A DNA stretch of 64,000 bases from Marinobacter bryozoorum (GTDB lineage: Bacteria > Pseudomonadota > Gammaproteobacteria > Pseudomonadales > Oleiphilaceae): NCBI RefSeq assembly GCF_023156245.1, contig NZ_JAKZAH010000002.1, positions 172,563 to 236,562 on the forward strand, read 5' to 3'. Below the pieces are notes generated by a model, which did not search any database, was not told the DNA's origin, and saw only the letters and a program-made list of their open reading frames with translations. The translations under genes and the position numbers were made by a program. This document shows, piece after piece, positions 1 to 64,000 of the stretch; position 1 is the first letter of the stretch; each line of letters begins with the position of its first letter.

Positions 1-30
1 CCTGCTATTCGATAACGAGGAGAAGGCGGC

Positions 31-1047
31 ATGAGCATCATCGAAATAATGGCTCGCCCCATCGCGTTCAACCGCGCCTTTGTAGACCTGGGGCTTGGCA
101 TGTGTGGTGCCATGATGTTGTCCCAGGCGCTCTACTGGCGCACCAGAACCCGGGCGGCTGACGGCTGGTTCTACAAGTCCCAGAAGGAGTGGCAAGACGA
201 GACCGGCATGACCAGGCGCGAGCAGGAGACCGCCCGCCGGCGGCTAACCGAGGCCGGGTTCCTGGAAGAACACCGCAAAGGGGTTCCGGCCCGGCTCCAC
301 TTCCGTGTGAACGTTGAAGCGCTTGAATCCGCTCTGGAAGCGCTGTCGTCCAGAATGGCGGAAAACGCCAATCAAGAATGTACAGACAATGAAAACAACA
401 GTTTGTCGGAAAGCGCCAATCAAGTTTGTACAGATGGTGCAACCAGTATGGCGGAAAGCGCCAATCAAGATTGCACGAAAGCGCCAGACAGTGATGGCGG
501 AAAGCGCCAATCTATTACAGAGATTACTACAGAGACTACCTCAGAGATTACGGCAAAAAGATCGTCCGGGCCTGATCGGCCGGACACACCTCCCCCCGCT
601 GTCGCTTCAGAGCAACCCAGTGAATCGACCGAGCCCTCAAGGCCAGATGCCGCCATCGAGAATGGCCGGTACTGGGGCACCCAGGAAGACCTCGACCTTG
701 CGACGTGGATGTGGGACCAGCTGGCGGAACAACTCGGGCCGGACAAACCACGGGCGCCGAACTTCTCCCGGTGGGCGAACACCGTTCGGCTGATGCGCGA
801 ACAGGACGGCCGCGAGCATCGTCACATCCGGATGCTGTACGAGTGGTGCCGCCAGCATGAGTTCTGGTCGGCCAACATCCAGAGCCCGGACAAGCTCCGC
901 GACAAGTGGCCCCAGCTGGTCCTGCAGCGCAAGACCGAGATACGCAAGTCAGCAGGTTCGCAGGGCGTCGACCGTGCCGCTGAGCTCCGCAAAATCCACG
1001 AACAACGCATGGCCAGCCAGCAGGGGGTGACCTATGAACACCAATGA
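31..1047 (+). CDS. Phage replication initiation protein (O-like, winged helix)
   Basis: Probably the phage replisome organiser that binds the phage origin and recruits host replication proteins. Residues 1-105 look like a winged-helix DNA-binding domain (LSQALYWR, EWQDETGMTRREQETARRRL), as in many phage O-like proteins. Residues 110-165 are a low-complexity linker with repeated A-E-S-A-N-Q...C-T peptides, encoded by the DNA iterons listed separately. Residues 215-310 form a Trp-rich C-terminal domain typical of helicase-loader-contacting replication proteins. The ATG at 31 follows a strong GAGGAGAAGG ribosome site. The next gene overlaps its 3' end by 14 bp. Family assignment is by pattern; a DnaT- or DnaD-like C-terminal domain is possible. 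Confidence 0.75.
   Translation: MSIIEIMARPIAFNRAFVDLGLGMCGAMMLSQALYWRTRTRAADGWFYKSQKEWQDETGMTRREQETARRRLTEAGFLEEHRKGVPARLHFRVNVEALESALEALSSRMAENANQECTDNENNSLSESANQVCTDGATSMAESANQDCTKAPDSDGGKRQSITEITTETTSEITAKRSSGPDRPDTPPPAVASEQPSESTEPSRPDAAIENGRYWGTQEDLDLATWMWDQLAEQLGPDKPRAPNFSRWANTVRLMREQDGREHRHIRMLYEWCRQHEFWSANIQSPDKLRDKWPQLVLQRKTEIRKSAGSQGVDRAAELRKIHEQRMASQQGVTYEHQ
356..520. repeat. Four iteron-like repeats inside the replication gene (probable phage origin)
   Basis: Four units share a 15-bp interrupted inverted repeat, TGGCG-GAAAG-CGCCA, followed by ATC. They start at 356, 404, 449 and 495 (spacing 48, 45, 46 bp). Unit 1 has GAAAA in the centre and unit 2 has TGTCG as its left arm. A half unit, GAAAGCGCCA, lies at 477-486. 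In units 1-3 the homology continues to a TGTACAG or TGCACG-like tail. A more AT-rich tract with repeated CAGAGATTAC-like words follows at about 514-552. Iterons inside the initiator gene followed by an AT-rich stretch is the layout of lambda ori, so origin function is inferred by analogy. Confidence 0.65.
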
Positions 1048-1711
1048 CCTCGAAGCGTTTGACGCGCTCTGGACCCAAGCCTACGAGATCTATGGCAAAC
1101 GCATGGAGCCCCGTGTGGTCTACATGGTCTTTCAGTCGCTGATTGCCTTCTCGCTGGCGGACATCGAACGGGCCATCTCACGACACATTACGAATCCTGA
1201 CCACGGCCAATTTCCGCCAAAGCCGGCAGACATCGTTCGCCTGCTTCAGGGCAGCAGCCAGTCCGCCAGCGGTGAGGCCTGGGCAAAAGTCGACTATGCG
1301 ATCCGTTGCGTGGGCAACTACCGCTCGGTCGTATTCGATGATCCGAAAATTCACGCGGCCATTGAACGCCTTGGTGGCTGGCAGAAGATCGCCCTCACGG
1401 ACGAGAAGGAATACCCGTTCCTCCGGAACAACTTCATGAAGCTTTACCAGGGCTTCACCGTGAACCCTCCGGACAGCTTTCCCCGCAAGCTCATCGGTAC
1501 CAGCGAGCACGAGAACAGTCAGCATTCAGAGTTCCTGCGTGGTCGTGCGAAAGAGCAGCCTGCACTCGTCGGCGATAAAGAACGAGCCCGGTTGGTGTAC
1601 CAGGGCGGAGGGGATCAGGGTGTGGTCCAGATCCATCACGACAAGACCGACCAGTTCCTCGAGCTGGCGGTGGAGAGTCAAACGAAGCGATTGGGGAGCG
1701 GTGCAGCATGA
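1034..1711 (+). CDS. Phage protein of the replication region (DUF6475-like)
   Basis: A 225-residue soluble protein encoded directly after the initiator, overlapping it by 14 bp. The sequence (FQSLIAFSLADIERAISRH, QFPPKPADIVRLL) resembles phage proteins that accompany O-like initiators and are annotated DUF6475. By position it may act as a helicase loader or other replication accessory, like lambda P, but I see no Walker motif. It ends with an ATGA overlap with the next gene, so the two are translationally coupled. Function is inferred from place only. Confidence 0.6.
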   Translation: MNTNDLEAFDALWTQAYEIYGKRMEPRVVYMVFQSLIAFSLADIERAISRHITNPDHGQFPPKPADIVRLLQGSSQSASGEAWAKVDYAIRCVGNYRSVVFDDPKIHAAIERLGGWQKIALTDEKEYPFLRNNFMKLYQGFTVNPPDSFPRKLIGTSEHENSQHSEFLRGRAKEQPALVGDKERARLVYQGGGDQGVVQIHHDKTDQFLELAVESQTKRLGSGAA

Positions 1712-2109
1712 CCATCAGACCATCTCAGGCACTCAAGGCTCTTGAGGCCATGTTCGAGGAAGCCGATCGCGAGCCGGTGCCGGACGACATGTGCCGTCTT
1801 CGGGTTCGCAAGGCTGCCGAGGACGTCCGATCCGGCGACAGGCTGAGGCAGGAGATCGACCAGCTCTCTGATAAGAGCCTGGCCGGCAAGCTAGAGTGCA
1901 GCACGATGGCTATCCGCAGGCTGGTTGCTGGCGGACACGTTGAGGGGATGGCCGAGGATGACCGCGCCCTGGTGATCGCCTGCCGGAAGGAGCGGGCCTC
2001 GCTGGAGCGTCGTGCTGCTGACCTGTCCCTGCCATTCCTGACCCGGCACTACCGGGTAGCCATGGACGACGTGCGGGAAGAGGTAGCCCGCCAGCGGAGC
2101 GGTGTATGA
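1708..2109 (+). CDS. Phage hypothetical protein, helix-rich
   Basis: A 133-residue charged protein that I do not recognise. Residues 50-75 (DKSLAGKLECSTMAIRRLVAGGHV) look like a helix-turn-helix, so DNA binding is possible. Start and stop overlap both neighbours by four bases (ATGA), placing it in the same early operon as the replication genes. Confidence 0.55.
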   Translation: MTIRPSQALKALEAMFEEADREPVPDDMCRLRVRKAAEDVRSGDRLRQEIDQLSDKSLAGKLECSTMAIRRLVAGGHVEGMAEDDRALVIACRKERASLERRAADLSLPFLTRHYRVAMDDVREEVARQRSGV

Positions 2110-2438
2110 ACAAGCGGTTGGGGCCGGCCCTGAGTCGGGACAAGATCCCGCTGAAGCGCTGCAAGCAGTGTCATGGCCGAGGGCTGGTGAAGCCTATGTT
2201 CTACGAAATGACGTGCAATGCCTGCGCAGGGCTTGGCGCCCTCCGAGTGGATACAGGGGATGCGCTGGATCCGGAGGATGCCGTGGTCCAGTTGCGCATC
2301 CGGCTGGAGGAGAAGGAGCGGGAGCTGGCGAGCCTTCGCCGTAAATTGGCGGCCGACCAAAGCGACGACAGCGCCGGCCGTGGGTATGGCGAAACACGGG
2401 GCCACGGCCCCATGGGCATGAAGTATCACGGGGACTGA
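2106..2438 (+). CDS. Phage small zinc-finger protein (DnaJ-type CxxCxGxG)
   Basis: A 110-residue protein with two cysteine knuckles, CKQCHGRG and CNACAGLG, near residues 19-43. This is the DnaJ-like zinc-ribbon pattern seen in short phage early proteins. It is followed by an acidic coiled-coil stretch (about residues 58-80, LRIRLEEKERELASLRRKLA). The DnaJ chaperone domain is absent, so a role as adaptor or transcription factor is more likely than co-chaperone. It is coupled to the upstream gene by an ATGA overlap. Confidence 0.6.
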   Translation: MNKRLGPALSRDKIPLKRCKQCHGRGLVKPMFYEMTCNACAGLGALRVDTGDALDPEDAVVQLRIRLEEKERELASLRRKLAADQSDDSAGRGYGETRGHGPMGMKYHGD

Positions 2439-2440
2439 AC

Positions 2441-2773
2441 ATGCTGCAGAAAACCACACCCATCCGTTCAAAGAAGATCCGTGAGGCAGCCCGTGGCCAG
2501 GCCTGCACCCTGCAGATTGTTGGCGCCTGCTGCGGTGACTGGTCGACCACGGTACTGGCTCACCTGCCGGACGAGAGCCATGGCATTGCCAGGAAGAGCG
2601 ACGACCTGAGCGCATGCTTTGCCTGTGACGCCTGCCATGCGGTGATCGACGGCCGGGCCAGGTGGCCAGCCATGGAGGCAGAACATAAGGACTGGTATCT
2701 GCGCCGGGCCCAGATGCGGACCTGGCGCGTTCTGGTGGATCTGGAAGTGGTGACGATCAAGGGGGCTGCGTGA
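2441..2773 (+). CDS. YbcO-like phage nuclease (DUF1364)
   Basis: A 110-residue protein of the lambdoid YbcO/DUF1364 family. Family signatures visible here are REAARGQACTLQIVGACC, TTVLAHL, and CFACDACHAVIDGR. The cysteines and the H-A-V-I-D segment correspond to the HNH-like metal site known in this family. It probably processes or resolves phage DNA during replication or recombination. Length is close to the usual 95-110 residues. Confidence 0.7.
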   Translation: MLQKTTPIRSKKIREAARGQACTLQIVGACCGDWSTTVLAHLPDESHGIARKSDDLSACFACDACHAVIDGRARWPAMEAEHKDWYLRRAQMRTWRVLVDLEVVTIKGAA

Positions 2774-2997
2774 TGCTGGATGACCTGGAAGCGGAAGTGC
2801 TCGAGTACCTGCATGGCATGGATGCACAGATGGTGAGCGAGGTCAGTCGTGCGCTGAAGGCCAAGCCGGCGAATGTCAGGCAGGCGCTGCACAACCTCGC
2901 TGCTACCGGTGACGTGGCCATGACCAAGACATCGGACGGGCTGGAGCTGTTCGAAGCGGCCCATGGGGGCTATTTGCCGAAAGGGTGGACGGCTTGA
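2773..2997 (+). CDS. Phage small winged-helix protein
   Basis: About 74 residues. The segment M-V-S-E-V-S-R-A-L-K-A-K-P-A-N-V-R-Q-A-L followed by a short wing is a compact winged-helix fold like FaeA or MarR fragments. I start it at ATG 2773, inside the preceding TGA (TGATG overlap); a GTG at 2770 in the same frame would add one residue. A role as a small regulator is plausible but not shown. Confidence 0.5.
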   Translation: MLDDLEAEVLEYLHGMDAQMVSEVSRALKAKPANVRQALHNLAATGDVAMTKTSDGLELFEAAHGGYLPKGWTA

Positions 2998-3015
2998 GGC
3001 AGCGAGGGCCCGCGG

Positions 3016-3240
3016 GTGAGGCGTGAACACATCGAGGCAAACAAGCTGCTGGATATTGCGGAAACCGGCAACCGGGGCGCCTACAGGGATGCGCTGAAGG
3101 AAATGGAGGGGAGGCTAAGGCCGGAGGTATCCCGGCAGGCCGCCCACCTGGCGAAGTGGCAACATCAAATGTATCAGCGGTACCACAGGCTGTTCGCTTG
3201 GCGAGCGGAGTGGAAAGCAGGCAGGAGGGTGCAGCAGTGA
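3016..3240 (+). CDS. Phage hypothetical protein, basic
   Basis: A 74-residue basic, helix-rich protein starting at GTG. I do not recognise it. It is kept because its frame is tightly packed between two likely genes and its stop overlaps the next start (GTGA at 3237-3240). Confidence 0.4.
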   Translation: MRREHIEANKLLDIAETGNRGAYRDALKEMEGRLRPEVSRQAAHLAKWQHQMYQRYHRLFAWRAEWKAGRRVQQ

Positions 3241-3461
3241 CAGACCCACACCCGGATCCGGAGCGCTACTGGAAGCACCGCCGGCGTCTGGCTTACACGG
3301 CCATGGCTGCCCTGCTGGTCACCCTGGCAGCCGCCCTATTCGCTCCCATCCGCGAGGCGGTTATCCCCCTGATCGAGGGGCTGGCCTGGGGCTTTGTCGT
3401 CATCGTCATCGGTTACTACGGCAACAATGCCATCGAGTCATTCACCAGGAGAAAGCCATGA
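3237..3461 (+). CDS. Holin-like small membrane protein
   Basis: A 74-residue protein with two predicted transmembrane helices (about 22-42, TAMAALLVTLAAALFAPI; and 48-65, EGLAWGFVVIVIGYYG) and a charged C-terminus (FTRRKP). The position immediately before an Rz/Rz1-type spanin pair is the usual place of a holin. I start it at GTG 3237, which overlaps the previous stop; a longer version of this frame has no support. A second small membrane protein at 17515 next to the lysozyme is an alternative holin. Confidence 0.55.
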   Translation: MTDPHPDPERYWKHRRRLAYTAMAALLVTLAAALFAPIREAVIPLIEGLAWGFVVIVIGYYGNNAIESFTRRKP

Positions 3462-3853
3462 TCGCCAAGCTGCTCACATCGAAAGCCTTACCCTGGGTGG
3501 CCGGCGCCGTCCTTGCCCTGGTTCTGGCCATGGCTGCCGCCCTGCTCTACCTGAACAGCCAGAACGACCGCCTGAGCGAGAAGGTGGGCAACCTCCAGCA
3601 ACAGAACGAACAGCTGACCGAGACGGCCCGCCGACTATCCGAGGACTACCAGGCCCTCCAGCTGGAAGTCGAGCGCCGGGACGAGCTGGTCACCCGCACC
3701 CTGCAAGAGAAACAGGCGATAGAGGGGAATGCCCGTGAAACCATCAATGAATTGCGCAGGGCGCTGGAAGGCGATACGTGTGCTATCCGCCCTCATCCTG
3801 GCGCCGTGGCTGACAGCCTGCGGCACAACGCCGGTGATCGAGTACAGGACTGA
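3458..3853 (+). CDS. i-spanin (Rz-like)
   Basis: A 131-residue inner-membrane spanin candidate. One N-terminal transmembrane helix (about residues 11-33, PWVAGAVLALVLAMAAALLY) is followed by a long coiled coil (35-105), the architecture of Rz proteins. It would join the o-spanin encoded inside its own 3' half to fuse inner and outer membranes at lysis. It overlaps the holin-like gene by four bases. Confidence 0.7.
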   Translation: MIAKLLTSKALPWVAGAVLALVLAMAAALLYLNSQNDRLSEKVGNLQQQNEQLTETARRLSEDYQALQLEVERRDELVTRTLQEKQAIEGNARETINELRRALEGDTCAIRPHPGAVADSLRHNAGDRVQD

Positions 3854-4037
3854 ATATGTCTACCCTCCCTCCCCCCTGCTCCAGCCCAGCCCGGTACCCG
3901 AGTACACAGGCCGAACCTGGGGCGACCTACCAGAGTACTGCGCCGTGCTTCAAAGCGAGCTGCGCCAGTGCGACGCCGACAAGCAGGCAGTCAGGGAGTG
4001 GGTCGACGGACATAGAACAAACAGCAACAAGCAGTAA
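3729..4037 (+). CDS. o-spanin (Rz1-like lipoprotein), nested in Rz
   Basis: A lipoprotein read in another frame, starting inside the i-spanin gene and running past its end. The signal peptide ends in a lipobox, APWLTAC-G (Cys31), followed by a Pro-rich segment (YPPSPLLQPSPVPEY), typical of Rz1. The ATG at 3729 has a GAGGGG just upstream; ATG 3747 and GTG 3780 are alternative starts and also keep a signal peptide. Nested Rz/Rz1 genes are a known phage lysis arrangement. Confidence 0.7.
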   Translation: MPVKPSMNCAGRWKAIRVLSALILAPWLTACGTTPVIEYRTEYVYPPSPLLQPSPVPEYTGRTWGDLPEYCAVLQSELRQCDADKQAVREWVDGHRTNSNKQ

Positions 4038-4049
4038 CGGAGGCAGGTC

Positions 4050-4433
4050 GTGACGCTGGTAGAAGAGATCGCGCAAGAGGCAGGACTCGAGGTGATGATG
4101 CTGGTATGCCAGATCTGGGGCGGCCAGACACTCTACATTCCCGACAACCCGAAACCCGATCACCCGATAGCCCAGGACATCGGTTATGAAAACCTGCTCC
4201 ACCTGGTTGCACTCTACGGCGGTCAGACAATCCACCCCCCCTCCCTTGAGCGACCCCACCTGGCTCAGAGAGCCAAGGCCCGGTTCCTCAAGCAGACAGG
4301 ATTGTCTGAGCGGCGCATCGCCTGGGTGCTTGGCGTCAGCGTGAATCGAATCAAGTACATGCTCAACGGGAACAAAGCCAACGCCCAGTGGCATGAGCGT
4401 CAGGAGATGGAGCGGGAACTGAGTAATGGGTAG
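4050..4433 (+). CDS. Mor/C-family transcription activator
   Basis: A 127-residue protein resembling the Mu Mor/C activators of middle and late phage promoters. The family pattern includes YGGQTIHPPS in the dimerisation part and a C-terminal helix-turn-helix (about 80-108, LKQTGLSERRIAWVLGVSVNRIKYML). It lies between the first lysis genes and the terminase, so it probably activates the head and tail genes downstream. The target promoter was not identified. Confidence 0.7.
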   Translation: MTLVEEIAQEAGLEVMMLVCQIWGGQTLYIPDNPKPDHPIAQDIGYENLLHLVALYGGQTIHPPSLERPHLAQRAKARFLKQTGLSERRIAWVLGVSVNRIKYMLNGNKANAQWHERQEMERELSNG

Positions 4434-4588
4434 GCCGGAAACAAAAAGTCCTTTCCATTCAGAGGCCTGGGGTCCCTGCGCGGCCGGGCGCCACACGGGG
4501 ACGCGGAACCGCGCTTTTCGGCAAATTTTCGGCTTCCCATGGCTCCACCACCGCGAGCCCTTGGGGCACATGGGCTGCGGCTTAGTGG
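4434..4588. other. Gap before terminase; no gene seen
   Basis: About 155 bp with no convincing coding frame and several short GC-rich inverted repeats. This place, upstream of the small terminase, is where a late promoter or a cos site often lies in lambda-like phages. I cannot point to a specific cos or promoter motif. Confidence 0.3.
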
Positions 4589-5104
4589 GTGGTGAAGGTG
4601 GCGGCTGAAATCAACAAGTTGGCGGATGCCTACAACTGGAACATCACCCGGATTGCGGATGCGTTCGGCATGGACCGGGGTACGGTTCGGGGGCGTCTGC
4701 GTGCTGCCGGTGTTGTGCCTGCGGGCCAGAAGAACGGCGTCAGCGTTTACGCCCTGAAGGATGTTGGCCCGGCCCTGTTTGGTGATGTTGTCACTGGCAC
4801 CGGGACTGACCCTGACGAGATGATGCCCAAGGATCGTAAGGACTGGTACCAGTCAGAGAACGAGCGAATCAAGCTGGAGAAAGAAATGCGGGCGCTTATC
4901 CCGATTGAGGAGGTACACCGAGAAATGAGCCAGCTTGCCAAGAGCATCGCCAGCTCACTGGACAGCCTGCCCGACTTGCTGGAACGGGATGCCGGCCTGC
5001 CGGGTGAGGCCATCGACCTGGTAGAGGGTGTGACCGACAACCTGCGTGAGCAGATGTACCGCGCCATTGTGGACGACGAAGAGGAGCTGGCGGTCAATGA
5101 GTAG
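4589..5104 (+). CDS. Terminase small subunit (Nu1/DUF1441-like)
   Basis: Probable DNA-recognition subunit of the packaging motor. Residues 8-40 (LADAYNWNITRIADAFGMDRGTVRGRLRAAG) form a winged helix-turn-helix like lambda Nu1. The middle part (KDWYQSENERIKLEKEMRALIPIEEV) is typical of DUF1441 proteins that bind the large subunit. The start is GTG. The 3' end overlaps the large subunit by 8 bp, a standard terminase arrangement. Confidence 0.8.
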   Translation: MVKVAAEINKLADAYNWNITRIADAFGMDRGTVRGRLRAAGVVPAGQKNGVSVYALKDVGPALFGDVVTGTGTDPDEMMPKDRKDWYQSENERIKLEKEMRALIPIEEVHREMSQLAKSIASSLDSLPDLLERDAGLPGEAIDLVEGVTDNLREQMYRAIVDDEEELAVNE

Positions 5105-7133
5105 CTACGGCAGTGCCCGCATGATTCGCATGGACGTGGCAGAGCTGATACGCCCGCCGCGCCGCATCAAGCCCAGTCAGGCGGCCGCCGAATTCATGAA
5201 AGTGGTTGGCGGTGACGGCACGGTCCGGGATTGGAGCCCGGACGCCACCCCTTATATGGTCGAGCCCCTTGATTGCATGGGTGGCCGAAAGTACGACGCC
5301 GTGATATTCGTCGCTCCAGCTCGCACGGGGAAGACTCAAGCGCTTGTCGACGGCTATATCGCCTACGAGGTCGAGTGCGACCCATCCGACGGACTCGTCA
5401 TCCAGATCAGCGAGGACAAAGCCCGGGAGTTCAGCAAGAAGCGGGTTGACCGGATGCTAACGCACTCCCCGGCCCTGGCAAAGCGACTCAGCCCAAGAGG
5501 TCACGACAACAACGTTCACGACAAGATTTTCCGTGCCGGCAATTACCTGGGCATCAAGTGGCCATCGAAGAACGTCATGGCCAGTTCCGACTTCAAGTTT
5601 GTGCTGATCACCGACTTTGACCGGCTGGCGGAGGATGTCGGTGGCGAGGGTGACCCGTTCACACTGGCCTCAAAGCGGACCCAGACGTTCGGATCAACTG
5701 GCATGACGCTGGCGGAGAGCTCACCCGGGCGGGAGATCACCGACCCCAACTGGCGCCAGCCGACAGACTGCCCACACATGGCCCCGCCCACCACCGGCAT
5801 CCTCGATCTGTATAACCGTGGCGACCGCCGCCGGTGGTACTGGCAGTGCCCGCAGGGCCAGTGCCGGGAGTGGTTCCAGCCGATCCAGCAGAACTTCAAC
5901 GTTGCCTCCCGGGCCGTGTTCTGCCCTCATTGCGGCTGCGAGGTCTCCCAGGCCGAAAAGAAGCGCCTGAACATGAACGGCCGCTGGGTGCCGGAGGGCT
6001 GCTCCCTCACGCCGGACGGCGAAATGCTTGGCACGCCGAAAGGCGGACGGATTGCCTCGTTCTGGATGGAGGGCCCCGCCGCCGGCTTTCAGACCTGGGC
6101 CAGCCTGGCCGAAAAGCTGGAAACCGCCACCGAAACCTACGAGGTCACCCGCAGCGAGAAGGCGCTGAAGACGGTCACCAATGTGGACTGGGGCTTGCCA
6201 TACCTGCCCCGGGCCATGCTGGAGGACGCGGCGCGTACCAACCCTGCCGACAATGCCGAGGACTTCGAGCGCTACATCGTCCCCGAGCAGGCCCGGTTCC
6301 TCACGGCCGCGGTGGACGTACAGGGCGGCCAGAATGCCCGGTTCGTTGTCCAGGTGCACGCCCATGGACCGGACCGCGAGGAGTGGTTGATTGACCGATA
6401 CGAGATCAAGGAAAGCCCCCGCGAGGGCCTCGACGGTGAGCCGGCCCCGCTTGATCCGGCCAGCTACCCGGAGGACTGGGACACCATCACGGATAAGGTT
6501 GTTAGCGCCACCTACCGCACCCACGAGGACGGCCAGGAATTGCGGGTGCGCATGACCATCGTGGATTCCGGCGGCGAAGATGGCGTCAGCGAAAACGCTT
6601 ACCGCTGGTATCTGAAATGCGCCCGCAACCGATTGGCGCACCGGGTCTGTCTGTACAAAGGCGCGTCCGCCCGGAATGCGCCGCAGATCAAGGAAAGCAA
6701 GGTGCCGTCTGCCGCCAAGGCCGAAGTTCCCCTGCTGATTTGTAATCCCAACCTGCTGAAGGACGCCGTTACCAACGCGGCCCGCCGTTCCGATGCCGGA
6801 ACGTCCCGCCTTCACTTCCCCCGATGGCTGGGTGCCTGGTTTTGGGATGAGTGGCAGGCAGAGATCCGGCAGACCGATGGCCGCTGGAAGAAAGTCCGCA
6901 AGCGCAACGAGGCCCTTGACCTGGCCTGCATGAACCGCGCTGCCTCCCTGAAGCTGGGCACAGCAAAAATCCGCTGGGACAAGCCGCCGGCCTGGGCCCG
7001 TCCAGTGCTGGAGAACAGCGAGCGCATCAGCCGCGAAGAGCGCCGGGAAATGCAATCCGAACAGAAACCCCGCAAGCGCGAGAAGTCCGGCTTCAAGAAG
7101 TCCGGCGGTTTCAAGAAAGCGGAGTTCGTGTAG
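5097..7133 (+). CDS. Terminase large subunit (lambda gpA family)
   Basis: 678 residues, close to lambda gpA (641). It powers packaging and cuts concatemers. A Walker A-like loop, APARTGKTQ, lies near residue 77 and a Walker B-like strand, VLITDFD, near residue 170. A Cys cluster (CPQGQCREW...CPHCGCE, about 250-285) is common in this family, as is the nuclease-side V-D-V-Q-G-G segment near 410. I chose ATG 5097, which overlaps the small subunit, instead of an upstream in-frame ATG at 5046. Confidence 0.9.
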   Translation: MSSYGSARMIRMDVAELIRPPRRIKPSQAAAEFMKVVGGDGTVRDWSPDATPYMVEPLDCMGGRKYDAVIFVAPARTGKTQALVDGYIAYEVECDPSDGLVIQISEDKAREFSKKRVDRMLTHSPALAKRLSPRGHDNNVHDKIFRAGNYLGIKWPSKNVMASSDFKFVLITDFDRLAEDVGGEGDPFTLASKRTQTFGSTGMTLAESSPGREITDPNWRQPTDCPHMAPPTTGILDLYNRGDRRRWYWQCPQGQCREWFQPIQQNFNVASRAVFCPHCGCEVSQAEKKRLNMNGRWVPEGCSLTPDGEMLGTPKGGRIASFWMEGPAAGFQTWASLAEKLETATETYEVTRSEKALKTVTNVDWGLPYLPRAMLEDAARTNPADNAEDFERYIVPEQARFLTAAVDVQGGQNARFVVQVHAHGPDREEWLIDRYEIKESPREGLDGEPAPLDPASYPEDWDTITDKVVSATYRTHEDGQELRVRMTIVDSGGEDGVSENAYRWYLKCARNRLAHRVCLYKGASARNAPQIKESKVPSAAKAEVPLLICNPNLLKDAVTNAARRSDAGTSRLHFPRWLGAWFWDEWQAEIRQTDGRWKKVRKRNEALDLACMNRAASLKLGTAKIRWDKPPAWARPVLENSERISREERREMQSEQKPRKREKSGFKKSGGFKKAEFV

Positions 7134-7136
7134 CCA

Positions 7137-7154
7137 CCCACCCCAAGACAGGCG
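7137..7154 (+). repeat. 18-bp direct repeat, copy 1
   Basis: CCCACCCCAAGACAGGCG lies just after the terminase stop codon. The identical 18 bases recur at 16999-17016, in the gap after the NlpC-like gene. The two copies bracket the head genes and the DGR. Meaning is unknown: shared leader, regulatory site or scar of module exchange. Confidence 0.6.
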
Positions 7155-7217
7155 CGACCAAAACCGTTTTGCAACCATGTAACCATCGACCCGATCAATG
7201 CGACAGCGAGATCCAAG

Positions 7218-8159
7218 ATGGCGAAAAAATGGTTTGATGTCCGCGCCCAGGCGGACCGGAAGGAGGTCAGCGTCAGCATTCGCGGCTTTATCGGCGAATG
7301 GGGCGTCTCTGATAGCGAGCTGATCCGGGAAGTGGAGGCCGCCGGCGATGTTGAGATGATCAACGTCAACATCAACAGCCGGGGCGGCGAAGTGGATCAC
7401 GGCTTGTCCATTTACAACTTCCTGCGCACCCACCCTGCCCTGGTCAGCGTCCGCATTGACGGCATCGCGGCCAGCGCCGCGTCCGTGATTGCCATGGCCG
7501 GTGACGAGATCACCATGCCGGCAAACGCCCTGATGATGGTGCACAACCCGTGGACGTTTGCGATGGGTAATGCGGCGGAGCTGCGCAAGACCGCAGATGA
7601 CCTTGAGCAATTCGAAAAGACCCTGCTGGCCACCTACACGGCACGGACCGGCAAGGACGAAGAAGCCATCAAGGATCTGCTGGATGACGAGACCTGGCTG
7701 ACTGCCGCTGAAGCGGTAGAGCTTGGCTTTGCCGACACCGTCGAATCCCTGGCTCAACCGGCAGCGGTGGCCATGGCCAAGGCGATGGATATTCCTGCCG
7801 AGATCCTGGCCAAAGTTGCCGAGATCGAGAAGCCAGCAGCCCCGACCGAGCCTGCTGAACCGCAGCAGCCGGAATCGAACGCTGAGGCCTCGGAGGAAAA
7901 CCCCGAAGCCAAGACCGCTGAAATTGTCGCCCTTTGTGTTGAGCGAGGCTTTGCCGCCAAGGCGGCAGACTGGTTGCGCGAGGGCATCACGCTGGACGAC
8001 GCGAAGCAGCGCATCCTCGACGCCCAGGCGGCGGACGACGAAGCCCGCAACGCCGACCCGGTCATTCTGCCCGGCCAGGAAGACGGTCAGGCAGAGAAAG
8101 AAGCCCGCTCAAGCTGGGCAAAAGCCTTCAAGAAAACCCAACCGAGAGGTAAATGGTAA
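7218..8159 (+). CDS. Prohead protease (ClpP/S49-like)
   Basis: 313 residues. The ClpP-like fold is visible in INVNINSRGGEV, the nucleophile segment I-A-A-S-A-A-S-V-I-A-M-A-G, and the catalytic-His segment M-M-V-H-N-P-W. A Pro/Glu-rich linker at about 205-240 leads to a C-terminal helical part that could be the scaffold portion. It would mature the capsid, as lambda gpC does. An 84-bp gap separates it from the terminase, with no portal or gpW between as in lambda. Confidence 0.85.
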   Translation: MAKKWFDVRAQADRKEVSVSIRGFIGEWGVSDSELIREVEAAGDVEMINVNINSRGGEVDHGLSIYNFLRTHPALVSVRIDGIAASAASVIAMAGDEITMPANALMMVHNPWTFAMGNAAELRKTADDLEQFEKTLLATYTARTGKDEEAIKDLLDDETWLTAAEAVELGFADTVESLAQPAAVAMAKAMDIPAEILAKVAEIEKPAAPTEPAEPQQPESNAEASEENPEAKTAEIVALCVERGFAAKAADWLREGITLDDAKQRILDAQAADDEARNADPVILPGQEDGQAEKEARSSWAKAFKKTQPRGKW

Positions 8160-8521
8160 TGGCTACTTTTACTGAATCCCGGCATGCCGGCGAGTTCATC
8201 ATCTCCGAAGCGAACGGCCACCGCAGCCGCGATACCGTAACCGTGGCCGCTGGCAACAATCTGCAGGCAGGTCATGTGGTCGGTGCGCTGACTGCTGGCG
8301 GTTATGCCGAGTACAACCCGGGCAACGCCGACGGCTCTGAAACCCCGGCAGGCGTCCTGTTCGACGCGGTGGATGCGACCGACGCAGCCCAGACCGGCGT
8401 CATTCTGGCCCGAGACTGCGAGGTAACCGGTGCAGACCTGGCCTTCTTCGCTGGCGCGACCGAAGGCGAGATCGAGACCGCCGCCGCGGCCCTGGCCGAG
8501 CTTGGCATCATCGTCCGATAA
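8159..8521 (+). CDS. Head decoration protein (gpD-like)
   Basis: 120 residues matching lambda gpD in length and style (short beta-rich protein, FTESRHAGEFIISEANG at the N-terminus, VLFDAVDAT in the middle). It trimerises on the capsid surface to stabilise the expanded head. I prefer ATG 8159 because GAGAGG then lies about 10 bases upstream; an in-frame ATG at 8153 is possible. Confidence 0.85.
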   Translation: MATFTESRHAGEFIISEANGHRSRDTVTVAAGNNLQAGHVVGALTAGGYAEYNPGNADGSETPAGVLFDAVDATDAAQTGVILARDCEVTGADLAFFAGATEGEIETAAAALAELGIIVR

Positions 8522-8578
8522 ATCCGAAACCGGCTGGCACTGCTTGTTGGCCACAACGATCTGAACTGGAGATTACAA

Positions 8579-9619
8579 ATGGCTACTATGGACATCTTCA
8601 ACAGCGACGCCTTCAGCATGGTTTCGCTGACCGAAGCCCTGAACGAGCAGGAGTTCCAGCCGAGCTTCCTGCGAAACCGGGGCATCTTCACCCCAAAGCG
8701 GGTCCGCACTGAAACCGTGGCAATCGAGAGCAAGGCCGGCGTACTGAGCCTGATCCCGACCAGCCCCCGCGGCGCAGCCCCCGAGGCGAGCTCTGCCGGT
8801 AAGCGCACCCTGCGCGACTTCCGCACCGTGCGTATCGCCAAGAGCGACCGGATCACTGCCAGTGAGCTGGCCAACATCCGCGCCTTTGGCTCCGAGACCG
8901 AGCTGATGCAGGTTCAGTCTGAGGTGGCTGATCGCCTTAACGGCCCCGCCGGCCTGATGCGTGATATCGAGCTGACCTGGGAGAACATGATGCTTGGCGC
9001 CATTCAGGGCCAGGTAGTGGATGCGGACGGCTCTGTCATCGAGGACTACTTCGACGCCTTTGGCGTGAGCCAGGATGCAGAGATTGACTTTGACCTGGAC
9101 AACACCTCTCCGGCCTCTGGCGCGGTTCGCAAGAAGTGCAACCAGGTGGTGCGCCAGATGATGAAGGCCGCCGCGGGCGCATGGGTGCCCGGCCGGACCA
9201 TCGTCGAGGCTGTTGTGGGCGATGCGTTCTGGGATGACCTGGTAGCGCACCCGGAAGTTCGCGAGACCTATCTGGGCACTCAGCAGGCCGCCGATCTGCG
9301 CAACGACGTGGGCATGGCTTACGAGCAGTTTGTCTACGGCGGCATCCGCTGGATCAACTACCGGGGCACCGATGATGGATCCACCGTAGCCGTAGGCACA
9401 GACAAGGCGAAGTTCTACCCGGTGAACGCTCCGGGCGCCTTCCTGATGGCCTACAGCCCGGGTGAGTTCTTCGACACCATCAACCTGCCCGGCCAGGACG
9501 TGTACTCCCTGGTCATCCCGGACGAGCGCCGTAACGCCTTCGTTGACGTCGAGGTCTACAGCTACCCGCTGCCGATCGCCACCCGGCCCAAGATGCTCCA
9601 GCGCGCCAAGCGCACCTAA
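8579..9619 (+). CDS. Major capsid protein (lambda gpE family)
   Basis: 346 residues, near the 341 of lambda gpE. It starts M-A-T-M-D-I-F-N-S-D-A-F and contains the family segments FLRNRGIFTPKRV, ELANIRAFGSETE and GGIRWINYRG. It directly follows the decoration gene and ends at a strong hairpin, so it is likely the most abundant late product. Confidence 0.92.
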   Translation: MATMDIFNSDAFSMVSLTEALNEQEFQPSFLRNRGIFTPKRVRTETVAIESKAGVLSLIPTSPRGAAPEASSAGKRTLRDFRTVRIAKSDRITASELANIRAFGSETELMQVQSEVADRLNGPAGLMRDIELTWENMMLGAIQGQVVDADGSVIEDYFDAFGVSQDAEIDFDLDNTSPASGAVRKKCNQVVRQMMKAAAGAWVPGRTIVEAVVGDAFWDDLVAHPEVRETYLGTQQAADLRNDVGMAYEQFVYGGIRWINYRGTDDGSTVAVGTDKAKFYPVNAPGAFLMAYSPGEFFDTINLPGQDVYSLVIPDERRNAFVDVEVYSYPLPIATRPKMLQRAKRT

Positions 9620-9628
9620 GCCCTGACC

Positions 9629-9651
9629 GGGGCTCTTCGGAGCCCCTTATT
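9629..9651 (+). terminator. Terminator after capsid gene
   Basis: A perfect 7-bp GC-rich stem (GGGGCTC/GAGCCCC) with a TTCG tetraloop, followed by TTATTCT. It probably limits read-through from the capsid gene into gpW and portal. Confidence 0.75.
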
Positions 9652-9667
9652 CTCATGGGGGTAAGGC

Positions 9668-9871
9668 ATGAGCTTCACGGCATCGGATCTGGATGCAATC
9701 AATCGCGCCATCGCCCTGGGTGAGCGGCGCGTTACGTTTAATGACCGCACGGTTGAGTATCGGGACATTGACGAACTGCTGAGGGCTCGTGACGCCATCC
9801 GTACCGAGCTGGCCCGCAGTGAGTCCGGTAGCCGCCGGCGGATCTGGCCAATGCGAGGAACCGGATTTTGA
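9668..9871 (+). CDS. Head-tail joining protein gpW
   Basis: 67 residues, the size of lambda gpW (68). It contains the family pattern L-D-A-I-N-R-A-I-A-L-G-E-R-R-V-T and V-E-Y-R-D-I-D-E-L-L. It binds the portal vertex after packaging. The stop overlaps the portal start. Confidence 0.88.
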   Translation: MSFTASDLDAINRAIALGERRVTFNDRTVEYRDIDELLRARDAIRTELARSESGSRRRIWPMRGTGF

Positions 9872-11721
9872 CCAATAAACATCCTCCCGTAATGGCCTTC
9901 TGGCAGGCGGGGAAGCCCGGGAACAAGGCGTTCCGTGATAAGGGCGACCCCGGCCCCAACATCGCCAACCTGGCAAACCTGCGCACGGCTCGCATGCGGG
10001 CGCGTGACGCTGTCCGAAACATCCCCCTGGCCAGTCGCGCCATAGACCTGGACGTCACCAACATCGTGGGCACGGGCATCGTGCCTCGCTTTGAAGAGCG
10101 GCCCCTGTCCGCCCTGTGGCGAGAGTTCGAGGACGAGTGCGACGCCTCCGGCATCTACGATATCTATGGCCTGCAGGAAGCCGCCGTCCGCGCATGGCGG
10201 GAGACGGGCGAGTGTTTTATCAGGCTGCGGCCACGCAGGGCCTCCGACGGACTGGCGGTTCCCATGCAGGTGGAGTTGCTGGAGGCCGATATGGTGCCCC
10301 TGCAGAACTTCCCGATCCTGAGCAACGGCAATCGCATTGTTCAGGGCGTGGAGTTCAACGGCATCGGCCAGCGCGTGGCCTATTGGGTCCACAAACAGCA
10401 CCCCGGTGATAACTACGGCCTGCAGGTCTCACAGGGTGAGCTGACCCGGGTTCCGGCAGATCGCATCATTCACATTTACGAGCCGCTGCGCCCAGGACAG
10501 GTTCGGGGCTTCCCGCCTCTGGCCACCGTGCTACAGCGGATGCAGCAGAAAAACGACTTTGACGAGGCAACGCTGGAGCGTCAGAAGCTTGCCAGCAGCC
10601 TGACCGCCGTGTTCACCCGCCCGGTGCCGGAGACTGAGGGCGTGGATCCGATCACCGGCGAATCCATCGATGGCCGGGAAATGGCGGAGATTGAACCAGG
10701 CAGCGCTTACACCCTGTACCCGGGTGAGGACGTCAAGTTCCCCAGTCTGCCTTCCTTGGGCGGTGAGTATGAGGCGTTCGCCCGGGTCAACGGCCGGGAC
10801 ATTGCCGCCGGTTTCGGGCTGCCCTACGAGTTGCTGACCGGCGACTTCCAGGGCATGTCAGACCGCACGGTCCGCGTCCTGATCAACGAATATCGACGCC
10901 GGGTAGAGCAGCACCAGTGGCACCGGGTTATCCGGCAGATGATGCGCCCTATCAAGGCGGCCTGGCTGACTGCGGCCAAGCTTTCTGGTGTGGCGCGAGA
11001 TTCGATTGATGACACCGTTCGTTGGGTTCCGCCGGCATGGCCCTACTTCCACCCGGTGCAGGACGTGCAAGCCCTCACCATGGAGGTCAAGGCCGGTCTG
11101 CGCTCGCAGTCTGACGTCATACACAGCCGGGGCAACGACCCCGACCAGGTGCGCCGTGAGCGTGCCGCTGAACAGGCAGATGACCAACGGGCTGGGGTTT
11201 ACTCCACCACCACGGTCTACGATCCGGAGATCGAGCGCAGCAGCGCCCGGGCCCGGTCTGACATGGTGGCCCAGGCTGAGGCGCAAAAGGCTCGCGGTGC
11301 AGCCATGGAGTCGGTGGCAGCCAGCACGGCCAACCAGGCCATCGCCGAGGCCAACAAAGCCAAGGCGAAGGCGCTGGAGGCAGAGGCTCGTGCCCACGAT
11401 GCCGAGGAGGCCATGAACCGGTCTGCGGACGAGCTCAACCGGCTGCAAGGCGAGATTGCCAAGGCCCGGGCAGAGTCTGAGGCGCTGGCGGCGGATGACG
11501 AGCGAAAAACCCGCATGGAGGCCCTGGTGCGTGAGATTGAGGCCCGGGAGCAGTCAACTCAGCGCGAAGCTGAACACCGACTGGAGCTGGCCCTGCATGC
11601 AGCCGAGGAAGCCCGGGAGGCCCGAGAGCACGCCCGCAAGCTGCAGAAAGAGGACTACCGCATCAAGCAACTGGAGCGCCAGGGTGCCGAGCAGGTCCTG
11701 GCCGACCTGAGCGATGAGTGA
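9868..11721 (+). CDS. Portal protein (lambda gpB family) with long C-terminal coiled coil
   Basis: 617 residues; lambda gpB has 533. The portal core covers about residues 20-430 (NIPLASRAIDLDVTNIVGTG, EAAVRAWRETGECFIRLR, YELLTGDFQGMSDRTVRVL). Residues about 455-605 are almost entirely Ala/Glu/Arg heptads, an extended coiled coil not seen in lambda. The start is TTG 9868, overlapping the gpW stop; ATG 9892 is a possible shorter start. The extension adjoins, by 8-bp overlap, a gene whose product also begins with a coiled coil, hinting that the two interact. Confidence 0.88.
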   Translation: MTNKHPPVMAFWQAGKPGNKAFRDKGDPGPNIANLANLRTARMRARDAVRNIPLASRAIDLDVTNIVGTGIVPRFEERPLSALWREFEDECDASGIYDIYGLQEAAVRAWRETGECFIRLRPRRASDGLAVPMQVELLEADMVPLQNFPILSNGNRIVQGVEFNGIGQRVAYWVHKQHPGDNYGLQVSQGELTRVPADRIIHIYEPLRPGQVRGFPPLATVLQRMQQKNDFDEATLERQKLASSLTAVFTRPVPETEGVDPITGESIDGREMAEIEPGSAYTLYPGEDVKFPSLPSLGGEYEAFARVNGRDIAAGFGLPYELLTGDFQGMSDRTVRVLINEYRRRVEQHQWHRVIRQMMRPIKAAWLTAAKLSGVARDSIDDTVRWVPPAWPYFHPVQDVQALTMEVKAGLRSQSDVIHSRGNDPDQVRRERAAEQADDQRAGVYSTTTVYDPEIERSSARARSDMVAQAEAQKARGAAMESVAASTANQAIAEANKAKAKALEAEARAHDAEEAMNRSADELNRLQGEIAKARAESEALAADDERKTRMEALVREIEAREQSTQREAEHRLELALHAAEEAREAREHARKLQKEDYRIKQLERQGAEQVLADLSDE

Positions 11722-12244
11722 TTACCTCAAGGCACTGAGGGAGCGCAAGCGCACCCTGAAAATTCAGCAGGAGCGGCACGACGCGCAGCTTGAAGCCCTG
11801 GAAGAGCGCGCCCGACAGATTGTCGAAGATGCCAAGGCGCAGGCGCAGGCGGAGCGTGACCAGATACTGGCCGATGCCAAGGGCGATCCCGGTGAGGATG
11901 GCGACGTCGGGCCCATGCCGAAACACCAGTGGAAAGGGACGCGCCTGCGCTTTGAGGATGGCGAGCGGGACCACTGGGGCAAGTGGGTAGACCTGAAAGG
12001 CCAGCCCGGGCCTCCGGGGCCACCGGGCCGCCCTGGTAGCGGAGCCAATCTTGCCTCCCTGCCCCTGCTGAACGCCCCACCGGAAGATGGCGACACGATG
12101 ATCGTGGAGCGCGAAGGCAAGCTTTACCGGGTAACGATCCAGAATCTGAAAGACACCTTCGGCGAGGCGATCCCCATCGATGCGATTTACGCCGGTGGCG
12201 ATCCGGTCATGGCCGATGATGAATACGTGAGGGCAACAGACTGA
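11714..12244 (+). CDS. Collagen-like phage structural protein
   Basis: 176 residues. An N-terminal coiled coil (1-55) is followed by a short Gly-X-Y run, a globular segment (KHQWKGTRLRFEDG...WGKWVDL) and a second Gly-X-Y run (GQPGPPGPPGRPGSG, about 96-110). The C-terminal domain ends at the start of the DGR target gene (ATG overlap at 12244). It is likely a trimeric fibre or connector between the portal/neck and the variable protein. Family membership is by composition; no enzymatic motif is seen. Confidence 0.7.
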   Translation: MSDYLKALRERKRTLKIQQERHDAQLEALEERARQIVEDAKAQAQAERDQILADAKGDPGEDGDVGPMPKHQWKGTRLRFEDGERDHWGKWVDLKGQPGPPGPPGRPGSGANLASLPLLNAPPEDGDTMIVEREGKLYRVTIQNLKDTFGEAIPIDAIYAGGDPVMADDEYVRATD

Positions 12245-14436
12245 TGGCCGTACAACATAAAGACATCCCCAGAGAACACATGCACGACCCTTATCGGTGG
12301 GTGGTGGCTGACGAGGCAGAGCGCCTTGCCATAGCCCCGCTGATCTCGGACGTCCTGAAATGGGCGCACCAGCTCAGCGATGACACGATCTGGGAGCTGA
12401 AAAACTTCGCCCCGATCACCTGGCGGCAGGTAAGCGCTGTCAGTTCCGTCCACGGCCGGACCGGCGCGGTAACGGCGCAGGCTGGCGACTATACGCCCGC
12501 TCAGGTGGGAGCAGACCCGGCAGGCGCAGCATCCAATGCCGTGACAAGTCACGAACAGGCAGCGGATCCGCACTCGCAGTATGCGCAGAAAGCCGACCTT
12601 GCCGCTGTTGCCAATTCTGGCGACTACAATGACCTGACCAACAAACCCGACCTGAGCGTTCTGGAAGAGGTCACTGTATACGCCGATCTGGCCTCGTTCC
12701 CGGCGTCCGGCGAAACCGACAAGGTCTACATCGCCCAGGATACCGGCTATATGTACCGCTGGAGTGGGTCAGGCTATGTGCAGCTCACGGACCAGACCGC
12801 CATCTGGGGGCAGATCAGCGGCAACCTGGCCAACCAGGCTGATCTGAGCAATGCGCTGGCGGCCAAGGTGGATAAGGTGGCCGGCAAGGGCCTGTCCACC
12901 AACGACTACACTGACGCAGAACAGTCCAAGCTCTCAGGTATTGAGCCCGGTGCCACGAAGAACGCGACCGATGCACAACTGCGCGACCGCTCAACGCACA
13001 CCGGGACTCAACCGGCCAGCACGATCAGCGATTTTAACTCGCAGGCCTCAGCGGCGGCACCAGTCCAGAGTGTTGACGGCCGGGCCGGCGCTGTGGACCT
13101 GTCCGGAAGCTACGAGGCCAAGCGCCAGAACAACTTGTCAGCCGCCACCGACCCCACGGCAGCCGACGACGCCAGCGCCGGGTACGAACCGATGTCCCGG
13201 TGGATCAACACCAGTACCGGTGAAATCTGGCTCTGCGTCGATGCGACCAACGGTGCGGCGAACTGGCAGAAAGCCTCTTTGACCCTGGATGAGCTTGGCA
13301 GTGCTGCTGTTGTCGACGTGGGCACCGGTCAGGCTCAAATACCATTGAATAGCGATCTGGGCTCTGCAGCCTACTCCGACGCAAGCGAGTTTGACGAGGC
13401 CGGCGCAGCCTCCTCCGCTGTTTCAAGCCACCAAAGCGCCAGCAACCCGCACCCTCAATACACAACCGATGCAGAGGTCAATGACCTGGCCCCCAAAGCC
13501 CCCGGCGTGCTCGACGGCCTGCGCCGCTCTGTAGAGTCTGCATCTGGTGGGCGCATGACCGTGTTTTATACGGCGCTTGGTCAGCCCTCGTATTTCGTTC
13601 GGCAACCCCAGTTTCTCTGCGAGGATATCGCGCCGGGTGGCGAGCTAGGGTCTGGCGTTCATGAGGCGTTCAGGTTCGGGGCCGAGACCGACGCCGAAAT
13701 ATGGGTCGGGGCGTATCCAGGCTCAGTGGTCAACGGAGAGGGCGTCAGTCAGCCCGGCGTGGAAACCGGTCGGTCTATCGATTTCGATCAAGCCCGCGCA
13801 GCCTGCCAGGCCTGCGGTTCGGGCTTTGACCTGATGACCACCTGGGACTGGTCAGCGGTTGCTCTATGGTGCATGGCGAACGGATTTGAGCCCCGAGGCA
13901 ACACCAACCATGGTCGACACCACGATAATCGCTGGGAGACAGGCACCCGGCAGGATGGCGATACCTACATCCCCGGCGACAACTCCGGCATCGGCAACAT
14001 ACTAACCGGATCAGGCCCGGTTCAGTGGCGTCACGACGGCACCATGAGCGGCATATCTGACCTGGTGGGCAACGTCTGGGAATGGTCTCTGGGATTCAAG
14101 ATGATCGATGGCCGCATCTTTTTGAGTCCAGATAATGATATCCCTGCCGAGTCCAGCTATACCGACACCGGCTGGGATATGCCCGGCAATCAGACATGGG
14201 CATCGATGACCGCAACTGGCGCCAGTGATGCGCTGAAGCGTGCGCTCATTGTGCCCAAAGGCGTGGACGACCCCACAGGCAACCTTTACACGAATCTGTC
14301 CGGGGAACGGCTCCCGCTCCGTGGCGGCCCGCGCAGCAATGGCGGCGCTGCCGGCCTTGGTGCGCTGTACCTCAGCAGCGTTCGCACGCATTCGTACACG
14401 AGCATCGGGTTTCGCCCCCGCTTTCGCAATCCGTAA
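12244..14436 (+). CDS. DGR target: fibre protein with variable C-type-lectin/FGE-like domain
   Basis: 730 residues. The N-terminal 60 residues probably attach it. Residues about 70-440 contain fibre-like modules with repeated D-P-H-S-Q-Y / N-P-H-P-Q-Y and D-Y-T motifs found in phage tail and head fibres. Residues about 440-730 form a formylglycine-enzyme-like C-type-lectin fold (DFDQARAACQACG, TTWDWSAVALWCMANG, DLVGNVWEW, GFRPRFR), the usual DGR display fold. The last codons, residues 689-726, are encoded by the variable repeat, where Asn codons of the template became Pro, Ser, Ala, Tyr or His. It likely binds host receptors. Its gene is in the head/neck module. Confidence 0.9.
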   Translation: MAVQHKDIPREHMHDPYRWVVADEAERLAIAPLISDVLKWAHQLSDDTIWELKNFAPITWRQVSAVSSVHGRTGAVTAQAGDYTPAQVGADPAGAASNAVTSHEQAADPHSQYAQKADLAAVANSGDYNDLTNKPDLSVLEEVTVYADLASFPASGETDKVYIAQDTGYMYRWSGSGYVQLTDQTAIWGQISGNLANQADLSNALAAKVDKVAGKGLSTNDYTDAEQSKLSGIEPGATKNATDAQLRDRSTHTGTQPASTISDFNSQASAAAPVQSVDGRAGAVDLSGSYEAKRQNNLSAATDPTAADDASAGYEPMSRWINTSTGEIWLCVDATNGAANWQKASLTLDELGSAAVVDVGTGQAQIPLNSDLGSAAYSDASEFDEAGAASSAVSSHQSASNPHPQYTTDAEVNDLAPKAPGVLDGLRRSVESASGGRMTVFYTALGQPSYFVRQPQFLCEDIAPGGELGSGVHEAFRFGAETDAEIWVGAYPGSVVNGEGVSQPGVETGRSIDFDQARAACQACGSGFDLMTTWDWSAVALWCMANGFEPRGNTNHGRHHDNRWETGTRQDGDTYIPGDNSGIGNILTGSGPVQWRHDGTMSGISDLVGNVWEWSLGFKMIDGRIFLSPDNDIPAESSYTDTGWDMPGNQTWASMTATGASDALKRALIVPKGVDDPTGNLYTNLSGERLPLRGGPRSNGGAAGLGALYLSSVRTHSYTSIGFRPRFRNP
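14309..14422 (+). repeat. DGR variable repeat (VR)
   Basis: 114 bp, aligned without gaps to the template at 14895-15008 (offset 586). Thirteen positions differ. Twelve correspond to template adenines (to C five times, G five times, T twice); the other is T to G at 14331. The last 20 bp (14403-14422) are identical in both copies and G+C rich near the end, as expected for the initiation-of-mutagenic-homology segment. Upstream of 14309 only a degenerate, codon-shifted resemblance remains. Confidence 0.95.
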
Positions 14437-14458
14437 TCTGTAACCCTGCAATCTGCTT

Positions 14459-14476
14459 GCCCTGCGGTAGCAGGGC
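14459..14476 (+). other. DGR target-recognition hairpin after VR
   Basis: A perfect 7-bp GC-rich stem (GCCCTGC/GCAGGGC) with a GGTA loop, 36 bp after the end of VR and 12 bp before the avd start. Bordetella-phage-type DGRs need a hairpin or cruciform with a GRNA tetraloop here for retrohoming; GGTA fits that pattern. It lacks a T tract, so a terminator is less likely. Confidence 0.8.
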
Positions 14477-14488
14477 GTAAGGAAATAA

Positions 14489-14872
14489 ATGAATCAGGAA
14501 GACTTGCAAATCAGGCTAAAGGTGGAGGAGATGATCTATTACGGATATGCCGCTTTGCGGCAGTTTCCAAAGTCGGAAAAGCATGTGCTGTCTGCAGAAA
14601 TCCGGCAGTGCATGTACCGCATTCTGCGCCTGGTCATTGTTTGCAACCGTCGCTACTTCAAAAAGACCACTATGCAGGACCTGGATAGTGAGCTGGATTT
14701 GCTGCGCTCACTCGTTCGGCTCGGCAAAGAGCTGGGCTTTCTGCCATTCAAGCAATATGAGGTCTGGTCCAGGCACAACGACGAGATTGGCAGATACCTC
14801 GGCAAATGGATGCAATGGATGAAGCAGGAAGCCTCCAGGAGGCAGTCTGCCTCAAAAGGGCAAGGACGATAA
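14489..14872 (+). CDS. avd: DGR accessory variability protein (Avd)
   Basis: A 127-residue helical protein with the features of Avd: a four-helix-bundle pattern and many basic residues (EIRQCMYRILRLVIVCNRRYFKKT, ELDLLRSLVRLGKELGFL). Avd pentamers bind the reverse transcriptase and the template RNA and are required for mutagenic cDNA synthesis. It lies between VR and TR, the classical order. Its stop is directly followed by an ATG (TAAATG) that opens into the template region. Confidence 0.88.
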   Translation: MNQEDLQIRLKVEEMIYYGYAALRQFPKSEKHVLSAEIRQCMYRILRLVIVCNRRYFKKTTMQDLDSELDLLRSLVRLGKELGFLPFKQYEVWSRHNDEIGRYLGKWMQWMKQEASRRQSASKGQGR

Positions 14873-14894
14873 ATGGAAGGCTCTGGCGTTAAGT

Positions 14895-15008
14895 GGCTCC
14901 CGATCCGTGGCGGCAATCGCAACAATGGCGGCAATGCCGGCCTTGGTGCGCTGAACCTCAACAACGTTCGCACGAATTCGAACACGAACATCGGGTTTCG
15001 CCCCCGCT
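14895..15008 (+). repeat. DGR template repeat (TR)
   Basis: 114 bp between avd and the reverse transcriptase. It holds 24 adenines; 20 belong to ten AAC/AAT codons when read in the VR frame, nine of which are altered in VR. AAY codons in the template are typical, since adenine mutagenesis then samples many residues but never stop codons. A 161-nt spacer separates TR from the reverse transcriptase start, long enough to form the structured RNA that primes and binds Avd-RT. The transcribed RNA boundaries cannot be set from sequence alone. Confidence 0.95.
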
Positions 15009-15169
15009 CTCAGATCTCGGACGGCCAGAAGTTGCCGGGCTACGGCCCGGCTCCCAGTGCCGATCTGAAAGGACGCCAGATCCACGGCAGGAGCCGAAAA
15101 ATACTCAGAGAGTTGCGCGTAGTATCCGGCAAGGAGAGGCCTGCAACTCTTGCCTTAACAGGAAATGTA

Positions 15170-16300
15170 ATGGCAAAAACCTACAACGGACTCTTCGAAG
15201 AAATTATCACCTTCGAATCTCTTTATGGAGCGTACCTCCGCGCCAGGAAGGGGAAGCGGAAAAGCTGGCCTTGCCGGCACTTTGAGCAGGATCTGGAGGG
15301 TAATCTGATCCAGCTCCAGAACGAGCTGATCTGGGGGAAGTATCAGACAGGGCCTTACCGTAGCTTCTATGTCACCGAGCCCAAGCGCCGAAAGATAACT
15401 GCCCTGAAGCTCTTTCGAGACCGGGTGGTCCAGCACGCCATCGTCGGCGCTATCGAGCCGATCTGGGAGCGCCGGTTTATTGGGCACAGCTATGCCTGCC
15501 GACCAGGGAAAGGCACGCACTGCGGCGCAGCGACAGCCCAAAGAATGCTGCAGCAGTGCCTTCGCAAGCATGGCAAGGTTTATGTTCTGAAAGCGGATAT
15601 CAGCAAGTATTTCGCCAGCATCGACCACGACATACTGCTAAGCCTGCTGCGAAAGCGCATTGCAGACGCTCGGCTAATGTCGGTCATTGAGGACATCATC
15701 CGCAGCTACAGCGAGCCGGAGAGCCCGGGCAAAGGCCTGCCGATTGGCAATCTGACCAGTCAGCTTTTCGCCAATCTTTATCTCGACGCCTTCGATGACT
15801 GGATTAAGTGCCGCCGACGCGAACGGTGGTACGTTCGCTACATGGATGACTGCATCGTTGTTCACCATGATAAGCGCCACCTGCAGGCGCTCAGGATAGA
15901 TTGCCAGAGATGGCTTTCCGATAACCTTGACCTGGCAACCAATCGCAAAACAGACGTATTCCCGGTCGCTCACCATGGAGGGCGCGGCCTGGACTTTCTC
16001 GGCTTCCACTTGTGGCCTGACGGCCGCCGCCTGAGAAAGGCCAGTCTGCGTCGATTCCGTCGACAAGTAAGGCAATGGCAATCGCTTTATGAGTCCGGGG
16101 ATATAGATCTTTCAGATATCCGCCTGGAGCTGCATAGCTGGGCGAATCATGCCAAACACGGTGACGCGCTGCCTGCGGTCGCCGCTATTCTCAACCAGTC
16201 GCCATTCAGGAGGCATCCGGATGACAGCCGAAGACCCAATGTACGAAGACGAAACAGTAGTCGAAACCCACGAAGAGTGGGCGCTGCGAAAGCAGCGTGA
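15170..16300 (+). CDS. DGR reverse transcriptase
   Basis: 376 residues. The catalytic motif YMDD is at 224-227, with the first catalytic Asp in KADISKYF (D143). Motif 4 reads IGNLTSQ (192-198), the [ILV]GxxxSQ form that separates DGR enzymes from QGxxxSP group II and retron enzymes. It copies the template RNA with adenine errors into cDNA that replaces VR. I start it at ATG 15170, preceded by AGGAA. The frame is open upstream through TR to ATG 14873, but that would translate the template. Its 3' end overlaps the next gene by 80 bp. Confidence 0.93.
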   Translation: MAKTYNGLFEEIITFESLYGAYLRARKGKRKSWPCRHFEQDLEGNLIQLQNELIWGKYQTGPYRSFYVTEPKRRKITALKLFRDRVVQHAIVGAIEPIWERRFIGHSYACRPGKGTHCGAATAQRMLQQCLRKHGKVYVLKADISKYFASIDHDILLSLLRKRIADARLMSVIEDIIRSYSEPESPGKGLPIGNLTSQLFANLYLDAFDDWIKCRRRERWYVRYMDDCIVVHHDKRHLQALRIDCQRWLSDNLDLATNRKTDVFPVAHHGGRGLDFLGFHLWPDGRRLRKASLRRFRRQVRQWQSLYESGDIDLSDIRLELHSWANHAKHGDALPAVAAILNQSPFRRHPDDSRRPNVRRRNSSRNPRRVGAAKAA

Positions 16301-16541
16301 GCGAATGGTGGTATCAATGCGACAGGCGCACGAAGCCTTGATCCGTAGTGGCCTGCATCAGACGGCGCTGGATACGATTGCCGCGATACAAGACCCGGTT
16401 GAACAACTACTGGCGGAAAACTACTTCCACAAAGCCAACGAGTTTGAGCGAGGTAACGCTTTGCTCGTCACTATGGCCGTTAACATGGGAATGACAGATG
16501 AAGATCTTGATGACCTGTTTCGTCTGGCAGCGACGCTATGA
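16221..16541 (+). CDS. Phage hypothetical protein after the DGR
   Basis: 106 residues, acidic N-terminus then helical. The ATG at 16221 follows AGGAGG, and the start lies inside the reverse transcriptase gene. I do not recognise the family. Its place between the DGR and a cell-wall hydrolase, and its size, would suit a small assembly chaperone, but nothing in the sequence proves this. Confidence 0.6.
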   Translation: MTAEDPMYEDETVVETHEEWALRKQRERMVVSMRQAHEALIRSGLHQTALDTIAAIQDPVEQLLAENYFHKANEFERGNALLVTMAVNMGMTDEDLDDLFRLAATL

Positions 16542-16981
16542 AAGTCCACTTTCGCCGATCGAATCTACCGGGTGCCCTGCTGGTGCAGGCGGCCCTGTTT
16601 AGCCGCTGGAGTCACGTGGCAATAGAGATCGGCGATACCGTGTACGACGCCACCATGAGTCGCGGCGTGCAGTCGTGGCCGGCTGCCGGTTACACGGACC
16701 GGTACAGCGAGACGGAGACGGTGGAGCTACCCGGTGACGAGACGGCGGCCCGTGACTTTCTCCGACGCCAACTGGGCAAAAAATACGACTGGATGGCCCT
16801 GGTTGCGCTGCCGTTTCGGACCACCTGGCAGAGTCCGCATCGGTGGTTTTGCTCGGAGCTGGTGGCCAAGGCCCTGAGTCACGCAGGGGTGTTATCTCTG
16901 CCCTATAAGGCGTGGCGGGTGACGCCGCGTGATTTGCACCTGGTTTTGCGATCCCTCTATCACCCCCGCACCACGACATAG
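16538..16981 (+). CDS. NlpC/P60-like (YiiX/YebB-type) peptidase or amidase
   Basis: 147 residues with the permuted papain-like pattern: His in W-S-H-V-A-I-E-I (about 25) and the nucleophile Cys in W-F-C-S-E-L-V (about 107). This class cleaves peptidoglycan peptides or lipid-linked amides. It overlaps the previous gene by four bases and precedes the lysozyme, so a role in lysis or in cell-wall passage during infection is likely. A true NlpC tail protein would normally be in the tail-tip module, which this is not. Confidence 0.65.
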   Translation: MKVHFRRSNLPGALLVQAALFSRWSHVAIEIGDTVYDATMSRGVQSWPAAGYTDRYSETETVELPGDETAARDFLRRQLGKKYDWMALVALPFRTTWQSPHRWFCSELVAKALSHAGVLSLPYKAWRVTPRDLHLVLRSLYHPRTTT

Positions 16982-16998
16982 CCACGGACGGCGCCCTC

Positions 16999-17016
16999 CC
17001 CACCCCAAGACAGGCG
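16999..17016 (+). repeat. 18-bp direct repeat, copy 2
   Basis: Identical to 7137-7154. It lies in the 117-bp gap between the NlpC-like gene and the lysozyme. No other copy was noticed. Confidence 0.6.
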
Positions 17017-17098
17017 AACAAAATCTGCCCCCTTGATAATGATCGGTAAATGTTAAGTGTCGCCCGTGCGGCGCGAATACACCGAGTCGAGAGGCACG

Positions 17099-17518
17099 AT
17101 GGACCGCGAACTGCTAATCAGCCAGCTAGAGCGCCACGAGGGGCTACGCCTGCACCCGTACCGGGACACGGTCGGCAAACTGACGATTGGATTCGGCCGC
17201 AACCTGGACGACGTGGGTATCAGTCGCAACGAGGCAGAGATCCTGCTCGGTAACGACATCGCAACAGTTGAGCGTCAACTGGAGTCGGTGGACGAATACC
17301 AGGCGCTGGACCCGGTGCGCCAGGCCGTGATCTGCAACATGGCGTTTAACCTTGGGTTCCGGGGGCTGATGGGATTCCGGCGCATGTGGGCCGCGATCAG
17401 CCGCCAGGACTGGCCGGAGGCCGCACTGGAGATGACGAAATCAAAATGGGCTCGCCAGGTGGGCGTGAGAGCCGTTGAGCTGTCGGAGATCATGCGGACT
17501 GGCGAGGTGCAGCGGTGA
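17099..17518 (+). CDS. Phage lysozyme (GH24 endolysin)
   Basis: 139 residues. The T4/P22-type catalytic triad is visible: Glu in R-H-E-G, Asp in P-Y-R-D-T, Thr in K-L-T-I-G-F-G. It hydrolyses the glycan strands of peptidoglycan at lysis. The ATG at 17099 follows GAGAGG; an in-frame upstream start at 17057 adds an unneeded basic stretch. No signal-anchor is present in the chosen form, so a holin would be needed for export. Confidence 0.88.
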   Translation: MDRELLISQLERHEGLRLHPYRDTVGKLTIGFGRNLDDVGISRNEAEILLGNDIATVERQLESVDEYQALDPVRQAVICNMAFNLGFRGLMGFRRMWAAISRQDWPEAALEMTKSKWARQVGVRAVELSEIMRTGEVQR

Positions 17519-17784
17519 CGGATGTGGCAGATCGCAGAGGCTGGCATCTGGATAAGGGCATCCCCATCGCGGTGATCATCACGATTATCGTGCTGACGGT
17601 GACCATATCCCGGGACCAGGCAAAGCAGGACGAGCGGATCGCTCTAACTGAAAGCGCGATTAACGTCCTCCAGCAGGGTCGCCTTCAAGACCAGGGTCGG
17701 GCCGAGAAGAAGTTCGACGAATTAAAAACCGACCTGCGCACGATTAACGCCAAGCTCGACCGGCTGATCGAGGGGCGCAACTGA
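17515..17784 (+). CDS. Small membrane protein beside lysozyme (holin/antiholin candidate)
   Basis: 89 residues. One transmembrane helix (about 17-33, PIAVIITIIVLTVTI) is followed by a coiled coil (about 42-87). It starts at GTG overlapping the lysozyme stop and abuts the next gene. It could be a pinholin, an antiholin or a second spanin-like protein; a holin-like gene also exists at 3237. Confidence 0.55.
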   Translation: MTDVADRRGWHLDKGIPIAVIITIIVLTVTISRDQAKQDERIALTESAINVLQQGRLQDQGRAEKKFDELKTDLRTINAKLDRLIEGRN

Positions 17785-18092
17785 TGGACCCGTTTGCTGA
17801 CATGGTTGCGCGTATGGACGCCACCCTGCAGGACAGGCTGGGCACTCACTGCCAGTACCAGGACAACCAGGGCGCCACGTTCGAGACCCGCGTGGTGATC
17901 AGCAGAAACGTGGAGGTCATGAGCGCCTACGACACGCAGATGCCGGCCCGGCGCAATCTGGCCAGCCTAATCAAGGCGGAGATCCCGAGTCCCAAGCGTG
18001 GCCACACGATCACGCTGGAGGGCGGAGACGTTTACGTGGTGGACCAGTTGGACACCGATGACGGACACATGATCAGGGTGTTGCTGCAATGA
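17784..18092 (+). CDS. Head-tail joining protein (FII-like)
   Basis: 102 residues, close to lambda gpFII (117). The beta-rich pattern with A-T-F-E-T-R-V-V-I-S-R and H-T-I-T-L-E-G-G-D-V-Y-V-V-D is that of the phage head-tail connector family. It is followed by Z- and U-like genes, in lambda order. Confidence 0.7.
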   Translation: MDPFADMVARMDATLQDRLGTHCQYQDNQGATFETRVVISRNVEVMSAYDTQMPARRNLASLIKAEIPSPKRGHTITLEGGDVYVVDQLDTDDGHMIRVLLQ

Positions 18093-18703
18093 GAGTAGAG
18101 ATCGACAGGAGCAGCATGAAGAGCGTCCGGCTGATGCTGGCCGGCGTTCAGTCTGAGTCGCCTAAAATCCTGTCCCGCAGCCTGAACGCTACGGCAACCA
18201 AGACGCGGACCGAGGGCAGCAAGGAAATCCGCAAACAGGTGAACCTGAAGGCCGCCTACGTCCGCAGCCGGCTCACCCTGAGGAAGGCGAGCCAGAACAA
18301 GCTGTCCGCCTCCATTGCCACGCCAGTTCGGGGCCTGTTGCTGTCGCACTACTCTACGGACCGGCAGATCGCTGGCAGCAACGTCAGCTGGATCAAGCCG
18401 CCCAAAGTTCCAGCCCGTGGCATCCGGGTAAAGGTCAGTGCCGGGTCCGGTACCAAGGTCGTTACCGGTGGCGACGAGATCAAAGGCAAGCCGTTTTACA
18501 TGGTCCTGCCCAATAGCCGCCGGGTTGCGATTGTCGGGCGGCGGGCAAGCGCGGGATCCAGTGGCGGCAAGATCAAGGTTTTGTATGGCCCATCCCTGTC
18601 GCAGGTATTTGATGATGTGGTGGGCGATCTGTCCGAGCCGATGAACGTGTACCTGGCCGAGCAGATCGAGAAAAACACCGACGCCGTGTTGAGGGGGTAC
18701 TGA
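18089..18703 (+). CDS. Minor tail protein Z-like (tail completion)
   Basis: 204 residues, near lambda gpZ (192). The basic N-terminal half (LNATATKTRTEGSKEIRKQ, VRSRLTLRKAS) matches the phage minor-tail-Z family. It is required for joining tails to heads. It overlaps the FII-like gene by four bases. Confidence 0.75.
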   Translation: MRVEIDRSSMKSVRLMLAGVQSESPKILSRSLNATATKTRTEGSKEIRKQVNLKAAYVRSRLTLRKASQNKLSASIATPVRGLLLSHYSTDRQIAGSNVSWIKPPKVPARGIRVKVSAGSGTKVVTGGDEIKGKPFYMVLPNSRRVAIVGRRASAGSSGGKIKVLYGPSLSQVFDDVVGDLSEPMNVYLAEQIEKNTDAVLRGY

Positions 18704-19116
18704 TGCCGACCAGCATCCGGGAACAAGTTGTCCAGGCCTTCGCTAATCGAATCAGTGCAGGCCGTACCATTCAGCTGGACGGCAATGCCGACCTGCCGGC
18801 ACGGGCGGTGTGGGACTTTTCAGAGTCGGCAGACCGCACCAGCTATGGCGCACTGAGCCTGACCCTGGGCCTGAGTGTCGGCTACATGGCGGAGTTCGAC
18901 CGGGCCAAAGGAGCCAGTCAGCAGGCCAACGAAATGCTGGCGGCCTTGCTGGAGGACGCGCTGAACAACGACCCGACCCTGGGCGGACTGGCGCAGAGCA
19001 TTAACTACTCCGACTCCACCATTGATTACCCGGAGCCGGGCCAGAACGAAATCGCCATTCTGGCCAGTTTTGAAATTGTGTACGAGACCTCGGCAACGAG
19101 CCCGTACCAGAGTTAA
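18703..19116 (+). CDS. Tail terminator (U-like)
   Basis: 137 residues, like lambda gpU (131). It starts with I-R-E-Q-V-V-Q-A-F-A and has the beta-rich middle of tail-terminator proteins. By position between Z and the tail tube gene it should cap the finished tail. Assignment rests more on order than on motif. Confidence 0.65.
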   Translation: MPTSIREQVVQAFANRISAGRTIQLDGNADLPARAVWDFSESADRTSYGALSLTLGLSVGYMAEFDRAKGASQQANEMLAALLEDALNNDPTLGGLAQSINYSDSTIDYPEPGQNEIAILASFEIVYETSATSPYQS

Positions 19117-19161
19117 CCGAAACCGCCCACAAATGGGCATTCAGCACCTGGAGATAGAGTC

Positions 19162-20142
19162 ATGGCAAACGCTGAAAACGCAAAAATCCAATATGAGGGT
19201 GGGCAGAACGTCTCCGCGATGGATGCCCTGATTGACAGTGGCGACGCCACTACATTCGAGTCCGGCGCAGAGCTGTGGTCGCGGCGCTCTGGCTTTGAGC
19301 CGGTCATCCGTCCTGACGGCCTGATCACTGGCGGGGCCATTACCCCGGCCTCCGCTGGCAGTAGCAACACCGTGGACGTTGCCGCCCTGACAGCTTACAT
19401 CGGTGGTGAAGAGGTGGCGGCCTCCGCAGAGACCGGCCTGACCTGCGCCCGGGCAGCCGTCGACACCCACATCGTTTACTCCATTGTGGTCAGCAGCGCT
19501 GGCGCAATTACCGCCGAAGCTGGCAGCGAGGGCACCTCGTTCAGCGAGACCCGCGGCAGTGCTGGCGGCCCTCCCCTGATCCCGGCCGACTCCATCGAGC
19601 TAGGCCAGGTGCGACTGGGTAACGCTACAGCCGCGCCCGTCAAGGCGTCCGAGATTTTCACCGTGGTGGGTGTGCACCAGGAGCGCTATGACGTGCCAAC
19701 CTGGCGAATTGATTACCGCGACGGCTCTGTGGTGTTCGATGCCGCCCTGCCGGCCATCCACACCGGTGACGAGCCCAAGGGCGTTTACGCCAGCTATGCC
19801 GAGCCGATCTTCACCGACGTGCCCCGTGGCTCTGACTACGTGCCGGTGGAGACCTCCCACAGCGTGAGCTCCACCCAGGTCTACGGTGCAACCATCGCCT
19901 CTACCAGCTCCTCGCTTGGTCAGGGCTCGTTCACTGCGTACCTGAACGACGGCGTCAGCGATCCGCTGGTCAAGCTGAAAAACGAGTTCCTCTGGTTCCG
20001 CTTCTACCCCAACCGCTTCCAGAGCAACTACCGCCTGGACCAGGGCAAGCTGGGTATCGCCAGAACCTTCCCGGCTGGCGACCAGATCCAGGCCAGCTGC
20101 ACCGTCTCAGCCGAAGCTGATGGCGCTGAGGTGACCGCGTAA
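19162..20142 (+). CDS. Major tail tube protein
   Basis: 326 residues, beta-rich, with no transmembrane or enzymatic motif. It sits where lambda has V and is directly followed by the frameshifted chaperone pair. It is longer than lambda gpV (246). An internal segment rich in Ser/Ala/Thr (about 60-130) could be an added surface domain. Confidence 0.75.
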   Translation: MANAENAKIQYEGGQNVSAMDALIDSGDATTFESGAELWSRRSGFEPVIRPDGLITGGAITPASAGSSNTVDVAALTAYIGGEEVAASAETGLTCARAAVDTHIVYSIVVSSAGAITAEAGSEGTSFSETRGSAGGPPLIPADSIELGQVRLGNATAAPVKASEIFTVVGVHQERYDVPTWRIDYRDGSVVFDAALPAIHTGDEPKGVYASYAEPIFTDVPRGSDYVPVETSHSVSSTQVYGATIASTSSSLGQGSFTAYLNDGVSDPLVKLKNEFLWFRFYPNRFQSNYRLDQGKLGIARTFPAGDQIQASCTVSAEADGAEVTA

Positions 20143-20606
20143 TGCTGGACCTGGAGAAGTTCCGGAAGGCGGACTTCAAGCCACGAGACACGGACGTCTC
20201 GCTGGACGCCCTGAAGGAAGCCGGGTTCGGTGACGGCGTGGTGAAGCTGCGCGGGCTTACGGCTCACGAGATTGCCCAGGCCGAAGAGTCAGCCGGCAAG
20301 GGCAAGCTGTTGTCCGATCTGGTTGAGCGCCTGGCCGGCAGCGGACAGGAACGGGTGACCGCCCTGATGGACGGCATCGGCTTTCACCAGGATATACCTG
20401 CCGCCCTGGCCAAGCGCATGGAGCATGTCCGCATGGGCACCATCGAACCCGAGATGGAGCTGGCGGACGTGGCCAAGTTGGCCGAGGTGTTCCCGATTGA
20501 GTTCACCATCATCGCGAACAAAATCATGGAGCTCACCGGCAAGGGTCAAATCGCCCAGGTAAAGCGGCGGCCCTCTGGGGCGAAAGCGACGTCCAAGCCA
20601 GCCTAG
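20142..20606 (+). CDS. Tail assembly chaperone G-like
   Basis: 154 residues, helical, with a basic C-terminus (VKRRPSGAKATSKPA). It lies between tail tube and tape measure, the place of lambda G, which chaperones tape measure during tail assembly. Its start overlaps the stop of the tail-tube gene. A second product, GT, arises from the -1 frame (separate entry). Confidence 0.8.
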   Translation: MLDLEKFRKADFKPRDTDVSLDALKEAGFGDGVVKLRGLTAHEIAQAEESAGKGKLLSDLVERLAGSGQERVTALMDGIGFHQDIPAALAKRMEHVRMGTIEPEMELADVAKLAEVFPIEFTIIANKIMELTGKGQIAQVKRRPSGAKATSKPA

Positions 20607-20728
20607 CGCTGGCCGACAGAAAGGGCCGGTATCTGTACGAAACCCGGCCCGACCTGTTCCCGGAGGGCTACCTCACAGAAACCGAGATCGCCCTGTGGGC
20701 GCGGTGGTACAAGAGCACATCAAGGTAG
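20142..20728 (+). CDS. Tail assembly chaperone GT-like, -1 frameshift product
   Basis: The -1 frame after the slippery site stays open to a TAG at 20726-20728. It encodes about 54 further residues (ALWGESDVQASLALADRKGR, then YLYETRPDLFPEGYLTETE and a Trp-rich end). That segment has normal protein composition and fills the otherwise empty gap to the tape measure gene. This matches the G/GT arrangement conserved in long-tailed phages. Confidence 0.75.
20558..20564 (+). promoter_or_regulatory. Probable -1 ribosomal slippage site
   Basis: G-GTA-AAG in the zero frame would re-pair as GGT-AAA after a -1 slip. It resembles the lambda heptamer GGGAAAG in position and in the A-site AAG-to-AAA step. 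The P-site step is imperfect (GTA to GGT). An alternative nearby site cannot be excluded. Confidence 0.55.
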
Positions 20729-20738
20729 GGCGTAGCGG

Positions 20739-23501
20739 ATGGCTGACAAGTCGAAAACGGTAGAGATTATCTTCGGCGGGGTAGACCGCACCGGTTCCGC
20801 CATAGGCTCTGTTGGCAAAAACCTGGACGCCCTTCAGAACAAAGTCGGCAACATCACCGGCCCGCTGGCGGACGTCACCGACAGCATCCTGCAACTTGAT
20901 GCTGCACTGGCTGCCGCTGCTATCGCGGTCACCGGCTATGCGGTCAAACTGTCTGACGAGTTCGACACGGCGTTCGGTGAGATTGCCACCCTGATCGGAC
21001 AGCCTGCAGATAACCTGGGCGAGTTCCAGGCCCAACTGCAGGAGTATTCCGAAAGCTCCAGCCAGTCCCTGTCTGAAATCACCAGTGCCACCTATGCCGC
21101 CATCTCGGCAGGGGTGGACTACAAAGACTCAATCCAGCTGATTGCCGCTGCAGAGCAGCTGGCCATGGCTGGCCGGGCGGATCTTGGCGCAACCACCACC
21201 GCGCTCGTTTCCACCCTGAACGCCTATGGCGCGTCCGCTGACGAGGCGGCTGGATACGCTGACGACTTTTTCACTACGGTCCAACTGGGCCAGACCACTA
21301 TCCCCGAGCTGGCGGCGGCCATGGGCCGGCTGTCACCGATTGCGGCAGCGGCAGGGCTGGATTTTGAAGAGATGGCTGCGGCCATTGCCACTATCACGGC
21401 AGAAACCGGTACCGGGACTGCCGAGGCGATCACCGGTATTCGTGCGGCCATCAGCAACCTGATCAAACCGACGTCTGATGCAGCCAAGCTGGCGGATGAG
21501 CTGGGCATAGAATTCAACGCAGCGGCACTGGAGTCCAAGGGCTTCTCCGGTGTACTGGAGGACGTATCAGAGGCCACCGGTGGCAATACCGAGCTGATGG
21601 CCCGGCTGTTCACGTCTGTCGAGGCCCTGACCCCTGTATTGGCACTGACCGGCAACGCCTCGGAGGTGTTCGCCGAAAACCTCGCTGCCATGCAGGACAA
21701 CAGCGGCGCCGCCAGAGACGCTTCTGACGAGCTGCGCGACAGCCTGTCGCTGTTAACCCAGGCGCTGCAGAACAACCTGAACTCTGCCCTGATTACATTT
21801 GGCGGCACCGTCACCGATGAAACCCGCAGCATCGTAGAATCCATGACCGGCATCTTCGGTGCTGTCGGGGATGAACTGAAGCTGGATAACGGCGTGTTCG
21901 CGCCCCTGCTGGAGGGCATCGACGGGCTGGCAACGGACATCGACGAGAAGCTGCAGACCATTGCCCGCAACTTCCCCGAGGCCCTGTCCGGGATTGACTT
22001 GTCCGACCTGCTGGAAGCGTTCGGCGACCTGGGTGACGAGGCCGAGGATTTATTCGTTGCCATCTTCGGCAACATCGACCTGGCTACGGTGGAAGGCCTG
22101 CAGGAAGCCCTGCAAAAGGTCGTGGACGCCTTCACCGCCCTGGTGAATATCTCTGCGGGGGTTCTCGATGGGCTGGAGCCGCTGTTCATCCTGATCGGTG
22201 AAGGCGTGGAGCGGTTCCAGGAGCTCGACGGCGAAGCGAAAAAGAGCATCGGTCAGCTGCTGGGCCTCGCCAAGTCAATCGACACCGTGCTGCCTGCCGT
22301 TGGCGGCCTGGCAAGCGGGCTGGAGTCTATCGGCACAGGTCTCACGGCCATGGCGGGGGCCCAGGGTTTCAAGGCCCTGATCGGCAACCTGAATTCAGTC
22401 AAAACCCTGGCGGCCGGTGCAGGCAAGTACGGGCTGATCGGGCTGGCGCTGGCTGGCGGCTATGGTGTCGGCACGCTGATTGATGAGTACATCATCGGGC
22501 CCATCGAGGACAAATTCGGCACCTCCATCGGCAGCTGGCTGTATGAGCAACTGAACGCCGCAGAGATCGCCCAGGCTGAAGCCAGCTGGAAGGGCTACTC
22601 AGCAGAGGTCCGTCGATCCGCCGGAGACTTGGAGAACATCCGGGAAATCAACGAGATCTTTAACCGGACCCTGACCGAGACCACCACCGCTACCAAGGCG
22701 CAGCAGGACGAGTGGCAGAACTACGCAGACAGTCTGGTTGATGCCGCCAACGAACAGGAGGGGATGAACGACTCCCTGGAAACCCTGAATGGAAACCAGC
22801 GGGAGTCCACCAATGCGCTAGGCCGGCTCAGTGACGCCGTTGCGATGAATGGCGACACGATCCACGAGGTATCTGATGCAACGGTGGACCTGGCTGAAAA
22901 CAACCGCTCGCTGAAGCTGGAGTACGACGAAACCACCGGCAAGATCAACAGCTTTTCCGGCGGCGTGATCCGGTCCGGCAAAGCGATGGACGAGGCGGCC
23001 GAGAAAACCCGCAACGTCATCGAGGAATCGGAAGAGTACCGGCTCAAGTTGCTGGAGATCGCCAGCGACGAGCGGATCGCCCAGATCGAGGCGAAGGTCT
23101 CGCTGGATATTGCCGAGGTTGAGGCCAACGCCACCAAGGTGGTCGCCCTGGCCGAGAGCATATCCGACACCTTTGCCAGCACGGGCGACGTGATCGCCAG
23201 CCTGTTCGGATCCGACGCCCCGGAGTGGGACAAATTCGGCTTCGAAACCAGGGAACAGATCCGCAAAGAGAACAAGATGCGCGAAGAGGCGTTCGAGCTG
23301 CAGAAGGACCTGACGAAAGCCGAGATCCAGAACATGAAGGAAAAGACCAAGGCGCTCAGGAAAGGCGATTCACTGATCAAAGTTGACGGGGCCGGGCTGC
23401 AGCCACACCTGGAGGCGTTTATGTTCGAAATCCTGCGGGAGATCCAGGTCAGGGTGAATGCTGAGGGCGAGGAAATGTTGCTCGGACTGGGAGCCGGATA
23501 A
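20739..23501 (+). CDS. Tape measure protein
   Basis: 920 residues, long and helical, setting tail length. The N-terminal 330 residues match the TP901-type tape-measure core (YAAISAGVDYKDSIQLIAAAEQLAMAGRADL, FFTTVQLGQTTIPELAAAMG). Hydrophobic segments around 535-585 may insert in the host membrane during DNA entry. The C-terminal third is charged coiled coil. No peptidase domain was seen. Confidence 0.88.
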   Translation: MADKSKTVEIIFGGVDRTGSAIGSVGKNLDALQNKVGNITGPLADVTDSILQLDAALAAAAIAVTGYAVKLSDEFDTAFGEIATLIGQPADNLGEFQAQLQEYSESSSQSLSEITSATYAAISAGVDYKDSIQLIAAAEQLAMAGRADLGATTTALVSTLNAYGASADEAAGYADDFFTTVQLGQTTIPELAAAMGRLSPIAAAAGLDFEEMAAAIATITAETGTGTAEAITGIRAAISNLIKPTSDAAKLADELGIEFNAAALESKGFSGVLEDVSEATGGNTELMARLFTSVEALTPVLALTGNASEVFAENLAAMQDNSGAARDASDELRDSLSLLTQALQNNLNSALITFGGTVTDETRSIVESMTGIFGAVGDELKLDNGVFAPLLEGIDGLATDIDEKLQTIARNFPEALSGIDLSDLLEAFGDLGDEAEDLFVAIFGNIDLATVEGLQEALQKVVDAFTALVNISAGVLDGLEPLFILIGEGVERFQELDGEAKKSIGQLLGLAKSIDTVLPAVGGLASGLESIGTGLTAMAGAQGFKALIGNLNSVKTLAAGAGKYGLIGLALAGGYGVGTLIDEYIIGPIEDKFGTSIGSWLYEQLNAAEIAQAEASWKGYSAEVRRSAGDLENIREINEIFNRTLTETTTATKAQQDEWQNYADSLVDAANEQEGMNDSLETLNGNQRESTNALGRLSDAVAMNGDTIHEVSDATVDLAENNRSLKLEYDETTGKINSFSGGVIRSGKAMDEAAEKTRNVIEESEEYRLKLLEIASDERIAQIEAKVSLDIAEVEANATKVVALAESISDTFASTGDVIASLFGSDAPEWDKFGFETREQIRKENKMREEAFELQKDLTKAEIQNMKEKTKALRKGDSLIKVDGAGLQPHLEAFMFEILREIQVRVNAEGEEMLLGLGAG

Positions 23502-23852
23502 ATGCTGACGATAAGCGCACCCGTATTTGATATCAACGGCACCGTGATCGCTCACAGCCCGGACATGGAGGGGCTGCAAAACCTGACCCGGCGGGTGAGC
23601 CGAGCGGCCACCCTGGACGGACAGGCAGCCATAAACGATTTCGGTTTCACCGATGCCGACCGCGATCTGTCAGTTGAGTGGACCCCGGCCACCCTGGAAG
23701 AAATGGAGAACGTCCGGCGCATGTTCAAAACCTACAGCCGCCTGGTGGTCTCGTTCTCCGAGGGCTGCTTCCTGGCTGCACCGGAATCGTTCAGCGCCCC
23801 GGATGGGCAAGTATCTATCACCCTGTTTGTAGACAAGAGGTTGAGCGAATGA
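23502..23852 (+). CDS. Minor tail protein, tail-tip region
   Basis: 116 residues, beta-rich, starting directly after the tape measure stop. The position corresponds to lambda M or distal tail proteins. I do not recognise a specific family; segments such as A-T-L-D-G-Q-A-A-I-N-D-F-G-F-T-D-A-D recall phage tail proteins that contact the tube. It overlaps the next gene by four bases. Confidence 0.6.
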   Translation: MLTISAPVFDINGTVIAHSPDMEGLQNLTRRVSRAATLDGQAAINDFGFTDADRDLSVEWTPATLEEMENVRRMFKTYSRLVVSFSEGCFLAAPESFSAPDGQVSITLFVDKRLSE

Positions 23853-24253
23853 TTATTTCAGGATCCTTGGCGTCGTCGTGGGCACAGACGCTTCTGACAG
23901 AGATTGCATCCGGTACCGCTGATCTGCCGAAGCTGCAGATTTATTCTGACCCTGCCCCGGCATCCACAACCGAGACAGTCACCGGAACCCTGCTGGCCGA
24001 GGCTGCACTGATACAGACCGCCGGCACTGAATCCGGTGGCGTCGTCACCCTTGAGTTCGACAGCGGTAGCAATACAGCCCTGGCGTCAGGGGATGCGACC
24101 TGGGGGCGCATCATCAACCGAGACGGCGACACTGTCGGGATATTTACAGTAGGGCCAGAGGATAGCAGTGCAGAGCTCAAGCTGACGTCCTCGCTTTTCG
24201 CTCAGGGACTACCGGTAACCATCACGTCGGCGACAATCCAGATAGGCTCCTGA
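23849..24253 (+). CDS. Minor tail protein, tail-tip region
   Basis: 134 residues, beta-rich, low in charged residues. It starts at ATG 23849 within the previous stop (ATGA). The sequence resembles small tail-tip or baseplate decoration proteins, but I cannot name the family. Confidence 0.55.
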   Translation: MIISGSLASSWAQTLLTEIASGTADLPKLQIYSDPAPASTTETVTGTLLAEAALIQTAGTESGGVVTLEFDSGSNTALASGDATWGRIINRDGDTVGIFTVGPEDSSAELKLTSSLFAQGLPVTITSATIQIGS

Positions 24254-24254
24254 C

Positions 24255-25793
24255 ATGGCCAATAGCGGTTCCATCTATCCCTCGATGGCGGTCAGCGATG
24301 ACTACGGCATCGGGTTAAATGAGCGAGCCCAGATTGTTATCTGGGGTGAAGACGCCCCCGCGCTGAACTTCCCGGATAACCTGTACAAGACCGTATCCGC
24401 CGCCGTCGACTACGCCCTTGCCATAACCTTCGAAGGCGAAGTGGTTGCCGCCGGCACTCCGTATTACAACCGAGACTATGATCAGGCAACGGTCCCGCCC
24501 GGGATCACGTCAGCCGTTCAGGTGGCTGCGGGCGTCTATCACGCGGCTGCACTTCTGGATGATGGCACGGTTGTCTGCTGGGGGCGGAACGACCGTGGGG
24601 AGTGTGATCCTCCTGTCGGGCTGACGGGCGTCATAAAGGTGGCCGTCGTTAACGGCATGACCCTGGCGCTCAAGTCCGACGGCACCCTCGTTGCCTGGGG
24701 TGACTGGTCAAATCCTGTGCATACGAGCCTGACCGGCGTGATTGATATTGCCGCTGCCAGCCGGGAGGGCTTGTCTTATTTTTATTATTCAAACTTTATC
24801 GTCGCGCAGGATGACGGATCCGTCGTCCGGTGGCAGCCATGGGGGTCCTACTCCTACGGCGTGCCGGGCGCCCAAGGCGCTGTCAGTGTTGAATGTTATT
24901 ACGATCGCTTTATGGCCCTCTTGCCGGATGGCACGGTTTATATGTCGTCCTCGTTGTACGAGCCTCCGGAAGGGCTGGACGATGTAGTGCACATCGCTAC
25001 AGGCCGCCACCAGAGTCAGGCGCTAAAGTCTGATGGCACCATGATTATGTGGCGGACCTCTGGGGGCAATTATATTGTCGAGGAGGCCGAAGATAAGCTG
25101 CTGATCCCCGGTGAAATGGGGCCTATCTCCGGCGCGCTGGCCGCAACACCGGGGCCGTATTTTGACGCCTTTGCCGAGAACTCCCCGAGCGGGTCAATGG
25201 CGGTGCATATTGGGCTGAACATGTCCGGCACCGGGTATCTGGACTGGACGGCCAATCTGTCCACCACGCAGCTCCAGCAGGTATACCTGTGCATCCTCAC
25301 CGGCGCAGAGGACGGCCTCGACGACCTATCCCTGCAGGTGTCCAGTTGGCAGGCCACCAGCCAGGCTGGCGGGCGCAGCAGTTATCTGCAGGTGATCGTC
25401 CCGGCATCCCAGGGCCTGCTGGAGGCGATATCCGACCGATCCAATGGGCAGATCATCATCCGCAAGGGCTACATCTTGCCTGGCGGCTCCACGCAAAGCT
25501 CGGAGATCCTCCGGTGCAGCTTTGAAACCTTCCGCCACGACCGTGGCCCCCGCCGGTTTACGCTGACCATGTCGGGCTACCGGTCCGGTATTGTCGAAAA
25601 ATCCGGCACCCGCACGCTTACCGGCGTCCGCTCCATCAGCACCACCAACGGCAAGCGCCGGGTACGGGCTGACATTGACCTGTTCCTGCAGCCGGGGATG
25701 ACCGTTCAGGCGGATAATGAGACATTCCAGGCCGGCCACATCAATTACTACGCCACGGACCGGGACGAGTTCTGCGAGGTGGGTGAGGCGTAA
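24255..25793 (+). CDS. Tail protein with RCC1-like beta-propeller repeats
   Basis: 512 residues. Residues about 10-285 contain RCC1/BNR-like blades with recurring A-L-K-S-D-G-T-x-x-x-W and V-x-x-V-A-A-G-x-x-H-x-x-A-L patterns (for example DDGTVVCWGRNDRGECDPP). Residues about 300-512 form a second domain that probably binds the tail tip (C-S-F-E-T-F-R-H-D-R-G-P-R-R-F-T-L-T). A propeller at the tail tip suggests a second, non-DGR, host-binding protein. It is followed at once by the hub-like protein. Confidence 0.65.
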   Translation: MANSGSIYPSMAVSDDYGIGLNERAQIVIWGEDAPALNFPDNLYKTVSAAVDYALAITFEGEVVAAGTPYYNRDYDQATVPPGITSAVQVAAGVYHAAALLDDGTVVCWGRNDRGECDPPVGLTGVIKVAVVNGMTLALKSDGTLVAWGDWSNPVHTSLTGVIDIAAASREGLSYFYYSNFIVAQDDGSVVRWQPWGSYSYGVPGAQGAVSVECYYDRFMALLPDGTVYMSSSLYEPPEGLDDVVHIATGRHQSQALKSDGTMIMWRTSGGNYIVEEAEDKLLIPGEMGPISGALAATPGPYFDAFAENSPSGSMAVHIGLNMSGTGYLDWTANLSTTQLQQVYLCILTGAEDGLDDLSLQVSSWQATSQAGGRSSYLQVIVPASQGLLEAISDRSNGQIIIRKGYILPGGSTQSSEILRCSFETFRHDRGPRRFTLTMSGYRSGIVEKSGTRTLTGVRSISTTNGKRRVRADIDLFLQPGMTVQADNETFQAGHINYYATDRDEFCEVGEA

Positions 25794-28354
25794 TGTCCAA
25801 GGGCGAGATTGTCGATAACAAGGGCGAGGGGCTGTATACCGTCAAACTGAAATATGCAGTTGAGCGGGTGCAGCAGGAGCTGGCAAGGATCAATCAACGG
25901 ATTGCAGAGCTCGCCATAGCAGTGCCTGAGGCAAAGCTGGCCCGACTCGAAAAAGACAACGAGATCAAAGCGGCAGAGTCTGAGCTGGATGGATGGATTG
26001 ACCTCTATGGCACCGACAACGACGCAGCGAGAAAGTCAGTGATAGAAGGCCAGCAGGCCATTATCACGCTGGTCGGTGAACTCGCGCAGCTAGACTTTAA
26101 GGTTGACGAGCTGATCGCCGAAGATCTGTCCCTTAAAAAGCGGCGCGGCCAGCTTGAGGCCATCCCTGAAGACAAAACACTCGACGCCTGGTGCGCCGAT
26201 TACAGCGAGGAGCTGACCGGTGACGTCGGACTGATCGACATCAACGACGAGGGCGACAACGGTGTCATTATCCAGCCCGGGCACGGCGAGATGGCTGAAT
26301 ACCTGCCGGACCGTGACGGGATGCTGATGCCCCGTGAGGCCCAGTCCGGCGCCCAGGTCTGGTTCAATGCCGCCATCCTGCCCGGCATGCAGAAATGGTT
26401 CCCCCGTTACCGGGTGGGCGAGATAACCGACATCAGCCAGGACATGTGCAGCGTCCAGCTCGATGATGCGTTCTCCAGCGCCCAGGACCTGGATATTACC
26501 AAGGAGCCGCTGCTGGAAGGCGTCCCGATCTATTACATGGACTGTAACGGGGAGGTCTTTGAAGAGGGAGATCGGGTGGTTGTCAGGTTTACCCAGTCCG
26601 GCCCCCTGGTCGTCGGGTTCGAGAAGGAGCCCAGGGCCTGCTTCTTCCCGGGCGTTACCTTCCAGCCGGCGCGGCTTTCGTTCGATCCCGAGCAGTGGCC
26701 TTTTGGCGGGTCGGATCGCACCTACTACGGCAAGCCCTACAGGACCGAGGAAGGCGCAGAGATCAACTACCCGCTCGGCACTGAGGGCGCGGCATCCTCA
26801 TGGGTGGCCACGCCGGAGGAAGGCCAGTTCACCGTCCGCCGGGGCCGAGACCGGGACTACGGCACCGCCAACTGGATTGGCGCAGATGGCAGCGTGCTGT
26901 CGTGGGACGCCCCTCCCGGACGGGTCTGGCAGATCCCAGGGCCAAACGTCGGGACCGACTGGTTTCGCCAGGAGCTGAAAACCAGCTGGACCCACGGATC
27001 CGCCCTTTATTACCAGGGCCGTGAAATAGACCACGGCATCGGCGGGGCCGATATCCATGGCGCCGCATTCTGGACAGACGGATCAGGCCAGGAGTGGCTG
27101 CGGATATTTGATTTCCGTCGGCTCTACCACATCCCGCTCGACGATGCGCGACGACCATCCGGGCCTCCGGTACTGATAACGGAATACGACCCTGAAGACG
27201 ACAGGGACGAGATCACAGACTGGTATTTCTCCGCATCTGGCGACCGGGCGGTGTGCACGTTCGTCAAATATTACGACGCTCCAGAATCTGTGTACCCCAC
27301 CCTACAGCAGCGCATCGCGGTCAGGCTGAACGGGTCATCGATCACCGAGGAAATTGTTTATGACCAGGGCGACGTAGTGGGGCAGGTTATAGATTACTTT
27401 GACAACACAACGACCCACACGCCCCTTCCTGACAGCAACCCTAATGACGAGTTCGAGCCCGTGCACGCGCAATGGGACAGAACGAAAGGGATTATTCGGA
27501 CCCTCCCGGCATATACGATCCCTATTTACTACGACTTCAAGGGCGGCTCTGAGATAGAGGCCCGCATAGAAGCCGGGGCTCACAATTATGAGTCGACCAA
27601 AAACAACACCGGCGACTTAAACACCGATAATGGCGATGGCACCGAAAGTATTTCGCTGTCCATTTCGTTCAGCCAGCAGGACAAAATAACAACATCGGAC
27701 GGCGTGACCATAGCCACCCTGCCAGCAGCAACGCGAACAGAGTCTGGCTCCCGAACCATTACAGAATCCGGCACAACAGTAACCGACACATCAACAATAA
27801 CGGCCAATGAACTGGAGCAGATATGGTCTATGGACGCTATCGATGCCAGGTTCGGCACTGCAGTGCTGTGGCAAGTCGAACGTAATTATGATTTCCAGGG
27901 CAGCGGGGGCACCATAGTGGAGGGGGATTACGACCTGCGGTATATTGGCGTCCCGGGCTCAGGCACCTATCACGACAGGGAGTCAGCGGTCCTGTACTCG
28001 AACAACCAGGAGCTTGACCGGGTGGATTTTGTTGATGAAACCGTCACACAAACGGAATTCGCCGCGGACCTTGGTGCTGAGCAAGGGGGCGCCGGACGGG
28101 AGGGGAGCTTTAGTGGCGAAACCATCGAGGACAACCCCGCCCGCTCGTTCGATGTGGAGCAAAGCTCCATCGTTGATTTCGTGGCCTTTGAAGACGGAAA
28201 CCTTAGGCTCTATTCGTCAACATACCTGAGCACGACATCCTGGGACAGCTCAGCGTATCGCCTATTCTACAAATCCGGATCCGGCGCCGGCATCATTGAC
28301 CAGGCCCTGGCAAAAGGCGACGACGTGTTCCTGCTGAATCCGGGGATCAAGTAG
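25793..28354 (+). CDS. Large tail-tip protein (hub/host-specificity candidate)
   Basis: 853 residues. The first 120 residues contain a coiled coil (RVQQELARINQRIAELAIAVPE). The remainder is beta-rich with many Gly/Asp/Tyr segments. As the last and largest protein of the tail module it may be the tail hub or a receptor-binding protein, in the place of lambda J, but I see no clear J-like domains. The C-terminal third has a more AT-rich coding style than the head genes. Confidence 0.6.
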   Translation: MSKGEIVDNKGEGLYTVKLKYAVERVQQELARINQRIAELAIAVPEAKLARLEKDNEIKAAESELDGWIDLYGTDNDAARKSVIEGQQAIITLVGELAQLDFKVDELIAEDLSLKKRRGQLEAIPEDKTLDAWCADYSEELTGDVGLIDINDEGDNGVIIQPGHGEMAEYLPDRDGMLMPREAQSGAQVWFNAAILPGMQKWFPRYRVGEITDISQDMCSVQLDDAFSSAQDLDITKEPLLEGVPIYYMDCNGEVFEEGDRVVVRFTQSGPLVVGFEKEPRACFFPGVTFQPARLSFDPEQWPFGGSDRTYYGKPYRTEEGAEINYPLGTEGAASSWVATPEEGQFTVRRGRDRDYGTANWIGADGSVLSWDAPPGRVWQIPGPNVGTDWFRQELKTSWTHGSALYYQGREIDHGIGGADIHGAAFWTDGSGQEWLRIFDFRRLYHIPLDDARRPSGPPVLITEYDPEDDRDEITDWYFSASGDRAVCTFVKYYDAPESVYPTLQQRIAVRLNGSSITEEIVYDQGDVVGQVIDYFDNTTTHTPLPDSNPNDEFEPVHAQWDRTKGIIRTLPAYTIPIYYDFKGGSEIEARIEAGAHNYESTKNNTGDLNTDNGDGTESISLSISFSQQDKITTSDGVTIATLPAATRTESGSRTITESGTTVTDTSTITANELEQIWSMDAIDARFGTAVLWQVERNYDFQGSGGTIVEGDYDLRYIGVPGSGTYHDRESAVLYSNNQELDRVDFVDETVTQTEFAADLGAEQGGAGREGSFSGETIEDNPARSFDVEQSSIVDFVAFEDGNLRLYSSTYLSTTSWDSSAYRLFYKSGSGAGIIDQALAKGDDVFLLNPGIK

Positions 28355-28356
28355 CG

Positions 28357-28815
28357 CTATTTCTGAATGTAGCGCCCATCCCAGCTGGTCACGCAACCGT
28401 TTCGAAAGTACACGTAACTGCTGTCCCCGTTGTCGTGGTAATAGACCCACTGAATCATCTTGCCGGTATTGATCACCGAAGGCCCGCCCCAGGAATGCCG
28501 GACGTCCCCCGGCTTCATCCCGCGAGCCAGCTTGCCCTGAATCGTCAGGCGCCGCATGTCGGTGGAGTTGATGAACGGACAATCCCGCTCCGCCCTTGGT
28601 CGGCTGACCGTCCTTGACCTGGATTTCGGATAGGCTGTCCTGGTGCCGGTATCCAACTGGCCGCCCACCGTGACGGGATCCACCGTGATCTCTTTGGCAT
28701 CATCCCCGCACGGGCGATCAGCAAATACCATCTGCCCGTCCACCTCACATTGGTAAACCGTCGCCTGGGCGGCCACCGGTGCGAGTAGTGCCAGGGAAAA
28801 TAAAAGCTTCCGCAT
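28357..28815 (-). CDS. Periplasmic DUF4124-type protein (possible prophage moron)
   Basis: 152 residues. A signal peptide (MRKLLFSLALLAPVAAQA) precedes the DUF4124 segment V-Y-Q-C-E-V-D-G-Q-M-V-F-A-D-R-P-C. The C-terminal part (PGDVRHSWGGPSVINTG) resembles the SmpA/BamE-like or DUF-type beta region. Start at 28815 is set by AAAGGAGGAG upstream. It is opposite in strand to all phage genes and sits between the last tail gene and the attachment site, the usual place of a lysogenic conversion gene. Confidence 0.65.
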   Translation of the reverse strand: MRKLLFSLALLAPVAAQATVYQCEVDGQMVFADRPCGDDAKEITVDPVTVGGQLDTGTRTAYPKSRSRTVSRPRAERDCPFINSTDMRRLTIQGKLARGMKPGDVRHSWGGPSVINTGKMIQWVYYHDNGDSSYVYFRNGCVTSWDGRYIQK

Positions 28816-29176
28816 TTTTAGTCTCCTCCTTTGAGCCACACCTTACCCGATGGCGGCTGGCGGATGAGTCAAAGAATGTAAAATTGATCAGTGCCGCCCC
28901 AGAAACTTACACTCAAAACGCGAAAGTAACCCTTTGATCTGTATAGGCCGAAAATCCCCATTTTCCGGTGGCTGGAAACCAGTGGTTTTCTATTAGGAAC
29001 AACTGGTTACCAGCCATACGTACCATATATGGGGTGCAGGTGGTTTTTTGGGCGTCAGTTTCGGGCACTGTGGGCATTTTGCGGCCACCGTATTCTGGCG
29101 GTTAGCCACGGATAGGTATGTGTGGGCGAGGGCAAGGCTTCCAGCTACAATAAAAACAACAGCTTACAATGGCTGG
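28816..29176. other. Noncoding prophage end before the attachment site
   Basis: About 360 bp without a credible gene. It is more AT rich than its surroundings. The only clear structure is an inverted repeat at 28970-29015. Such a region beside an att core often holds integrase arm sites, but none is recognisable. Confidence 0.4.
28970..29015. repeat. 14-bp inverted repeat near prophage end
   Basis: Arms GGCTGGAAACCAGT (28970-28983) and ACTGGTTACCAGCC (29002-29015) pair at 13 of 14 positions around an 18-nt loop. No T tract follows. Candidate recombination-protein or repressor site. Confidence 0.5.
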
Positions 29177-29226
29177 CAGCACTCATAATGCTGGGGTCGG
29201 CGGTTCGACTCCGCCCCTTGCTACCA
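29177..29226 (+). pseudogene. 3' fragment of tRNA-Met, prophage attachment site
   Basis: The sequence contains a full anticodon arm (CAGCA-CTCATAA-TGCTG, anticodon CAT), variable loop, T arm (GGCGG-TTCGACT-CCGCC) and 3' acceptor strand CCTTGCT-A-CCA. Upstream there is no matching D arm or 5' acceptor strand (AGCAAGG expected), so this is not a working gene. A tRNA 3' half at the end of a prophage is the attR left by integration into the tRNA gene. The intact gene should lie at the other prophage end, outside the window. Confidence 0.8.
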
Positions 29227-29275
29227 GAATTTAAAAAGGGTCCTCGCGTAAGCGTGGGCCCTTTTTTAATTCTGG
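29224..29275. terminator. Long palindromic terminator after the tRNA fragment
   Basis: CCAGAATT, A-rich and GGG arms pair with CCC, TTTTTT, AATTCTGG arms around a GC loop. It ends in a T6 tract on the plus strand and, being symmetric, may work both ways. Confidence 0.7.
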
Positions 29276-29385
29276 CTGATAATGAGTCGAACCGACGAAG
29301 GCCGTGCGACCGGAGCACGCAACGCGTGCGGAGGAACGTCGGAGCAACGCGACGACGGCCCGGAGGGTGAGGCCGCAGGCCGAAT

Positions 29386-29405
29386 ACTCCGCCCCTTGCT
29401 ACCAG
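29386..29405 (+). repeat. Second 20-bp copy of the tRNA-Met 3' end
   Basis: ACTCCGCCCCTTGCTACCAG is identical to 29208-29227, 178 bp upstream. It lacks the rest of the T arm. It may be an older attachment scar or the original chromosomal end. Confidence 0.65.
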
Positions 29406-29410
29406 TATTC

Positions 29411-29443
29411 AGAAAGCCTGGCTCGAAAGAGTCGGGCTTTTTT
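29411..29443 (+). terminator. Terminator after second att copy
   Basis: Stem AAAGCC-GGCTC / GAGTC-GGGCTT with a GAAA loop and a T6 tract. Likely the native terminator of the tRNA transcription unit. Confidence 0.65.
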
Positions 29444-29752
29444 CGTTCCTGCCTGGGTGTTTCGGGGGCTGGCCCGGGGGCACGGGCGCCCCTTTCTTCG
29501 CCGCAATTCACGGCCCGTCCCTGGACCGGCCTTGCTCCGCGCCATCCCTGGCGCTGCTGCGAAAGGGCCGCCCGTACCCCCGGTCCGCCATACTACCTAC
29601 CGCGCCTGTACGAACCCATTTGAGCATGACATGGCTACCTTCAATTACGGATAAGCCTATAACCGCTGGAACTATGCGACCGGTGTGTCGCCTGTGGCAT
29701 ACTCCCCGTGCTGAAACCCATAAAGAACAATCCACCAGCAAGGAACCGACTC

Positions 29753-31027
29753 ATGAAACCGGAAACTCTGGCGCTGCATGCCGGCTTTAGCGGCGATCCG
29801 ACCACCAAGGCGGCTACCACGCCCATCTACCAGACCACCTCCTACACCTTTGACGATACCCAGCACGGTGCGGACCTGTTTGACCTGAAGGTGCAGGGCA
29901 ACATCTATACCCGCATCATGAACCCGACCAACGGGGTACTGGAAGAGCGCATGGCCCAGCTGGAAGGCGGCATTGGTGCCCTGGCGGTGGCATCCGGCAT
30001 GGCGGCCATCACCTACGCGCTGCAAACCATCTGCACCGTTGGCAACAACATTGTCAGCACCGCCCAGCTTTACGGCGGCACCTACAACCTGTTTGCCCAC
30101 TCCCTGCCCAATCAGGGCATCAGCTGTCGCATGGTTGCCCATGATGACTACGATGCCATTGAAAAGGCCATCGACGATCAGACCCGCGCCCTGTTCTGCG
30201 AGTCCATTGGCAACCCGGCAGGCAACGTGGTGGACATCCAGAAATGGGCCGACATCGCCCATAAACATGGCATTCCGCTGATTGTGGACAACACCGTAGC
30301 CACGCCGTTCCTGTGCCGCCCGTTTGAGCATGGCGCAGACATCGTGGTGCACTCGCTGACCAAGTACATCGGCGGCCATGGCACCACCGTGGCGGGTGTG
30401 GTTGTGGATTCCGGCAAGTTTGACTGGAAGGCGAACGAAGACAAGTTCCCCATGATGAACAAGCCGGACCCCTCCTACCACGGCGTGGTCTACACCGAGG
30501 CCCTCGGTCCCGCAGCCTTTATTGGCCGCTGCCGGGTGGTGCCGCTGCGTAACACCGGCAGCGCCCTGTCACCGTTCAATTCGTTCCTGATCATGCAGGG
30601 CCTGGAAACCCTGGCACTGCGGATGGAGCGTCACTGCGAGAACGCCGAGAAGGTGGCCCAGTACCTGGAAGATCACCCGCAGGTGGAGTGGGTCAACTAC
30701 GCCGCCCTCCCCGGCAGCCCCTACAAGGCCACCTGCGACAAGATCTGTGGCGGCAAGGCCTCGGGTATCCTGAGTTTCGGCATCAAGGGTGGCCGTGACG
30801 CCGGTGCGAAGTTTATTGACGCCCTGCAGCTGATCTACCGCCTGGTGAACATCGGCGATGCCAAGTCCCTGGCCTGCCACCCGGCCACCACCACCCACCG
30901 CCAGCTGAACGCGGATGAACTCCGCAGTGCCGGTGTCAGTGAGGACCTGGTGCGGCTGTCCATTGGCATTGAGCATGTGGACGACATCATTGCCGACATT
31001 GACCAGGCGCTGAAAGCCGCCAGTTGA
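29753..31027 (+). CDS. metY: O-acetylhomoserine (thiol)-lyase
   Basis: 424 residues, normal for MetY. This PLP enzyme makes homocysteine or methionine precursors from O-acetylhomoserine and sulfide. Visible family motifs are [22 protein letters not shown], the Y-G-G-T-Y-N-L-F segment, VDNTVATPF, and the PLP-lysine segment [11 protein letters not shown]. The ATG at 29753 follows AAGGA; an upstream in-frame start at 29708 adds a non-conserved stretch. It is the first chromosomal gene after the prophage and stands alone, ending at a bidirectional terminator. Confidence 0.92.
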
Positions 31028-31043
31028 TATCGTCGCCATAATG

Positions 31044-31078
31044 AAAAAGGGGGAGGCCGACCGGCCTCCCCCTTTTTT
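31044..31078. terminator. Bidirectional terminator between metY and glpV
   Basis: A 15-bp stem, AAAAAGGGGGAGGCC paired with GGCCTCCCCCTTTTT, with a 4-base loop. A and T tracts on both sides let it serve both convergent genes. Confidence 0.9.
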
Positions 31079-31093
31079 GTCAGTGGCAGAAAC

Positions 31094-32836
31094 TCAGCTT
31101 TCCCGTGCCTCCTGCCAGGTCTTGAGCAGCTCCTCGTAAGGCACGGTTTCACCCTGGGGCTTCTCGTTATCCAGCTTCGGCTTGGGTGCGCCGGGCTGGT
31201 CCAGCCAGTACTGGGCGTCCCTGGGCTCGTTCAGCTTGGGACCACAGGTTGCCATCACGCTGGCCCGCTCCAGGCGCATCATGATGTTATCCTGGGCCTC
31301 CGCCAGGCCGTCCAGGGCTTCCTGGGGGCTGGCCTCACCACTGGCCGCCTGGGAGATATACTGCCACCACAGCTGCGCCAGTTTCGGATAGTCCGGCACG
31401 TTGGTGCCGGTCGGGCTCCACTGCACCCGGGCAGGGCTACGATAGAATTCCACCAGGCCACCGAGCCGAGGGGCCGCCTCGGTCATGGCATCCGAGTTGA
31501 TATCGGATTCGCGTATCGGCGTCAGCCCCTTGAGGGTTTTCTCCAGGGATACAGTCTTGGCAACGGTGAACTGGGCATAGAGCCAGGCCGCCAGCCGACG
31601 TTCTTCCGGTGTGGAGTCGAGGAATGTCCAGGAACCTACGTCCTGATAGCCCAGCTTCATGCCCTCTTCCCAGTAGGGCCCATGGGGTGACGGCGCCATC
31701 CGCCATTTCGGGGTGCCATCCTCGTTTACCACTGGCAGGCCGTCTTCCACCATGCTGGCGGTGAAGGCGGTGTACCAGAAGATCTGTTGGGCAACGTTAC
31801 CCTGGGCAGGTACGGGACCAGCCTCCGAGAAGGTCATGCCCTGGGCTTCCGGCGGTGCGTACTTCTTCATCCAGTCCAGGTACTTGGCGGTGGCATAGAC
31901 CGCTGCCGGGCCATTGACGGCACCGCCGCGGGTTACGCTGGAACCCACCGGATGGCAGTCCTCCACACGAATGCCCCACTCATCCACCGGCAGGCCGTTG
32001 GGCAGCCCCTTGTCGCCAGCACCTGCCATGGAGAACCAGGCGTCGGTGAAGCGCCAGCCCAGGGAGGGGTCTTTCTTGCCGTAGTCCATATGGCCATAGA
32101 CCTTCTCGCCGTCAATTTCCTTCACATGCTCGGTAAAGAACTCGGCAATGTCTTCGTAGGCGGACCAGTTAACCGGTACCCCCAGCTCATAGCCGTAGAT
32201 CTTCTGGAACTGTTCCTTGAAATCTTCCCGCTCGAACCAGTCAGCCCGGAACCAGTACAAGTTGGCAAACTGCTGGGTAGGCAACTGATACAGCTTGCCA
32301 TCCGGGGCCGTGGTGAAGTCCAGGCCGATAAAGTCGTCCAGGTCGAGCGTCGGCAGGGTCAGGTCCTTCGCTTCGTTATCCATCATGTCGGAAATGGGGA
32401 CCACCTTGCCATAGCGCCAGTGGGTACCGATCAGGTCAGAGTCATTGATATAGCCGTCATAGATGTTGCGACCCGACTGCATCTGGGTCTGCAGCTTCTC
32501 GATAACATCCCCTTCCTGGATCAGGTTGTGCGTCAAGTTGATGCCGGTAATTTCCCTGAAGGCCTGGGCCAGCCGACTGGCCTCGTACTCGTGGGTGGCA
32601 ATGGTCTCGGAGACCACGTTGATATCCATGTCGCGGAATTGCTCCGCCGCCCTGGCGAACCAGAGCAGCTCTTCCAGGCGCTCCTCCTCGTCCAGAGTAG
32701 ACGTTGAGAACTCCTTGGCCCATTTGCGGGCGGCGTCCTCGTACTGGTCTGCATGGGCCAGTGAGACAGGGCCTGCTGCCAGGGCTGCGATCATCGCTCC
32801 CAGCAACAGTGTTGATTGCTTGTTGTTATTGAACAT
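31094..32836 (-). CDS. glpV: Glycerol ABC transporter, periplasmic binding protein
   Basis: 580 residues. A signal peptide (MFNNNKQSTLLLGAMIAALA, cleavage near AHA-D) precedes an extracellular solute-binding fold of the large sugar type. With glpU, glpQ, glpP, glpT and glpS upstream in the same direction, and glpR and glpD divergent, this matches the glpSTPQUV glycerol uptake system known from Rhizobium leguminosarum. The start at 32836 follows GAGGTTGG. It is last in the operon, 186 bp after glpU, and may have extra expression from that gap. Confidence 0.85.
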   Translation of the reverse strand: MFNNNKQSTLLLGAMIAALAAGPVSLAHADQYEDAARKWAKEFSTSTLDEEERLEELLWFARAAEQFRDMDINVVSETIATHEYEASRLAQAFREITGINLTHNLIQEGDVIEKLQTQMQSGRNIYDGYINDSDLIGTHWRYGKVVPISDMMDNEAKDLTLPTLDLDDFIGLDFTTAPDGKLYQLPTQQFANLYWFRADWFEREDFKEQFQKIYGYELGVPVNWSAYEDIAEFFTEHVKEIDGEKVYGHMDYGKKDPSLGWRFTDAWFSMAGAGDKGLPNGLPVDEWGIRVEDCHPVGSSVTRGGAVNGPAAVYATAKYLDWMKKYAPPEAQGMTFSEAGPVPAQGNVAQQIFWYTAFTASMVEDGLPVVNEDGTPKWRMAPSPHGPYWEEGMKLGYQDVGSWTFLDSTPEERRLAAWLYAQFTVAKTVSLEKTLKGLTPIRESDINSDAMTEAAPRLGGLVEFYRSPARVQWSPTGTNVPDYPKLAQLWWQYISQAASGEASPQEALDGLAEAQDNIMMRLERASVMATCGPKLNEPRDAQYWLDQPGAPKPKLDNEKPQGETVPYEELLKTWQEARES

Positions 32837-33022
32837 ATCCAACCTCGTCTGTTCGTGTAAGAATCGAGTCAAAACTGCAGACTGACTGTTGTGATTGCCC
32901 CGGGCCGACCGTTGGCCTGACCGGGTCCTGCTCTTACATCGGGGAAGCCGGCTCCACCGGATCCCGTTACCCTGGTTACTCGATAGCTCCTTATAGGCAC
33001 ACCCTCCCTTTCGTTTATTCCT

Positions 33023-33298
33023 TCAGCCCCAGCGCAGCAGTATCAGCAGCCAGAGCACCGAAACAGCCAACGCAATCCAGAGCGACAGCTCAGTCAGGCC
33101 CAGAAATGCCAGGTGAATATAGGCGGCGGACAAAAGTCCGATAAACAGCCGGTCACCCCGGGTGGTGGCAATGGGAAGGAAACCCCGCCGCTCAATGCAC
33201 GGGGACGCCAGCTCCCATACCGACATAACCACGAGGATGCAGGCGATTACCGCGAAGAAAATGGCAACCGGTTGGGTCCAGTTCATCCAGTCCAGCAT
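33023..33298 (-). CDS. glpU: Small membrane protein of glycerol transporter (DUF2160)
   Basis: 91 residues with three hydrophobic helices (about 10-30, 55-68, 70-88). This is the DUF2160 protein that always accompanies glpPQ in this transporter family. Its role is not known; a transporter subunit is assumed. It starts 14 bp after the glpQ stop. Confidence 0.8.
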   Translation of the reverse strand: MLDWMNWTQPVAIFFAVIACILVVMSVWELASPCIERRGFLPIATTRGDRLFIGLLSAAYIHLAFLGLTELSLWIALAVSVLWLLILLRWG

Positions 33299-33312
33299 CA
33301 GGCTTCCTCCCG

Positions 33313-34128
33313 TTATACGCGCCCCAGGGCAAAGCCCCGGGCCACGTGGTTGCGAACGAACCAGACCACCAGTACCCCGGGCAGGATGGTCAGCACCCCG
33401 GCCGCCGACAGCACACCCCAGTCAATGCCGCTGGCGCCGATGGTCCGGGTCATGATCGCCGCAATGGGCTGCGCATCCACCGACGTCAGGGTCCTGGCCA
33501 GCAGCAGCTCTACCCAGGAGAACATGAAGATAAAGAACGCGGTCACACCGATGCCGGAGCGGATCATGGGCATGAAGATCTTCACGAAGAACCGGGGGAA
33601 GCTGTAGCCGTCGATATAGGCCATCTCGTCATATTCCCGGGGCACACCGGACATGAAGCCTTCCAGGATCCACACCGCCAGGGGCACATTGAACAGGCAG
33701 TGGGCCAGCGCCACTGCGATATGGGTGTCAAACAGGCCAATAGAGGAATACAGCTGGAAGAAAGGCAGCAGGAACACCGCCGGCGGCGCCATGCGGTTAC
33801 TCAACAGCCAGAAGAACAGGTGCTTGTCCCCCAGGAACCGGTACCGGCTGAATGCATAGGCCGCCGGCAAGGCCACCGTCAGGGTGATGGCCATGTTCAT
33901 CAATACGTAGGTCATGGAGTTGATATAGCCGGAGTACCAGCTCGAATCGGTGAAGATCACCACGTAGTTGTCAAAGGTGAAATTCTGCGGCCACAGGGTC
34001 AGCCCGCTGAGGATCTCCCGGTTGGTCTTGAACGACATGTTCAGCAACCAGTAAATAGGCGTCAGCAGCAGGATGATGAAGACCGTGATGCCAATGCCCT
34101 TGGAGCGGGACCGTTCACGCATTGCCAT
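33313..34128 (-). CDS. glpQ: Glycerol ABC transporter permease
   Basis: 271 residues, about six transmembrane helices, MalG type. The ATPase-binding EAA loop is seen as E-Y-D-E-M-A-Y-I-D-G-Y-S-F-P-R-F-F near residue 187. Pairs with glpP. Three bases separate the two genes. Confidence 0.88.
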   Translation of the reverse strand: MAMRERSRSKGIGITVFIILLLTPIYWLLNMSFKTNREILSGLTLWPQNFTFDNYVVIFTDSSWYSGYINSMTYVLMNMAITLTVALPAAYAFSRYRFLGDKHLFFWLLSNRMAPPAVFLLPFFQLYSSIGLFDTHIAVALAHCLFNVPLAVWILEGFMSGVPREYDEMAYIDGYSFPRFFVKIFMPMIRSGIGVTAFFIFMFSWVELLLARTLTSVDAQPIAAIMTRTIGASGIDWGVLSAAGVLTILPGVLVVWFVRNHVARGFALGRV

Positions 34129-34131
34129 GGC

Positions 34132-34998
34132 TTAACGCTCCTTGTCCATATGGGTGATTGCGGTAAAGAACAGCCAGGACACCAGTAACACGATCAGGAA
34201 GTACACCAGGGAAAAGGCCGCGGCACGCCCGAGATCGAACTGGCCCACCGCCATGGTGGTCAGGGTCTGACTGAGGAAGGTGGTGGAGCTGCCCGGGCCA
34301 CCACCGGTGAGCACAAACGGCTCGGTATAGATCATGAAACTGTCCATGAACCGCAGCAGCACGGCGATGACCAGCACGTTTTTCAGGCGGGGCAGCTGGA
34401 TATAGCGGAACACCGCCCAGCGGGACGCGCGGTCAATCTCCGCCGCCTGGTAGAACGCCTCGGGAATGGCCCGCAGCCCTGAGTAGCACAGCAAGGCCAC
34501 CAATGGTGTCCAGTGCCAGACGTCCATCAACAGCACCGTCAGCCAGGCATCCACGGGGTCTCCGGTATAGTTATAGCTGAGCCCGAGCTCGTTGAGCCCC
34601 CAGCCGAACAGGCCGATATCACCCCGGGCAAAGATCTGCCAGATGGTGCCCACCACGTTCCAGGGAATCAGCAACGGAATCGCCAGCAGGATCAGGCACA
34701 GGGACGCGCGTATGCCCCCTTTCGGCATCATCAGCGCAATGCCGATTCCCAGCGGAATCTCGATAGCCAGGACCGCTGCCGAAAAACCGAATTGCCGCAA
34801 TAGCGACGCCTGCAGGCGTTCGTCCCGCAGTACATCCCTGAACCATTCGGTGCCCACGTAATAGGCGTTACCTGGCCCAAAAATATCCTGCACCGAATAG
34901 TTCACCACCGTCATCAGTGGCACCAGGGCGGAAAAGGCCACCAGCAGCAGTACCGGCAGCACCAGCCACCAGGCACGGTTGTCCGGGATCTTTCTCAT
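34132..34998 (-). CDS. glpP: Glycerol ABC transporter permease
   Basis: 288 residues, about six transmembrane helices, MalF type. The EAA loop reads P-E-A-F-Y-Q-A-A-E-I-D-R-A-S-R near residue 185. It overlaps the glpT stop by four bases (ATGA), so the transporter subunits are translationally coupled. Confidence 0.88.
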   Translation of the reverse strand: MRKIPDNRAWWLVLPVLLLVAFSALVPLMTVVNYSVQDIFGPGNAYYVGTEWFRDVLRDERLQASLLRQFGFSAAVLAIEIPLGIGIALMMPKGGIRASLCLILLAIPLLIPWNVVGTIWQIFARGDIGLFGWGLNELGLSYNYTGDPVDAWLTVLLMDVWHWTPLVALLCYSGLRAIPEAFYQAAEIDRASRWAVFRYIQLPRLKNVLVIAVLLRFMDSFMIYTEPFVLTGGGPGSSTTFLSQTLTTMAVGQFDLGRAAAFSLVYFLIVLLVSWLFFTAITHMDKER

Positions 34999-36092
34999 GG
35001 GGCCTCCCCTACCAGGTATTCATCCACGTACAGCTTCAGCCAGCGGGCCGGAAAGTGAAGGTGCACCTCCTGCCCCCGCTCAACCCGGGTGTCCTCCGAC
35101 AGACGGACCTTGAGGCTCTGGCCCTCCAGCTGCGCGGTCAGGATCTGGTAGGTACCCAGGTCTTCCACATCTTCCACGGTGGCCGGGTGGCTATCCGGGG
35201 CCGGCTCTGTCAGTTCGATAAACTCCGGACGGATTCCCAGCCGCAGATTGTCGGACCCTGTTTCCGCCAGCCGCTTCAGCAGTCCTTCCGGCAATGGAAA
35301 GCGACTGCCGCCAAACTGAACGCCGCCCTCGCAGCGGGTCACGTCCATCAGGTTCATACCGGGGCTGCCGATGAAAAAACCCACAAAGGTATGGTTGGGG
35401 TTCTCGAACAACTCCGTGGGTGTACCAAACTGCACGATGCGTCCCTCGTACATCACCGCGATCCGGTCCGCGAAGGTAGACGCCTCCAGCTGGTCGTGGG
35501 TGACGTAGACCATGGTGATATCGAACTGCTCGTGGATCTGTTTAAGCTTGCGGCGCAGCTTCCATTTCAGTTGCGGGTCGATCACCGTCAGGGGTTCGTC
35601 AAACAGGATCGCCGAGACGTCCTCCCGAACCAGTCCACGGCCCATGGACACCTTCTGCTTCTCGTCGGCGGTCAGATTACGGGCCTTGCGACGCAACAGG
35701 GGCTCCAGTTCCAGGACGTCCGCAACCTCGTTGACCCGCTCCCGGATCTTTGCCTTTGGTAATCCGCTGTTGCGGAGGGGGAAGGCCAGGTTGTCGAACA
35801 CCGTCATGGAGTCATACACCACCGGGAACTGGAATACCTGGGCGATATTGCGCTCCCGGGGCGAGAGATGGTTGACGGGCTTGCCATCGAACAGTACCTG
35901 CCCCTCCGAAGGCGCCAGCAGTCCCGAGATAATATTCAGCATGGTGCTCTTGCCACAGCCGGAGGGACCCAGTAGTGCATAGGCACCACCTCTCTCCCAT
36001 ACATGGTCCAGCTGACGTATGGCATAGTCTTCCGGCCCGGCGGGGTGCTTTTCGTAGCTGTGGGCCATGGCCTTCAGGGTGATCTCAGCCAT
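34995..36092 (-). CDS. glpT: Glycerol ABC transporter ATPase with degenerate signature motif
   Basis: 365 residues with the ABC and C-terminal TOBE-like regions of sugar-importer ATPases. Walker A is canonical (GPSGCGKST), Walker B is LFDEP and the switch His is present (VYVTHD). The signature motif, normally LSGGQ, reads LTADE-K-Q. In the dimer with GlpS this motif faces GlpS's own altered nucleotide site. Start: ATG 36092 behind GGAGG; a GTG at 36098 is possible. It overlaps the glpS stop. Confidence 0.88.
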   Translation of the reverse strand: MAEITLKAMAHSYEKHPAGPEDYAIRQLDHVWERGGAYALLGPSGCGKSTMLNIISGLLAPSEGQVLFDGKPVNHLSPRERNIAQVFQFPVVYDSMTVFDNLAFPLRNSGLPKAKIRERVNEVADVLELEPLLRRKARNLTADEKQKVSMGRGLVREDVSAILFDEPLTVIDPQLKWKLRRKLKQIHEQFDITMVYVTHDQLEASTFADRIAVMYEGRIVQFGTPTELFENPNHTFVGFFIGSPGMNLMDVTRCEGGVQFGGSRFPLPEGLLKRLAETGSDNLRLGIRPEFIELTEPAPDSHPATVEDVEDLGTYQILTAQLEGQSLKVRLSEDTRVERGQEVHLHFPARWLKLYVDEYLVGEAP

Positions 36093-37179
36093 GAACACCT
36101 CCGGTATCCGCCGGGGTGTGGACCAGGGCCTGGTGCTGGTCGAACACGAATAACCGGTTCATGGGCAAGTAGACGCTTACCGGGTCTCCCGGGTGCCGGG
36201 TATGCACGCCCAGCTCCTGGACCACCATGTCCAGCCCCCCGTTACCAATGTGGAGAAAGGTCTCCGAGCCACTGATTTCCGCCAGCTCAACCTCCATTTC
36301 AAGCGTCAGGTCATCCTTCCCTGCCGGGGATAATCCCACGTGGCTGGGGCGGATCCCGAACAGGTACTCGCCTTCGGCCAGGCCCTCCAGTTCGCGGGTA
36401 AGGTCATGGTGAATATCCTCACCAAATGTCACCGAGCGACCACTGACCCGCCCTGGCAGCAGGTTCATGGGTGGCTCGCTGAACAGCTCCGCTGCCAGCG
36501 TATTCACCGGTCGGCGATAGACCTCCGCCACTGGCCCGTTCTGAACCACCCTGCCCTCGTGCAGCAATGTGGTAGTGCCGCCCAGCGCCAGGGCCTCGTT
36601 GGCCTCGGTGGTGGCATAGACCGCGATGCACTGGCGCTCCCGGAAGAGGTGGCGCAATTCCGAACGCAACTCCTCCCGTAGTTTGTAGTCGAGGTTGACC
36701 AGGGGTTCGTCGAACAGGATCAGGGTGGCGTCCTTCACCAGGGCCCGGGCCATGGCGGTACGTTGCTGCTGCCCGCCAGACAGCTCCAGCGGGTATCGTG
36801 ATAACAGGCTGTCGATGTGCAGCATGGCAGCGGTCTCCCTGACGCGCCGGTCCAGCTCCTGCCCTTTCATCTTTGCCAGCCGCAGGGGGGAGGCAATATT
36901 CTCGTAGACGGTGAGGTCGGGATAATTGATGAACTGTTGATAGACCATCGAGACGTTGCGTTTGCGCACACTCTGACCGGTTACATCCTCGCCGTTATAC
37001 AGGATACGGCCGCTATCCGGCTGGTCCAGCCCGGCCATCAGGCGCATAAGGGAGGTTTTACCCGCCAGCGTGCGCCCCAGCAATACGTTGAACGACCCGG
37101 CCTCAAAGCTCAGGTCGGCATCACGGATGAAATCCACGCCATCCACAGCACGGGAGACGTTCTCCAGTTGCAGCGACAT
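36085..37179 (-). CDS. glpS: Glycerol ABC transporter ATPase lacking the switch histidine
   Basis: 364 residues. The signature motif is canonical (LSGGQQQR) and Walker B is LFDEP. Walker A is an unusual G-R-T-L-A-G-K-T-S, and the H-loop, normally V-T-H-D, reads Y-A-T-T-E, so the catalytic His is missing. The C-terminal region is TOBE-like. First gene of the transporter operon. The start at 37179 follows AGAAGGAAAC; a longer in-frame form is unsupported. Confidence 0.87.
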   Translation of the reverse strand: MSLQLENVSRAVDGVDFIRDADLSFEAGSFNVLLGRTLAGKTSLMRLMAGLDQPDSGRILYNGEDVTGQSVRKRNVSMVYQQFINYPDLTVYENIASPLRLAKMKGQELDRRVRETAAMLHIDSLLSRYPLELSGGQQQRTAMARALVKDATLILFDEPLVNLDYKLREELRSELRHLFRERQCIAVYATTEANEALALGGTTTLLHEGRVVQNGPVAEVYRRPVNTLAAELFSEPPMNLLPGRVSGRSVTFGEDIHHDLTRELEGLAEGEYLFGIRPSHVGLSPAGKDDLTLEMEVELAEISGSETFLHIGNGGLDMVVQELGVHTRHPGDPVSVYLPMNRLFVFDQHQALVHTPADTGGVHG

Positions 37180-37293
37180 CCAGTTTCCTTCTTGTTTTTG
37201 TGCAGGGCTGCACTCCAGCCTTCTGCTGCCCCTGTGAAACAACCTTATATCCTTCTAGTACAGGGTCCGGATGTTCGCAAACAATCATGGCTA

Positions 37294-37316
37294 TTTTCGT
37301 GATTTGTTAACGAAAA
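37294..37316. promoter_or_regulatory. Probable GlpR operator (glpS/glpR divergent region)
   Basis: Inverted repeat TTTTCGT (37294-37300) and ACGAAAA (37310-37316) lies between the divergent transporter operon and glpR. The half-site recurs before glpD. DeoR-family GlpR proteins bind TTCG...CGAA operators. Confidence 0.6.
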
Positions 37317-37400
37317 GGCGTCGAAGGCCTGGCTTCGCGCCAACTTACTGAAAACTCACACCTGGACCAGCAGTGGTTTATACTGCAGCGGGCACCGCCC

Positions 37401-37416
37401 TTTTCGCTGACGAACA
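37401..37416. promoter_or_regulatory. Second probable GlpR site in the glpR leader
   Basis: TTTTCG-CTGA-CGAACA matches the TTCG-N4-CGAA core of E. coli GlpR operators. It ends 13 bp before the glpR start, a position suited to autorepression. Confidence 0.5.
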
Positions 37417-37428
37417 TCGGGAGCACCC

Positions 37429-38187
37429 ATGCCACAAACCCGCCGCCAGGAGCAGATCCTGGAGCTGATCCAGCAACAGGGGTTCGCCACCACCGAACAG
37501 TTGGTGGACCACTTCCAGGTGACCCCGCAAACCATCCGGCGGGACCTGAACGAGCTGGCCAACCAGAACCGTGTCCGACGGCACCACGGCGGCGCCGGCA
37601 TCGATTCCAGCACGGTGAACACGGCCTACCAGGCGCGCAAGATCATGGAGCTTGAGGCCAAGGAACGCATTGCCGCAGCACTGGTGGAAATGATTCCGGA
37701 CAACGCCTCGCTGTTCATCAATATCGGCACCACCACCGAGACCATCGCCCGGGCCCTGCTGGTCCGGAACAACCTGCGAGTGGTGACCAACAATCTTCAC
37801 GTGGCATCCATTCTCTCCGCCAGGGAGGACTTCACCATCATCATTGCCGGCGGCGAAGTCCGTAACCGCGACGGCGGCATCGTCGGGGAGGCTACCCGGG
37901 ACTTTATCAACCAGTTCCGCATGGACTTCGGCATTATCGGCATCAGCGGGATTCACAGTGACGGCTCGCTGCTGGACTTCGACTACCGGGAGGTTCGGGT
38001 TGCCCAGGCGATAATCAGCAATTCCAGCCAGGTCCTGCTGGCGGCAGACCACACCAAGTTCGGCCGCAATGCCATGGTGCGGCTGGGCAACATCATCCAG
38101 GCAAACCATGTATTCACCGACCAGGCGCCACCGGAAGAAATCCGCCAGCTACTGACAGAACACCAGGTCAGCCTGCACGTTGTCTGA
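37429..38187 (+). CDS. glpR: Glycerol-3-phosphate regulon repressor, DeoR family
   Basis: 252 residues, normal GlpR length. The N-terminal DeoR helix-turn-helix is plain (RQEQILELIQQQGFATTEQL, TPQTIRRDLNEL). The C-terminal sugar-phosphate sensor has the G-T-T-T-E and I-G-I-S-G-I motifs. It would repress both the divergent glpSTPQUV operon and glpD until glycerol-3-phosphate binds. Confidence 0.92.
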   Translation: MPQTRRQEQILELIQQQGFATTEQLVDHFQVTPQTIRRDLNELANQNRVRRHHGGAGIDSSTVNTAYQARKIMELEAKERIAAALVEMIPDNASLFINIGTTTETIARALLVRNNLRVVTNNLHVASILSAREDFTIIIAGGEVRNRDGGIVGEATRDFINQFRMDFGIIGISGIHSDGSLLDFDYREVRVAQAIISNSSQVLLAADHTKFGRNAMVRLGNIIQANHVFTDQAPPEEIRQLLTEHQVSLHVV

Positions 38188-38201
38188 GTCGGCATAGGTA
38201 C

Positions 38202-38233
38202 TTTCGTTATTTTTCGTTATTTTCCTTTACGAA
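38202..38233. promoter_or_regulatory. GlpR half-sites upstream of glpD
   Basis: Direct copies TTTCGTTAT (38202-38210) and TTTTCGTTAT (38211-38220), then an inverted TTTACGAAT (38225-38233 region). They share the TTTTCGT half-site seen at 37294, supporting a common GlpR operator. Confidence 0.6.
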
Positions 38234-38294
38234 TATCACGAGCTTTTCCATACTCCATCCATTAATGCACACGTGGGGCAGAAGGAAGAGCGTG

Positions 38295-39830
38295 ATGACC
38301 GGCAAACCGGAGAGTTATGACGTGGTCGTAGTGGGCGGCGGCGTGAACGGCACAGGGATCGCCATGGACGCTGCCGGTCGGGGGCTGGACGTGCTGCTTT
38401 GCGAAATGAACGACCTGGCCTCCGCCACGTCCAGCCGCAGCAGCAAGCTGATTCATGGCGGCCTGCGTTATCTCGAACACTACGAGTTTCGCCTGGTGCG
38501 CCAGGCCCTGGCCGAACGGGAAGCCCTGCTGGCCAACGCGCCCCATATCATGTGGCCGATGCGTTTTCGCCTGCCCCACCAGCCCCACCTGCGACCGGCC
38601 TGGATGATCCGCGCCGGCCTGTTCCTGTATGACCACCTGGCCAAGCGTGAACTGCTGCCCGGATCCCGGTCCATTACCTTTACCCCTGACGATCCACTGA
38701 AACCGGAAATCACCCGGGGGTTCGAATATTCCGACGGCTGGGTGGATGACGCCCGGCTGGTGGTGCTCACGGCCCGCAAGGCGGAACAGCTCGGTGCCCG
38801 CATTCAGACCAGGACCCGCTGCGTGCGGGCCGAGCGAAGCACTGATCACTGGCAGGTCACCCTGCTGGACACCCGGACCGGTGATTCCCGCGTGGTTCGA
38901 ACCCGGGCACTGGTCAATGCGGCCGGCCCCTGGGTCAGTAGCCTGTTCGACAGCACCCTGGACCAGAAAGCCCCTCGCATGATCCGCATGGTCAAGGGCA
39001 GTCATATCGTGGTACCCCGACTCAACCGGGATGATGAGGCCTACATTCTGCAAAACGAAGACGAGCGGATTGTGTTTGTGATTCCCTACGAAGACCATTT
39101 CTCCCTGGTTGGCACCACTGACGTGGACTACGAGGGAAACCCGTCGGAAGCCACCATTTCGGAGGAGGAAACCCGCTACCTGCTCGATATCGTCAACCAC
39201 TATTTCCGTCACCAGCTGACGCCGGAGGATGTGGTCTGGTCCTATTCCGGGGTAAGGCCGCTGATGGATGACGAGGAAGGAAGTGCCCAGAAGGCCTCAC
39301 GGGACTATTCCTTCGAAGTGGACGCACCTGGCGGAAAAACCCCACTGTTGTCGGTCTTCGGGGGCAAGCTCACCACCTTCCGCAAGCTGGCAGAGGCAGC
39401 CACCGACCGACTCTGCGATTACTTCCCGGAAGCACGGGGGCACTGGACCCGGGACGCCGTCCTGCCGGGCGGCGACTTCCAGGGACAGCCTCGCCTGCAG
39501 GAAGCCCTGTGCCAGCACTACCCCTGGCTGCCCGGTCTGCTCGCCTCACGCCTGGTACGCAGCTATGGCACGGACAGTTACCCGCTACTGGGGGACAGCG
39601 CCCGCCTCGAAGATCTCGGGCGTCACTTCCTGGGCACCCTGTACGAGCGGGAGGTGGAATACCTGGTGCGCCATGAGTGGGCAGTGAACGCCGACGATGT
39701 CCTGTGGCGCCGCACCAAGCAGGGGCTCTACGCCACACAGGAGCAGGTGGACGAACTGTCGCGATGGCTGGAAATACGCACCGCTCAGTCAAGGGAACAA
39801 CCTTGCACCTCAGGCCAACAACCGGTCTGA
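38295..39830 (+). CDS. glpD: Aerobic glycerol-3-phosphate dehydrogenase
   Basis: 511 residues. This FAD enzyme oxidises glycerol-3-phosphate to dihydroxyacetone phosphate and passes electrons to ubiquinone at the inner membrane. The FAD-binding motif [12 protein letters not shown] is at the N-terminus. Substrate-site segments [13 protein letters not shown] and [11 protein letters not shown] are intact. Start 38295 follows AAGGAAGAG. Glycerol kinase is not in this window and must be encoded elsewhere. Confidence 0.93.
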
Positions 39831-39939
39831 CCTCGACCAAAGTGGCACCGGGATTTCCCCTATGCCGCTTGTATCCACTGGTCCGGGGCCTTACTCTTTA
39901 CGTACCCGCATACACCTTCGCAAAGAGACCCCGGTTGCC

Positions 39940-40974
39940 ATGAGCGACAACGCCAAACCCCGCGTAGTCAGCGGCTCGAAGTTCCGCAATGAACACGGAT
40001 TCTCGGCCATCAAGGACGGCGTCAAGAAAACCGCCAGCGCGGAAACCCCTGTGCAGCGCAAACCCAAATGGCTCCGTGCCCGCATGCCCGGCGGTGAACG
40101 CTACGAAGCAGTTCGTCAGAACGTCAACGAGCATCGCCTGAGCACCGTATGCCAGGAATCCCACTGCCCCAATATTGGTGAGTGCTGGAACAACGGTACG
40201 GCCACTATCATGGTGATGGGCTCCGTATGCACCCGGGCCTGCAAGTTCTGTGCGGTAGACACCGGCAACCCAAGGGGCTGGCTGGACCACGAAGAGCCGG
40301 AAAACACGGCGAAGTCCGTAGAACTCATGGGCTTGCGCTACATCGTGCTCACCTCGGTAGACCGTGACGACCTGGACGATGGTGGTGCGGCCCACTACGC
40401 CGCCTGCGTCGCTGCCATCAAACAGCGCACCCCGGAAGTCGCCGTGGAAGCCCTGACCCCGGACTTCGATGCGGTCATGCCCCACGTGGAGAAAGTGGTG
40501 GATTCCGGACTGGATGTGTTCGCCCAGAATGTGGAAACCGTCAAACGCCTGACCCGCCGCGTCCGCGACCCACGTGCAGGCTATGAGAAAACGCTGAGCG
40601 TCCTCGCCCACGCCAAGCAGTACCGCCCGGACGTACTCACCAAGACCAGCCTGATGCTGGGCCTGGGGGAAACCGAGGAAGAAATCCTGGAGACCATGGA
40701 TGACCTGAGGGCCATTGGCGTGGATATCCTCACCCTGGGGCAGTACCTGCGCCCAACACCCAACCACCTGCCGGTGGAGCGTTACGTCACCCCCGAAGAG
40801 TTCAACCGCTACCGGGACATTGGCCTGGAAAAAGGCTTTATGGAAGTTCCCTCCGGCCCCATGGTCCGTTCCAGCTATCGTGCCGACCGGGTATTTGAGA
40901 AGAATAACCTGGGACTGGCGGTACCTGCCGTCCCCCGGGACACCAGCGCCATCCCGGTACGCCAGGTGGACTGA
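39940..40974 (+). CDS. lipA: Lipoyl synthase
   Basis: 344 residues. A radical-SAM enzyme inserting two sulfurs into octanoyl-protein. Both iron-sulfur clusters are visible: the auxiliary set [13 protein letters not shown] and the radical SAM set C-T-R-A-C-K-F-C; the C-terminal R-S-S-Y-R-A motif is also present. ATG 39940 is chosen; the frame is open upstream but the extra 81 residues are not conserved in the family. No lipB is adjacent. Confidence 0.94.
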
Positions 40975-40990
40975 CGCCCAAAAACATCGC

Positions 40991-41014
40991 GCCAGCGGTT
41001 CCGCTACCGCTGGC
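40991..41014 (+). terminator. Hairpin after lipA
   Basis: Perfect 9-bp stem GCCAGCGGT/ACCGCTGGC with a 6-base loop. No T tract follows, so it may be a weak or Rho-assisted terminator or an mRNA stabiliser. Confidence 0.4.
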
Positions 41015-41208
41015 CAGCACCAACCCCTGCCGCCTCAAGAAATACTCCCCTCCGCCGATACCTATTTGTAAGACATTGTCAAAGGTTTGCCCCGGACTGA
41101 TCCGGAGCAAGTATCGCCCCCTGTCCCGGTGATATCTTCAGGAACCGATAGGTAACCCACCCACCACCGACACCGACGCTGGTGGGCCACGACAACAACA
41201 GGTTAACC

Positions 41209-42429
41209 ATGCTGACGCTGCTCAAGAATGCCCGCCTGAAGTACAAATTCTGGCTGTTGAACATCATGGTCTTCGTGGTCATGTGCCTGCTGGTGCTCTA
41301 CGCCATCAGCGATGTCGCAGACCGGACAGGCCAGCCTTTCATGACCGTATTCGCCGAGGCAGCGCCCGGGTATGCCGGCATCGTGGCGTTACTGATGCTG
41401 CTGGAGATGGCCGGCTCCCAGCTACTGATTTCCTTTATCGAGCGGCACGTCAACCGGCTCAAGAAAACCATGGTGTCAGTCCAGCAGTCCGGTGACCTCA
41501 ACCAGCGGGCCAGCGTTGACTCCAGTGATGAAATCGGCGAGATGGCCGACGCCTTCAACGCCATGCAGCAACGCACCGGCGACGTGGTGCGCAACATGCT
41601 GGAGGCGATCCGTCGCCTGCACGAGGAAGTCCGGGAGCTGACCGCCGCCGCTGAACAGCGCCGTGACGAACTGACCCGGCAACAACAAGGTGCCGATCGT
41701 TCTGCCGAGACGGTCGAGGCCATGTTGCAGAGCTTCTCGGGCATTGCCGAACAGGCCGGTATTGCCAACACCCTGTCCCATGAAGCCAACCGTGCGGCCC
41801 GGGAAGGGCACGACCGGGTCACCCGGACAGCAGCGTCCATCGAGAAGCTGTCACAGACCGTCGAATCCTCGGCCGGGGCGGTGCAGGCCCTGGCGGGTAA
41901 CAGCCAGGAAATCCGCCAGGCGGTGACCGAGATAAAGGGTATTGCAGAACAGACCAACCTGCTCTCCCTCAACGCCGCCATCGAAGCCGCCCGTGCCGGC
42001 GAACAGGGCCGGGGCTTTGCCGTGGTGGCCGATGAAGTGCGCAAACTGGCCCAGCGGGTGCAGGACTCCACCGACCAGATCCAGGGCACCCTGGACCGGC
42101 TCCTGGATGCCATGGCGGCCGCGGTTGACCAGATGACGGCCAGCTCGGAAGATGCACACCGCTGTGCCAGCGACGCCTCCGAGGGGCGCCAGGCGCTGCA
42201 GGACATCCAGGGCATGGTGGCCCGCATCGACGAGACCAACGAGCAGATTGCCCGGGTTTCCGCCGACCAGACCGCCGGCACCGATGCGGTCCTTGCGGAC
42301 GTGCGGGGCATCCGCGAAACCACCGAAGGCATGGTCCGCGAACTGGCCAACAGCGCGGACATGACCCGGCGACTCAAGCAACTTATCGACTCCCTGGAAG
42401 AAGCATCCCGACAGGTGCGCGCCAGTTAG
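41209..42429 (+). CDS. Methyl-accepting chemotaxis-type protein with minimal sensor domain
   Basis: 406 residues. Two transmembrane helices (about 15-37 and 57-77) enclose only about 20 residues, so there is no sizeable periplasmic sensor domain. A HAMP linker (80-130) and a signalling hairpin follow. The hairpin tip is intact ([40 protein letters not shown]). It may sense membrane or cytoplasmic signals. Stand-alone gene; no che genes nearby. Confidence 0.85.
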
Positions 42430-42534
42430 TGTTGGTGGCCCGGCCCAACGGGTCATTTAACGCTATTTTTCACAAAATTTTTCACAGTGTGGCAGACTTC
42501 GCAGTTCCTTCTGACCAGCGGAGTCTGTCACCCG

Positions 42535-45021
42535 ATGCGTTCCCTCTACAGCCTCTATAATCGGCTGATTCTCAACCACCCCTGGCGGGTGCTGATCCTG
42601 TTTGCCATTGTGCTGGTCATCGCCAGCCTGAAACTGCACCAGTTCCGCCTGGACGCCTCCGCCGAATCCCTGGTGCTGGAGAATGACACCGCCCTGGAAG
42701 ACTACCGCACGGTCAGCCAGCGCTTTGAAGCGTCCGATGATTTCCTGGTGGTGACCTACAAGCCGGACCGTGACCTGTTCAGCCAGCCGGCCATTGATAC
42801 CTTGCGCAACCTGCGGGACGACCTGGCCGCCCTGGAGCCGGTGGGCTCCACCAACAGCATTCTCAACGTTCCCCTGCTCCACAGCCCTGAGCTGAGCACC
42901 GACACAGTGGACGAAGAGCTGCTGACGCTGGACCAGGACGACGTTCCACTGGACCAGGCCAGGGAATCCCTGCTCTCGAATCCGCTCTACCCCAACATGC
43001 TGATCAGCGAGGATGCCAGTACCACGGCAATCCAGGTCAACCTGCCAACACCCGACCGTTACTTCGAGCTGGTGGGCCTTCGCAATGACCTGCGGGAGCA
43101 GGCCCGGAATGGCGAGCTGGACGCACAGCAAAGGCAAACGCTGGAACAGGTCTCTGAGCAGTTCCGGCAACTGGCGGCCGAACTGGAAGCCGAGCGTGAA
43201 CAGACCATTACCGACACCCGTGCCATCCTCGACCGTTACCGGGACAACGCCGAGATTCACCTGGGCGGCGTGCCCATGATCGCCTCGGACATGATCCGCT
43301 TTATCGAAAGCGACCTGTCCACCTTCGGCGTGGGAGTCCTGATTTTCCTGCTTCTGACCCTGGTAGTGATCTTCCGCCGCTGGCAGTGGGTCGTGGTACC
43401 CATCCTGTGCTGCGGGTTCACGGTATGGCTGGTGGCCGGTTACCTGGGCTGGGTGCAATGGCCGGTGACGGTGATCTCGTCCAACTTTATCTCCCTGCTC
43501 CTGATCATGACCCTGTCACTGACCATCCACCTGATGGTGAGATACCGGGAGCACCAGCAGTCCAACCCGGAGGATGAGCACCAGCAGCACCTTCGGGACA
43601 CGCTCTCAACCATGGTGAAGCCCTGTTTCTACATGGCCCTGACCACCATGGTGGCCTTTGGCTCGCTGACCTTCTCCGGCATCCGCCCGGTGATCGACTT
43701 TGGCTGGATGATGACCCTGGGCCTGGCACTGGCCTTTGCGATCAGCTTCCTGGTGTTCCCGGTACTGGTCGCCCTGCTACCCGAGCCGGCGGTACGTCAG
43801 GGCCGCCCGGGCAGCCTGCCGCTGACCGACACCTTTGCGCGCATTGCCGAACGCTTCGGCGGTACGGTGCTCACGGGCTCGGTGGTGCTGGCAGTGCTGT
43901 GCATAGTGGGCATGGGCCGTCTGTCGGTGGAAAACAGCTTTATCGACTATTTCAAGTCCGACACCGAGATCCACCAGGGCATGGTGGTGATTGACCAGAA
44001 GCTCGGCGGCACCACGCCCCTGGATATCATCATCACTGACCTGGAACGGCCTGAGGATACCGAAAGCGATCCCTTCGCCAGTGACTGCGACCCGTTCGTG
44101 GAGGACTGCGAAGAGGGTGACCTGCGGGACACCTGGTTCACCTGGCAGAAACTGGATCGCCTGGAGCAGGTCCATGACTACCTGGCCGGCCTGCCGGAAA
44201 CCGGCAAGGTACTATCCATCACCACCACCTTGCGCCTGCTCGCCGAGATCAATGGCGGTGAACCCCTGGATGCCATGGAAGTAGCCTTCGTGCCGGCCAT
44301 GCTGCCTGAAGACCTGGCCCCTATCCTGCTCACCCCCTATATCAATGAGGAGCACCACCAGGCACGGATCAATATCCGCCTGATCGACTCCCTGCCGGAC
44401 CTCAGAAGGGATGAATTGCTGGCCGAGATCCGCAACCACCTGACCGGTGAGCTGGGCTTTGAAGATAATCAGTTACTGTTCACCGGCATGACGGTGATGT
44501 ACAACAACATGCTCCAGAGCCTGTTCGACTCCCAGATTCGCACCCTGGGCATCGTGTTCCTGGCCATCGCGGTCATGTTCGTGGTGCTGTTCCGCTCGCT
44601 GAAACTGGCGCTAATCGGCATTGCCCCCAACCTGCTGGCAGCGGGTTCCGTGCTGGGCCTGATGGGCTGGCTGGGTATTCCGCTGGACATGATGACCATC
44701 ACCGTGGCCGCCATCACCGTGGGGATTGCCGTAGATGACACCATCCACTACATCCACCGCTTCGGAGTGGAGTTCGAAAAAGACCGGGACTACGTCGCCA
44801 CCATGCACCGGTGCCACCAGAGTATCGGCCGGGCCATGTCCTATACGACCCTGACCATCATTATCGGCTTCTCGATCCTGGTGCTGTCCAACTTCCTGCC
44901 CACCATATACTTTGGCCTGTTCACCGGCTTTGCCATGTTCATGGCACTGATGGGCGCACTGATGTTGCTGCCGCGACTGATCCTGCTGGTGAAGCCGTTC
45001 GGTCCGTCTGCCAGTAACTGA
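42535..45021 (+). CDS. RND-superfamily (MMPL-type) exporter
   Basis: 828 residues with two blocks, each of one helix, a large periplasmic loop and five helices (helices near 17-38, 260-430; and 455, 675-820). The conserved T-V-G-I-A-V-D-D-T-I-H-Y segment at about 730 is typical of the family that exports lipids or hopanoids. An acidic C-D-P-F-V-E-D-C-E-E loop near 525 with two Cys could form a disulfide. Single gene without periplasmic adaptor. Substrate unknown. Start 42535 chosen over an upstream in-frame ATG at 42487. Confidence 0.8.
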   Translation: MRSLYSLYNRLILNHPWRVLILFAIVLVIASLKLHQFRLDASAESLVLENDTALEDYRTVSQRFEASDDFLVVTYKPDRDLFSQPAIDTLRNLRDDLAALEPVGSTNSILNVPLLHSPELSTDTVDEELLTLDQDDVPLDQARESLLSNPLYPNMLISEDASTTAIQVNLPTPDRYFELVGLRNDLREQARNGELDAQQRQTLEQVSEQFRQLAAELEAEREQTITDTRAILDRYRDNAEIHLGGVPMIASDMIRFIESDLSTFGVGVLIFLLLTLVVIFRRWQWVVVPILCCGFTVWLVAGYLGWVQWPVTVISSNFISLLLIMTLSLTIHLMVRYREHQQSNPEDEHQQHLRDTLSTMVKPCFYMALTTMVAFGSLTFSGIRPVIDFGWMMTLGLALAFAISFLVFPVLVALLPEPAVRQGRPGSLPLTDTFARIAERFGGTVLTGSVVLAVLCIVGMGRLSVENSFIDYFKSDTEIHQGMVVIDQKLGGTTPLDIIITDLERPEDTESDPFASDCDPFVEDCEEGDLRDTWFTWQKLDRLEQVHDYLAGLPETGKVLSITTTLRLLAEINGGEPLDAMEVAFVPAMLPEDLAPILLTPYINEEHHQARINIRLIDSLPDLRRDELLAEIRNHLTGELGFEDNQLLFTGMTVMYNNMLQSLFDSQIRTLGIVFLAIAVMFVVLFRSLKLALIGIAPNLLAAGSVLGLMGWLGIPLDMMTITVAAITVGIAVDDTIHYIHRFGVEFEKDRDYVATMHRCHQSIGRAMSYTTLTIIIGFSILVLSNFLPTIYFGLFTGFAMFMALMGALMLLPRLILLVKPFGPSASN

Positions 45022-45031
45022 CAGGTATTAA

Positions 45032-45065
45032 AAAACCCCGGGCACCGCACGGTACCCGGGGTTTT
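45032..45065. terminator. Bidirectional terminator, RND exporter and BCCT genes
   Basis: AAAACCCCGGG paired with CCCGGGGTTTT around a short loop, with A and T tracts for both convergent genes. Confidence 0.88.
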
Positions 45066-45085
45066 CTGTTTCAGGTTACTTTCTG

Positions 45086-47170
45086 TCAGCTGGTACTCGG
45101 CTTGCCCTCCGGGGGCGGTGTATCGCCATTCTCCGTGTCCAGCATTTCGTCATGTTCGGCCATATCCCATGGCAGCTTGCCAGGCGAGATGTGGAGGAAG
45201 TGCAGGTAGTTCTCGAACTGATCGAGGATATCCTTGATCAGGTCGTCCTCCGTATAACCGAATACATCGTAGGAACGGCCGCCGCGACGCAGGAACACCT
45301 CCGCCCGATAGAACACCTCGGGCTGGTCCGGGTCCCGCTTGAGCTCGGCATAGACGAAGCCGGGCATGGGGTGCTCGGTGAGGCGGATATCGTACACAAA
45401 GTCCACATGGCCTTCCCGGTGTACCTGCAGGTGAGAACGCACATTGGCCTCGTCATAGGTGGCGGTTGCTTCCCAGCCCCGTTCCCGCATCTCGGCCTCA
45501 ACCTCACGCATGGCGCCCATCACCTTGTCCCGGATAAAGCCGGTAACTTCCTGCTCGCCCGGAAAGTCCATGATCCCGGCCAGGCGGTGCCGCCACTGGG
45601 AGCCTGTCATATGACGATTGGTGGCCATGTGCGCCATCAGGCTGGTTTCCCGGTGCCCCTCGATAACCAGGGCCCGCCACATGCCGACCATGGCAATCAA
45701 CATGATGATGGCAAACGGCAGCGCGCTGGCGATGGTCATTGTCTGCAAGGCATTGAGGCCACCGGCCAGCAACAGGGCCGATGCCACCACACCTTCGAGC
45801 ACTGCCCAGAACACCCGCTGCCAGGCCGGGGTCTGCAGCGCACCACCGGATGCCAGGGAGTCAATCACCAGCGAGCCCGAGTCAGATGAGGTCACAAAGA
45901 AGGTAATGATCAGGAAGACCGTCACCAGCGAGATAAAGAAGGACCAGGGCAGCTGGTCAAACAGCTTGAACAGGGCCACGGCATGGTCATTCTGTACATC
46001 AGCGATCAGCGTGGTCACGCCCTCATTCATGATCAGGTTCAGTGCGGTGTCGCCAAAAATGGAGAACCACAAAAAGGTGAACAGGGACGGCACCAGCATA
46101 ACGCCGACCACGAACTCACGGATGGTGCGACCGCGACTGATCTTGGCAATAAACAGCCCCACAAAGGGTGCCCATGCAATGGTCCAGCCGAAGATAAACA
46201 GGGTCCAGTTGCCGATCCAGTCACTGCGGGTATAGGCCTGCAGGTTAAAGGTCCGCTCAACGATACCGCTCAGGTAGCTGCCGGTATTCTGCAAGAAGGT
46301 TTCCAGGATCAGGATGGATGGCCCGACGATGAACACAAAGGTCATCAACAGAACCGCCAGAACCATATTCAGGATCGACAGGTTCTTCACGCCCTTGTCG
46401 AGACCGGCAACCACGGACACGGTAGCCGCAGCCGTAATCACCGCAATGGCGATAATCTGCACCGTGGTATTGACGGGAACATCTTCCCAGAGGTAATTGA
46501 TGCCCGCATTGATCTGGGCCACCGACAAACCGAGGGTGGTGGCAATGCCAAACATGGTGCCGAGGATGGCGAACACATCCACGACGTGCCCCACCGGACC
46601 GTAGATTTTCTCGCCGATCAACGGATAGAGCGCCGAGCGAATGGACAGCGGCAACCCGTGCCGGAACGCAAAATAGGCCAGCACCAGTCCGACCAGGCCG
46701 TAGATGGCCCAGATATGGAAGCCCCAGTGGAAGAACGCAATCTGCATCGCCTGCTTGGCGGCATCGACCGTTTCCGCTGCACCGGCGGGTGGCGAGGCGT
46801 AGTGCAGTACCGGCTCGGCCACACCGAAGAACAGCAACGCGATGCCGTAACCGGCTGAGAACAGCATGGCGAACCACGCCGGAAAGCTGTACTGGGCTTC
46901 GGCGTGATCTGGCCCCAGCTTGATGTTGCCCCAGCGAGACGCAGCCACTGCAACAATGAACACCAGGAAAATCGCCACCGACAGCATATAGAACCAGCCG
47001 AAGGTATCGGTAATCCATGCCAGCACCGAGGCAAAGACCTCACCCGCCAGCTCAGGGTTCGAAATCGTCCCCACGACCAGCAGCAAGGACACAACTACCG
47101 CCGGAATGAACACCGGCGCAAGGATGGTCGACTGAAAGCCTTTTTTTTCTGCAATCATAATCAGGTCCAT
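45086..47170 (-). CDS. BCCT-family osmolyte transporter (BetT-like)
   Basis: 694 residues. About twelve transmembrane helices and the BCCT motif F-F-H-W-G-F-H-I-W-A-I-Y with neighbouring G-F-A-E-P-like V-A-E-P identify a choline/betaine-type secondary transporter. The long soluble C-terminal tail (about 520-694, from M-T-G-S-Q-W-R-H-R) is that of BetT-like, osmotically controlled members. It fits a salt-adapted host. No bet genes adjoin. Start uncertain: ATG 47170 or 47158. Confidence 0.85.
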   Translation of the reverse strand: MDLIMIAEKKGFQSTILAPVFIPAVVVSLLLVVGTISNPELAGEVFASVLAWITDTFGWFYMLSVAIFLVFIVAVAASRWGNIKLGPDHAEAQYSFPAWFAMLFSAGYGIALLFFGVAEPVLHYASPPAGAAETVDAAKQAMQIAFFHWGFHIWAIYGLVGLVLAYFAFRHGLPLSIRSALYPLIGEKIYGPVGHVVDVFAILGTMFGIATTLGLSVAQINAGINYLWEDVPVNTTVQIIAIAVITAAATVSVVAGLDKGVKNLSILNMVLAVLLMTFVFIVGPSILILETFLQNTGSYLSGIVERTFNLQAYTRSDWIGNWTLFIFGWTIAWAPFVGLFIAKISRGRTIREFVVGVMLVPSLFTFLWFSIFGDTALNLIMNEGVTTLIADVQNDHAVALFKLFDQLPWSFFISLVTVFLIITFFVTSSDSGSLVIDSLASGGALQTPAWQRVFWAVLEGVVASALLLAGGLNALQTMTIASALPFAIIMLIAMVGMWRALVIEGHRETSLMAHMATNRHMTGSQWRHRLAGIMDFPGEQEVTGFIRDKVMGAMREVEAEMRERGWEATATYDEANVRSHLQVHREGHVDFVYDIRLTEHPMPGFVYAELKRDPDQPEVFYRAEVFLRRGGRSYDVFGYTEDDLIKDILDQFENYLHFLHISPGKLPWDMAEHDEMLDTENGDTPPPEGKPSTS

Positions 47171-47295
47171 GGTTAGGCAACGAGCCAGGGCCTGGACTGC
47201 AGGTCCTGGCAAGGCCCGGTTCTCGAAAACTTACCGACATAACTATAGATCAGGCTACGCGTTGTGGATCACCTGATTTAATAACAGGCAACAAA

Positions 47296-47330
47296 AAAGC
47301 CGCATTCACCCTGACCGGGAATGCGGCTTT
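47296..47330 (-). terminator. Terminator after the Q/M-rich protein gene
   Basis: Perfect 12-bp stem AAAGCCGCATTC/GAATGCGGCTTT with an 11-base loop; read leftward it ends in a T6 tract (AAAAAA on the plus strand). Confidence 0.85.
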
Positions 47331-47374
47331 CCGTGCGGCCAACGCCGCCCTCGGCGGCGCGGTTAGCAGCGAGT

Positions 47375-47833
47375 TTACTGCATTTGCTGTTGCTGCTGCA
47401 TCTGGCGCTGTTGCATCTGCTGCTGCATCTGGCGTTGTTGCTGCTGCATTTGACGCATACGCTCTTCCAAGGTGTTGCGCTGCTCATCGGTAAATACGCT
47501 GTCGATGCGGGCCTGCATCAGGGTGGAGATGGCAGTCATCTCGCCGTTGAGCTCACCCAGGCGAGCGGCATCGTCGCGGATCGCGCCTTCGTCATAGTCC
47601 GGGCCAATCTGCTCCTGCAGTTGCTGCTGTACTTCAGTCGCCTCGGCCTGGAGCTCCTGCAGCTCGCCCTGGGCTTCCTGCATGATCGCGCGGATGTCCG
47701 CCTCCTGATCCTCACTCAGGCCGACCAGCTCGGCAATCTGTGAAACCTGGTCCGGCTGCTGTTGCTGGGCCATGGCGAAACCGGCAAAGGTCATGGCAAT
47801 CAGTGCGAGCGCGAAATTGCGAATAAGGGTCAT
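47375..47833 (-). CDS. Periplasmic Spy/LTXXQ-like protein with Gln/Met-rich tail
   Basis: 152 residues. Signal peptide (MTLIRNFALALIAMTFAGFA) then helical repeats with Spy-like V-F-T-D-E-Q-R. The last 30 residues consist almost only of Q, M and R in repeated Q-M-Q-Q-Q units, from CTG/TTG/CAT-rich DNA at about 47378-47460. Spy-like proteins are envelope chaperones or metal-stress proteins; a Met-rich tail could bind copper. Start 47833 follows CGGAGA. Confidence 0.65.
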   Translation of the reverse strand: MTLIRNFALALIAMTFAGFAMAQQQQPDQVSQIAELVGLSEDQEADIRAIMQEAQGELQELQAEATEVQQQLQEQIGPDYDEGAIRDDAARLGELNGEMTAISTLMQARIDSVFTDEQRNTLEERMRQMQQQQRQMQQQMQQRQMQQQQQMQ

Positions 47834-48081
47834 GTAAATCTCCGTGGTAATATGAATCAATCATTACTGAATTGCATCGGAACACGCTCACCCTAAAGAA
47901 ATCAACCGGCAAATTCATCCGTCAAATGACGCATAGAACGACACATAAACCGGAAAACCCTCGTCACACTGCGTCAGCAGCGGCTCTGCGGTGAATGTGA
48001 AAAATTCTTTATTCCCCGCCATAATGGCGCGCTGGCACACTATCATCCCGGCAACCCCCGGCCCGGCAGGAGTTCCAAACC
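47834..48081. other. Divergent intergenic region
   Basis: About 248 bp separating the leftward Q/M-rich gene from the rightward GTPase gene. It must hold both promoters; I see no clear operator or RNA gene. Confidence 0.3.
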
Positions 48082-49011
48082 ATGGCGATCAACTGGTTTC
48101 CAGGCCATATGCACAAGGCCCGCAAGGAGATCAAGCAGGTCATGCCGCAAATGGACCTGATTATCGAGGTCCTGGATGCCCGCATTCCGTTCAGCAGTGA
48201 AAACCCCATGGTGCCAGCACTGAGGGGAGACACACCGGTCATCAAGGTGCTCAACAAGCGGGACCTGGCAGACCCGGACGTCACTGCACAGTGGCAGCAC
48301 TGGCTTGAGAGGGAAAAGGGCATCCGTGCGGTCACCCTGACTCACAATCACCGTAACGAAGCACTGGACATTCTGCGCCTGGCCCAGGAGATGGTACCGG
48401 ATTCCATTCGCGACACCCGGGCCCTACGCATCATGATCCTGGGCATCCCCAACGTGGGCAAGTCTACCCTGATCAATACCCTTGCCGGGCGTCCGGTGGC
48501 GAAAACCGGGAACGAACCGGCGGTCACCCGGGCCCAGCAGGCCATCAAGCTGCCGGATAATATCCTGTTGTATGATACGCCCGGCTTTCTGTGGCCCAAG
48601 CTGACCCCGGAAGAGTGCGGCTACCGGCTGGCTGTAACCGGGGCCATCCGGGCAGCCGTTATCGAGTTCGAGGATGTGGCTCTGTTCGCAGCAGACTACC
48701 TGCTGCAAGCCTACCCTGACCGGGTTTGTGAGCGCTATGGCCTCGAGAGCAAGCCTGCCGATGGCCTCGCCCTGATGGATGCCATCGCAGCGAAGCGCCG
48801 TTTTTTCGCCCGCGGAGGCATCCCGGACCTGCACAAGGTTTCTGAAATACTGCTGAACGAATTGAGGGCTGGCACCCTGGGGGCCGTTTCACTGGAGACA
48901 CCGGCCATGGTTGAAGCCGAGCAGGCCCGCGAGGCGGCCCGCCTGGAGCAGGAGCAGGCCCAGGAGCCGGGGCGCAAGAAAAAAGGCAGGCGCAGGAACG
49001 GCAACACCTGA
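48082..49011 (+). CDS. Ribosome biogenesis GTPase, RbgA/YlqF-like
   Basis: 309 residues. A circularly permuted GTPase: the G4 motif N-K-R-D (about 56) comes before G1 G-I-P-N-V-G-K-S-T (about 120) and G3 D-T-P-G (about 165). This order defines the YlqF/RbgA family acting in large-subunit assembly. The C-terminus is a basic, Lys/Arg-rich tail. ATG 48082 follows CAGGAG. Confidence 0.88.
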   Translation: MAINWFPGHMHKARKEIKQVMPQMDLIIEVLDARIPFSSENPMVPALRGDTPVIKVLNKRDLADPDVTAQWQHWLEREKGIRAVTLTHNHRNEALDILRLAQEMVPDSIRDTRALRIMILGIPNVGKSTLINTLAGRPVAKTGNEPAVTRAQQAIKLPDNILLYDTPGFLWPKLTPEECGYRLAVTGAIRAAVIEFEDVALFAADYLLQAYPDRVCERYGLESKPADGLALMDAIAAKRRFFARGGIPDLHKVSEILLNELRAGTLGAVSLETPAMVEAEQAREAARLEQEQAQEPGRKKKGRRRNGNT

Positions 49012-49154
49012 CGAAGGTCAAATATCAATCCTTCGCCATATTACCTAAACTTCGCACCAAATCTGAACAGGCGGGTTTGAGCAGTACCCGCCGGGAATGA
49101 ACAGCAGGGCGACGCTTCCATACCCGGAAGCCGCCCGATATCAAGGAGAACCAT

Positions 49155-50366
49155 ATGAGACGGGTTGTGGTAACCGGCATGGGCATTGTGTCCTGCCTTG
49201 GCAACTCCACCGACGAAGTCACCGCCAGCCTCCAGCAGGGCAAGTCCGGCATCCGCTTCAACGAAACCTACAAGGAGCTGGGTTTCCGCAGCCAGATCTG
49301 TGGCATGGTCGACGTGGATACGTCCGTTATCGATCGCAAGATTCGCCGGTTTATGGGCGAATCAGCCATGTACGCCTACCTGTCCATGGAGCAGGCCATC
49401 GCTGATTCCGGCCTGACGCCGGAGATGGTCTCCAATGACCGCACCGGCCTGATCGCCGGCTCTGGTGGCGCTTCCTGCTCCAACCAGGTGGAAGCGGTCG
49501 ACATCATGCGGGAAAAAGGCGTTAAACGCATTGGAGCCTTCATGGTTCCCCGTATTATGACCTCTACCGTGTCAGCCTGCCTGGCCACCGCCTACAAGAT
49601 TCGTGGCGTTAACTACTCCATGTCATCCGCCTGTGCCACCAGCGCCCACTGTATTGGCCACGCCATGGAACAGATCCAGAACGGCAAACAGGACATCGTG
49701 TTCGCCGGTGGCGGCGAGGAAGAGGACTGGAGCCTGACCATGCTGTTCGACGCCATGGGCGCGCTCTCCTTTAAATACAACGACACGCCGGAAGCGGCCT
49801 CCCGCCCCTTCGACAGCGGGCGAGATGGCTTTGTCATCGCCGGCGGTGGCGGCATGCTGGTGCTTGAGGAGCTGGAGCACGCCCGCAAGCGGGGCGCCAA
49901 CATCATTGCCGAACTGACCGGCTATGGCGCCACCTCCGACGGCTATGACATGGTGGCACCGTCCGGCGAAGGCGCTGCCCGCTGCATGCACCAGGCGATG
50001 GCAACGGTTGATGGCGATATTGACTACATCAACGCCCATGGCACCAGCACGCCGGTAGGCGACGTGGCTGAAATGCAAGCCGTGCGCAACGTGTTTGGCG
50101 ACAAGGTTCCGACAATCTCGTCCACCAAGTCCCTGACCGGCCACTCCCTGGGCGCCACCGGCGTACAGGAAGCCATCTACTCACTGTTGATGCTGCAGAA
50201 GGGCTTTGTGGCGGGCACCGCCAACCTGGAGAATCCGGATGAGGAACTGGCAGGCATGCCCATCGTCGGCCCGGCATCGCAGCAAGCCGAACTGAACCAT
50301 GTGATGTCCAACAGCTTTGGTTTCGGGGGCACCAACGCGTCCCTCATTTTCAGCCGCCTGGACTGA
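49155..50366 (+). CDS. fabB: Beta-ketoacyl-ACP synthase I
   Basis: 403 residues (E. coli FabB 406). It elongates fatty acids, including unsaturated chains. The catalytic Cys is C160 in M-S-S-A-C-A-T-S, with His in N-A-H-G-T-S-T and in T-G-H-S-L-G-A-T-G. The SMSSACATS motif and overall length favour FabB over FabF. FabA, its usual partner, is not adjacent. ATG 49155 follows AAGGAGAA. Confidence 0.92.
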
Positions 50367-50370
50367 ACGC

Positions 50371-50400
50371 CCGGCCCCCGCCTTAATGGCCGGGGGCCGG
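50371..50400 (+). terminator. Terminator after fabB
   Basis: Perfect 10-bp stem CCGGCCCCCG/CGGGGGCCGG with a 10-base loop, followed by ATTTCC. Strong stem, weak T tract. Confidence 0.65.
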
Positions 50401-50461
50401 ATTTCCGATTAAATAAGGGCGCTAACCATTGGCAAATGAGCTCGGGCGTATTATCGTGTGA

Positions 50462-50475
50462 TTGATATGAATCAA
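50462..50475. promoter_or_regulatory. Perfect FNR/Anr box in the anr leader
   Basis: TTGAT-ATGA-ATCAA is the exact FNR consensus. It ends 11 bp before the ATG of the FNR-type gene, so bound protein would block the ribosome-site region or a start near it, suggesting autorepression. Confidence 0.85.
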
Positions 50476-50486
50476 CCAGGGTTATC

Positions 50487-51230
50487 ATGAGTCAGTCCAT
50501 CCCCGTCAATCAGATGTCGTCGATTTCCAAGTCATCCTGCCAGCGCTGCAGCCTGAGCAACCTCTGCCTGCCGCTGGCACTGGACAGTACCGACATGAAC
50601 CGCCTGGACGAGGTGGTAAATCGTGACCGCATCTTTAACCGGGGTGAGCAGGTATTTACCCAGAGCACGCCCTTCCGCTCCTGTTATGCGGTGAAAAGCG
50701 GCGCCATCAAGACGTCCGTGATTACCGAATCGGGGGATGAGCAGATCACCGGCTTTTTCATGCCCGGTGAACTGGTGGGCCTGGACAGCATGAGTGACGA
50801 GATCCATGCCTCGACAGCCAAGGCACTGGAGCGCACCAGCGTCTGCGAAATTCCCGTGGAGCAGCTCGAGAACCTGGCCAACACCCTGCCCGGCCTGCAG
50901 CACCACATGTTCCACCTGATGAGCCAGGAAATCCGCAACAGCCATCAGCTGTCGGTGCTACTGAGCAAGAACACGGCGGAAGAGCGCATTGCCGCGCTGC
51001 TGCTTTCCCTGTCCAGCCGCTTCCAGCGCCGCAAGCTGTCACCGACCCACTTCAACCTGCCCATGGCCCGCAATGACATCGCCAACTTCCTGGGCCTGGC
51101 GGTAGAGACCGTCAGCCGGGTGTTCACCCGTTTCCAGAATCAGGGGCTGATCCGCGCCAAGGGGCGCGATATCGAGCTAGTCGACCTTGAGGCCCTTCAG
51201 ACCATGGCCCTGGGTAACGCCCAGCCCTGA
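50487..51230 (+). CDS. anr: FNR/Anr-type oxygen-responsive regulator
   Basis: 247 residues. The N-terminal C-Q-R-C-S-L-S-N-L-C and a later Cys (T-S-V-C-E-I) give the four ligands of the oxygen-labile 4Fe-4S cluster. The cNMP-like barrel and dimer helix follow. The recognition helix E-T-V-S-R-V-F has the Glu/Ser/Arg pattern that reads TTGAT. It switches genes on without oxygen. Its 3' end overlaps the convergent gene by 54 bp. Confidence 0.93.
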   Translation: MSQSIPVNQMSSISKSSCQRCSLSNLCLPLALDSTDMNRLDEVVNRDRIFNRGEQVFTQSTPFRSCYAVKSGAIKTSVITESGDEQITGFFMPGELVGLDSMSDEIHASTAKALERTSVCEIPVEQLENLANTLPGLQHHMFHLMSQEIRNSHQLSVLLSKNTAEERIAALLLSLSSRFQRRKLSPTHFNLPMARNDIANFLGLAVETVSRVFTRFQNQGLIRAKGRDIELVDLEALQTMALGNAQP

Positions 51231-52076
51231 CAGGGCAAGCTCGTCCTCAAGGGCAGCGCGCCAGGGCGACTGTTTGACGCCGAATGTGTTGCGGATCTTG
51301 GTGGATACCAGGGTGGCATTCTCCGGCTCGACAGCGGCCCACGCCGGCAGTTCGTCCACCACGTGCACTGCTCTCTCCCCACCTTTTCCATTGAGCTCAG
51401 GCATATCGGCCAGGGCAAGGCCGAGATCATACTGACTGACCTCCTCAGCGCCTGCGTACTGGTAGGTCCCCCAGACTTCCGCACCGCAGTCCAGCTGCAG
51501 CACCACCGCCCGCAGCACCCGCGCCAGGTCACTGGTGGTTACCGGTTGCCCGTGATGACGGCCAGACAGGCGTAACGGCTCTTTCGCCACCGCCGCCTGG
51601 TGCACCTTGCGGATAAACCGTTGCAGCCCCCACCCGGTGCGTACAAGGATATGCCGGGGTAACACGGTGCGCATGACCTGTTCGCATTCCCACTGCCAGA
51701 TACCCAGCTGGCCAATGGGATTGCCCGGGTTGGACGACAGGTAGGCGCTTTGCTTGCGACCGTCAAATACATAGGAGGTGGACAACTGCAACAGGATCAT
51801 GTCGTTGGCGGCGGCATGCTCCGCCAGGGCCATGGGCAACGAAAAGGCCTTGGTGCGGGCCAGCTCCGGGTCGGCCTCGGCGGCTTCCGGGTCCGTCAGC
51901 CACATGGCGTTGACGATGAGGTCGGTGGTGCGGGGCACCCATTGCTCCACGCCTGACAGATCAAGGTCTGACAGATCGCTGATCAGCAAGGGGGTCACGT
52001 CAAGGTGGGTGCTCCCCAACTGCTTCAGTAACAGCCGGGCCAGCACACCGTTGTCATGGACTACCAGAACATTCAC
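51177..52076 (-). CDS. RmlD-like sugar-nucleotide-binding (extended SDR) protein
   Basis: 299 residues, related to dTDP-4-dehydrorhamnose reductases (V-L-V-V-H-D-N-G near the N-terminus, STSYVFDGRKQ at about 97). The usual catalytic Tyr-x-x-x-Lys region reads G-Q-L-G-I-W-Q-W-E, so Tyr and Lys are absent. The protein may be a binding or regulatory relative and not a working reductase. It overlaps anr convergently and is followed upstream by alr with a four-base overlap, forming an alr-linked leftward operon. Confidence 0.65.
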   Translation of the reverse strand: MNVLVVHDNGVLARLLLKQLGSTHLDVTPLLISDLSDLDLSGVEQWVPRTTDLIVNAMWLTDPEAAEADPELARTKAFSLPMALAEHAAANDMILLQLSTSYVFDGRKQSAYLSSNPGNPIGQLGIWQWECEQVMRTVLPRHILVRTGWGLQRFIRKVHQAAVAKEPLRLSGRHHGQPVTTSDLARVLRAVVLQLDCGAEVWGTYQYAGAEEVSQYDLGLALADMPELNGKGGERAVHVVDELPAWAAVEPENATLVSTKIRNTFGVKQSPWRAALEDELALSGLGVTQGHGLKGLKVD

Positions 52077-53179
52077 AAATCAGATCCTGTGTTCACAGAC
52101 GTGGACGCCCCGGTTTCAACCCGGGGTACTCGGCGGGTGACTCCGGTCAGCAACTCATAGCTGATCGTACCGGCGCAGGCCGCCACTTCATCAACGGGGA
52201 TATGCTCACCCCAGAGCTCCACCGTATCGCCAATGGTTGCCGCGGGTATATCGCCCAGGTCAACCGCCAGCATGTCCATGGAAACCCGGCCGATTAACGG
52301 TGCCCGGGTACCCCGGATCCATACCGGCGTGCCATTCACCGCATGACGGGGATAGCCATCGCCGTAACCGATACACACCATACCCATGCGGGTGGGCCGG
52401 GTAGCTCGCCAGGTTTCGCCATAGCCAACGGCATCGCCGGTCGCCAGCTCCCGGGTGGCAATCAGCCGCGATTCCAGGGTCATCACAGCCTTTAAGCCCA
52501 GTTCCGGTCCGTAACGTTCCAGCATGGGAGAACCCCCGTAAACCATGATGCCGGGCCGGGTACGGTCAAACAGGGGCTGGCCGGGCCTGAAATGCGCCGC
52601 AGAGTTGGCCACACTCCGCACAATGTCTCCCAGCCCCGTCGTAGACCGGTCAAACACCTCTGTCTGCTGTGCGGTGCCCTGGCTCTGCTCATCGTCGGCA
52701 CAGGCAAAGTGAGTCATTACACCGGCAACCCTGATACCTGCCTGAGCCAGTTGCTCCCGCACCCTGCCCAGGTCCGCCGGCGCGAACCCCAGGCGATTCA
52801 TGCCGGAGTTGACCTTGAGCCAGACCTCCGGGCGACCGTGGCCGGCTTTCAGCCAGTCCAGCTGATGGGGTGAATGGACCACGACCGTAAAATTCTCGGC
52901 CTCGGAAATGCGCAGATCATCCGCCTCATGAACCCCCTGCATCAACAGGACGGGCTGGGACAGACCAGCCGCTCTCAGCACAGCCGCCTCTTCCAGGCAG
53001 GCGACTGCATAGTAGTCGGTATCACCGGAGAGCGCCCGTGCTACACGCTCGATACCATGCCCGTAGCCGTCCGCCTTGACCACCGCCATGGCACGAGCCG
53101 GGGCTGCCCGCTCTTTCGCGATACGGAAGTTATGGCGCAGGTTGTCCAGGTGTATACGGGCAACGGTGGCTCGCGGCAT
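52073..53179 (-). CDS. alr: Alanine racemase
   Basis: 368 residues. PLP enzyme producing D-alanine for peptidoglycan. The PLP Lys is K35 in V-V-K-A-D-G-Y-G-H-G; the second catalytic Tyr lies in G-Y-G-D-G-Y-P-R. ATG overlaps the dnaB stop (ATGA), as is common for dnaB-alr in this group. Confidence 0.94.
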   Translation of the reverse strand: MPRATVARIHLDNLRHNFRIAKERAAPARAMAVVKADGYGHGIERVARALSGDTDYYAVACLEEAAVLRAAGLSQPVLLMQGVHEADDLRISEAENFTVVVHSPHQLDWLKAGHGRPEVWLKVNSGMNRLGFAPADLGRVREQLAQAGIRVAGVMTHFACADDEQSQGTAQQTEVFDRSTTGLGDIVRSVANSAAHFRPGQPLFDRTRPGIMVYGGSPMLERYGPELGLKAVMTLESRLIATRELATGDAVGYGETWRATRPTRMGMVCIGYGDGYPRHAVNGTPVWIRGTRAPLIGRVSMDMLAVDLGDIPAATIGDTVELWGEHIPVDEVAACAGTISYELLTGVTRRVPRVETGASTSVNTGSDL

Positions 53180-54576
53180 CAGTAATCCCCGCCGTAACTG
53201 CCGTGGGCCAGGTCTTCGAACTTGGTGTACTTGCCAATAAAGGCGAGGCGCACGGTACCAATGGGGCCATTCCGTTGCTTGCCGATGATAATCTCGGCAA
53301 TGCCCTTGTCCTGGGTATCCTCGTTATAGACCTCATCCCGGTACACGAACATGATCACGTCTGCATCCTGCTCAATAGCGCCGGATTCCCGCAGGTCCGA
53401 GTTTACCGGTCGCTTGTTGGGCCGCTGCTCCAGGCTACGATTCAACTGCGACAGGGCGACCACCGGGCAGCTGAGTTCCTTGGCCAGGCCTTTCAGGGAC
53501 CGGGAGATCTCGGAGATCTCGGCCGTCCGCCCCTCGGTGTTACCCGGTACCCGCATCAGCTGCAGATAGTCCACCATGATCAGGCTGAGCTTGCCACCGT
53601 TCTCCCGGGCGATACGGCGGGCACGGGAGCGCATCTCGGTGGGGCTGAGGCCGGGGGTATCGTCAATATAGAGAGGCTTGTCCTTCAACAAACTGACGGC
53701 GGACGTGAGCCTCGGCCAGTCCTCCTCCTCCAGCTTGCCGCTGCGCATACGGGTCTGGTCGATTCGCCCGAGCGACGACAGCATACGCATGACGATCGAG
53801 TCCGCCGGCATTTCCATACTGAACACCAGGATGGGCTCCCCGGAAGACAACAGGGCGTTTTCCACGATATTCATGGCAAAGGTGGTCTTACCCATGGAAG
53901 GACGACCCGCCACGATAATCAGGTCCGCCGGCTGCATACCGGAAGTCCACTCATCCAGGTCGGTAAAGCCAGTGGTCAGACCGGTCACCTTCTCCCCGGA
54001 CTCGAACAGCTCTTCGATGCGGGTCAGCGCCTGGGTAAGAATGGGGTTAATGGCCTTCGGGCCTGAGCCTTCCTTGGTGCGGGACTCGGCGATACGAAAC
54101 ACATTGCGCTCGGCCTCATCCAGGAGATCGGAGCTGGTCCGGCCCTGGGGGTTGAAGGCCGAGTCCACGATGCCTCCGGAAACCTCGATCAGCTGCCGCA
54201 GAATGGAGCGCTCGGCCACGATCTGGGCATAGGCGCGAATGTTCGCCGCGCTGGGGGTCTTTTCCGCCAGCTCCGCCAGGTAGGAAAGGCCACCGGCGTC
54301 TTCAATATCCCCGGCCCTTTCCAGGTACTCTGCCAGGGTAACCACATCGAGTGGTTCGCTCTCGGAGGCGAGGCGCTCGACAGCGGCATAGATCAGGCGA
54401 TGATCCTGGCGATAGAAGTCACCGGCGGTCACCACCTCGGATACTTCATCAAAGCGCCGGTTATCCAGCATCAGGCCACCCAGTACGGCCTGCTCGGCTT
54501 CCACGGAATGGGGAGGAATCTTTACCCTGGAGGTTTCCAGATCACTGCTGGACGCCTTGAAACTGCTGGTGGCCAT
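53179..54576 (-). CDS. dnaB: Replicative DNA helicase
   Basis: 465 residues. N-terminal primase-binding domain (20-125), linker and RecA-like ATPase with Walker A G-R-P-S-M-G-K-T-T and Walker B L-I-M-V-D-Y-L-Q-L-M. It unwinds DNA at replication forks. Start 54576 is chosen; the frame is open upstream but lacks homology. This is probably the host helicase that the prophage replication protein recruits. Confidence 0.94.
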   Translation of the reverse strand: MATSSFKASSSDLETSRVKIPPHSVEAEQAVLGGLMLDNRRFDEVSEVVTAGDFYRQDHRLIYAAVERLASESEPLDVVTLAEYLERAGDIEDAGGLSYLAELAEKTPSAANIRAYAQIVAERSILRQLIEVSGGIVDSAFNPQGRTSSDLLDEAERNVFRIAESRTKEGSGPKAINPILTQALTRIEELFESGEKVTGLTTGFTDLDEWTSGMQPADLIIVAGRPSMGKTTFAMNIVENALLSSGEPILVFSMEMPADSIVMRMLSSLGRIDQTRMRSGKLEEEDWPRLTSAVSLLKDKPLYIDDTPGLSPTEMRSRARRIARENGGKLSLIMVDYLQLMRVPGNTEGRTAEISEISRSLKGLAKELSCPVVALSQLNRSLEQRPNKRPVNSDLRESGAIEQDADVIMFVYRDEVYNEDTQDKGIAEIIIGKQRNGPIGTVRLAFIGKYTKFEDLAHGSYGGDY

Positions 54577-54668
54577 GGACTTTCTCGGATACCGGAATAC
54601 GAATGGAGTCACCCGGGCCGGCCCTGGATTTCGGAGCAGGCGGGGATATTCAAGGATACCAGAAACAC

Positions 54669-54704
54669 ACAGGCCCGGAAGCTGCCTGAGCAGTCCGGGC
54701 CTGT
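54669..54704 (-). terminator. Terminator between rplI and dnaB
   Basis: Perfect 11-bp stem ACAGGCCCGGA/TCCGGGCCTGT with a 14-base loop. A second hairpin GTGGAC/GTCCAC lies at 54720-54741. Read leftward the first ends in GTTTCT, a short T run. Confidence 0.65.
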
Positions 54705-54770
54705 GAAACTGAGAACCCCGTGGACTGGCAGCGCCGTCCACAGGGCCTCACTTCATGACGGACTCGGAGT

Positions 54771-55217
54771 TCAGTCGGCGACAACCGCCAGCTGAACGGT
54801 GACAGTCACGTCAGAATGCAGCTGAAGCTCGATTTCGTACTCACCGGTAACCCGGATCGGGCCTTCCGGCAGACGAACTTCGCTCTTCTCGACTTCAGTG
54901 CCGCCAGCAGTGATGGCGTCAGAGATGTCGCGAACACCGATAGAACCGAACAGCTTGCCTTCGTCACCGGCCTTGGAGCTGATAGTGAAGGACTGACCTT
55001 CCAGCGCCTCGGCACGGGACTGGGCAGCAGCCAGCTTGTCGGCGGCAGCCTTTTCCAGTTCTGCACGGCGCTCTTCGAACGCCTGCAGGTTTTCGGTGGT
55101 CGCTGCTACGGCCTTGCCGTAAGGCAGCAGGTAGTTACGGCCATAGCCGGACTTGACCTTGACCTTGTCACCCAGGGAACCCAGGTTTGCCACTTTTTCG
55201 AGCAGAATAACTTCCAT
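54771..55217 (-). CDS. rplI: 50S ribosomal protein L9
   Basis: 148 residues, normal L9. The N-terminal [13 protein letters not shown] and [11 protein letters not shown] are diagnostic. Last gene of the rpsF-rpsR-DUF2232-rplI operon. Confidence 0.96.
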
Positions 55218-55237
55218 CTCGTTAACCTCTTCGTGCT

Positions 55238-56104
55238 TTATTCAGCCGGACCGGCAGGCTTTATACGGCCCCGGATATCCAGCCAGCTATCCACAATTGC
55301 CAACAGCATCAACAACAAACTGATCGTAAAACCCTGAACCACAAGCAAGGCGTAGAACACCACGAGCCACAGGTTACTGGCGTTCCTGCGACCGACCACA
55401 CCATGTACCAGCGCGATACCAGCCACCAGCAGCGGCAGACCGGCCACCCAGCCCAGCAGCATCGGATTGATTCCGATGACCGGGGCCACCAGCAGCAACA
55501 ACACACACAGTGCCGCTACGCCGCGTGACAGACGGAAGCCGTGAAACTCACGGCGGAAACCGCCCGGGTTATACAGTGCGGCCTGCCAGTACCTGGACAG
55601 CATCGCCACCGCGACAGCCATGCCCAGATAGGAGCCCGGCATAAGACCCTCCACCATACTGCGAAGGGCCGGCTCAAGCTCGCCGCCCAGCTGCTGCGCC
55701 ATGTCCGGATACGCCCACTCATAAAGACTCATGAACGCTTCGGTCACTTGCTGCAGCATGCCGGAAAACAGCACCGGCAACGCCAGGCCGATGACCAGCC
55801 CGAGTCCGGAGCCTGCCAGCAGGCTCTTCTCCCAGGACACGGTACTGCGAAGTACCGCGGTCATCAGAAATACCAGCAACAACACCGATATGACTGTCGG
55901 CTCATTGCCAATCCAGGCCCAGCCCAGGGCCGGCAACAGCGCCCAGAGGGCAACATTGAGCCCCTGGGTAACCCCCAGGCGGAGTATGACCAGGCCAACA
56001 ACCGCTGCGCCTATCCATGACAGATAGGGTATCGCGGTTGCAAGGGCAGCAACGCCGCCCGCTTGCAGGGGACCGCGCATTACATACTGTGCCAGTGCAC
56101 GCAT
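55238..56104 (-). CDS. Membrane protein DUF2232
   Basis: 288 residues with about eight hydrophobic helices. Membership in DUF2232 is suggested by its position between rpsR and rplI, the standard location in Marinobacter- and Pseudomonas-like genomes. Function is unknown. Confidence 0.8.
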
Positions 56105-56125
56105 GGTCCCGGGTCCTGTACGATC

Positions 56126-56356
56126 TTAGTTGTCGTGGCTGTCCGAGTACGGCAGCAGGGCCAGGTAACGAGCGCGCTTGATGGCGGTCGCCAGCTGACG
56201 CTGATAACGGGCCTTGGTGCCGGTGATACGGCTGGGCACGATCTTGCCGGTTTCAGTGATGTAACCTTTCAGGGTGTCCAGATCCTTGTAATCGATCTCT
56301 TTGACACCTTCTGCCGTGAAGCGGCAGAACTTACGACGTCTGAAAAAACGAGCCAT
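56126..56356 (-). CDS. rpsR: 30S ribosomal protein S18
   Basis: 76 residues. [13 protein letters not shown] at the N-terminus and I-V-P-S-R-I-T-G-T are diagnostic. ATG 56356 follows GAGGAG. Confidence 0.96.
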
Positions 56357-56386
56357 TGATAAACTCCTCAACTCCGGATGGGGTGA

Positions 56387-56797
56387 TTACTCTTCTTCGT
56401 CCTGGGACTTTTCCTCACGACGCTCACTGTTCTCAGTGGTGCGACGCGGACGGTCGTCGGAACGACGATCTTCCCGGGACTCAGCTGCCTTCATCGGAGA
56501 CATTTCTGTGTCCGGACCATCACGACGGATCACCAGGTCACGGATGATCGCATCGTTGAAACGGAAGTTGTGAGCCAGCTCGTCCAGTGCGGCCTGTGAA
56601 CATTCAACGTTCATCAGGACGTAGTGAGCCTTGTGGATCTTGTTGATCGGGTAGGCCAGGTGACGGCGCCCCCAATCCTCAAGACGGTGAATCTGACCGC
56701 CATCATCGGTGATGAGGCCGGTGTAACGCTCGATCATCGCGGGCACTTGCTCGCTCTGATCGGGATGCACCATGAATACGATTTCGTAGTGACGCAT
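56387..56797 (-). CDS. rpsF: 30S ribosomal protein S6
   Basis: 136 residues. [15 protein letters not shown] begins the S6 domain. The tail after about residue 100 is charged and ends in D-E-E-E, like the Glu-modified S6 tails of gammaproteobacteria. First gene of its operon. Confidence 0.96.
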
Positions 56798-56954
56798 GTT
56801 TTCTCCCTACGGTTTGAACAGCCTCCAGCAGGTGTATCCGCTCTGCAGGAAGCAAGGAGTTGGCAGCTGGTGCCTGTAAACACAGGCGCCTGAACTGCCG
56901 ATTTTGGGGATTTGTCAGTAAAATCCGCAAGATAATGCAGATTTCAGACAACAA

Positions 56955-56980
56955 AACCCCGCCCCTTGAAAAAAGGGGTG
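56955..56980 (-). terminator. Possible terminator after rlmB
   Basis: Read leftward, CCCC and GGGG arms enclose an A/T loop and are followed by CGGGGTTTTG. It lies between the rlmB stop and the rpsF start. Short stem, so the call is weak. Confidence 0.35.
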
Positions 56981-57014
56981 ACGCATTCTATGCCCATGGG
57001 GGATTCGTTGCAAG

Positions 57015-57758
57015 CTATCCGGCGCCCTGACGCTGGCGCACAGCCTCGTAGAGGCAGACCCCGGTCGCAACCGACACATTGAGACTGTCCACCAGGCCGT
57101 GCATGGGGATCTTGATCAAGTGATCACAGTGCTCGCGGGTGAGGCGCCGCATGCCCTTACCTTCGGCACCCATCACCAGGCCAACAGGTCCCTTGAAATC
57201 CGCCTGGTACAGGGAGACCCCAGCCTCGCCGGCCGTGCCGATCAGCCAGACACCCTGCTCCTGCAAGGTGCGCAGGCAGCGCGCCAGGTTGGTGACCCGC
57301 ACAAAGGGGATGGTTTCCGCGGCGCCGCAGGCAACCTTGCGCGCGATGGGGTTGAGCGTGGCGGATTTGTCTTTCGGTACGATCACCGCCGCCACTCCCG
57401 CCCCATCGGCGGTGCGCATGCACGCGCCGAGATTGTGAGGATCGGTCACACCATCCAGGATGAGCAGCAGCGGCGGCTCCGACCGGCCCGCCAGCATCCG
57501 GTAAAGATCATCCTCGGTCCACTCCCGGCTCTCGCTGACCTGGGCCACGACTCCCTGATGGGCACCGGAAACCCGGGCATCCAGCTCCTTGCGATGCACT
57601 ACCTGCCAGCGCACCCCGAGCTGATCCAGTCCTTCGGTAATCTGCCTGACCCGGCGATCCTGCCGACCCTGCTGAATCCAGACCTGCTGCAGTCGCTCCG
57701 GCTCCTTTTTCAGAACCGCGTCCACCGCATGCCAGCCAAAGACAAATTCTTCCGACAC
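57015..57758 (-). CDS. rlmB: 23S rRNA (guanosine-2'-O-)-methyltransferase
   Basis: 247 residues, SpoU/TrmH family. Knot motifs are seen in [20 protein letters not shown] and [15 protein letters not shown]. It methylates G2251 of 23S rRNA. It lies 18 bp after rnr, the usual rnr-rlmB pair. Confidence 0.94.
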
Positions 57759-57776
57759 GTCGTCTTTCCTTCCCGG

Positions 57777-60290
57777 TTATCGGCTGGCGCCGGTTTTCTT
57801 GCGACCGCCGCCCCTGCGACCTGGGCCCTTGCCCGAGGCGGACTTGCTATCATCACCCCGCTTTCCCGACGACTTCCTGGAAGCCTCCCGGGACGCTTCC
57901 GCCGCTAACTGATCCTTGGCGGAAGGCTTGCGGGAACGGGAGCGGCCCTTGCCACCCTTGCCGGCCTTGCTGTCCCCGGCCTGGTGCTCTGCAGCCTTGC
58001 CTTTCGCACTACTAGCTCCGCCCTTACCGGACGCCTTGCGACCACCGGACCGCCGGCTTGGTTCACTGACCAGCTCCAGGTCAATCTTGCGATCATCCAG
58101 GTCCACCCGAACAACCTGCACCCGCACTTCATCACCCAGGCGGAAACTGGTCGCCGTCCGCTCGCCCACCAGGCGATGCTTGGCAGAGTCATGGTGGTAG
58201 TAATCCCCACCCAGGGTAGAAATGTGCACCAGACCTTCTATATAGATGCCCTCCAGCTCGACAAAGAAACCAAAAGGCACCACCGCGGCGATAACACCGT
58301 CGAAGGTCTCACCCACATGCTCCCGCAGGAACTCGCACTTGAGCCACGCCATCACGTCCCGGGTGGCGTCATCCGCCCGGCGCTCGGTCATGGAGCAGTG
58401 CTCACCCAGCTGGACCATCCGGGCCTGGTCATAGGGGTATTCCGCCAGCTCCGGATCACGCCTGGGCGGCGGCTCTACGTCCTTGACCGGCTCGTCACGA
58501 TGCACAACGGACTTTATAGCCCGGTGCACGATCAGGTCCGGGTACCGACGAATCGGCGAGGTAAAGTGAGCATAGCTGGAGTAACCCAGCCCGAAGTGGC
58601 CACTTTCTTCCGGGCTATAGACCGCCTGGCTCAGGGACCTCAGCATCACCATCTGGATCACATGGGCATCAGGCCGGTCCTTGATACTGTTGAGCAACTC
58701 CTGGTAATCCGCCGAGGTTGGCTTGTCGCCACCACCGAGTTGCAGACCCAGCTCACCCAGGAACAGGCGCACCGCCTGCAGCCGCTCTTCGGACGGGCCG
58801 TCGTGCACCCGGTACAGGGCCGGCATCCTGTACTTCTTCAGGAAGCGCGCCGTGGCCACGTTGGCGCAGAGCATGCACTCCTCAACGATCTTGTGCGCGT
58901 CGTTACGCTGTACCGGAACAATCTCCTCAATCTTGCGATTGGCATCGAAGATGACCCGGGTTTCGGTGGTTTCAAAGTCGATCGCGCCACGCTCTGTGCG
59001 AGCCTTGCGCAGCAGTTTATACAGTCCGTAAAGGTCATGCAGCTGAGGCAGGATATCGGAATACAGCTGGCACAGGCTGATGCCGTTCTCGGTATCCGGA
59101 TGCTCCAGCATCTTGCTGACCTTGGTGTAGGTCAGGCGCGCATGGCTGTGCATTACGGCCTGGTAAAACTTGTAGCCACTGATACGACCAGAGGCACTGA
59201 CCGTCACATCTGCCACCATGCAGAGTCGATCAACCCCCGGGTTCAGGGAACACAGCCCGTTGGAGAGCTTCTCCGGCAACATGGGCACCACATGGTCCGG
59301 GAAGTACACCGAGGTCCCCCGGTTTATGGCCTCCTCGTCCAGTGGCGAGCCCGGCCGGACATAGTGGGACACGTCTGCAATGGCCACCAGCAAACGGTAA
59401 CCGCCCCGGGGACGGCGCTCACAATAGAGGGCATCGTCAAAGTCCCGCGCTGTCTCATCATCGATAGTGACCAGCGGCAGGTGCCGGATATCCACCCGGT
59501 TTTCCTTGTCCTCCGGCTTTACCTCATCGGCAATCGCAGCGGCCTGGTGCCCCACTTCCGGCGGCCAGGCGTGGGGAATATCGTAGGAGCGGATGGCCAC
59601 ATCGATTTCCATACCTGGCGCCATGTGCTCGCCCAACACTTCCACCACCCGGCCGGTGGGCTTGGTACGCTGGGTTGGCTGACGCACGATATCCACCACC
59701 ACATACTGCCCGTGGCGAGCCTTGCCGCAATCTTCCTCGGCAATCATGATCTCGTTATTGATGCGGGGGTTCTCCGGCACGATAAAGGAGATGCCGCTTT
59801 CCCGGAACAACCGGCCAACCGTCTGAGTGGTGCGGTGCTCAAGCACCTCAACGACCTTTCCTTCCCGCCGACCACGGTCATCCACACTTTCTACCCGTGC
59901 AGCCACGCGGTCGCCATGAAAGACCTGGCGCATCTGGCGGGCACTGAGGAACAGATCGGAGCCCCCATCGTCCGGCATCAGGAAGCCAAAGCCATCCTTG
60001 TGCCCGGACACCCGGCCGGTGACCAGGTCGGCCTCATCAATGGGCAGGTAACGCCCCTTACGGTTACAGATCATCTGCCCGTCACGACACATGGCGATCA
60101 GCCGGCGGCGCAGGGCTTCAATGCCCTCCTCGCTGGTCTGGCCAAGTTCCTCGCACAGGGTCTCGTGGGTCGCGGGCGCCCCCCGCTGGCGAAGATGCTC
60201 GAGAATGAATTCCCGGCTCTGTATCGGGTTATCGTATTTCTGTGCTTCGCGATCCGCATGGGGATCGCGCGGCTCTTTCCTGGAAACCAT
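57777..60290 (-). CDS. rnr: Ribonuclease R
   Basis: 837 residues. N-terminal helix-turn-helix and cold-shock domains, RNB catalytic core with D-D-E-T-A-R-D-F-D-D-A (about 310), S1 domain (about 660-740) and a long Lys/Arg/Ser/Gly-rich tail (750-837) used to bind structured RNA. It degrades structured RNA from the 3' end. Start 60290 follows AGAGGAAAGAG. Confidence 0.95.
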   Translation of the reverse strand: MVSRKEPRDPHADREAQKYDNPIQSREFILEHLRQRGAPATHETLCEELGQTSEEGIEALRRRLIAMCRDGQMICNRKGRYLPIDEADLVTGRVSGHKDGFGFLMPDDGGSDLFLSARQMRQVFHGDRVAARVESVDDRGRREGKVVEVLEHRTTQTVGRLFRESGISFIVPENPRINNEIMIAEEDCGKARHGQYVVVDIVRQPTQRTKPTGRVVEVLGEHMAPGMEIDVAIRSYDIPHAWPPEVGHQAAAIADEVKPEDKENRVDIRHLPLVTIDDETARDFDDALYCERRPRGGYRLLVAIADVSHYVRPGSPLDEEAINRGTSVYFPDHVVPMLPEKLSNGLCSLNPGVDRLCMVADVTVSASGRISGYKFYQAVMHSHARLTYTKVSKMLEHPDTENGISLCQLYSDILPQLHDLYGLYKLLRKARTERGAIDFETTETRVIFDANRKIEEIVPVQRNDAHKIVEECMLCANVATARFLKKYRMPALYRVHDGPSEERLQAVRLFLGELGLQLGGGDKPTSADYQELLNSIKDRPDAHVIQMVMLRSLSQAVYSPEESGHFGLGYSSYAHFTSPIRRYPDLIVHRAIKSVVHRDEPVKDVEPPPRRDPELAEYPYDQARMVQLGEHCSMTERRADDATRDVMAWLKCEFLREHVGETFDGVIAAVVPFGFFVELEGIYIEGLVHISTLGGDYYHHDSAKHRLVGERTATSFRLGDEVRVQVVRVDLDDRKIDLELVSEPSRRSGGRKASGKGGASSAKGKAAEHQAGDSKAGKGGKGRSRSRKPSAKDQLAAEASREASRKSSGKRGDDSKSASGKGPGRRGGGRKKTGASR

Positions 60291-60695
60291 GGTTTCTCTC
60301 TTTCCTCTGGTTATAGGCGGCATACGCCAGCCCAACCAGGTCCGGGCGCGCCCGTCTGACGTCCGGTTAATTCGGCAACGCTCTGCCCATGACACGGTCA
60401 AAGCACTGTCGAATTACCCGGACCAGACAGCACCTGGCGCACCGGATCTGGCATGAATGTACCGGGAGTATAACGCCCAGCCCCCGCCCCGGCCTAACAA
60501 AGCCGGGAAATAGCCTTAAGGGATCATCCCTACGCACTGTGATTTTTTTATGAATTCACCCGAAAAAATGTTTGACAGCTCCGAATCGAATCATTAAAGT
60601 ACGCGCCATCGGTTGAGGCGACAAGCCGAAGCCAGCAACCAAAGGCTTGAATTCGAAAAAGAATTCAGTAATATAGCCAGAAGTTGTAGTCACCT
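60291..60695. other. Divergent region between rnr and tRNA-Leu
   Basis: About 405 bp with no credible gene. It contains the tRNA promoter at 60572-60600 and must contain the rnr promoter, which I cannot point to. Confidence 0.4.
60572..60600 (+). promoter_or_regulatory. Sigma-70 promoter for tRNA-Leu
   Basis: TTGACA at 60572-60577 and TAAAGT at 60595-60600 with 17-bp spacing. GC-rich ACGCGCC follows the -10 box, the discriminator type of stringently controlled stable-RNA promoters. Confidence 0.75.
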
Positions 60696-60782
60696 GCCGA
60701 GGTGGTGAAATTGGTAGACACGCTAGCTTCAGGTGCTAGTGGGGGCAACCCCGTGGAGGTTCAAGTCCTCTCCTCGGCACCA
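60696..60782 (+). tRNA. tRNA-Leu (anticodon CAG)
   Basis: 87 nt including CCA. Acceptor GCCGAGG pairs with CCTCGGC; the anticodon arm is CTAGC-TTCAGGT-GCTAG, giving CAG; a long type-II variable arm and T arm GAGGT-TCAAGTC-CTCTC follow the Leu pattern. Intact, with a transposon terminus 28 bp downstream. Confidence 0.95.
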
Positions 60783-60809
60783 TTTCTTTCCCCAGGAAAT
60801 GGTCTAATC

Positions 60810-61013
60810 TGTCGTTTTACTCATAAGCATTCCGATCCGGAAACTATATCCTTCTCCCCGCCTATCTGATTGATCCTGTCAAAGCCTAAGCGTTCTTGGC
60901 CTGAAACTGAAACCAGTTATTAATCAGCTCCTTACGGGAAAACGCTCAGTCATGGAAACGTTATGCTTCCAGATTTCCCACTCAATTCGCGCAAATTGAG
61001 GAAGTAAATTGCT
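60810..61013. mobile_element. Probable transposon terminus with binding-site repeats
   Basis: TGTCGTTTTAC begins at 60810, 28 bp after the tRNA-Leu CCA end, as expected for a 5'-TGT Tn7/Tn5053-type terminus. Two 22-bp direct repeats follow at 60824-60845 and 60887-60908 (TAAGC...TTC...GAAACT, 16 of 22 identical, 63 bp apart); a weaker third lies near 60939-60960. Such repeats near the end resemble TnsB/TniA binding sites. The 5 bp TAATC before 60810 would be the target duplication. Confidence 0.6.
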
Positions 61014-62414
61014 TCAGGAAGCCATGGCGTCATTAGCCTCACCCCACAACGACGCAAGAACCTCTACGCGAATCCTCGACATTTCTGCCATTGAATGACG
61101 CTTCTGTAGATCTTCCGGAAGATGGCTAGTGACATTTTTCCAAGATGGCGCTTCTCCTTCTTCAATGGTTGTAAGGACAGCCGCCTGAATTGCCTCTCTC
61201 AACTGCTCTGAGCGCGTCAAGCTGAGGCCGTCCCGATACTCTTTGTAGAGATCTGAGACCCGCCGAACCTTCATGCCGAATAGGGACTCAAGGTAACCGA
61301 CGGAGACGCCGAGAGAGGACGCTATCTTCGATCTTGAGTGTGGGATCATTTCTCCGTTCAGAATGGCATCCAGATAACGATTGATCTGCTCAATCGAATG
61401 CGCTCGCCTGAGCTGTTTAAGAGACGGCTCTTCTTTACCAAGAACCTCCCCGTCAACGACTCGAAGCTCGCCTCGCGGGCAGGTCTTAATGTTCTTTCGG
61501 TTGGGACGGAGTCGCCGATGCTTAGTTCGTTTTTGTGCCTCGATTACTCCGATTCTACCTACAAGAATATCAGCCCATGGCAGTCCAAAATGCCCAAAGA
61601 CTTTCTCCACGCTGGATATAGCCGGCTTGGTCTCTCCGCTTAACCAGAGCTCCATGCAATGGCGATCAATTTTCAGATAACGAGCTAAACGCGGTACGCC
61701 CTCATCGGAAAACAGCAGAACCAGTCGACTTAGCTCTGATATCAGGTGCTCTTCTGACACTTCAGGCGGCGGCTGGTTGAGCCCGGACACCAGAGAGCAA
61801 AAAACCAGGCTCTCCTCGTACTCCTCCTCTCCACAAACCACATGAAAACTTTCCGATAAGGATTTTTGACAGTGGTGGCAGTATCCAACGGGCACCTTCG
61901 TCGACAGATAAGGCTGAGATTCAAGGCAGTGATGGCAGAAATCCCTCAACTTGCATTTATGCTCTGAGCAATGCGACACACGCTCCAGGCTCCACGCCAG
62001 TCGATCGAATCTCTCTCCCGATGAGTCGTCTTCGTGATAACACTTCGGACACCATTGTTTTTTCTTTCTGATCAAACCTCGAGCACTGTGATCAACATAA
62101 TCATGGAGATGCACCAGTGTCATCGCAGCAACAGTCTCAACAGGTAGGCCGACCAGTTCGGAGACCTTCTGCGCAATGGCTCCAGACTTGCTCGTCAACG
62201 AATTGAAACAGGTCGCAACTTCAGATTTGAGAAACCCTGAAGACTTGCCAACATCAATCGTTGAACTGATTAGCAATGCGGGTTTTACCGAGTGGTGCCA
62301 GGCGATGCGTCCCACATAAGAAGTGAGGGATTCTGTCATTTCGCCCTCGCCTCTGGGCGCTATGGCGCGGAAGGTACTCCTTGGATGAGCGCATAGGTAC
62401 TCTTCATGATACAT
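61014..62414 (-). CDS. tniQ: TniQ/TnsD-like target-selection protein
   Basis: 466 residues. The TniQ domain starts with P-R-G-E-G-E-M-T-E-S-L-T-S-Y and has the zinc-finger pattern C-P-K-C...H-C-S-E-H-K-C...F-C-H-H-C...Y-C-H-H-C (about 112-200). The C-terminal half (220-466) contains helix-turn-helix-like segments, longer than in Tn5053 TniQ and closer to TnsD, which recognises a fixed chromosomal site. Beside a tRNA gene it is the obvious candidate for tRNA-Leu recognition. It overlaps the tniB stop by 11 bp. Confidence 0.85.
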   Translation of the reverse strand: MYHEEYLCAHPRSTFRAIAPRGEGEMTESLTSYVGRIAWHHSVKPALLISSTIDVGKSSGFLKSEVATCFNSLTSKSGAIAQKVSELVGLPVETVAAMTLVHLHDYVDHSARGLIRKKKQWCPKCYHEDDSSGERFDRLAWSLERVSHCSEHKCKLRDFCHHCLESQPYLSTKVPVGYCHHCQKSLSESFHVVCGEEEYEESLVFCSLVSGLNQPPPEVSEEHLISELSRLVLLFSDEGVPRLARYLKIDRHCMELWLSGETKPAISSVEKVFGHFGLPWADILVGRIGVIEAQKRTKHRRLRPNRKNIKTCPRGELRVVDGEVLGKEEPSLKQLRRAHSIEQINRYLDAILNGEMIPHSRSKIASSLGVSVGYLESLFGMKVRRVSDLYKEYRDGLSLTRSEQLREAIQAAVLTTIEEGEAPSWKNVTSHLPEDLQKRHSMAEMSRIRVEVLASLWGEANDAMAS

Positions 62415-63543
62415 GGACTGGATCCCTCCCTGGCTTCCGAACACCTGGCAGCTGTCCCTTTGAACGACCACGTTTCGATTTCTGTTCCACTGCGCCGGAC
62501 ATCTGAGAAGCACCGAGCAATTCGCGCCGAACCTCCTCTAGGTCTGGTTGACAGAAACTGTCTTCACCCTCCCTGATTTCCTCAACCATCCGTTTTATCG
62601 CTTTAAGCGGATGCATCGTGGCCTCAAAATGAGCCTGACTGAGGCTGTTAGCATCGGAGGCGAGCGCTCGCTTCATTGCTCGGTAGACCCAATCTTTCAA
62701 AATACCCACGCAGCCACAGCAGCCGATATAAAAATACTCGAGATTGGGCTTCAACAACCTCTCATCAAGATTCATCGGCACATGGGCCAAAAGGCCGCTG
62801 TAGGCGTTGAAAAAAGACTGCTGATCGAGCTCAGAGCTGAAATCGTACCTGGGGAACTGTATGTAACTGGTGACCCGATTCATCTGGGCGCTCCAATCCA
62901 TCATAAAGCAGAGCTCATAGGTTCCAATGCCGACCAGCGTGCAACCGGTGCGCGAAGAAATGGACTTTAAAACGTCATAATACTGCTCGACCTTCCCAAT
63001 ACCGTGTTTAAAGAGATGCTGCAATTCATCCAGGATCAGTACTTGAGTCTTCCGGTCCTTGATGGCCTGTTCCATTTCGGTTCGTAGCCGAGCCACCGAC
63101 ATGTGCCCACCGGTCATGACATGACCTAGTTGGTGGTCTGTCGACGTTTTAATTTTAGATTTCTGATCGACCAAGGGTTCTCTCAGAGCAACCAGAACTT
63201 GCCGGTACAATTCTTTCCAATCGAAAGCGGCCTGCGATTCCATCCGAAGTTCAACACAAACGCAGGGAATGCATCCGGGATCTTCGTGCCACTGCGGCAC
63301 CAGCTCGCGGTATACATAGTCAGTCAAGCGCTTTGCTAGCGTTGTCTTTCCAACACCAGTAGGACCCGCCGCGATGATCATGTGTTTGCCCGTCCTTTCC
63401 TGCAGTGCAGTCACGGAATCCTGAAACACACCACTCAACTTGTCGTGTCGAAGCACGAAGCCTGAGTCAAAATAAGCGCAACGAATCTCATCACTGGCCT
63501 CGAATAAATCTGGTCGCACCTTTGTCTGGGGATGCCGCATCAA
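62404..63543 (-). CDS. tniB: TniB/TnsC-like AAA+ transposition regulator
   Basis: 379 residues. Walker A G-P-T-G-V-G-K-T-T (about 60) and Walker B V-L-I-L-D-E-L-Q-H-L-F (about 172) belong to the TniB/TnsC class, which passes the target signal from TniQ to the transposase. The C-terminus is basic. It overlaps the transposase stop by four bases. Confidence 0.88.
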   Translation of the reverse strand: MMRHPQTKVRPDLFEASDEIRCAYFDSGFVLRHDKLSGVFQDSVTALQERTGKHMIIAAGPTGVGKTTLAKRLTDYVYRELVPQWHEDPGCIPCVCVELRMESQAAFDWKELYRQVLVALREPLVDQKSKIKTSTDHQLGHVMTGGHMSVARLRTEMEQAIKDRKTQVLILDELQHLFKHGIGKVEQYYDVLKSISSRTGCTLVGIGTYELCFMMDWSAQMNRVTSYIQFPRYDFSSELDQQSFFNAYSGLLAHVPMNLDERLLKPNLEYFYIGCCGCVGILKDWVYRAMKRALASDANSLSQAHFEATMHPLKAIKRMVEEIREGEDSFCQPDLEEVRRELLGASQMSGAVEQKSKRGRSKGQLPGVRKPGRDPVHVS

Positions 63544-64000
63544 AAATCCTCCGGAATTGCCGCTGAATAGTCGATCTGAAAGGACAAAATCTCTGAACCC
63601 AAGTCTGGTTCACTGGCGTGTTCGTGGGGTTTAGGCGTACTTTTTAAATCAGCTCTGGCCACTCCCTTTTTGTGATCGTGGAGTTGCTCCTGATCACGCG
63701 CCTGCTGGCTTATCGAGAGACTTTCTTCTGTCGACTGAACTCGCTCGAACAAGCCGGCGATCTGGCGCATGGTCTGGTTTCTTGACTGGGCAAAGTTGGC
63801 GGCTGTTTTCCGATGCTCTTCCAAAAGCACGTGTAACTCTCTTTCGGTTCGCCCCCGGAAGACTTCGTAATGACTGATCACACGACACTTGTGCCAGGTC
63901 TTATTTGCAAAGGCATAAACATGTGCGTATTCCGGCGAACGTGACCGGTCATTCCGGGGATCGTGACCGATTTGCACACGGCCATCACGCTGGAGTCGGT
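63540..64000 (-). CDS. tniA: TniA/TnsB-like transposase, 3' part (partial)
   Basis: The frame is open to the window edge, so only the last 152 codons are seen. V-Q-I-G-H-D-P-R-N-D-R-S-R-S-P-E-Y-A-H-V-Y-A-F corresponds to the beta-barrel after the DDE integrase core in Mu/TnsB-type transposases. The helical tail (E-H-R-K-T-A-A-N-F-A-Q-S-R-N-Q-T) is where TnsB contacts TnsC. The catalytic triad lies outside the window. Confidence 0.8.
   Translation of the reverse strand, partial: RLQRDGRVQIGHDPRNDRSRSPEYAHVYAFANKTWHKCRVISHYEVFRGRTERELHVLLEEHRKTAANFAQSRNQTMRQIAGLFERVQSTEESLSISQQARDQEQLHDHKKGVARADLKSTPKPHEHASEPDLGSEILSFQIDYSAAIPEDF

Follow-up and report, generated by a model that had tools for sequence, protein, structure and literature searches.

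We found that positions 12244-16300 of the 64,000-nt stretch of Marinobacter bryozoorum DNA analysed here (the window) very probably hold a complete BPP-1-type diversity-generating retroelement (DGR) within a prophage, predicted to diversify a tail-fibre-like gene; we put this at about 93%, and we infer transcription, priming, retrohoming and receptor binding for this copy. The parts of the cassette, their frames and homologies, its adenine bias, the VR variation of relatives and the covariation of its RNA were observed directly. The locus is a DGR of an already known type and an apparently intact, well-preserved new example of it. A first-pass annotation made from the letters alone had read a target gene with a C-terminal VR, a hairpin, avd, TR and a reverse transcriptase (RT) in this order, and all of them were found (Table 1). 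Every frame from 12244 to 16300 is open, and the description of the cassette as intact and without frameshift held up, with the target, avd and RT frames open and the motifs, hairpin and spacer RNA intact. The order VR-avd-TR-RT is common to 108 of 114 distinct relatives.

The element lies inside a 44.4-kb prophage flanked by 51-nt tRNA-Met repeats, between which integrase, CI-like repressor, terminase, capsid, portal and tape-measure genes are found. Judging by the att repeats, integrase, repressor and virion genes, the carrier is predicted to be a temperate prophage, and with phage genes between the repeats and the RT in the DGR clade (see below), the annotation's placement of a DGR in a prophage stands. 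No promoter-like sites occur in 11500-17000, against 2.0 expected in shuffles, which counts against the main reading, and a promoter or terminator within the cassette was rejected because candidates were either absent or under the shuffled mean.

Table 1. Features of the predicted DGR and the ends of its prophage (window positions unless stated).
Feature	Position	Strand	Evidence or description
attL	contig 157311 (start), about 15.25 kb left of window		same 51 nt as attR, tRNA-Met 3' end
Target gene, 730 aa	12244..14436	+	open frame; PHROG matches; 5vf4 TaqVP
Variable (C-type-lectin-fold) domain of target, as modelled	13480..14433	+	AlphaFold2, Foldseek
VR, recipient	14309..14425	+	117 nt, 88% identical to TR; adenine-biased differences
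VR 3' end, predicted IMH region	14405..14430	+	one genome copy (whole-genome pattern search)
Target-site hairpin GCCCTGC-GGTA-GCAGGGC	14459..14476	+	DNA fold; 7-bp stem, 4-nt GGTA loop
avd, accessory variability determinant, 127 aa	14489..14872	+	Pfam, NCBIfam, PHROG
TR	14895..15011	+	117-nt direct repeat with VR; adenine codons
Conserved structured spacer RNA	15003..15107	+	held-out covariance model; covariation; begins inside TR 3' end
Central covarying hairpin of spacer RNA	15034..15051	+	fold and covariation
GAAAGGA element with candidate priming adenines A15068/A15069	15067..15073	+	column conservation
DGR reverse transcriptase, 376 aa	15170..16300	+	motifs, profiles, tree, structure relatives
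attR	29177..29227	+	51-nt repeat identical to attL

Target gene and variable repeat

The N-terminal part of the target protein has tail-related matches, and the PHROG matches of the protein include a minor tail protein (3.6e-10) and phrog_2889 (4.1e-104), with no Pfam match at 0.001. Its variable domain (residues about 422-730) matches TaqVP (5vf4), the variable protein of a Thermus DGR, with an E-value of 1.4e-72. The AlphaFold2 model of this domain (mean pLDDT 90.6) also has TaqVP as its top Foldseek match (E 6.1e-34, TMq 0.87), with Mtd variants and the Treponema denticola variable protein ranking lower. VR sits at the 3' end of the target gene in a domain with a C-type-lectin-like fold according to AlphaFold2 and Foldseek. 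This fold and the analogy with BPP-1 suggest that the target may be a binding protein, in which the variable surface of the domain would contact the host, and if the tip of this tail-fibre-like protein is rewritten as predicted, the virus would likely try new hosts.

The 117-nt direct repeat formed by TR and VR is the longest repeat family in 11000-18000. Between the two copies there are 14 differences over the 117 positions, and 12 of these fall on the 24 adenines of TR (hypergeometric P 2.6e-8). The remaining two are a C to T change close to the 3' end (TR 15009) and an interior T to G change (TR 14917, VR 14331), which we count against the main reading. As TR has 14 adenine-bearing codons, ten of them AAY, about 10^14 proteins (10^14.2 by our estimate) could be reached from it, and none of these codons can become a stop codon. 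Searching the whole genome with the TR sequence (E up to 0.1) returned two matches, TR and VR themselves, and a VR-type 3' end was found once in a whole-genome pattern search allowing up to 3 mismatches, so additional targets in the same genome were rejected. The IMH label for this VR 3' end follows PMC3240598 and PMC6328139. The hairpin begins 33 nt past the end of VR and agrees in stem, loop and distance with the rule for DGR hairpins given in PMC3240598 (GC-rich stem of 7-10 bp, GRNA loop, distance of 4-34 bp).

Variation among relatives

The window phage has a single VR allele on record, its own, seen once. Several metagenome and MAG contigs (L003, L017/L018 and the siblings L004-L007) resemble the window in the cassette, with RT 76-80% (best piece) and avd 83-93% identical, but differ from it in their VR alleles and in having target matches confined to the later part of the protein. 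In the population alignment of the four siblings, from which L059 was left out because it differs before VR, 27 of 114 VR columns are variable compared to 0 of 737 RT columns, and across ten sibling target proteins 16 of 43 columns vary in the VR part compared to 4 of 269 before it. The annotation's reading hinged on VR changing in sequenced relatives, and sibling loci do vary there. Their TRs are identical in L004 and L007, while L006 differs at 2 substituted sites and L005 at 15. That the TR of L005 is changed also counts against the main reading; its private TR changes fall on adenines in 14 of 15 cases. Inspection of TR and VR by eye showed several non-adenine differences in L003, the altered TR of L005, and 1-nt gaps in L004 and L006. 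The sibling VR alleles provide a natural test set beside the apparently intact M. bryozoorum DGR.

It is conceivable, if unlikely, that the cassette is a DGR that is now silent or dead, with the present VR a relic of past events. The spacer RNA or target domain occurs in just two of 124 same-genus genomes, the second of which (G319) has a single repeat and lacks avd, and one non-adenine difference lies inside the window's VR; on the other hand, the window's cassette is undamaged in its frames, motifs, hairpin and spacer RNA, and VR differs across sibling populations. With nothing broken and the VR of relatives varying, there is indirect support for a phage that may still diversify, as the annotation had proposed, and the window's own copy would then be presently active, its adenine mutagenesis and retrohoming depending on RT and Avd.

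Some relatives have altered repeats. G319, a one-contig genome, carries a collapsed form with one hybrid repeat and with target and RT in a single open frame, and the target of P0050, which may be an assembly error, ends in the TR flank, at a junction comparable to one in G319. Because the TR frame of the window is open into RT, one VR-TR crossover would give a G319-like fusion. A Desulfovibrio relative (L035) has seven TR-spacer units in tandem, and in the five middle units TR adenines are changed about three times as often as other TR bases, with non-adenine differences outnumbering adenine ones and a contrast with the spacer that weakens when measured against the last unit alone. The collapsed repeat of G319 and the tandem units of L035 point to two routes, the merging of template and target or their multiplication. 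The broader notion that DGRs of this family have no fixed template, with TR overwritten by adenine-mutated copies or merged with VR and all launched by one spacer RNA, is one that we regard as doubtful.

Avd and reverse transcriptase

Avd matches Pfam bAvd (9.3e-30) and NCBIfam DivGenRetAVD (109 bits, cut-off 80), and RT matches PHROG 1423 at 2.7e-147. The IGNLTSQ and YMDD motifs named by the annotation are present in RT; where it has IGNLTSQ, all 12 group II RTs compared have QGGxxSP. The SQ ending of the [IVL]GxxxSQ motif is a mark of DGR RTs, and it is also present in the related DGR loci compared for RT motifs. Among solved structures, RT is closest to 8ub7 (E 7.6e-61, compared to 4e-24 for the top group II RT), which we take to be the BPP-1 DGR enzyme, the structure listing itself saying ‘Reverse transcriptase’. 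In the tree, the window RT falls together with 40 other DGR RTs (97% SH-aLRT), with 12 group II and 10 retron-like RTs apart; retron or group II placement was the outcome that the annotation had set against itself, and RT groups with DGR RTs instead.

The frame that holds RT is open from 14873 to 16300, back through TR, and its ATG at 14873 directly follows the avd stop, so it could be asked whether it encodes a real fused protein with TR translated as the N-terminus of RT. In L003 and L017/L018 the whole frame is open and homologous, as is the part from inside TR onward in L006, and the PHROG 1423 match spans all of the frame. However, five of 40 distinct loci (the window, L003, L010, L017 and L026) have TR leading into RT in one unbroken frame, a count by automatic frame choice that looks wrong in, for example, L004, L006, L019, L021, L025, L038, L039 and L044, and the two halves sit in different frames in L004, L005 and L007. 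TR must also code like VR, so it stays open regardless. RT proper likely starts at ATG 15170, which is preceded by AGGAAATGTA with AGGA 6 nt upstream. We consider a fused protein very improbable, and rejected it as the normal state because relatives do not keep the frame. RT does match models of group II, retron and DRT enzymes, but the view that it belongs to a retron, a defence system (DRT) or a group II intron and lies next to an unrelated repeat can be dismissed on sequence grounds, since each of the 7 NCBIfam families in its match list (group II, retron, DRT and AbiA) is under its own cut-off, the tree places it with DGRs, and avd, TR and VR adjoin it.

Spacer RNA and proposed mechanism

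The structure of the TR-RT spacer RNA is supported by covariation, and a covariance model built from 31 other DGRs matches the spacer with 73 bits (E 5.9e-19), its single match in the whole window at E up to 1. As the spacer has no match in Rfam, assignment to an Rfam family was rejected; folded alone, it is unexceptional (z -1.49), a further point against the main reading. In an alignment of 53 sequences, the columns of A15068 and A15069 are both conserved at 90% or above. The priming adenine of BPP-1 is base 56 of its spacer. PMC12875486 describes BPP-1 cDNA as primed by an internal spacer adenine. Because the held-out model that finds the window's spacer misses that of BPP-1, the priming role is transferred by analogy, and sequencing could be used to map the candidates for priming, A15068/A15069. 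The model itself is a nucleotide-level route to finding DGRs that needs neither VR nor RT.

We propose that an RNA spanning avd and TR and reaching into the spacer would be made, and that the spacer would fold into its conserved structure and likely recruit RT and Avd. Synthesis of cDNA back into the 3' end of TR would then likely be primed by a conserved spacer adenine, with RT misincorporating opposite TR adenines. The 3' end of VR and the target-site hairpin would guide this cDNA as it replaces VR, and TR would be kept unchanged as a store.

Comparison with known systems

The Vibrio VHML, Pseudoalteromonas ACA1 and Aeromonas phiARM81mr phages, which differ from that of the window, have RTs 44-45% identical to the window's over 68-90% of the query. 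Their target is annotated before RT, as in the window, and the model finds their spacer RNA at 67-86 bits, the comparison covering RT, order and spacer RNA; in VHML, unlike the window, avd is unannotated in the DGR stretch. The DGR of Bordetella phage BPP-1 (mtd, avd, TR, brt) has the same annotated part order, with Avd present, and its RT is 39.9% identical to the window's over 75% of the query. It also shares a GRNA-loop hairpin after VR, a tail target, and an att site located at the 3' end of a tRNA. It belongs to another phage in another host, however, its spacer is undetected by the spacer-RNA model, and the window's target is TaqVP-like by sequence, resembling Mtd by fold only. The Thermus aquaticus prophage DGR has a similar target domain (TaqVP, E 1.4e-72, TMq 0.87), and PMC6328139 gives its order as target, avd, TR, rt, as in the window. 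Unlike TaqVP, the window's target has about 400 extra N-terminal residues with tail-related matches.

A complete diversity-generating retroelement within a prophage

The first-pass annotation had described all parts of a diversity-generating retroelement (DGR), and these were borne out in both place and content, with every frame open and no frameshift (see table). The locus is a complete DGR of the kind found in Bordetella phage BPP-1, a known type of system, and the added value of our study lies in the spacer RNA and the unusual relatives. The 117-nt direct repeat is the longest in the region 11000-18000. Twelve of the 14 differences between its copies sit at the 24 adenines of the downstream copy (P 2.6e-8), which is therefore the template repeat (TR); the other two are T to G at TR 14917 and C to T close to the 3' end, at TR 15009. 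Read in the frame of the variable repeat (VR), the TR has adenine in 14 codons (AAY in 10 of them), none of which can reach a stop codon, and about 10^14.2 protein variants are possible. We consider it likely that this DGR is active.

Features of the DGR and of two unusual relatives (window positions unless a locus is named)
Feature	Coordinates	Size	Remarks
Target gene	12244-14436	730 aa	Open frame
VR	14309-14425	117 nt	Repeat partner of TR
Target-site hairpin	14459-14476	7-bp stem	Loop GGTA; 33 nt past VR
avd	14489-14872		Open frame
RT frame	14873-16300		Open frame; RT proper likely from ATG 15170
TR	14895-15011	117 nt	Adenine bias of differences
Fused frame of G319	L200:8497-11133 = G319:C1:1868496-1871132	878 codons	
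TR-spacer array of L035	L035:2523-6053 (DXHV01000083.1)	Seven tandem units	

The cassette is carried by a 44.4-kb prophage bounded by a 51-nt repeat of the 3' end of tRNA-Met (window -15251 and 29177). Scanning 20 of its proteins revealed integrase, CI-like repressor, terminase, tape-measure, neck, protease, capsid E, lambda-type portal, and lysozyme genes, while 3 of one subset of 10 scanned proteins had no PHROG match. A second, partial copy of the att end (25 nt, 29386-29410) lies past attR (29177-29227) and is a possible scar of another integration.

The accessory variability determinant (Avd) passes both its Pfam model (9.3e-30) and its NCBIfam model (109 bits, cut-off 80). The reverse transcriptase (RT) matches PHROG 1423 at E 2.7e-147, and among solved structures 8ub7 scores best (7.6e-61), the group II RTs following from 4e-24 downward; all seven NCBIfam families listed score under their own cut-offs. 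A group II or retron origin is countered by a tree of 63 rows, comprising the window RT, 40 DGR RTs (from 69 non-redundant), 12 group II RTs (all above the family cut-off), and 10 retron-like RTs (2 above it). A single branch sets each of the three groups apart (SH-aLRT 97% for DGR, 96% for group II, and 100% for retron-like), and the window RT was placed among the DGR rows, in what was a quick tree with a program warning on long retron branches. The window RT has the motifs IGNLTSQ and YMDD; in each of the 12 group II RTs the motifs are YADD and either QGGPLSP or QGGVISP. PHROG 1423 includes the TR stretch as the N-terminus of the RT (window frame 14873-16300), and in ACA1 and phiARM81mr (L192, L194) the RT gene as annotated begins directly behind avd, well upstream of the RT match. 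Elsewhere in the host genome, contigs C24, C35, C53, and C79 hold four more RT frames matching the group II model, three of them over the cut-off.

The C-terminal part of the target protein matches TaqVP, the variable protein of a Thermus DGR (5vf4, 1.4e-72). Its AlphaFold2 model (mean pLDDT 90.6, input alignment of 48 sequences) also ranked TaqVP first in Foldseek (TMq 0.87), with Mtd variants and the Treponema variable protein at lower ranks beside PvdO and EgtB-type enzymes. At a threshold of 0.001, no Pfam family matches the target protein; the PHROG matches in its N-terminal part are tail-related. Its named relatives come from Marinobacter shengliensis and M. nauticus, which makes Marinobacter the likely host. 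For phage DGR hairpins, PMC3240598 gives GC-rich stems of 7-10 bp, GRNA loops, and distances of 4-34 bp. Of the 114 distinct relatives that have both TR and VR, 71 carry a GC-rich hairpin whose loop is 4 nt long (GRNA in 70) no more than 90 nt from the VR, and 43 have none under the same rule.

Diversification among relatives

A TR/VR pair is present in 136 of 161 loci examined (114 distinct), and 108 of the 114 have the order VR-avd-TR-RT. Summed over relatives, 1375 TR/VR differences fall at TR adenines and 53 elsewhere, a ratio partly built in by a finder that requires adenine excess. Four sibling contigs (L004-L007) are 95.6-99.96% alike in pieces longer than 2 kb, and their variable columns number 27/114 in the VR, 17/114 in the TR, 25/1455 in the target ahead of the VR, 0/70 in the VR-avd gap, 10/384 in avd, 1/164 in the spacer, and 0/737 in the RT. 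Fifteen of the 17 TR columns are private to L005, 14 of these at adenines of the sibling TRs. Ten sibling target proteins, picked from 120 listed for near identity ahead of the VR, were compared from their common TKAPALLDGL onward, excluding P0040 (VR the same as in P0038) and P0050 (ending in the TR flank). Ahead of the VR, 4 of 269 columns are variable; within the VR, 16 of 43 are, and 10 of these 16 are the TR asparagine (AAY) positions, every one of which varies. Because variation is concentrated in the VR of these siblings, the sequences indicate that kin of the window cassette very likely diversify in nature, although the siblings are assemblies in which VR and TR reads may be mixed in single cases.

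Single-base gaps in the L004 VR and at two TR positions, each separating L006 from the other three, would disrupt reading frames and could be artefacts of assembly. The altered TR of L005 (L005:5020-5132) is either a genuine template change or a mixing of VR and TR reads, and its altered 24-nt stretch occurs in no other viral contig. P0050, a target of the L004-L007 kind, ends in the TR rather than the VR 3' flank, resembling the junction of the same-genus genome G319, and its first VR residues are similar to the altered L005 TR. Another locus has a tandem second avd and RT behind the first pair (L019:4352-7718), and one 5091-nt DGR stretch is 100% identical in two MAGs titled Natronospirillum and Marinobacter (L017, L018).

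A conserved spacer RNA

Aligned from the TR 3' end, the spacers between TR and RT of 53 relatives (out of 85 non-redundant) share a conserved order of GCCAGAAG, a hairpin, CCAGUGC, an AAAGGA-type element, and a second hairpin. Of 115 loci, 39 carry an exact GAAAGGA within 110 nt and 70 carry a CCAGAAG-type motif within 60 nt. Over 13 spacer pairs, 90.7% of cells are paired, compared with 66.2% when shuffled and at most 52.2% when slid; 12 of the 13 have both-side changes, and the covariation score is 0.621 (shuffled 0.195, slid at most 0.176).

A covariance model made from 31 of the 53 relatives, with the window's clade left out, hits a single place, 15003-15107, in the 64-kb window (73 bits, E 5.9e-19). 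Among 33 loci outside the model, some sharing one sequence, 25 match at E <0.01 (18/18 in the near clade, 7/15 of the others). In a larger set of 100 loci, which includes 29 of the 31 sequences used for the model and 11 of the 33 further loci, 76 match. In 24 loci that lack a DGR the model finds nothing at E up to 10.

Unusual relatives

In a MAG titled Candidatus Desulfovibrio intestinipullorum (L035), the model matches seven times between avd and RT, in steps of about 303 nt, and of these units the last alone has a VR partner at this locus. At positions with the same base in the first and last units, the five middle units have difference rates of 0.52 for 17 TR adenines and 0.18 for 72 other TR bases; for the spacer, the rates are 0.20 for 31 adenines and 0.16 for 94 other bases. 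When the last unit by itself is the reference, the contrast is weaker (adenines and other bases: TR 0.19-0.76 and 0.18-0.32; spacer 0.38-0.50 and 0.29-0.36), and the first unit has no adenine excess in its TR. Three of the seven units were among the matches listed in a genome-wide search. DGRs with several TRs are reported in PMC6642488, so multiple templates as such are not new; a tandem TR-spacer array was absent from a keyword search of PMC8144416 and from the literature matches listed.

Among 124 same-genus genomes, both the spacer RNA (E up to 0.001, strict filters) and the target domain (E up to 1e-30) were found only in the window genome and in G319, a single 4.4-Mb contig. There, one open frame joins the target, a single repeat, the spacer, and the RT, with PHROG matches to a tail-fibre start, the variable-domain family, and RT. 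The repeat occurs once genome-wide; by eye, its 5' part is an altered VR-like sequence and its 3' part is almost the L006 TR. A crossover between VR and TR explains this form. It is most likely a dead end because avd is gone: the family search, positive in the window genome and another (G052), did not find it in G319.

Comparison with known systems

No Rfam 15 family matches the window spacer. The literature matches listed include no report of a conserved DGR spacer family; key structure papers lie outside the searched set, and we make no claim that it is unpublished. The model matches four of eight phage DGR regions (E 2.1e-11 or better); of the other four, FP_Lagaffe reaches E 0.041 and Chromohalobacter YPCBV-1 gives chance-level pieces only. 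Unlike the window, BPP-1 and the archaeal ANMV-1 virus have no match at E up to 10. According to PMC12875486, the BPP-1 spacer adopts a fold, recruits RT together with Avd, and contains the adenine from which cDNA synthesis is primed. By analogy, we infer that the window spacer would fold, recruit RT and Avd, and supply the priming adenine in the same way, with A15068/A15069 as the candidate adenines.
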